In this document: positions 1 to 8,308 of the stretch, piece after piece
How the letters are laid out: every line of letters begins with the position of its first letter
Numbering within the stretch: position 1 is the first letter of the stretch
Origin: Patescibacteria group bacterium
GTDB lineage: Bacteria > Patescibacteria > UBA1384 > XYA2-FULL-43-10 > 1-14-0-10-43-13
Direction: 5' to 3'
Length of the DNA: 8,308 nucleotides
NCBI GenBank assembly: GCA_023484645.1
Contig: JAMCZZ010000025.1
Location: 1 to 8,308, forward strand
Translations under genes and position numbers: made by a program
The notes under the pieces: generated by a model
Told to the model about the DNA's origin: nothing
Seen by the model: only the letters and a program-made list of their open reading frames with translations
The model's database searches: none

Positions 1-1194
1 TTTGTTATCGATTTTTGTATAGACCTTAGGCCACTCATCAAAAGCCCGAATTTTTCTTTCTACAACTTGTGCTTCCGTCTTGCTATCTACAAATCCATCT
101 TCAGGTTTAATTATTGTTGTGTAAGTTGCCTTTTCGTCTTTCTGCGGTTTGGGCTTAAGATCACCCGCCAAGTAATATGGTATGGAGTTCAATAATAAAG
201 TGGCGCCGATTTCCGATAAATATTCTTTCAGAATGCTGGTTGTTTCTGCGCCGGATAATTCAACCGCTGTCTGAGCAATAATATCTCCGGCATCCATTTT
301 GTCGGAGGTTGAAATAAGAGTTACCCCAGCAACTTTATCACCGCTTAGAATGGTTTGCTGAATCGGTGAAGGTCCTCTGTATTTAGGCAGGAGTGAAGGA
401 TGAATATTTATAATGCCATGCTTAGGAATATCCAAAACCTCTTTTGGAATGATTTGGCCAAAGTCGGCCATAATACCCAATTCTGGCTTCAATTCTTTTA
501 TTTTATCGACAATTTCTGGCTTTTTAATGTTGTCTGTAACAATTGTATGAAGTTTGTTTTTCTTGGCGATTTCTAGAATCACATTTTTCTTCTCGTTCTT
601 ATTTCTGCTGATTACTTTCTTTGTATCTCCGGTGATAACAGCCAGAATCTTATATTGAGGATCTTTAATTAAGAGCTCAAGTGTTTTGGCGCCGAGTGTG
701 CCAGTGCCAATAAAGATAATTTTAATTTCTTCAAGACGATCTATTAAAAGAGTTGAGTTAAGATGGTCAAATTCATGCTGGATTGCTCGGGCGTAAAGAC
801 TATTCGCTTTCACTTCAATATCTTTCCCATACCGATCTTGGCCTTGAATTACAATATTTTCCGGGCGCTTGATTAATAACTCTAGCCCGGGAAAAGAAAG
901 ACATCCCTCAACCATTTTGCATTTTTCTTTTCCGAACTTCACAATTTTGGGATTACAAATTACGGTTAAGGGAAAACTTGGCGGAAATTTTTCTTCTTTC
1001 TGGCCTTCAAATTCAACAACGAATATATTCTTGGAAACGCCGACTTGAGGAGCTGCTAAGCCAACGCCATTGTTTTTTCGCATTGTTTCAACCATGTCAT
1101 CGATAAGTTTTTGGAATTCAAAGTCAAAATCAGCCACTTTTTCCACTGGTTCTCTTAGTATTGGGTCGTTAGTTTTGCGAATTTTTAATATCAT
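1..1194 (-). CDS. def-fmt: Peptide deformylase-methionyl-tRNA formyltransferase fusion (3' end cut by window edge)
   Basis: The minus strand is open for 398 codons from the ATG at 1194 to the left edge, so the C terminus is missing. Residues 1-156 are a peptide deformylase: GVGLAAPQ (43-50), EGCLS (96-100) and HEFDH (140-144), giving metal ligands Cys98, His140 and His144 and catalytic Glu141. From residue 157 the same frame enters a formyltransferase domain (KIIFIGTGTLG, 158-168) with catalytic Asn263 and His265 in INIHPSLLPKYRG and Asp301 in KMDAGD, followed by the start of the C-terminal domain (IRAFDEWP). There is no stop and no Met codon at the junction (about 720-732), so separate translation is unlikely. 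One polypeptide would therefore carry both the enzyme that formylates initiator Met-tRNA and the one that removes formyl from nascent proteins. A full fusion should be about 470 residues. A TTG directly precedes the ATG and is a possible alternative start. No Shine-Dalgarno is visible. Confidence 0.93.
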   Translation of the reverse strand, partial: MILKIRKTNDPILREPVEKVADFDFEFQKLIDDMVETMRKNNGVGLAAPQVGVSKNIFVVEFEGQKEEKFPPSFPLTVICNPKIVKFGKEKCKMVEGCLSFPGLELLIKRPENIVIQGQDRYGKDIEVKANSLYARAIQHEFDHLNSTLLIDRLEEIKIIFIGTGTLGAKTLELLIKDPQYKILAVITGDTKKVISRNKNEKKNVILEIAKKNKLHTIVTDNIKKPEIVDKIKELKPELGIMADFGQIIPKEVLDIPKHGIINIHPSLLPKYRGPSPIQQTILSGDKVAGVTLISTSDKMDAGDIIAQTAVELSGAETTSILKEYLSEIGATLLLNSIPYYLAGDLKPKPQKDEKATYTTIIKPEDGFVDSKTEAQVVERKIRAFDEWPKVYTKIDNK

Positions 1195-1202
1195 CAATTC
1201 TT

Positions 1203-1208
1203 ATTTTA
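1203..1208 (-). promoter_or_regulatory. Possible -10 box of def-fmt
   Basis: On the minus strand TAAAAT lies 8 nt before the def-fmt ATG, the same geometry as the -10-like boxes of galE, priA, der and lgt. No convincing -35 is seen at 16-19 nt. Because the region is very AT-rich, a chance match is quite possible, and transcription could also read through from galE. Confidence 0.3.
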
Positions 1209-1338
1209 TTGCTCGCTTATATTTTTACTTTGGCCGCCCTAGCCAACCTATTCGCTCACTTCTTCATATTTTCGCATAAGCTCTATATGAAGATGGTTCG
1301 CTCAACCGGCACGCGTAAATAATATAAGCTCGCAATAA
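1206..1338. repeat. Nested inverted-repeat element between galE and def-fmt (MITE-like or structured leader)
   Basis: The outer arms 1206-1223 and 1321-1338 pair at 16 of 18 positions; 5 more pairs follow across a 1-nt bulge (1224-1228 with 1315-1319). Inside is a second perfect 9-bp inverted repeat, 1261-1269 with 1285-1293, and the octamer TTCGCTCA occurs twice (1251-1258 and 1297-1304). The element fills nearly all of the 190-nt gap between the galE stop and the def-fmt start. A short non-autonomous mobile element is one reading; a structured 5' leader of def-fmt is the other. I see no convincing target-site duplication. I see no gene in this gap. Confidence 0.5.
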
Positions 1339-1383
1339 TTTTTTATATATGTATATAAGTTTTAATATTAGACATTGGGATTA

Positions 1384-1412
1384 GTTATTTCAAATAACCC
1401 CTGGGGTTATTT
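1384..1412 (-). other. Palindrome at the galE 3' end
   Basis: A 10-bp inverted repeat (AAATAACCCC at 1392-1401, GGGGTTATTT at 1403-1412, one base between) encodes the last residues of GalE (NNPRGY). The heptamer GTTATTT recurs at 1384-1390 over the stop codon, so alternative pairings exist. Read on the minus strand the hairpin is followed by only a weak U-run, so it may be a poor intrinsic terminator, or a stabilising 3' structure for the galE message. Confidence 0.35.
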
Positions 1413-2545
1413 TTGTGCCATTTCCAGGCACTTCTTACAATGTCTTCTAATGAATATTGCGGTGACCATCTTAATATTTTTTTAGCCTTCTGGCTATCTG
1501 CTATTAAGATATCAGGGTCTCCGGAACGACGAGGGTAAATTGTGCAATCAACCTTTTTGCCCAGTAAGTCTTCAATAGTCTTAATAACTTCGTTGACTGT
1601 ATACCCGCTGCCATTACCGAGGTTGAATATGTTGTTATTGTCATTTTCAATTAAGTATTGAAGTGCTTTCAAGTGTCCATCTGCCAAATCAATCACGTGG
1701 ACATAGTCTCGTATTGCTGTGCCATCTTTTGTCTTATAATCAGTGCCCATTAATTTGAATTCAGATCCCTCTAAAATGTTTTTGAGGGCAAGCGGAATTA
1801 AGTGGGTTTCAATTGGATGGTCTTCGCCAATTTTGCCTTCATTGTCAGCGCCAGCTGCATTAAAATACCTTAATGAAATAAATTTAATAGGCAATTTATT
1901 ACTATACTTTTTTAGTATCATCTCGTCAAGCATTTTAGTGATACCATAAACATTGCTTGGAATCCTAAGCTGTGTGATTTCTTCTTCATTCAAATAAAGA
2001 TCTGGTTTAACTATATTGGCATATAGCTCCAATATTTTTTGAAAAAAGATTTCACCCTCAACCTCTGAGTTTTGCCATATGCCTTTAAGCAAAGCAGATT
2101 TTCCCGGTTTAAATTTGCTTATATAGTCTTCGTCTAGTGGAATGACAGAATCATTTTGAGGATTGCCGTAAACTGCTGCTGTCGAAGATTTGATAATGTA
2201 TTTACATCCTTTTTTAACCATAACATCTAAAAGCTTAACGAAATTCTCGACGTTATTTTTTACATACATTTTCGGTTTTTCCATTGACTCGCCAACGGCA
2301 AGATAAGCAGCAAAATCAATTACTGCATCAATCTTATATTTATCAAAAACTTTTTCTGTTGCATCTTTATCACTTAAATCAGCAACTTCAAGTTTCGCCC
2401 GCGGATCGACAGCTTCCTTATGGCCATTCTCTAAACTATCCAATACAACAATATCGTATTTTTGATCTAAAAGCTCTTTGACGGTGAAGGAACCAATATA
2501 TCCAGCCCCGCCGGTAACTAATATGGTTAATGATTTATTGTTCAT
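1385..2545 (-). CDS. galE: UDP-glucose 4-epimerase with a ~55-residue insertion
   Basis: This is a cytosolic NAD-dependent epimerase of the extended SDR family that interconverts UDP-glucose and UDP-galactose and so supplies sugar nucleotides for surface glycans. The Rossmann motif TGGAGYIG spans 11-18, KSSTAAVYGNP (119-129) holds the catalytic Ser/Thr, and the catalytic Tyr200 and Lys204 lie in NVYGITK. The substrate-binding half has LRYFNAAGA (225-233), IETHLIPLAL (245-254) and IRDYVHVIDLADGH (278-291). GalE is usually about 330 residues; this one has 386. The excess lies between PLDED (136-140) and PSNVYG (196-201), just before the catalytic Tyr, and includes a likely helix around 161-180. 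The gene starts 27 nt after the priA stop and has its own -10 box there. The role in the cluster is unclear: galE is unrelated to priA and def-fmt. Confidence 0.93.
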   Translation of the reverse strand: MNNKSLTILVTGGAGYIGSFTVKELLDQKYDIVVLDSLENGHKEAVDPRAKLEVADLSDKDATEKVFDKYKIDAVIDFAAYLAVGESMEKPKMYVKNNVENFVKLLDVMVKKGCKYIIKSSTAAVYGNPQNDSVIPLDEDYISKFKPGKSALLKGIWQNSEVEGEIFFQKILELYANIVKPDLYLNEEEITQLRIPSNVYGITKMLDEMILKKYSNKLPIKFISLRYFNAAGADNEGKIGEDHPIETHLIPLALKNILEGSEFKLMGTDYKTKDGTAIRDYVHVIDLADGHLKALQYLIENDNNNIFNLGNGSGYTVNEVIKTIEDLLGKKVDCTIYPRRSGDPDILIADSQKAKKILRWSPQYSLEDIVRSAWKWHKNNPRGYLK

Positions 2546-2551
2546 AGCCTG

Positions 2552-2581
2552 ATTATATCTAATTACTTGTTCTTAGAGCAA
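2552..2581 (-). promoter_or_regulatory. Putative leaderless promoter of galE inside the priA 3' end
   Basis: Minus strand: TTGCTC (2581-2576) lies 18 nt before a perfect TATAAT (2557-2552), which ends 6 nt before the galE ATG at 2545. The -35 is made of the last priA codons. A transcript from here would begin at or within a base or two of the ATG, that is, leaderless. Read-through from priA is also possible. Confidence 0.55.
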
Positions 2582-4600
2582 ATCAACAGGATCTGTATCC
2601 CAAATTAAATAAGGATTTATTTTAAATATTTCAGTAATCTTGGGGTTCGGTAAAATATTTGTTTTAATTATTATATGATAACGGAACTTATTATTAATTT
2701 TATTTAAAAAGCATGGTCCCGGTCCAATATGGTCGATCTCATTTTGTGATAATTTTTGCGCGACCGCGAAAATATTATCACAAGCTTTTTGTTTGTTTTT
2801 ATCTTCGGAAATCACTCTGATTAAATAGCAAAATGGGGGATAGTTAAATTTCTCTCTTTCTTTTATTTCTTCTTTATAGAAATCTTTATAGTTATGATCG
2901 GCTGCAAACTGGATTGCGCTTGAGTTGGGCCAATATGTTTGAATAATAGTTCTGCCAACGTTGTCTTTTCTTCCGCTGCGGCCGGAGACCTGGGTTAAGA
3001 GTGAAAAAGTTTTTTCAGAGGCTTTAAAATGAGGTAAATGTAAACCGACATCGGCGGAAATTACCCCAACTAAATCAACAGTTCCAATGTCCAAACCTTT
3101 TGCTAGAATTTGGGTTCCAATTAATATATCGATTTTTCCCTTTTGTAAATCATCATACAACTTCATATATTCACCTTTGTTTTGCAGGCTTTTGGAATCT
3201 ATTTTTCTGATTCGAGCTTTTGGAAATAATCTTTTTATTTCTAATTCAATTTTATCTACACCTGCCCCAAAAAATTTAATTCTTGAACTCTTGCAAACGG
3301 GGCAAATTGAGGGAACGGGTACTTTATAATCACAATGATGGCAATTCAAAATGTGTTTATCATAATTTGTATGATAAACCATTGGAATATTGCATCGAGG
3401 GCAATTTATAATCTCACCACATTCTCGGCAGGAAACAAAAGTCGCCATTCCGCGTCGATTTAAGAAAAGTATCGCATGGCGCTTATTCTTTAAAACTTCG
3501 GCAATATTTTTTTGTAACTCCAATGAAATCGGCGAAAAATTATCATGCTTTATCTCGTTTTTTAAATCTATAATTCTGGCAGGCGGTAAAATCAATTTTT
3601 GATATCTTGATTTTAATTCGAAGAGGTCAAAAATTTCCTTTTTGGCTTTATAGTAAGTCTCAATTCTAGGTGTTGCAGTTCCTAGCACCAACAGGGCGCC
3701 CAATCTATCAGCAATTTTCTCAGCCAGATCTACGGCGTGATATCGAGGATCTTTTTCTTGTTTATAGGCATCTTCTTGCTCTTCGTCTATAATGATCAAA
3801 CCGATATTAACATTGGGGACTAGTAGAGCGGAACGTGGACCGATAATAATTTTTTTATCACCGACGGTAAATTGCTTATAGTTTAAATATTTTTCTGATT
3901 TTGAAAGGCCGGAGTGTAATAAGCAAGCTTGATCTGGAAAAATTTGTTCAAACTTTTCTACAGTCTGAGGCGTCAGCATTATTTCCGGCACTAATACAAC
4001 AACTTGTTTATTTATTTTGATTGCTTCTTTGGCTAGCTTTAAATAAATTTCAGTTTTTCCGCTTCCTGTTACGCCATGAATTAACGCCGGCTTATTGTCC
4101 AAGGCTGTAAGTCGAGAACTGCCATCATTTTTAGTTCTCTCCGCCGGTTGGCGGATCGAACAATGAGCTAATTTATCTTTTAATTTCTGAAATATTTCTT
4201 CTTGCTCAGAGGTTAATCTTATTTCGTGATTCGTGATTCGTGATTCGTGATTCGCACTTTGAGTTCTCGGACGAGAAATTATTGGTGGCAAAAATAGTGA
4301 GATGGCCTCACCAAGAGAGCACAAGTAATATTTGGAAATCCATTTTGCAATATCTAAGTATTGTTTAGGAACACTAAAATCAGGGTTAATTGACTTAATT
4401 TCCTTAAGTTCATAATCAACCCGTATTCTGTTATCTGTATTCTGTATTCTTAAAATAACTCCCCTAATATTATTTTTTCCGAACGGAATTTCAACAATCG
4501 AGCCAATCCGAATCTGGCTTTGCAAGTTCTCCGGCACGATATATGAAAAAATATTTTTGTCTGGCGCTGTTCTTTTTTCGGGAATTATTTCTGCAATCAT
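2573..4600 (-). CDS. priA: Primosomal protein N', replication restart helicase PriA
   Basis: PriA is a superfamily 2 3'-to-5' DNA helicase that reloads the replisome at stalled forks. The N-terminal 3'-end-binding domain (about 1-105) starts with MIAEIIPEKR. Walker A is GVTGSGKTE (176-184); motif II is DEEQ (272-275) where most PriA proteins have DEEH; GTATP follows at 307-311. Eight cysteines (391, 394, 400, 403, 420, 423, 433, 436) form the two zinc sites. IGTQILAKG (494-502) and QVSGRSGR (537-544) are the late helicase motifs. Length 675 is within the family range. Three additions fall outside motifs: a heptamer array at residues 51-60, another at 116-127, and a double-hairpin insertion at 149-163. 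The first 38 bases are duplicated at 4981-5018. No Shine-Dalgarno is seen; a -10 box ends 6 nt upstream of the ATG, suggesting a leaderless message. Confidence 0.96.
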   Translation of the reverse strand: MIAEIIPEKRTAPDKNIFSYIVPENLQSQIRIGSIVEIPFGKNNIRGVILRIQNTDNRIRVDYELKEIKSINPDFSVPKQYLDIAKWISKYYLCSLGEAISLFLPPIISRPRTQSANHESRITNHEIRLTSEQEEIFQKLKDKLAHCSIRQPAERTKNDGSSRLTALDNKPALIHGVTGSGKTEIYLKLAKEAIKINKQVVVLVPEIMLTPQTVEKFEQIFPDQACLLHSGLSKSEKYLNYKQFTVGDKKIIIGPRSALLVPNVNIGLIIIDEEQEDAYKQEKDPRYHAVDLAEKIADRLGALLVLGTATPRIETYYKAKKEIFDLFELKSRYQKLILPPARIIDLKNEIKHDNFSPISLELQKNIAEVLKNKRHAILFLNRRGMATFVSCRECGEIINCPRCNIPMVYHTNYDKHILNCHHCDYKVPVPSICPVCKSSRIKFFGAGVDKIELEIKRLFPKARIRKIDSKSLQNKGEYMKLYDDLQKGKIDILIGTQILAKGLDIGTVDLVGVISADVGLHLPHFKASEKTFSLLTQVSGRSGRKDNVGRTIIQTYWPNSSAIQFAADHNYKDFYKEEIKEREKFNYPPFCYLIRVISEDKNKQKACDNIFAVAQKLSQNEIDHIGPGPCFLNKINNKFRYHIIIKTNILPNPKITEIFKINPYLIWDTDPVDLL
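4114..4155. repeat. Double-hairpin insertion inside priA
   Basis: Two abutting inverted repeats: GAGAACT (4114-4120) with AGTTCTC (4133-4139), loop 12 nt, and TCCGCC (4140-4145) with GGCGGA (4150-4155), loop GGTT. They encode PriA residues 149-163, in the linker between the 3'-end-binding domain and Walker A, where homologues are normally shorter. This looks like a small palindromic repeat that inserted in frame and was kept as a tolerated linker. Confidence 0.5.
4222..4254. repeat. Heptanucleotide tandem repeat ATTCGTG in the priA linker
   Basis: About four and a half copies of a 7-nt unit: TTTCGTG, then ATTCGTG three times, then ATTCG. Because 7 is not a multiple of 3 the translation repeats every three units, and PriA residues 116-127 read as NHESRIT followed by a partial second NHE. 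The array lies between the N-terminal domain and the helicase core. Confidence 0.85.
4423..4450. repeat. Heptanucleotide tandem repeat GTATTCT in the priA N-terminal domain
   Basis: Four 7-nt units: GTATTCT, GTTATCT, GTATTCT, GTATTCT. They encode PriA residues 51-60 (RIQNTDNRIR on the minus strand), probably a surface loop of the 3'-end-binding domain. The unit differs in sequence but not in length from the arrays at 4222 and 5025. Confidence 0.8.
4563..4600. repeat. Direct repeat copy 1: first 38 bases of priA
   Basis: Matches 4981-5018 at 33 of 38 positions without gaps, in the same orientation, 418 bp away. The repeat begins precisely at the priA ATG and ends in codon 13; flanking bases on either side do not match. 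Together the copies bracket the 84-codon gene and its promoter and terminator. Confidence 0.85.
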
Positions 4601-4606
4601 AAGTCA

Positions 4607-4636
4607 ATACTACCAACAAGATTGAAAATATGCCAA
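4607..4636 (-). promoter_or_regulatory. Putative leaderless promoter of priA
   Basis: Minus strand: TTGGCA (4636-4631), 18-nt spacer, TAGTAT (4612-4607), ending 6 nt before the priA ATG at 4600. It overlaps, on the opposite strand, the promoter proposed for the small membrane-protein gene, so the two may compete. Confidence 0.45.
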
Positions 4637-4650
4637 ATTTTTGGTATCTT
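4622..4650 (+). promoter_or_regulatory. Putative sigma-70 promoter of the small membrane-protein gene
   Basis: TTGAAA (4622-4627), 17-nt spacer, TATCTT (4645-4650). Transcription would start near 4657, about 10 nt before the Shine-Dalgarno. Confidence 0.5.
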
Positions 4651-4665
4651 CTATCGAGATTCGAA

Positions 4666-4675
4666 AAGGGGGGAG
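4666..4675 (+). promoter_or_regulatory. Strong ribosome-binding site that fixes the start at 4682
   Basis: AAGGGGGGAG followed by a 6-nt spacer and ATG at 4682. This supports the 84-codon reading over an in-frame ATG at 4622, which overlaps the proposed -35 box and has no Shine-Dalgarno. Confidence 0.75.
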
Positions 4676-4681
4676 CCTAAG

Positions 4682-4936
4682 ATGACAACAACGGCAAAAT
4701 CATTTTTTGGCGAGGTTCTCGATATCTTTATGGGATTTTTGATTTTGGGAATCTGCTACACCGTAATAGCTTTGGCGTATTTGGCTTGCGGGCTTGTTTT
4801 CGGTTTAGTATTCGCTGCCATCGCCTATTTTTGGCCTTTTGGCAATGCGGCGCCGGCAGACGTATCGATTGCCATAGGAGCTATTGTTGCACTATTTGGA
4901 GCATTTCTTTGTCGGATGGAGCATTTTCCTGTTTAG
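4682..4936 (+). CDS. Small membrane protein of unknown function
   Basis: I do not recognise this 84-residue protein. Its N terminus (MTTTAKSFFGEVLDIF) is short and polar, followed by a hydrophobic stretch at 15-50 that could be one long or two closely spaced membrane helices, a turn with WPFGNAAPAD (51-60), and a further helix at 61-77 ending in CRMEHFPV. It has no recognisable motif and no signal peptidase site. By hand count the gene is about 44% G+C, while sampled neighbouring 60-base coding stretches are mostly near 30%, which suggests a separate origin. It has its own promoter, a strong Shine-Dalgarno and an intrinsic terminator, and the unit is bracketed by the 38-bp direct repeat derived from the priA start. 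I am fairly sure it is a gene, because signals and ORF agree, and have no view of its function. Confidence 0.72.
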   Translation: MTTTAKSFFGEVLDIFMGFLILGICYTVIALAYLACGLVFGLVFAAIAYFWPFGNAAPADVSIAIGAIVALFGAFLCRMEHFPV

Positions 4937-4963
4937 TCAGGGAAAACTCTATCATCAAGTTGG

Positions 4964-4996
4964 GCGCCTAGCTATAGCTAGGCGCTGTTCTTTTTT
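4964..4996 (+). terminator. Intrinsic terminator of the small membrane-protein gene
   Basis: A perfect 22-nt palindrome (arms GCGCCTAGCTA and TAGCTAGGCGC, 4964-4985) is followed by TGTTCTTTTTT. It begins 27 nt after the stop codon. The right-hand GGCGC and the whole T-run belong to the direct-repeat copy at 4981-5018, so the duplicated priA start supplies half of this terminator. There is no T-run on the other strand. Confidence 0.8.
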
Positions 4997-5018
4997 CTAG
5001 GATTATTTCCACAATCAT
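4968..5018 (-). pseudogene. Decayed copy of the priA 5' end
   Basis: Read on the minus strand, ATG at 5018 gives MIVEIILEKRTAPSYS and then TAG at 4968-4970. The true PriA starts MIAEIIPEKRTAPD, so 11 of the first 13 residues agree. The five base differences in 38 include two amino-acid changes, as expected for a copy no longer under selection. Similarity (4981-5018) covers only ATG to codon 13. It may be the original priA start, displaced by the inserted unit, or a duplication made on insertion. Confidence 0.75.
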
Positions 5019-5024
5019 GTCTCT

Positions 5025-5055
5025 AGTATCGAGTATTTAGTATTAAGTATCAAGT
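5025..5055. repeat. Heptanucleotide tandem repeat AGTATNN, intergenic
   Basis: Units AGTATCG, AGTATTT, AGTATTA, AGTATCA and then AGT: period 7, with the last two bases variable. It lies directly beyond the decayed priA start and is the third array of period 7 in the window, each with a different unit sequence. Confidence 0.75.
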
Positions 5056-5065
5056 GCTGGAATCA

Positions 5066-5203
5066 TAAAAGAAGCTGCAGTCGAAAATAAACTGCAGCGG
5101 AATCAAAGGAATGAGAAACTAAATAATTGCGCCCTGATGAGCGGATTGCCTACCGACCATCAGGGTTTGGGGGGTACAGATCCCCTGTGCGATGCTCCCG
5201 AAC
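5066..5203 (-). ncRNA. Candidate structured small RNA or leader of unknown class
   Basis: The minus strand has a good promoter (5238-5210), about 130 nt of structured non-coding sequence and an intrinsic terminator (5098-5067). Main hairpin: CCCTGATG (5165-5158) with CATCAGGG (5139-5132), an inner CGG/CCG stem after a small internal loop, and an apical part containing GGCAATCCGC. A second one pairs GTAC-side bases 5190-5185 with 5179-5174 (6 pairs, one G-U); an alternative GGGG/CCCC pairing overlaps it. The motif GCAATCCGCTC inside a CCCTG...CAGGG stem reminds me of a hairpin in Bacillus-type SRP RNA, but the GGAAGG-bearing SRP54-binding helix is absent, so I do not call it SRP RNA. It matches no tRNA, tmRNA, RNase P or riboswitch pattern I know. 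It could also be an attenuated leader that once fed priA, whose displaced start lies 48 nt past the terminator. Confidence 0.5.
5067..5098 (-). terminator. Intrinsic terminator of the candidate RNA
   Basis: Minus strand: GCTGCAGT (5098-5091), 9-nt loop, ACTGCAGC (5081-5074), then TTCTTTT. The stem is a perfect 8 bp. On the plus strand no T-run follows, so it acts in the minus direction. Confidence 0.7.
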
Positions 5204-5209
5204 GGTAAA

Positions 5210-5238
5210 ATCGTATCAAAACACATTTTTCTTGTCAA
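5210..5238 (-). promoter_or_regulatory. Promoter of the candidate RNA
   Basis: Minus strand: consensus TTGACA (5238-5233), 17-nt spacer, TACGAT (5215-5210). It is back-to-back with the der promoter, the two -35 boxes being 3 nt apart. Expected start near 5203. Confidence 0.6.
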
Positions 5239-5241
5239 TGA

Positions 5242-5270
5242 TTGCTTAAACATTTAAAAAATGTTATAGT
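5242..5270 (+). promoter_or_regulatory. Putative leaderless promoter of der
   Basis: TTGCTT (5242-5247), 17-nt spacer, TATAGT (5265-5270), ending 8 nt before the der ATG at 5279. No Shine-Dalgarno fits in that gap (AAATCCTT). Confidence 0.6.
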
Positions 5271-5278
5271 AAATCCTT

Positions 5279-6628
5279 ATGGAAACATTAAACTTAAAAA
5301 CTGTTGCTCTTATTGGCCGGCCGAATGTAGGCAAGTCTACTTTATTCAACCGTTTTATCGGCAAAAGAGAAGCAATCGAGACTCCGATTGCAGGCACCAC
5401 TCGAGATCGCCTTTATGGCGAAGTTTTTTGGCGTGGAGAAAAATTTAATTTAATTGATGTGGCTGGCATAGAAGTCGGGACTAAGACGGAAATTGATAAA
5501 AGTATTCAAGAAGGCGTAGATTTGGCGATTGAAAGCTCTGATCTCATTGTCTTTATAGTCGACTGGAATGAGAAAGATAATGAAGCGGATAAGCAAGTAG
5601 CACGAAGACTGCGTAAAATCGATAAAAAGGTCATTGTAGCGGTTAATAAAGCAGATAATTTGGAGAAAATACAGTCTATTGATGAATTTAAGCGATTTGG
5701 AAATTTTGAGGTGATTCCTGTTTCTGCAATATCAGGCAAGAACACAGGCGATTTGCTTGATGCAATTATCAAAGATCTCGGAGAAAGTAGTCAAAATATT
5801 GCAGAAGAAGCTAATAATAAAGACATAATCAAGTTAGCTATAATCGGCCGCCCAAATGTGGGTAAATCTACTCTTTTAAACTCAATTATGGGCGAAAAAA
5901 GAGCTGTTGTTTCATCTCTGGCAGGCACGACAAGAGATGTCTTGGATGTCGTATTTTCCCATAAAGATGGAAAAATTAGGATTTTTGATACAGCAGGTCT
6001 TCGAAGAAGAGGTAAAATCGTCAAGGATTCAATTGAGAGCTTTAGCGTTTTGAGAACGAACCGTGCTTTGCAGAATTGCGATATTGCTGTTTTGATGGTA
6101 AATGCCGAAGAGGGTCTTGTAGCAGGGGATGTTCATATACTCGGCCAAGCAAAAGAATACGGCAAGGGCATAATTTTGTGTGTTAATAAAATAGATCTTG
6201 TCGAAAGAGATAGGCAAGAATTTATGTCTGAAATGCTCAACTATTTTCAACTTGAGTTAAATTTTGTACCGTGGCTTCCAGTCGTGTTTATCTCTGCTCA
6301 AAATAGTGAGAATGTAAACGCGCTTCTTAGCCAAGTAATCAAGGTGAGTAAAAATCGTAAAACAAAAATAGAGCAAGAAGATTTAAATCAGATTCTTGAA
6401 TTTGCAAAAGAATCAAACTTTCAGTTGCAAAATGTTAAATCATTATCACAAAAAAAAGCTAATCCGCCGATATTTGAATTAAAATATATAAGAGAAAAAC
6501 CTCATTACACTCAAATAAGATATCTGGAAAATAAAATAAGAGATGTTTTCCCAATGGAGGGTTCGCCCATATTTATAGATATATTATCGGTGGGGCGAAA
6601 CCAAAAACGAAAAAGATCTAGAAAGTGA
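5279..6628 (+). CDS. der: Ribosome-assembly GTPase Der (EngA)
   Basis: Der is an essential cytosolic GTPase with two tandem G domains that helps mature the 50S subunit. G domain 1: GRPNVGKST (13-21), AGTTRD (38-43), DVAG (60-63), NKAD (123-126), SAISG (149-153). G domain 2: GRPNVGKST (190-198), AGTTRD (215-220), DTAG (237-240), NKID (303-306), SA at 339-340. A KH-like domain follows (about 360-437) and the tail is basic (NQKRKRSRK). Length 449 is normal. Switch II of domain 1 reads DVAG where DTGG is more usual. The start at 5279 suits the family N terminus, which enters the first beta strand within about 8 residues. The last 45 nt overlap the end of lepB on the other strand, so no room is left for a terminator between the two genes. 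Confidence 0.97.
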   Translation: METLNLKTVALIGRPNVGKSTLFNRFIGKREAIETPIAGTTRDRLYGEVFWRGEKFNLIDVAGIEVGTKTEIDKSIQEGVDLAIESSDLIVFIVDWNEKDNEADKQVARRLRKIDKKVIVAVNKADNLEKIQSIDEFKRFGNFEVIPVSAISGKNTGDLLDAIIKDLGESSQNIAEEANNKDIIKLAIIGRPNVGKSTLLNSIMGEKRAVVSSLAGTTRDVLDVVFSHKDGKIRIFDTAGLRRRGKIVKDSIESFSVLRTNRALQNCDIAVLMVNAEEGLVAGDVHILGQAKEYGKGIILCVNKIDLVERDRQEFMSEMLNYFQLELNFVPWLPVVFISAQNSENVNALLSQVIKVSKNRKTKIEQEDLNQILEFAKESNFQLQNVKSLSQKKANPPIFELKYIREKPHYTQIRYLENKIRDVFPMEGSPIFIDILSVGRNQKRKRSRK

Positions 6629-7282
6629 TGAGTAGGAATACTCTACACGTTTTTGAATACCAAACTTATCAGTCGGCAGAATTGTCAGCCATGTTCGCCC
6701 GATAATATTGGCCCTAGGTAATACTCCCCATTCTCTCGAATCGGAAGAATGCTGGCGGTTATCCCCCAAAACAAAGTACTCGTCATTGCCCAACGTTTTT
6801 TGAAGCGTTCCACTGTCTGTATCGGGAATTAATGTCAAGGTTGTTTTCGGAATGTAGCTTTCATTTAGCGTTGTGCCGTTCTGATAATCTTTACTTGTTA
6901 TTTTTACTGAATTATTAGCAATTGTAACAGTCTCTCCAGGTAGGCCGATTATTCTTTTAATATAGCTGATGCTAGGATTCCCAGGGTAACGAAATACTAC
7001 GACATCGCCTCTTTTAGGTTCGCCAGTCAGATAGGAAACTTTTTCCGCTAAGATGTATTCATTATTAACAAAATTAGGCATCATAGATTCGCCATCAACA
7101 ACAAAAGGTTGGACAGCAAAGTATCTTAAAGAAAAAGCGATAATAAAGACAACTAAGCCGGTTTTTATAAGATCAAAAAGGAAATAGAGGAAATCTTTAG
7201 CTGGATTGTCTTCAGCTTCAAAATTATTTAATTCTTCTGAGTTAGAATTAAATTTATCTTTATCATCAAATTTATCAACCAT
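6584..7282 (-). CDS. lepB: Signal peptidase I
   Basis: LepB is a membrane-bound serine-lysine protease that removes signal peptides from exported proteins. A polar, acidic N terminus (1-35) precedes one membrane helix (about 36-56). The nucleophile Ser66 lies in GESMMPN (64-70), the general base Lys109 in YIKRIIGLPGE (107-117), and box E is GDNRQHSSDSR (173-183). One helix and 232 residues fit the short Gram-positive type. The serine-rich tail (SSLSRSFSFLVSPHR) is encoded opposite the basic tail of Der and is probably a by-product of the overlap, since the family core ends near KFG (206-208). AGGGA 4 nt upstream of the ATG (7282) is the likely ribosome-binding site. The gene is divergent from lgt, another envelope-protein processing enzyme. 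Confidence 0.96.
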   Translation of the reverse strand: MVDKFDDKDKFNSNSEELNNFEAEDNPAKDFLYFLFDLIKTGLVVFIIAFSLRYFAVQPFVVDGESMMPNFVNNEYILAEKVSYLTGEPKRGDVVVFRYPGNPSISYIKRIIGLPGETVTIANNSVKITSKDYQNGTTLNESYIPKTTLTLIPDTDSGTLQKTLGNDEYFVLGDNRQHSSDSREWGVLPRANIIGRTWLTILPTDKFGIQKRVEYSYSSLSRSFSFLVSPHR

Positions 7283-7312
7283 ATGTTCCCTTTTTTATTT
7301 GTTGCTTCTTAC

Positions 7313-7342
7313 ATTCTAACAGTCCTTGACAATATTGGTCAA
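7313..7342 (-). promoter_or_regulatory. Putative lepB promoter
   Basis: Minus strand: TTGACC (7342-7337), 18-nt spacer, TAGAAT (7318-7313). Transcription would start near 7306, giving a leader of about 24 nt that includes the AGGGA site. Its -35 is one half of the 17-bp inverted repeat at 7326-7342, shared with the opposite promoter. Confidence 0.5.
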
Positions 7343-7356
7343 TAACAGGCTATAAT
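7326..7356 (+). promoter_or_regulatory. Putative upstream promoter for lgt
   Basis: TTGACA (7326-7331) and TATAAT (7351-7356), both perfect consensus, but 19 nt apart, which is longer than optimal. Transcripts would carry a 115-120 nt leader before lgt in which I see no ORF of note or known riboswitch. The -35 forms one half of the palindrome TTGACAATATTGGTCAA. Confidence 0.5.
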
Positions 7357-7465
7357 ATCCTTAGCAGAGTTAATATCTGGCATTATTATAGTAGGCGATA
7401 GTTCGGGTAATCACTGGGTAAGAGCTGAATTTTTATCACTTAAAAAAGAATTTTTTGTATTTTTT

Positions 7466-7471
7466 TATAAG
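7466..7471 (+). promoter_or_regulatory. Possible leaderless -10 box of lgt
   Basis: TATAAG ends 8 nt before the lgt ATG; no Shine-Dalgarno precedes that ATG. The upstream sequence is A- and T-tract rich and has no good -35, so this is weaker than the sites for galE and der. Confidence 0.35.
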
Positions 7472-7479
7472 AGTTTATA

Positions 7480-8229
7480 ATGTATCCAGTCTTGTTTAAA
7501 ATTGGAAGTTTAAATTTTTACTCTCATGGTGTCCTAATTGTGCTGGGAATCACTTTGGGAAGCATAATTACATATTCTCTTGCAAAAAGAAGAGGACTGG
7601 ATAATGCTTTTCTTGTGGATAATATGATATACACCCTTTTGTTTGGAGTGATTGGTGCAAGGATTACTTACTTTTTGCTATATCACAGCCAATTTAGTAA
7701 TTTCTCTCAAATTTTTTTCATTTGGGAAGGCGGTTTAGTTTCTTATGGCGGATTTATTCTTGGCGGGCTTACCTTTTTTGTTCTTCTAAAAACTCAAAAG
7801 CAGCCGATTTTGGAATGGTTTGACATATTAGCAACAGGATTCCCTTTTGGCTTATTTTTAGGTAGGCTGGGGGACATTTTGGCGGGTGATTACTCTAGTG
7901 CCCAAAAATTTACAGAACTTACCTCTTTTCGTAACGGTCTTCCTCTTCCGTTGTATGAGGCTGTCTTATGTTTATTTATTTTTTTAATTGTTCTTTTGGT
8001 TTTCTTAAAGAAAGAAAAACTGGTTGCTGGAACACCCTTTTCCCTGATGGTCTTGCTTTATTCTGGAGGTAGATTTATTATTGATTTCTGGAGAGATGAA
8101 ACGGTTTTGATTTGGAAGTTATCATTTGGCCAGGTTTTTGGTTTAGTAATATTTTTAGCATCGGGCATAGCAATAACATTATTGCTTAGGGCGCGACAGG
8201 AAGGAGATAATCATGAACTTATCAGCTAG
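7480..8229 (+). CDS. lgt: Prolipoprotein diacylglyceryl transferase
   Basis: Lgt is a multi-pass membrane enzyme that moves diacylglycerol from phosphatidylglycerol to the lipobox cysteine of prolipoproteins. The N terminus MYPVLFKIGSLNFYSHGVL is typical, and about seven hydrophobic segments follow. Landmarks: GARITY (59-64), WEGGLVSYGG (82-91), FGLFLGRLGDILAGD (123-137), LPLYE (156-160), GGRFIIDFWRDE (196-207). By alignment to E. coli from memory, Arg143 and Arg239 are kept (Arg129, Arg198), but Tyr26 is His16, His103 is Tyr89, Asn146 is Asp132, Glu151 is Asp137, Gly154 is Ser140 and Glu243 is Asp202. It is therefore a divergent family member; either the clade uses a shifted active site or it acts on a different lipid or acceptor. 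Its last 17 nt overlap the next gene, which suggests translational coupling. Confidence 0.9.
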   Translation: MYPVLFKIGSLNFYSHGVLIVLGITLGSIITYSLAKRRGLDNAFLVDNMIYTLLFGVIGARITYFLLYHSQFSNFSQIFFIWEGGLVSYGGFILGGLTFFVLLKTQKQPILEWFDILATGFPFGLFLGRLGDILAGDYSSAQKFTELTSFRNGLPLPLYEAVLCLFIFLIVLLVFLKKEKLVAGTPFSLMVLLYSGGRFIIDFWRDETVLIWKLSFGQVFGLVIFLASGIAITLLLRARQEGDNHELIS

Positions 8230-8308
8230 TTTTCTCGAAAAACAAAAAAAGTTAATGCTTAAAGAGAGAGAAAGAATTGAAGAGAAAATAAAAAAACATA
8301 AGACAGCC
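8213..8308 (+). CDS. N terminus of a possible DksA/TraR-like protein (cut by window edge)
   Basis: Only 32 codons are visible, starting at ATG 8213 and open to the right edge. AAGGAG (8201-8206), 6 nt upstream, is a good ribosome-binding site. The peptide begins MNLSASFLEKQKKLMLKER and continues as a charged, lysine- and glutamate-rich helix likely to form a coiled coil. That opening resembles the N-terminal helix of DksA/TraR zinc-finger proteins, which bind RNA polymerase, but the zinc motif would lie outside the window, so the identity is tentative. The start lies 17 nt inside the lgt 3' end in another frame. Confidence 0.6.
   Translation, partial: MNLSASFLEKQKKLMLKERERIEEKIKKHKTA

Follow-up and report, generated by a model that had tools for sequence, protein, structure and literature searches.

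The first 38 bases of the replication-restart gene priA are present twice, in direct orientation, on a contig of an uncultured Patescibacteria group bacterium, and a segment of 380 bases with a small orphan open reading frame (ORF) lies between the two copies. We refer to the whole stretch of DNA that was analysed (8,308 nucleotides) as the window. The antisense strand of a priA start forms part of the small ORF's terminator. The copy that is separated from priA (copy 2) is probably the displaced original start of the gene, and the start that priA uses today (copy 1) probably arrived with the insert. What is new here is this probable direction in time. The following features are involved:

2573–4600, minus strand: priA, 675 aa, the gene with the duplicated start (ORF and Pfam domains)
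4563–4600, minus strand: repeat copy 1, the priA start that is now used, with codons 1–12 and two further bases (MIAEIIPEKRTA)
4601–4980, no strand assigned: inserted segment between the copies, 380 bases, 42.9% G+C, with boundaries deduced from the repeat
4607–4636, minus strand: candidate for a new promoter of priA, TTGGCA-18-TAGTAT, located 6 bases from the ATG (consensus scan alone)
4622–4650, plus strand: possible promoter of the 84-codon ORF, sigma-70-like TTGAAA-17-TATCTT (consensus scan alone)
4667–4675, plus strand: Shine-Dalgarno-like AGGGGGGAG, 6 bases before the ATG (read directly)
4682–4936, plus strand: 84-codon ORF for a hydrophobic protein with a modelled helical hairpin; the searches gave no relative
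4963–4996, plus strand: strong intrinsic-terminator-like site, stem 4963–4986 followed by GTTCTTTTTT (scan and fold)
4981–5018, minus strand: repeat copy 2, a frame of 16 codons (MIVEIILEKRTAPSYS) closed by a stop, probably the original start of priA, now displaced
5019–5055, minus strand: heptamer-type tract (ACTAGATAC-type), taken as ancestral sequence upstream of priA

The copies are identical at 33 of 38 positions and constitute the top ungapped 38-mer pair of the whole window; in eight Markov-1 surrogates of the window, the best pair reached just 26–27 of 38. A preliminary description of this DNA had reported the two direct copies and had placed the beginning of the repeat exactly at the priA ATG (4600, minus strand). 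Our comparison confirmed it on both points. On the priA strand, the repeat ends after GCGCC, within codon 13, from where copy 1 continues into priA and copy 2 into TAGCTATAGCTAGGCGC. A comparison of both flanks showed no similarity between the copies upstream of the ATG or past GGCGC. All five differences fall within the 21 bases next to the ATG (p = 0.04), and the remaining 17-base block, GGCGCTGTTCTTTTTTC, is perfect in both copies. With up to three mismatches allowed, this core has two matches (0.06 expected). With its first 17 bases, copy 2 provides the T-tract of the terminator and the end of its right stem arm, which is a simple reason why these bases have stayed unchanged; an attachment core would produce the same clustering of differences and fits equally well. 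Ala12 is also common to both copies. It occurs in 7 of 119 PriA relatives and in 1 of the 25 nearest ones, which hints that one resident sequence may underlie the 17-base block at both ends.

The window contains a galE-like epimerase gene (minus strand), priA (minus), the 84-codon ORF (plus), der/engA (plus), a signal peptidase gene (minus) and lgt (plus). The PriA protein displays the Pfam domains PriA_3primeBD, DEAD, Helicase_C, Zn_ribbon_PriA and PriA_C. Among the best 120 of the 7700 relatives listed, the closest shows 83% identity, and the named ones come from Patescibacteria or Berkelbacteria, plus one plain 'bacterium'. A search of genome contigs with PriA yielded eight distant loci (29–45% identity; titles Bacillota, Clostridiales, Bacilli, Caenarcanum, Mycoplasma, Holosporaceae and Oscillospiraceae), none of them a Patescibacteria locus, and a family search in the genome of locus L005 returned just its own match and the controls. 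When viral contigs were scanned with an alignment of 26 PriA members, 11 loci matched weakly (32–39%). Residues 13–130 of PriA are more variable than residues 131–675 in all seven relatives compared (P0003–P0009) and not here alone, so that a test for a donor-like divergent stretch after the PriA start gave no information.

We examined the ORF between the repeats in several ways. Its G+C content is 44.3%, while five other genes measured lie at 35.0–36.9%, and only 5 of 7420 stretches of 255 bases outside the insert reach its value; the clearly raised G+C content described before is thus real. Apart from the ORF itself, no protein was found at an E value of 10 in a protein database of 5.8 billion (27 candidates scored). 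Since this search requires shared words of five residues, a fast-evolving relative could escape it. The protein search encountered the ORF on one contig alone, as a single instance. This contig, like the one on which PriA is listed, measures 8308 bases, the same as the window, which is thus probably a complete contig. Among the contigs given for PriA relatives, that of P0008 (71%) is 798,787 bases long, and the protein search still gave no relative of the ORF. No Pfam family (at E 0.001) and no PADLOC family was assigned. We set aside PHROG 16092 (E = 0.006), PHROG 17279 (E = 0.53) and NCBIfam VirB2 (E = 0.29, under its cut-off) as weak membrane-protein matches, and the Rfam trpB-motif at 4915–4997 (30.3 bits versus a gathering threshold of 59, E = 0.039) as a case of generic hairpins. 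A single-sequence AlphaFold2 model has a mean pLDDT of 78, with helices at residues 3–50 and 57–81. The only open frames between the repeats are this ORF and overlapping frames of up to 104 codons, and of these the 84-codon ORF alone makes a plausible gene. Of 2000 surrogates of the 380-base insert, 79 contained an ATG-started ORF of at least 84 codons, so the length alone is no proof of a gene. The ORF is likely, but not proven, to be a real gene, which would presumably be expressed.

The promoter and the Shine-Dalgarno sequence that had been claimed for the ORF were recovered, one as a scan match and the other by direct reading, and both should be taken as predicted signals. Positions 4500–5300 contain four promoter-like sites (1.9 expected) and three terminator-like sites (0.9 expected). 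Because the putative priA promoter lies only 6 bases from the ATG, the priA mRNA would be nearly leaderless. The terminator includes a perfect 22-base palindrome at 4964–4985 (GCGCCTAGCTA/TAGCTAGGCGC), and the fold of 4937–5018 has a z-score of -4.37. Its presence had been noted correctly, but the earlier reading missed that part of the right arm and the T-tract overlap with copy 2.

To decide which copy is the original, we made use of relatives whose PriA is predicted with an in-frame extension before the true Met, so that the upstream sequence becomes visible in translation. A fixed pattern retrieved eight such extensions among the 119 relatives; they are few and not independent. In all eight, the upstream codons of copy 2 score above those of copy 1. 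For example, the extension of the nearest relative (P0003) ranks copy 2 at 10 and copy 1 at 15,123 of 16,546 placements. The corresponding ranks are 42 and 9,152 for P0016, 131 and 14,593 for P0010, and 160 and 15,869 (of 16,582 placements) for P0006. For no extension does the copy 2 placement come first in the window (ranks 10, 160, 131, 620, 309, 42, 973 and 2954). For P0006, the two best placements are located inside the upstream tract of copy 2 (5026–5050), and with P0016 those ranked second and third overlap the tract upstream of copy 2; the extension of the distant P0079 suits neither copy (scores -9 and -29). In translation, the sequence before the Met is LDTQSLIIYAKD in the nearest relative, LDT*Y*ILDTRD for copy 2 and LAYFQSCW*Y*L for copy 1. 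As these tracts are low-complexity heptamer repeats (a period-7 repeat was detected at 5014–5055), the upstream comparison is suggestive only.

The residues of the repeat itself point in the same direction. Position 7 is Pro in 108 of the 119 relatives, a gap in two and Leu in none; copy 1 has Pro and copy 2 has Leu. Val3 of copy 2 is found in 31 of the 119 relatives, so that residue 7 alone marks the decay of this copy, whereas A3 and P7 of copy 1 are the commonest residues. The upstream codons and Leu7 together indicate that the insert probably interrupted priA behind codon 12 and provided it with a start and a promoter. This supports the direction implied in the preliminary description, namely that the copy attached to priA is the substitute and the far copy the displaced original. 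Judged from protein alone, P0003 looks like an unoccupied site, and the ancestral site would have been empty.

The origin that we favour, with slightly less than an even chance of being correct, is a one-off, homology-assisted illegitimate insertion of 380 bases into priA, seemingly private to this lineage. A segment with a small orphan gene would have entered priA after codon 12 and brought along a start and a promoter as substitutes. The DNA that came in (or was copied) would have been joined on one side through its match to the start sequence of priA and on the other through GGCGC, a short match rich in G+C. At the GGCGC junction, a hairpin arm of the insert would have become fused to the antisense strand, rich in T, of the former priA start. 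The original start would then have been stranded as copy 2, its first 17 bases completing the terminator of the inserted gene, and priA would be transcribed from the promoter inside the insert. The combination of a start-sequence match and a GGCGC join would explain the exact limit of the repeat, the divergence of the starts, the substitute promoter and the foreign-looking gene. This account is favoured by the result of the eight upstream extensions, by the lack of Leu7 in the 119 relatives, by the clustered differences, and by an ORF of raised G+C content for which no relative was found. On the other hand, the searches run did not find a donor, copy 2 is the best placement for none of the eight extensions, a p value of 0.04 is weak, and a 5-base match such as GGCGC can arise by chance.

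It is also possible, though rather unlikely, that the unit derives from a site-specific integrative element with the 5' end of priA as its target, either as a remnant or as a satellite. In this case, GGCGCTGTTCTTTTTTC would serve as attachment core, priA would be restored by codons 1–7 and a promoter brought in by the element, and the integrase would act in trans or would have been lost. Two origins had been considered in the preliminary description, an element that targets gene ends and a one-off duplication with insertion. The layout does appear to match the anatomy of dusA-specific islands, as given in excerpts of PMC4482086, and the perfect 17-base block is present at both borders, but mobility of the unit is unsupported. 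The insert measures just 380 bases and its cargo is an orphan. No recombinase was found among the six proteins scanned by Pfam (of 18 ORFs listed), and no integrase lies between the repeats, where the 84-codon ORF has no Pfam match. The sole transposition-related name, TniB, proved to be a P-loop cross-match of Der. Neither another unit nor a carrier phage or plasmid was found in viral contigs or in phage and plasmid records: the viral contigs contained no exact copy of the terminator palindrome, no match to a degenerate priA-start pattern and no relative of the ORF (17 stretches fit a pattern for the ORF, none was confirmed), and neither the 50,697 phage records nor the 72,556 plasmid records matched 4582–5040 in a distant DNA search. 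Three viral contigs contain the 17-base core, in unlike surroundings, which is about the chance level by a rough estimate. We ruled against a transposon or MITE, as there are no terminal inverted repeats that join the ends of the insert. A search of 4563–5018 (seed 6, minimum 10) gave seven inverted-repeat pairs, none of which does so; the nearest to it is 4626–4638 with 4894–4906 (77%). Since the sequences searched revealed neither a recurrence nor a recombinase, we rank the one-off insertion above a dusA-type element.

An intragenomic or target-site-type duplication is less probable again. Here, 38 bases would have been copied at the insertion or by template switching, and copy 2 would later have drifted by 13%. 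The uncommon Ala12 codon common to both copies and the non-conserved Leu7 of copy 2 are consistent with such a course of events. So is the perfect palindrome that adjoins the breakpoint, which template switching could also have made. However, for a blind duplication the precise end at the ATG would be a coincidence. A repeat limit exactly at the ATG speaks against a blind copy of 38 bases, and it is expected if the coding parts of two start regions were matched. The clustering of the differences also argues against a duplication, which leaves the source of the 380 bases unexplained.

We consider it improbable that the locus is a minimal restoring cassette, i.e. a non-autonomous unit of ~400 bases that inserts site-specifically into the priA start. 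Such a unit would contain one membrane-protein gene, its own divergent promoter and half a terminator, to be completed by the antisense strand of the severed start. In return, priA would be given a substitute start and promoter and would be freed from its former leader, possibly a structured RNA with a terminator at 5205–5074.

There is very little to recommend the idea that copy 2 was kept as a working part, via a read-through transcript antisense to the priA start or as a leader peptide: its 17 perfect bases are indeed antisense to priA codons 8–12 and the first bases of codon 13, but the arm end and T-tract are the simpler reason for their preservation, and the terminator would halt most transcripts within this block. 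That the contig is a metagenomic chimera assembled from two related strains is just as implausible; the ORF is a single instance from one contig alone, but copy 2 leads into a functional-looking terminator instead of a second priA, and Ala12 is present in both copies.

If the insertion was a one-off event, the locus is a clean example of an orphan gene gained without loss of the gene in which it landed, and of a displaced gene start that was recycled as the terminator of the new gene. Should the unit prove to be mobile, it would count as a 5'-end-restoring element of very small size; our literature searches revealed none in this phylum.

Several known systems resemble this arrangement in part. 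Integron gene cassettes consist of a single small gene followed by an inverted repeat. The insert likewise has a small gene, then an inverted repeat, and a GTTRRRY heptamer at 4959–4965; it differs in having its own promoter-like site. We rejected an integron cassette, as the R'-like heptamer occurs at chance frequency (16 GTTRRRY in the window, 14.1 expected), no R'' was recognized by eye and no integrase was found among the scanned proteins. Homology-facilitated illegitimate recombination uses homology at one end and a few G+C-rich matching bases at the other, and leaves foreign DNA beside resident sequence. Both an anchor-like end, the priA start, and a junction, GGCGC, are present here. 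The homology is, however, very short in our case, and no donor was identified.

The genomic islands at the 5' end of dusA are flanked by imperfect direct repeats, with mapped sites of 26–28 bp and a consensus of 21 bp, and a dusB case has a 19 bp repeat (PMC4482086, in excerpts). The 5' end of the gene is then island-derived and carries putative promoter signals, and the original 5' end is rejoined on excision (PMC4482086). Measured against these excerpts, our locus differs in its target (priA), in its size of 380 bases, in its content of one orphan ORF without an integrase, in being a single instance and in a repeat that runs exactly from the ATG. In the same excerpts, the islands share with it imperfect direct repeats, one of them inside the target gene, and a housekeeping gene as target, entered close to its 5' end. 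The insert side provides, or in our case would provide, a new 5' end and a putative promoter, and the original end is found, or in our case would be found, at the far border.

The minus strand upstream of the second copy of the priA start holds a candidate for a small RNA or a former priA leader, a possible reading suggested by the following sequence features:

5238-5074, minus strand: candidate region, with a promoter-like site, TTGACA-17-TACGAT (10/12 match in a consensus scan)
5098-5074, minus strand: hairpin and T-rich tail

Downstream of the promoter-like site, on the same strand, a stretch of some 130 bases folds stably; the hairpin and T-rich tail form its 3' end. The fold of 5205-5070 had a z of -2.69, and only 1 of 200 shuffles folded equally well. 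An Rfam search gave no family match to the 5238-5074 region (minus strand).

Also upstream of the second copy, a tract at 5014-5055 is related to two heptamer tandem repeats within the priA coding sequence, TTCGTGA (4223-4254) and GTATTCT (4423-4450). Immediately 5' of the terminator, plus-strand bases 4915-4954 (GATGGAG...CTCTATC), which take in the last part of the 84-codon ORF, stop codon included, may fold into a second hairpin. A 24-base inverted repeat (96% complementary) pairs 7959-7982, within lgt, with 8285-8308 at the extreme contig end; it may be an assembly-end artefact.

Over the first 75 residues of the PriA relatives found by protein search, inserted peptides that differ between relatives occur at residues ~45-75 in P0007, P0011, P0013, P0025, P0030, P0081, P0094 and P0110. 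It is as if this N-terminal linker tolerated in-frame repeat insertion: the peptides, such as CHPEQSEVFRG, resemble translated dispersed repeats.
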